A stretch of DNA of 9,388 nucleotides from J061 sp003695725 [NCBI: Candidatus Schekmanbacteria bacterium] (GTDB lineage: Bacteria > Schekmanbacteria > GWA2-38-11): NCBI GenBank assembly GCA_003695725.1, contig RFHX01000235.1, positions 1-9,388 of the forward strand, in the 5' to 3' direction. How positions within the stretch are numbered: the stretch's first letter is position 1; every line of letters starts with the position of its first letter. Shown here in pieces: positions 1-9,388 of the stretch. Under the pieces are notes generated by a model. That model did not search any database and was not told where the DNA came from. It saw only the letters and a list, made by a program, of their open reading frames with translations. The translations under genes and the position numbers were made by a program.

Positions 1-51
1 AGTAAGACCGCACTATACTAATGAAAGAGAAGATATAGTATAAAGAAGAGT

Positions 52-78
52 TGAACAATCAAAAGTATGAACAATCAA
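52..78 (+). repeat. Tandem 11-bp direct repeat before the radA promoter
   Basis: TGAACAATCAA occurs at 52-62 and again at 68-78, a 16-bp period (about 1.5 helical turns), ending 2 bp before the candidate -35 box at 81. Related CAATC cores recur at 76-80, 119-123 and 164-168. The position fits a regulator binding site, but no known consensus is recognised. Confidence 0.4.
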
Positions 79-80
79 TC

Positions 81-109
81 TTGACTTGTAGTATTCACTT
101 CGATACAAA
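81..109 (+). promoter_or_regulatory. Candidate sigma-70 promoter for the radA operon
   Basis: TTGACT at 81-86 (5/6 to the -35 consensus) is followed after 17 bp by TACAAA at 104-109 (4/6 to the -10 consensus). It lies about 85 bp before the radA ATG and would drive the whole radA-lipoprotein-metG-tatD operon. A second overlapping candidate is TCAACA (115-120), 17 bp, TACAAT (138-143), with a better -10 and a worse -35. Either or both may be used. Confidence 0.45.
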
Positions 110-194
110 TAACTTCAACAATCTTAGCATCTTGCCTTACAATATTCTTTTAAAGACATTTTTCAATCAGTAGGGAAGCTGAAAGACTGCGGTA

Positions 195-1556
195 ATGAAG
201 GAAAGAAAATTTTATCAATGTCAATCCTGTGGATATCAGTCGGCTAAATGGCTGGGTAAATGCCCTGACTGCAACGAATGGAATAGTTTTGTTGAAGAAA
301 GGGAAACATCTGTTCGACGCACTACCTTTAAACTTCCTTCTTTGGATTCAAAATCAAAACCTCTTTCATTTAGAGATATTAAGCAAAATGAAGAGGCAAG
401 GATAAAAACCGGTATCGGAGAATTTGACAGAGTCTTGGGAGGCGGCCTTGTTTCTGGTTCGACCATTCTTATTGGTGGAAGTCCGGGTATAGGGAAATCA
501 ACTCTCCTTTTGCAAGCCCTCGATGCACTTTCAGAAAACGGGCTTAACTGTCTGTATATTTCAGGAGAAGAATCTCCTTCGCAGATAAAACTTCGAGCCG
601 AAAGATTGGGGCTTAAAGCTGAAAAGATTCTCGTCCTTTCAGAAAACTGTTATGAAATCATAAAAGACCATATAACAAAGATAAAGCCCAATGCAGTTGT
701 CATTGATTCTATCCAAACAGTATATACATCACAACTTCCTTCATCACCTGGCAGTTTGTCACAATTGAGAGAAGTAGCAGGGCTATTGATGTTTCTTGCA
801 AAATCTATGGGGATGCCCGTGATTTTTACTGGACATGTAACTAAGGATGGCAGTATTGCAGGTCCAAGAGTACTTGAGCATATCGTTGATGCAGTGCTCT
901 ATATAGAGGGGGATAGTGGTAACTATTACCGCATTCTGCGGACAGCAAAAAACCGCTTTGGTTCGACGAATGAGATTGGAATATTTGAAATGCGTGAGGA
1001 AGGTATGGTAGAAGTAAAAAATCCTTCAAGCATTTTCCTTTCGGAAAAGAGTGAGGAGGTTGCAGGGTCTGCTGTTGTATGTGCAATAGAGGGGACAAGG
1101 CCTATATTGCTAGAAGTACAGGCGCTTGTATCGCATAGCTCTTTTGGGATACCGCAAAGAGTTACTAAGGGGCTCAATGCAAGACGAACATCGATCCTTA
1201 CTGCTGTCCTTGAAAAGAAGGTAGGAATGCGTCTCTCACAGGAGGATATATTTATAAATGTTGTGGGCGGAGCCGAGATTGATGACCCGTCTGCAGACCT
1301 TGGCACTGTTATTGCAATTATTTCTTCTTTTAGAGATAAGCCGGTAAAAAAAAGAACGGTGTTTACTGGAGAAGTTGGTCTTACTGGCGAAATCAGGGCT
1401 GTTAACAGGATCGAGCTTCAGATAAACGAAGCAGAAAAACTCGGTTTTGAAAGAATTTTTGTCCCTTCAGCAAATATGAAATCGCTGGCAGTGAAAAATT
1501 CTATTAAAATAATTGAAGTGGACAATATAAAGGATGCTGTAAATGATGCTTTCTGA
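195..1556 (+). CDS. radA: DNA repair protein RadA (Sms)
   Basis: RadA/Sms is a RecA-related ATPase that acts in the cytoplasm as a helicase-like motor promoting branch migration of recombination intermediates. The 453-aa length is typical. In order: an N-terminal zinc finger with C9/C12 and C23/C26; a RecA-like core with Walker A GSPGIGKST at 95-103 and Walker B ending in D171 (VVID, 168-171); the RadA-specific KNRFG motif at 252-256, diagnostic against RecA; and a C-terminal Lon-protease-like domain from about 275 with the DPSADLG segment near 364-370. All hallmark residues are present, so the protein should be functional. It is the first gene of a + strand operon. Its SD is weak, but the start is fixed by the zinc finger beginning at residue 9. 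The stop overlaps the next gene by 14 nt. Confidence 0.97.
   Translation: MKERKFYQCQSCGYQSAKWLGKCPDCNEWNSFVEERETSVRRTTFKLPSLDSKSKPLSFRDIKQNEEARIKTGIGEFDRVLGGGLVSGSTILIGGSPGIGKSTLLLQALDALSENGLNCLYISGEESPSQIKLRAERLGLKAEKILVLSENCYEIIKDHITKIKPNAVVIDSIQTVYTSQLPSSPGSLSQLREVAGLLMFLAKSMGMPVIFTGHVTKDGSIAGPRVLEHIVDAVLYIEGDSGNYYRILRTAKNRFGSTNEIGIFEMREEGMVEVKNPSSIFLSEKSEEVAGSAVVCAIEGTRPILLEVQALVSHSSFGIPQRVTKGLNARRTSILTAVLEKKVGMRLSQEDIFINVVGGAEIDDPSADLGTVIAIISSFRDKPVKKRTVFTGEVGLTGEIRAVNRIELQINEAEKLGFERIFVPSANMKSLAVKNSIKIIEVDNIKDAVNDAF
1529..1534 (+). promoter_or_regulatory. RBS of the propeller lipoprotein inside radA
   Basis: AAAGGA lies 8 nt before the ATG at 1543, within the radA 3' coding end. A second in-frame ATG follows directly at 1546, at a spacing of 11. 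The optimal spacing favours 1543 and implies translation coupled to the end of radA. Confidence 0.5.
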
Positions 1557-2784
1557 AAATGTTTTCAAAAAATCGAATAAGCTGTTTCTATTATTTTTTT
1601 TGTTGATTATTGCATTTGGGGGATGCACCAAGATTAAGGTAATATCTCCTGATGTAACCGTCAAAAAAGTATGGAAAAAATCACTATATAGCGTAAATGA
1701 ATTCTATTTGGTTCAGCCCTCGCCAGTACTAAGCGATGTAAACTATGATGGGATACTTGATGTAGTAGCAGCAAATGCAAGGGGATTCCTCTATGCTTTT
1801 GATGGAAGGAATGGCTCTCTTTTATGGAGGTTTAAAGCAGAAGAGGGAGTATTTACCACACCAGCTGTCGATGATGTATTGGGAGTTGGAGGGAAGGAAA
1901 TCCTGATAGGGTCTATAGACGATACACTTTATTGCCTCTTGGGTGAAAGAAGGAAGCTTGTCTGGACTTACCGCGCAAAAGATGACATACTTGGCACACC
2001 TGTGGTGCTTCAGGCGGCAGGTGAAGGCAATATGAATGTAATAGCTGCAGCGGGCTACAGTCTATTCAGCCTTTCCGGCAAGGATGGAAGCGTGATTTGG
2101 GAAATTGAATTGCCTGCAAAAATATCTTCTTCGCCGGCAATTGAAGATGTCAATAATGATGATACAAGTGAGATATTGATAGGATGTGAGAACAAAAATT
2201 TGTATTGCATTCGTGGAGAGGATGGAAAGAATCTTTGGGAATTCAAAACAGGAGACCAGATACTTTCAACTCCTGTTGTCAAAGATATTACAGGTGATGG
2301 AACCAAGGAAGTGATTTTTGGTTCCTGTGATAACAATCTCTACTGTATTGACGGCAGAAAAGGTGAGAAGATTTGGAGCTTTGAGGCAGATGACAATATT
2401 ACTGCCCGAGCGGCTGTTGAGGATGTTGTGGGAACAGATGATCTGGAAATAATTTTTACTGCATGGGATAATTCTGTATATTGTCTTAACGGAAGTGATG
2501 GAAAATTGATATGGAAATTCAAGACTCAAAGTGCGAATATTTCAGCGCCCCGTGTGGCTGAGCTTTATGATGACGGCAAAAAAGAGGTGCTTGTTGGTTC
2601 TATTGATAAATCGCTGTATTGTATAGAGGCAGATACAGGAGCACTTTTATGGAAGTTTATTTCACGGGCTCCTATCTGGACAACTCCAGCTGTTGGTGAT
2701 ATTGATAATGATGGGTCAAAGGAAATTATTTTGTCTTCAATAGACGACAGGATATATTGTCTTTCAACTGAAAAGAAGGAATAG
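1543..2784 (+). CDS. Lipoprotein with eight-bladed PQQ/FG-GAP-like beta-propeller
   Basis: This is a predicted exported lipid-anchored protein. Residues 1-28 have basic residues (KKSNK, 9-13), a hydrophobic stretch (14-25) and a lipobox ending FGGC with C28 as lipidation site. From residue 60 a 46-residue unit repeats: 60-105, 106-151, 152-196, 197-242, 243-288, 289-334, 335-380 and a partial 381-413. Each blade has SP/TPxV, then an acidic loop (for example DVNYDG, DITGDG, DIDNDG) resembling FG-GAP/VCBS calcium loops, then LYC..DG..G...W.F typical of PQQ-like repeats. The strand near residues 42-50 (KVWKKSLYS) resembles the tryptophan strand missing from blade 8, so the ring probably closes by N/C velcro as an eight-bladed propeller. 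Size and anchor resemble BamB of the outer-membrane assembly machinery, but the acidic loops and radA-metG location differ, so BamB identity is not claimed. It may be a scaffold or ligand-binding protein. Function unknown. Confidence 0.85.
   Translation: MMLSENVFKKSNKLFLLFFLLIIAFGGCTKIKVISPDVTVKKVWKKSLYSVNEFYLVQPSPVLSDVNYDGILDVVAANARGFLYAFDGRNGSLLWRFKAEEGVFTTPAVDDVLGVGGKEILIGSIDDTLYCLLGERRKLVWTYRAKDDILGTPVVLQAAGEGNMNVIAAAGYSLFSLSGKDGSVIWEIELPAKISSSPAIEDVNNDDTSEILIGCENKNLYCIRGEDGKNLWEFKTGDQILSTPVVKDITGDGTKEVIFGSCDNNLYCIDGRKGEKIWSFEADDNITARAAVEDVVGTDDLEIIFTAWDNSVYCLNGSDGKLIWKFKTQSANISAPRVAELYDDGKKEVLVGSIDKSLYCIEADTGALLWKFISRAPIWTTPAVGDIDNDGSKEIILSSIDDRIYCLSTEKKE
1720..2781 (+). repeat. Eight degenerate 138-bp (46-aa) propeller repeats
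   Basis: Seven full units of 46 residues (the third has 45) plus a 33-residue final unit are encoded head to tail. DNA identity between units is degenerate, so this is an old internal duplication kept by protein structure rather than a recent tandem repeat. The most constant positions are the opening S/T-P, the aspartates of the loop, the YC pair at unit positions 25-26 and the tryptophan near position 36. Confidence 0.85.
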
Positions 2785-2788
2785 GAAG
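2783..2788 (+). promoter_or_regulatory. metG ribosome binding site
   Basis: AGGAAG, 7 nt before the metG ATG, overlaps the TAG stop of the lipoprotein gene. It supports the metG start at 2796 and operon structure. Confidence 0.6.
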
Positions 2789-2795
2789 AAGAGAA

Positions 2796-4703
2796 ATGAC
2801 TAAAAAATTTTATATAACAACGCCAATTTATTATGTCAATGATGTTCCGCATATAGGACATGCCTATACATCGATTGCCTGCGATGTAGCTGCCCGTTTT
2901 AAACGTCTTCAAGGATATGATGTGCTATTTTCCACAGGCACAGATGAGCACGGGCAGAAGGTAGAAAAGGCGGCTACGGAAAAGGGAGAAAAGCCGATAG
3001 AATTGGCAAATAGGGTTGTGGAGAGGTTTAAATCGCTATGGAAAACTTTGAACATAAGAAATGATGACTTTATTAGGACAACAGAAGAGCGTCATAAGCG
3101 CGCAGTGGAGGAAATATTCAAGAGAATTTCAGCTAAGGGAGATATCTACGAAGGTTATTATGAAGACTGGTATTGCACTCCTTGTGAAACCTTTTGGACA
3201 GAGATGCAGCTTCAGGACGGCAAGTGCCCTGATTGCGGCAGAAAGACTGAAAAATTGAGAGAAAAAAGCTTCTTTTTTCGTCTTTCAAAATATGAAAGAC
3301 CGCTACTTGAATTTTATGAAAAAAACCCGGAGTTTATTGAGCCGCAATCGAGAAGGAATGAAATTATAAGTTTCGTAAGAGGGGGACTGCGTGATTTGAG
3401 CATCAGCCGCACATCATTTCGTTGGGGAATTCCAGTGCCCGGAAACAATGAGCATATAATTTATGTATGGTTTGATGCTCTTATCAATTATTTAACTGTA
3501 GCAGGATTCCCTGATGATGAGGAGAAATTCAAAAGGATGTGGCCATGTGATATTCATGTAATCGGCAAAGATATCCTTCGATTTCATTCTGTCTATTGGC
3601 CTGCATTCTTGATGTCGGCAGATATTGAACCTCCTAAAAAGGTATTTGCCCATGGATGGTGGACCATTGACGGAAAAAAGATGTCGAAATCTCTGATGAA
3701 TGTAGTTGAACCAAATCATCTTGCAAAAGAATTTGGCGTTGATACAGTACGTTATTTTCTGTTGAGAGAAGTCCCCTTTGGACTTGACGGAGATTTCTCC
3801 CATTCAGCTCTTATCCACCGCTACAATTCAGACCTTGCAAACGATTTAGGAAACCTTTTTTCACGCTCTCTTGCGATGATTCATAAATATAGAAAAGGAA
3901 TTTTACCTTCTACAGATGAGTCTGCCTTTGCAGAGGGAGTGGAAAAAGAATTGTGTGAAAAAGCGCTTAAGAGTTATGAAGAATTTTCAACCTATACGGA
4001 TTCTTTATCCTTCAGCAAAGCGCTTTCTTCACTCTGGCTCCTTTTAAATGAAGTCAATAAATATATAGACCATAAGGCTCCGTGGGCATTGGCAAAGAAA
4101 GGAGACGATGAAGAGCTGGACAAAGCGCTGAATATCATCTTTAGATGCCTCAAGATATGTACAGTATTGATTCATCCTTATATGCCGGCAAAATCTAATG
4201 AAATGTGGAAATCCTTAGGTATGAAAGGCAATATCATTGATCTTGCACCAATAACTTTTGCCAAGCTGTGGAGTGTTGAGGGAGAGATTAAAGTTGAAAA
4301 ACTGAAAGCTCTTTTTCCAAGAATCGAAAAAGATGAAAAGAAGAAGGCTGATGGTGAAGAAAAAGAAGGAAAAGAGGAAGAAATGATAACAATCGATGAT
4401 TTTGCAAAGTTGAAATTGAAAGTTGCAACAATAGTAAAGGCTGAAAAAGTTCCCAAATCTTCAAAGCTTATTCGACTTGAAGTCGATGATGGAGATGGTA
4501 TTAGACAGATTGTAGCGGGTATTGCACAACATTATGATGCAGAGAAACTTGAAGGAAAGCAGATAGTAATTGTGGCAAATCTAAAACCGGTAAAGCTTAT
4601 GGGAATTGAATCTCAGGGGATGCTTCTTGCCGCAAGTGATGATGAAACTCTTGCCATCATTACACCTGAAGGAGTCGTAAAAAACGGCGCAAAAGTAAGA
4701 TGA
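2796..4703 (+). CDS. metG: Methionyl-tRNA synthetase with C-terminal tRNA-binding domain
   Basis: A class I synthetase that charges tRNA-Met with methionine in the cytoplasm. The 635-aa protein opens with the Rossmann fold motif FYITTPIYYVN and HIGH at 19-22. A zinc knuckle is visible as C127/C130 and C144/C147, so it belongs to the four-cysteine, single-knuckle type. KMSKS is at 295-299. The anticodon-binding helical domain follows, roughly 340-500. A charged Lys/Glu-rich linker around 508-529 leads to an OB-fold EMAPII/Trbp111-like domain at about 530-635 (VATIVKAEKVPKSSKL, VAGIAQHY and the LMGIESQGMLLAAS region), which gives dimerisation and non-specific tRNA binding in known MetRS proteins. 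All catalytic motifs are intact. It sits 11 nt after the lipoprotein gene and overlaps the TatD fusion gene by ATGA. Confidence 0.98.
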   Translation: MTKKFYITTPIYYVNDVPHIGHAYTSIACDVAARFKRLQGYDVLFSTGTDEHGQKVEKAATEKGEKPIELANRVVERFKSLWKTLNIRNDDFIRTTEERHKRAVEEIFKRISAKGDIYEGYYEDWYCTPCETFWTEMQLQDGKCPDCGRKTEKLREKSFFFRLSKYERPLLEFYEKNPEFIEPQSRRNEIISFVRGGLRDLSISRTSFRWGIPVPGNNEHIIYVWFDALINYLTVAGFPDDEEKFKRMWPCDIHVIGKDILRFHSVYWPAFLMSADIEPPKKVFAHGWWTIDGKKMSKSLMNVVEPNHLAKEFGVDTVRYFLLREVPFGLDGDFSHSALIHRYNSDLANDLGNLFSRSLAMIHKYRKGILPSTDESAFAEGVEKELCEKALKSYEEFSTYTDSLSFSKALSSLWLLLNEVNKYIDHKAPWALAKKGDDEELDKALNIIFRCLKICTVLIHPYMPAKSNEMWKSLGMKGNIIDLAPITFAKLWSVEGEIKVEKLKALFPRIEKDEKKKADGEEKEGKEEEMITIDDFAKLKLKVATIVKAEKVPKSSKLIRLEVDDGDGIRQIVAGIAQHYDAEKLEGKQIVIVANLKPVKLMGIESQGMLLAASDDETLAIITPEGVVKNGAKVR

Positions 4704-6073
4704 TAATAGAAACACATTCCCATCTTTCATTTCCAGATTTCAAAGATGACCTTCCAGATGTATTGAAAAGGGCAAGAGAAAAGGGAGTTGAAGTAATAAT
4801 AACCGTCTCTGCTGATATTCTATCGACAAGAGAAAATGCAAAGATTGCAAAACAAGAGGAAAGAGTTTTTTTTACTCCCGGGATTCATCCACATGATACA
4901 GACAATGCCAAAGAGGAGTATTTTAGGGAGATAGAAGAAATCCTCAAAAGGGATAAACTTGCTGTGGCAGTTGGCGAGACAGGGCTTGATTTTTACCGCA
5001 ATCATTCAACGCGCAAAAGACAGGAAGAATCGTTCATTCGTTTTATAGATATTGCGAAGAGGCTTAATAAGCCATTAGTAATCCATTGTAGGGATGCTTA
5101 CAGTCGTCTTTCAGAAATAATAGAGTCCGAAGAAGCAGGAATTGCAGGCGGAGTTGTCCACTGTTTTTCAGGAGATTACAATTTTGCCAGAACGATTCTT
5201 GATAATGGATTTTTTATTGGCGTGGGAGGTACTATCACTTATCCAAAGTCGAATGCCATTCGTGAAGTCATAAAGAGAGTCCCTATGGAGAGAATAGTCC
5301 TTGAAACAGATTGTCCATATCTTGCTCCTCAAGCGGTAAGGGGTAAAAGAAACGAGCCTTCATTTCTCACATACATAATCGATGAGATTGCCCTTTTGAA
5401 AGGATTATCCAATAGCGATGTAGCGAGGGTAACATCTTTAAATGCAAGCACGCTCTTTTCTCTTGGTGTCGTAAATCCTCAATCTGTCATAACCTACAGG
5501 ATAAGAGATTCGCTTTATGTGAATGTTACAAATCGCTGTTCCAATAAGTGTGTCTTTTGCCGCCGCGAAGAAGACCCTATTGTAAAGGGACATCTTTTGA
5601 AACTTGGAGAAGAGCCATCAGCAGAAAGAATTATCGAAGAAATCGGGAATCCTAAAAATTATGATGAAATTGTCTTTTGCGGATATGGAGAACCATTGAT
5701 TAGATTGGCAATAGTAAAAGAAGTTGCAAAGTGGGTAAAGGCAAAAGGAGGAAAAGTAAGGATAAACACAAATGGACAAGCAAATTTAATCCATAAAAGA
5801 AATATAATTCCTGAACTTGAAGGACTGGTTGACAGAATATCAATCAGCCTCAATGCTCATAATGCGGAAGTTTATGAAAAACTCTGTCCCTCGGAATTCG
5901 GTCCAAAGGCATATGAAGAGATCATTAAATTTGCTAAGGAGGCAAAAAGATTTATTCCTGATGTAACATTGACTGTTGTGTCTTTAGAGGAAGTTGATAT
6001 TGAAAAGTGCAAAAACATTGCTGAGTCAGTGGGCGCTAATTTTAGAATTCGTGAATATAATGTAGTAGGGTAA
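4700..6073 (+). CDS. TatD-family metal-dependent hydrolase fused to a radical SAM domain
   Basis: A two-domain 457-aa protein. Residues 1-256 are a full TatD (YcfH-type) TIM-barrel hydrolase with the expected metal ligands: H6 and H8 (ETHSH), E93 (GETGLD), H129 (VIHCR), H154 (HCFSG) and D204 (ETDCPYL). TatD homologues have 3'-5' DNA exonuclease activity. Residues about 266-457 are a short radical SAM domain: C280-x3-C284-x2-C287 for the [4Fe-4S] cluster, preceded by YVNVTNR, then the SAM-contacting GYGEP at 328-332, NTNG at 356-359 and a SISLNA strand at 381-386. No extra cysteine-rich (SPASM-type) domain follows. I recall a curated family of TatD-associated radical SAM proteins; here the two are one polypeptide with no stop or frameshift between them. 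The radical SAM substrate is unknown. The start overlaps the metG stop (ATGA), so translation is probably coupled. Last gene of the operon. Confidence 0.93.
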   Translation: MIIETHSHLSFPDFKDDLPDVLKRAREKGVEVIITVSADILSTRENAKIAKQEERVFFTPGIHPHDTDNAKEEYFREIEEILKRDKLAVAVGETGLDFYRNHSTRKRQEESFIRFIDIAKRLNKPLVIHCRDAYSRLSEIIESEEAGIAGGVVHCFSGDYNFARTILDNGFFIGVGGTITYPKSNAIREVIKRVPMERIVLETDCPYLAPQAVRGKRNEPSFLTYIIDEIALLKGLSNSDVARVTSLNASTLFSLGVVNPQSVITYRIRDSLYVNVTNRCSNKCVFCRREEDPIVKGHLLKLGEEPSAERIIEEIGNPKNYDEIVFCGYGEPLIRLAIVKEVAKWVKAKGGKVRINTNGQANLIHKRNIIPELEGLVDRISISLNAHNAEVYEKLCPSEFGPKAYEEIIKFAKEAKRFIPDVTLTVVSLEEVDIEKCKNIAESVGANFRIREYNVVG

Positions 6074-6100
6074 AAAAAGAAGGGATGATTTTTTCATCCC
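6072..6100 (-). terminator. Hairpin terminator, best for hup, possibly bidirectional
   Basis: GGGATGA (6082-6088) and TCATCCC (6094-6100) form a perfect 7-bp stem with a 5-nt loop. On the - strand the stem is followed by TTC and then seven Ts (6078-6072), a good intrinsic terminator for hup. On the + strand it begins 8 nt after the tatD-rSAM stop but is followed by CTCCAAATTTT, a poorer U-tract, so termination of the + operon is less certain. Confidence 0.8.
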
Positions 6101-6109
6101 CTCCAAATT

Positions 6110-6122
6110 TTCACCCTTACCA
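6110..6122 (-). repeat. Right-hand (3' UTR) arm of a 13-bp inverted repeat flanking hup
   Basis: TTCACCCTTACCA on the + strand, so the hup mRNA carries TGGTAAGGGTGAA between its stop codon and its terminator hairpin. It is the exact reverse complement of 6439-6451. Adjacent + strand AAAAGG at 6123-6128 adds a further 6-bp complementarity to CCTTTT at 6425-6430, which includes part of the hup SD. Confidence 0.85.
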
Positions 6123-6144
6123 AAAAGGTTGATGTTGACACTTT

Positions 6145-6417
6145 TTATTTTACTTTGTTCTTTAATGCTGCGCCCGGACTGAATTTTGGAACCTTCCTTG
6201 CCGGAATAACAATTTCTTTTCCTGTTTGCGGATTTCTGCCTTTTCTCTTTTTTCTTTTTGATACTCCAAATGTGCCAAACCCTACTAAAGTAACTTTGTC
6301 CCCCTTTTTTAGACTTTTAGTAACTGAATCAATAAAACAATTTAAAGCTTTTTCTGCTGCTGCTTTGGAGATATTGGCTGCTTTAGCCATTTCTGCTACA
6401 AGATCTCCTTTGTTCAT
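6145..6417 (-). CDS. hup: DNA-binding protein HU
   Basis: A small nucleoid-associated protein that binds and bends DNA as a dimer. At 90 aa it has the standard length and covers the whole HU fold: the N-terminal helices [18 protein letters not shown].., the turn around [12 protein letters not shown] (39-50), and the DNA-intercalating beta-arm with the family signature [11 protein letters not shown] at 58-68, where P63 is the tip proline. The C-terminal FSPG..LK helix is present. HU is more likely than IHF because the N-terminus and arm match the homodimeric HU type. The start is supported by a strong SD (AGGAGG, 4 nt before the ATG) and a consensus promoter. It is monocistronic, convergent with the tatD-rSAM gene, and separated from the USP gene by 140 nt. 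Unusually, its UTRs carry complementary 13-nt elements. Confidence 0.97.
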
Positions 6418-6421
6418 GATA

Positions 6422-6427
6422 CCTCCT
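6422..6427 (-). promoter_or_regulatory. hup Shine-Dalgarno site, partly in a predicted long-range pairing
   Basis: AGGAGG in the mRNA, spaced 4 nt (UAUC) from the AUG. Its first three bases belong to AAAAGG, which is complementary to CCTTTT in the hup 3' UTR (6123-6128). If the mRNA ends pair, part of this SD would be occupied. Confidence 0.75.
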
Positions 6428-6438
6428 TTTCAGGTTAG

Positions 6439-6451
6439 TGGTAAGGGTGAA
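6439..6451 (-). repeat. Left-hand (5' UTR) arm of a 13-bp inverted repeat flanking hup
   Basis: The hup mRNA reads TTCACCCTTACCA here, predicted to start about 6 nt from its 5' end if transcription begins near 6456. It is a perfect reverse complement of the element at 6110-6122. The flanking bases do not match on either side, so the repeat is exactly 13 bp. Confidence 0.85.
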
Positions 6452-6462
6452 TTTCTAATAAA

Positions 6463-6491
6463 ATTATAAGTCTGAAATCCTTGCCTGTCAA
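6463..6491 (-). promoter_or_regulatory. Perfect-consensus sigma-70 promoter of hup
   Basis: On the - strand TTGACA (6491-6486) is separated by exactly 17 bp from TATAAT (6468-6463), an exact match to the sigma-70 consensus at both boxes with optimal spacing. The start would fall near 6456, giving a 5' UTR of about 39 nt. This fits the high expression known for HU genes. Confidence 0.88.
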
Positions 6492-6557
6492 TAGATTTCG
6501 ATGATTTAATATCTTTTTTCCCCGATTTTATAAGGGATTTTGTATTTTGTCATTTTG

Positions 6558-7034
6558 TTATTCTTCTACAATCCTTATTTTACAGGGAGATTTCCGAATG
6601 AGATAATCTACGGATGAGCCGTAAATGAATCTTGAGATTTTAGATTTTTTGCTTCTTGTCAGAATTACAAGATCCGGTAAAACTTCTTCGATTTTCTTTA
6701 AAGCTTCTTCTGCAAAATCTCCTCGTTCAATAAACACGGAATATGAAATTTCCTTATTTTTCATTTGTGCTTCTATATTTTCTATCAATGCATATCCTCT
6801 TTGCCGGTATTCTCTCAATATTGTTTCATAAAGTTCTTTTGATTGTCTTTCAGGCAAAAGGTCTGTCTCTCGCATCTTTTCAAAAACGAGGTCGGGGATA
6901 TTGACATCGATGATGAAAAGAATTTCAATTTCTGCATTATTCTCAATTGCTTTTTCAATGGCATAATCGACAGCTCTTGGTGATTGCCTTGTTGACGAGA
7001 GAATAAGCATTATTTTTTTAAGTTTTTCTTCCAT
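6558..7034 (-). CDS. Small universal stress protein (UspA-like), degenerate nucleotide site
   Basis: A 158-aa single-domain USP fold: the opening strand KKIMLILSS, a helix with SPRAVDYAIEKA (18-29), a second strand ILFIIDVN, a long central helix, the strand DLVILTRS, and the ending GSSVDYLIRKSPCKIRIV (139-156), which matches the USP C-terminus (GS...V....PC.V.VV). The usual aspartate after strand 1 is replaced (LSSTRQS), and the GxxG part of the ATP-binding G-x2-G-x9-G-S/T motif is replaced by TRSKKSK (126-132); only the last glycine-serine pair remains. ATP binding is therefore doubtful. The reading frame stays open upstream to 7196, but that would lie inside the transporter gene. I chose the ATG at 7034, which shares one base with the transporter stop (TGATG). 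The SD is weak, so translation probably depends on coupling. It may regulate the transporter, as some USPs do; that is inference. Confidence 0.85.
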   Translation of the reverse strand: MEEKLKKIMLILSSTRQSPRAVDYAIEKAIENNAEIEILFIIDVNIPDLVFEKMRETDLLPERQSKELYETILREYRQRGYALIENIEAQMKNKEISYSVFIERGDFAEEALKKIEEVLPDLVILTRSKKSKISRFIYGSSVDYLIRKSPCKIRIVEE

Positions 7035-8464
7035 CAATAAATAAGTCCTATAAAGGGCCAATAGATTTTTGATATAAGAATAACATTTAAAAGTGATATT
7101 ATTGTAAGGATAAAACCGGGTAATACCATATCTTTGATATTTACATAGCCTGATGAATAAGCTATTGCCGTTGCCGGTGTGCTCATAGGTAGACAAAAAG
7201 CAAGTCCTGATGGAATGGCTATTGCGAATGTCATTACCCGGGCATCTATGCCAAATTGTTTTGCAAGACTAATCCCGAGAGGCATCATAATGGCAACGAC
7301 TGCAGAGTTGCTTATACCTTCAGTGAGATAAAGGGAGACAGCGGCAATAATGACAATTAACCAAAAAGGACTTTTTATATAATTTCCGATAAAAAAATTG
7401 GCTATCCAAAGTGCTGCACCGCTTTTTTCAAGTGCAAAGCCAAGACAGATAGCACCTCCATACATCAATATAATTCCCCAATTTACATTCTCTTCAACAT
7501 CTTTCCATTTAGCAAGTTTAAAGAGAAATACCAATACAACTGCAATAATGGCTATATTTGCAATACCAATTGTTTTGCTGAAAAACATCCAAGCTGTTAT
7601 AGTGGCTAACATAAGAATTGAAATCAGCTTTTCCCTTTGGGTCATCTTCCCCAACACTTTTATTTTCTTTTCCAAATTCTTCTTAGCAGGTGATGTGTCT
7701 TTTATATCAATTCTGAAGAAGAGTAAAAGAATCAAGAATCCGAAGAGGAGATTGATAAATACTATTGGAAATGCTGCTTTTATCCATTCGAAAAAACCTA
7801 TGTAACTGCCTGTTGATTCATATAATATCTCGACCGCTAAAGGATTTCTTGCTCCTCCTAAAAATGTTCCTATACCACCAATTATACATCCCCAAGCAGG
7901 GGCAATAAAGATTGCCTTTGCATAACTGCTTTTTGACGGTTGGAGTTTCAACTCTCTAGCAATTTCAAGAGTGATAGGGAAAATCATTGCTGCAACGGCG
8001 TGCTCTGAAATAAAGTGGCTGAATAAAGCAGTAACAAGAAAGAGAGAGGAAAGAAGCTGAAGAGGTGAATTACCAAAACGGTTTAGTACAAGCAGTGCAA
8101 GACGTGTTGAAAGTCCTGAACTCATCACTGCGGCAGCAAGAATAAATGCTCCTAATATAAAGAAAACTGCTTTATTACCAAAAAGCGCATATGCTTCAGA
8201 ACTTGTCATTATATTTAAAACTGGAAGCAAAACTATTGCGAGCAGACTTGTTATTTGAAGAGGGATTACGGCTGTTACCCAAAAGGTAAGACAAAGAACA
8301 AAAACCGCTATGGCGCTTCTGCCTTCAGAAGTTAATCCTTGCGGAAGAGGCAGGTTCAAAATGATTAAAAAAAGCAGGATAGCTATGGCAATTACAAAAA
8401 AGCGTCTTTTTTCTATGAAAAATCTTAAAGATGAAGCAAAAAAGGAGGACTTGTAATCATTCAT
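7034..8464 (-). CDS. SLC13/DASS-family anion:sodium symporter, candidate sulfate importer
   Basis: A 476-aa inner-membrane protein with many hydrophobic segments (for example 22-40, 50-66, 70-85, 98-115, 135-150, 232-250, 281-296, 300-317, 365-380 and 448-466), arranged as the two inverted halves of the DASS fold. The C-terminal family signature is clear: SNS at 385-387 in the second hairpin and STPATAIAYSSGY at 428-440. In the first half the usual SNT substrate/Na+ motif is replaced by SEH at 153-155 (FISEHAVAAM), and the following loop reads GGARN (203-207) instead of the common GTPPN. Known DASS substrates are dicarboxylates, citrate or sulfate; the neighbouring APS reductase gene points to sulfate or a related oxyanion, by inference. 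The start at 8464 is backed by GAGG 8 nt upstream. A competing ATG at 8468 opens only a 3-codon frame (MNE stop). Confidence 0.9.
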   Translation of the reverse strand: MNDYKSSFFASSLRFFIEKRRFFVIAIAILLFLIILNLPLPQGLTSEGRSAIAVFVLCLTFWVTAVIPLQITSLLAIVLLPVLNIMTSSEAYALFGNKAVFFILGAFILAAAVMSSGLSTRLALLVLNRFGNSPLQLLSSLFLVTALFSHFISEHAVAAMIFPITLEIARELKLQPSKSSYAKAIFIAPAWGCIIGGIGTFLGGARNPLAVEILYESTGSYIGFFEWIKAAFPIVFINLLFGFLILLLFFRIDIKDTSPAKKNLEKKIKVLGKMTQREKLISILMLATITAWMFFSKTIGIANIAIIAVVLVFLFKLAKWKDVEENVNWGIILMYGGAICLGFALEKSGAALWIANFFIGNYIKSPFWLIVIIAAVSLYLTEGISNSAVVAIMMPLGISLAKQFGIDARVMTFAIAIPSGLAFCLPMSTPATAIAYSSGYVNIKDMVLPGFILTIISLLNVILISKIYWPFIGLIY

Positions 8465-8592
8465 TCATAGAGCCTCAAAAAAGCTTAAATTTCAAGCTTT
8501 TTTATGAGCAGGATTTTTAGTCAAATCTATCACATTGTGGGAATTCTCTTCAAGAAGATTTCAAACCTTTTGTTTTGTAAGCTGTATTGATA
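8465..8592 (-). other. 128-nt spacer between the APS reductase and transporter genes
   Basis: No gene is supported here. It holds an A/T-rich hairpin before the transporter start and a TTGACT (8524-8519) that could be a -35 box, but no convincing -10 lies at 16-18 bp from it. An imperfect inverted element, TCTTC-AA-GAAGA, lies near 8548-8559. Whether the transporter has its own promoter or is read from the cysH promoter cannot be decided. Confidence 0.5.
8474..8508 (-). promoter_or_regulatory. Hairpin covering the transporter SD
   Basis: AAAAAAGCTT (8477-8486) and AAGCTTTTTT (8494-8503) form a 10-bp stem with a 7-nt loop. CTC (8474-8476) can pair with GAG (8506-8508) past a 2-nt bulge. In the mRNA the GAG of the transporter SD is in that lower stem, 8 nt before the start codon. 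The symmetry of the A and T runs also allows a weak terminator or attenuator reading. Confidence 0.5.
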
Positions 8593-9342
8593 TCAGATGC
8601 CGCTTCCGTCGATATGAATGCCGCATTCTTTTTCGCCGCATTCCCAAGGAAATTTACCAGCCCTCTTGTGCCGTGTTGGGAAGATTGGAATATGGCAAGG
8701 TTGACAACCGATTACTTTATACACTTCTCCATATGGAGATTTATAGTCGTAAAGTTTGTTATAGGGAACATTGTTCTTTTTTATGTATTCATCTACATCC
8801 TTTTCTGTCCAATCGTAGAGGGGATTTATTTTCAAGATTTTTCTGCCTTCCCTTTCTATTATTTCTACCTTTCTTGCATTGGATTTTCTAAATTCTGATT
8901 GATCAAAACGAAGCCCGCTTATCCATACATCGAGGGTTTTCAGTGCCCTTTCATTTGGTTCAACCTTTTTTATTCTGCAGCATCGGCTTCGTCCAAATTT
9001 AGAGTAATAGGGAAATTGGCCAAACTCTCTCTGCAGCTCTTCGAGCTTTTCCTTATCAGGTGTATATCTTTCAATTTTTATATTGTATCTTTTCTCAATC
9101 TCTTCAAGAAGCTCATATGTTTCCTTGAAATGGCAGAGCGTATCAACAAAATAAACACGAAATTCATCTACGACTTTGGAAGTGATGTCGATTATAGCAG
9201 TGCCTGTTTTCTGCAAGCTTGTGCCTATTGCAGCTCTTTTCCCATATTCTTTAAAAGCCCATTCCAGAACTTTGGCAGCCGGCAATTCTTCAAGAAACTC
9301 ATACTTCCTCAATTCATCTGGATACTGTATTACCTGTTCCAT
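8593..9342 (-). CDS. cysH: Assimilatory APS/PAPS reductase, iron-sulfur type
   Basis: Reduces activated sulfate (APS or PAPS) to sulfite in cytoplasmic sulfate assimilation. The 249-aa length is typical of the single-domain bacterial enzyme without a thioredoxin tail. Visible motifs: the nucleotide-binding loop IGTSLQKTG (39-47), FVDTLCHFKETYELL (65-79), the SGLRFDQSEFR region (142-152), then RAGKFPWE (227-234) and the redox-active C240 in KECGIH. The CC pair at 121-122 and CxxC at 213-216 are the four ligands of the [4Fe-4S] cluster found in APS reductases and absent from enterobacterial PAPS-specific CysH. APS is therefore the likelier substrate. C235 is an extra cysteine near the active tail. 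The start at 9342 has AAGGA about 12 nt upstream. Only 46 bases remain upstream in the window, so the promoter and any earlier sulfur genes are not visible. Confidence 0.93.
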   Translation of the reverse strand: MEQVIQYPDELRKYEFLEELPAAKVLEWAFKEYGKRAAIGTSLQKTGTAIIDITSKVVDEFRVYFVDTLCHFKETYELLEEIEKRYNIKIERYTPDKEKLEELQREFGQFPYYSKFGRSRCCRIKKVEPNERALKTLDVWISGLRFDQSEFRKSNARKVEIIEREGRKILKINPLYDWTEKDVDEYIKKNNVPYNKLYDYKSPYGEVYKVIGCQPCHIPIFPTRHKRAGKFPWECGEKECGIHIDGSGI

Positions 9343-9388
9343 TTTTTCTTTTATCCTTACAATTTAAATTAAAAGACAACCTCAAGTA

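What the first reader, a model, noticed from the sequence alone, without database searches (positions are those of the whole stretch)
6110..6451. Predicted 5' end to 3' UTR pairing in the HU mRNA
A perfect 13-bp inverted repeat (TTCACCCTTACCA / TGGTAAGGGTGAA) flanks hup. With the consensus promoter at 6463-6491, one arm lies about 6 nt from the 5' end of the mRNA and the other 9 nt before the terminator stem. Directly beside it, AAAAGG of the 5' UTR (including part of the SD) is complementary to CCTTTT of the 3' UTR, for 19 bp in two blocks with an 8-nt bulge. A mRNA closed on itself this way could protect its 5' end from decay and tune SD access for an abundant nucleoid protein. 3' UTR pairing with a 5' UTR SD is established for icaR of Staphylococcus aureus; I know of no such case for HU.
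Basis: partly seen in the sequence, partly recalled or inferred. Interest (0 to 1): 0.8.

Follow-up and report, generated by a model that had tools for sequence, protein, structure and literature searches.

The report
HU mRNA with paired ends
The two ends of the messenger RNA for the DNA-packing protein HU are complementary and probably pair with each other in this unnamed bacterium and its nearest held relative, a layout already known for the HU messenger of Bacillus, so it looks like a separately evolved example of a known way to protect an abundant message.

Summary
The inverted repeat is real: TTCACCCTTACCA (6451-6439, -) and TGGTAAGGGTGAA (6122-6110, -) flank hup behind a 12/12 consensus promoter and just before an intrinsic terminator. 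As a bare repeat it is unremarkable, but three results make it credible as RNA pairing. (1) The only relative held with this hup (G001, same family, HU 79% identical) keeps an 11-bp core of both arms while the rest of the UTRs diverged, with one compensatory change (T-A to G-C). (2) Among 472 genes sampled from the two genomes, the two hup genes rank first and second for UTR complementarity. (3) Full-length folds give the helix a mean pair probability of 0.92-0.96. It is not general to hup: a mismatched-pair control over 230 hup loci is flat. An unrelated genome (G017) has its own 17-bp version. Shine-Dalgarno tuning is not supported by folding. Most likely role: closing the leader against RNase E/Y entry. 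New member of a known kind, probably convergent.

The parts
6463..6491 (-). sigma-70 type promoter TTGACA-17-TATAAT; start near 6456-6454 is inferred from spacing
   Evidence: 12/12 consensus; the same 12/12 promoter with a 17-nt spacer in G001
6439..6451 (-). 5' arm TTCACCCTTACCA, about 3-5 nt from the predicted 5' end
   Evidence: sequence; mean pair probability with the 3' arm 0.92; 10 of 11 core positions identical in G001
6421..6427 (-). Shine-Dalgarno AGGAGGT, possible weak partner of the 3'-UTR stretch 6129-6123
   Evidence: two-strand fold of the isolated UTRs; low probability in the full mRNA
6145..6417 (-). hup, 90-aa HU protein
   Evidence: ORF; best NCBIfam match HU-beta, 9.7e-34, below its curated cut-off
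6123..6129 (-). ACCTTTT, candidate anti-SD directly beside the 3' arm (ACCTTCT in G001)
6110..6122 (-). 3' arm TGGTAAGGGTGAA
   Evidence: sequence; 10 of 11 core positions identical in G001, the one change being the compensatory A to C
6078..6104 (-). intrinsic terminator stem-loop, then T run; 5 nt after the 3' arm
   Evidence: the G001 terminator begins 6 nt after its 3' arm (position)
4700..6073 (+). convergent TatD/radical SAM gene ending at the terminator region (context)
   Evidence: same arrangement in G001

Best explanation
The hup mRNA is probably closed on itself: about 13 nt next to its 5' end pair with about 13 nt just before the terminator hairpin, bringing 5' leader, terminator and 3' end together. 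Shown by sequence and comparison: the arms, their placement, and their conservation in one relative with one compensatory change. Predicted: the helix forms in the full transcript. Inferred: its main effect is to make the 5' leader double-stranded and so slow entry of RNase E/G and RNase Y (both encoded; no RNase J over the family cut-off), so that the message of an abundant nucleoid protein lives long. This is the logic reported for the hbs mRNA of B. subtilis, probably reached independently. My odds: the pairing exists in the RNA about 0.8; decay control is its main role about 0.55.
For: G001 keeps an 11-bp core (TTCACCCTGAC/GTCAGGGTGAA): one substitution in each arm, at the same pair, T-A to G-C. 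Core arms are 10/11 and 10/11 identical, against 5/12 in the 5' spacer and 15/32 columns in the 3' UTR before the arm (my anchored alignment). Position is kept: 12/12 promoter upstream and terminator 6 nt after the arm, same gene neighbourhood. Rank 1 and 2 of 472 genes. The top three of 230 hup loci by z are G017, window, G001; mismatched partners reach their energy in 0/80 and 0/80 for each of the three. Mean pair probability 0.92 and 0.96 at 37 C, 0.91-0.98 at 25-60 C. G017 has an unrelated 17-bp helix whose 5' arm begins 7 nt after an 11/12 promoter. Positive control: a 12-16-bp helix in 16 of 23 scored loci of a Bacillus-like family. RNase Y and RNase E/G over cut-off in G000, G001 and G017, RNase J not. 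[quoted passage not shown]
Against: Only one informative relative and one compensatory change; in G001 the last two pairs of the window helix are lost (C-A and T-T). The automatic alignment of the two 3' UTRs does not put the arms in register; the identity figures rest on my anchoring. About 3-5 nt at the predicted 5' end stay unpaired (4-6 in G001), enough for RppH in principle (it needs two, preferably three; passage of PMC7144940), so end protection would be incomplete. Helices of similar raw energy turn up by chance: L067 -25.8, L185 -25.7, L266 -24.8 against -26.1; in the gene background the third best is -22.6 against -23.0 for G001. In a full-duplex score L034 ranks first, and window and G001 are reached by 1/120 and 2/120 mismatched pairs. 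The order-level relatives and the HU paralogues of G000 and G001 do not show it (7 loci). No RNA data.
Confidence: 0.55

Rival explanations
1. icaR-like control: the closing helix helps the 3'-UTR stretch ACCTTTT mask the Shine-Dalgarno, damping HU synthesis, perhaps with RNase III cleavage of the duplex.
For: In isolated UTRs AGGAGGU pairs with ACCUUUU (window) and ACCUUCU (G001, one G-U becoming G-C) beside the main helix; the stretch CAACCTT is kept in the diverged 3' UTR (sequences); G017 has AGGGGGU/ACCCUCU in its two-strand duplex.
Against: Probability 0.02 (window), 0.11 (G001), 0.00 (G017) free, and 0.09, 0.31, 0.00 with the CDS held open. Cutting before the 3' arm changes the SD opening cost by 0.1-0.8 kcal/mol, mostly towards a less open SD. 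Seven G-U-tolerant pairs to an SD are, by my estimate, easy to get by chance.
Confidence: 0.15
2. The two arms are DNA operator sites for a repressor that loops the gene, not an RNA helix.
For: The 5' arm lies just downstream of the promoter, a usual operator place, and two inverted copies 316 nt apart could bind a looping protein. TTCACCCTKACC at up to 1 mismatch is twofold more frequent than its reversed control in G000 (35 vs 17).
Against: In G001 the excess is small (37 vs 30); whether those matches lie in promoters was not examined. The parallel change at one position of both copies is natural for pairing, less so for operators. G017 has a different sequence with the purines on the 5' side.
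Confidence: 0.08
3. Chance complementarity that happened to persist in one relative.
For: Inverted repeats of 12-14 nt are common (14 pairs of at least 12 nt in this window); helices of nearly equal energy occur among other hup loci and genes.
Against: Rank 1 and 2 of 472 for orthologous genes, arms kept where the neighbouring UTR diverged, and a compensatory change.
Confidence: 0.15
4. A processing stalk, as around rRNAs: the helix is cut by RNase III to mature or inactivate the mRNA.
For: Geometry matches flanking inverted repeats that pair across a gene; RNase III cuts long-range intramolecular duplexes in B. subtilis (passages of PMC11780869); RNase III moderately affects hu mRNA half-life in S. 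aureus (passage of PMC3386247).
Against: 13 bp is short for RNase III; the RNase III gene was not searched here; free hu mRNA of S. aureus was not efficiently cut in vitro and its authors suggest an antisense RNA instead.
Confidence: 0.07

Closest known systems
Bacillus subtilis hbs (HU) mRNA 5'/3'-UTR interaction (Braun, Durand & Condon 2017; paper not held, known here through passages of reviews)
   Same: HU-encoding mRNA; one helix of about 14 nt between 5' and 3' UTR. In the Bacillus-like helix found here the 3' arm also stands directly before the terminator, as I read the sequences.
   Different: Arm sequences are unrelated. In the Bacillus-like loci the 5' arm begins 57-59 nt before the start codon; here it begins 34 nt before it and next to the predicted 5' end. 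G452, a Bacillus-like genome, has RNase J and no RNase E/G over the cut-offs; this genome has RNase E/G and RNase Y but no RNase J over the cut-off.
Staphylococcus aureus icaR mRNA 5'/3'-UTR pairing (abstract text and passages of PMC3868564)
   Same: 3' UTR of the same mRNA pairs with its 5' UTR; a candidate anti-SD stretch is present here.
   Different: In icaR the UCCCCUG motif pairs with the SD itself and makes an RNase III substrate; here the strong helix is upstream of the SD and SD masking is only weakly predicted.
Type I toxin mRNAs with 5'-3' long-distance interaction (hok, AapA; passages of PMC6733600)
   Same: 5' end and 3' end of one mRNA paired.
   Different: Those lock a toxin mRNA until 3' processing; here the product is HU and no SD-locked state is predicted.

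Membership tests
hbs-type HU mRNA 5'/3'-UTR interaction | mRNA encodes HU | tested here: met
   (HU-beta-like, below the curated equivalog cut-off)
hbs-type HU mRNA 5'/3'-UTR interaction | about 14-nt helix between 5' UTR and 3' UTR | tested here: met
   13 bp in the window, 11 bp in G001, by sequence and prediction only
hbs-type HU mRNA 5'/3'-UTR interaction | arms homologous to the Bacillus arms | tested here: not met
   CTGTGAAGAAATGA/TTATTTCTTCACAG in Bacillus-like loci (taken to be the published helix by inference) against TTCACCCTTACCA/TGGTAAGGGTGAA
hbs-type HU mRNA 5'/3'-UTR interaction | helix covers an RNase Y site and stabilises the mRNA | not testable with these tools
   RNase Y is encoded; cleavage sites unknown
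hbs-type HU mRNA 5'/3'-UTR interaction | RNase J as the 5' exonuclease in the decay route | tested here: not met
   no RNase J match over the cut-off in G000 (best 53.7 bits against 400); assembly 97.84% complete
icaR-type anti-SD 3' UTR | 3' UTR masks the SD | tested here: inconclusive
   weak predicted pairing
icaR-type anti-SD 3' UTR | duplex cleaved by RNase III | not tested
   needs an experiment; RNase III gene not searched
Type I toxin mRNA (hok, AapA) long-distance interaction | encodes a small toxin | tested here: not met
   product is HU-like
Known Rfam RNA element | matches a covariance model at its gathering score | tested here: not met
   0 matches in the window

The most novel reading that the evidence does not exclude
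HU mRNAs have independently evolved 5'/3'-UTR closure in at least three unrelated lineages (Bacillus, this phylum, and the phylum of G017), with unrelated arm sequences and different nuclease sets, which would make end closure a recurrent solution for this one abundant message rather than a Bacillus peculiarity.
Probability: 0.4. Interest if true: 0.65.

Novelty: new member of a known kind. Interest (0 to 1): 0.45.

Why it matters
If true, the B. subtilis hbs pairing is not a curiosity: HU messages outside Bacillus, in genomes with RNase E/G and without a recognised RNase J, would use the same geometry. That would make recurrent selection for end closure of HU mRNA directly testable, and would give a simple sequence rule (one arm beside the promoter start, one arm just before the terminator) for finding other closed bacterial mRNAs.

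Tried and rejected
General property of hup: rejected. Among 230 distinct hup loci the matched UTR pairs are no better than mismatched pairs (flat rank histogram; full-duplex version roughly flat too). Some Bacteroidota loci (L047, L099, L089) looked promising at the promoter end, but as I read the printed UTRs of 41 loci their neighbours do not keep the arms, and the 5' arm of L067 lies upstream of its -7 box. L085, L048 and L034 pair the SD region with a terminator arm; I judged them chance. L007 looked like TTCACC/GGTGAA by eye but is not significant. Mobile-element ends: rejected, since the 13-mer occurs only as this pair. Rfam: none. Mended errors of my own: the first register of the second block; a wrong CCTT place for G001 (redone); a wrong CDS length for G017 (redone, same conclusion).

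Rows dropped: L001, L002, L122, L123 and L158-L177 were left out beforehand, L120, L121, L156 and L157 fell below my score limit, L264 was too short, and loci with the same 60 nt upstream plus CDS were merged, leaving 230. They come from the 80 best of 533 relatives and from loci, not from all matches (in one search, 164 of 386 genomes had a match at 1e-20). In one search, 31 loci were given and L340 was not scored. In one search, 30 loci were given, 7 (L372-L378) were not recognised by my string search, and 23 were scored: 16 with a 12-16-bp helix (one a duplicate), 7 without. The gene background covers only part of both genomes and uses a crude gene caller that requires an SD-like motif.

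Not in print: I make no claim beyond my six answered paper searches, seen as listings with starts of abstracts.

Full report
What is there. The window holds hup (6417-6145, - strand, 90 aa) with a gene resembling universal stress proteins (weak match, 3.1e-05, below the cut-off) and an anion symporter upstream on the same strand, and a convergent TatD/radical SAM gene (4700-6073, +) downstream. The promoter TTGACA-17-TATAAT matches 12 of 12. TTCACCCTTACCA (6451-6439) follows it, and TGGTAAGGGTGAA (6122-6110) stands 5 nt before the terminator stem 6104-6078. The 13-mer occurs only as this pair in the assembly.

Is it more than chance? As a repeat alone it is not striking: 14 inverted pairs of at least 12 nt within 600 nt exist in the window, 2 of them perfect. 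As complementarity between the 65 nt before the start codon and the 100 nt after the stop codon it is: -26.1 kcal/mol of stacking, 0 of 200 shuffles; 0 of 80 and 0 of 80 mismatched partners of similar base composition, and 0.10% of 3,956 low-GC mismatched pairs reach it, 0.48% reach the -23.0 of G001. Among 472 genes sampled from this genome and G001, the two hup genes rank first and second, at -26.1 and -23.0; the third is -22.6, so the margin of G001 alone is small.

Relatives. The phylum has 4 genomes in the collection. G001, in the same family, has this hup (79% identical protein) in the same neighbourhood with a 12/12 promoter and a terminator. Its arms are TTCACCCTGAC and GTCAGGGTGAA: one change in each arm, at the same pair, T-A to G-C. 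Two outer pairs of the window helix are lost in G001. The core arms are 10/11 and 10/11 identical, the 5' spacer 5/12, the 3' UTR before the arm 15 of 32 columns; these figures rest on my anchoring, since the automatic 3'-UTR alignment leaves the arms out of register. The two other genomes of the order have only distant HU genes (33-40% identity) without such pairing, and the paralogues in G000 and G001 lack it too (7 loci in all).

Folding. In the full transcript the closing helix has mean pair probability 0.92 (window), 0.96 (G001) and 0.96 (G017) at 37 C; at 25-60 C the values lie between 0.91 and 0.98. The whole mRNA folds with z = -2.17 against shuffles, 2 of 100 at least as stable. SD pairing is weak: 0.02 (window), 0.11 (G001), 0.00 (G017) free; 0.09, 0.31, 0.00 with the CDS held open. 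Cutting the RNA before the 3' arm changes the cost of opening the SD by 0.3/0.8 (window), 0.1/0.1 (G001) and 0.3/0.4 kcal/mol (G017), free and CDS open. So the predicted effect is on the 5' leader and not on the SD.

Other lineages. Of 230 distinct hup loci, three lead by z: G017 (17 bp with one G-U, -38.5), window and G001; there is no matched-pair excess overall. In the full-duplex score L034 leads by z, then G017, G001 and window. G017 is the only genome held of its phylum, so its case cannot be tested by comparison; its 5' arm begins 7 nt after an 11/12 promoter, and its arms have the opposite purine/pyrimidine sense, so they are not homologous to those here. In the stretch scanned (to 80 nt after the 3' arm) no intrinsic terminator was found on the hup strand.

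Known precedent. Reviews state that the B. subtilis hbs mRNA, which encodes HBsu (the HU of Bacillus, from general knowledge), has a 14-nt 5'/3'-UTR interaction that protects it from RNase Y cleavage in the 5' UTR (passages of PMC7821165; PMC8406224; gene product in PMC7509114). The original paper is not held. In a Bacilli sample of 30 scored loci, L331 showed CTGTGAAGAAATGA/TTATTTCTTCACAG, and 16 of 23 scored loci of that family have a 12-16-bp helix at this place, with the 3' arm directly before what reads as the terminator.

Mechanism. G000, G001 and G017 have RNase Y and RNase E/G over the family cut-offs and no RNase J over the cut-off; G452, the Bacillus-like genome, has RNase Y and RNase J but no RNase E/G over the cut-off. 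[quoted passage not shown] the same review also names mRNAs that are not stabilised this way. A leader paired from about nt 4-6 onward would hinder entry, though the 3-5 free nt may still allow RppH, which needs two and prefers three (passage of PMC7144940). I therefore prefer decay control of an abundant message, by analogy with hbs, at 0.55, with icaR-like SD masking, chance, operators and RNase III processing as rivals.

Verdict. Observation confirmed; interpretation partly supported; a precedent for HU exists. New member of a known kind, probably of independent origin; the recurrence across lineages is the part worth following.

Noticed in passing
L008 (G017), 1454-1470 and 1824-1840: A 17-bp helix (one G-U) TGTGGGCAGGGTGGACA / TGTCCACCCTGCTCACA joins the start of the predicted hup transcript to its 3' UTR in a genome of another phylum; strongest of 230 hup loci by z.
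   Followed up: partly
L363, L364, L333, L366-L371: The hbs-like helix is 16 bp in two Bacillus-like loci and not found in a sister group (L333, L366-L371), where the 3' UTR reads CAGTTTC(A/G)CACT at that place; a good set for testing loss and compensation.
   Followed up: partly
L266 (G194), L249 (G127): Predicted 12-14-nt pairing of the hup SD region with the 3' UTR, icaR-like; not distinguished from chance.
   Followed up: no
window 6071-6122: The terminator region lies between hup and the convergent TatD/radical SAM gene; read-through on the + strand would make an RNA containing a copy of the hup 5' arm, which could compete for the 3' arm (inference).
   Followed up: no
G000, G001, G017 whole genomes: These genomes carry RNase Y and RNase E/G together and have no RNase J match over the cut-off.
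   Followed up: partly
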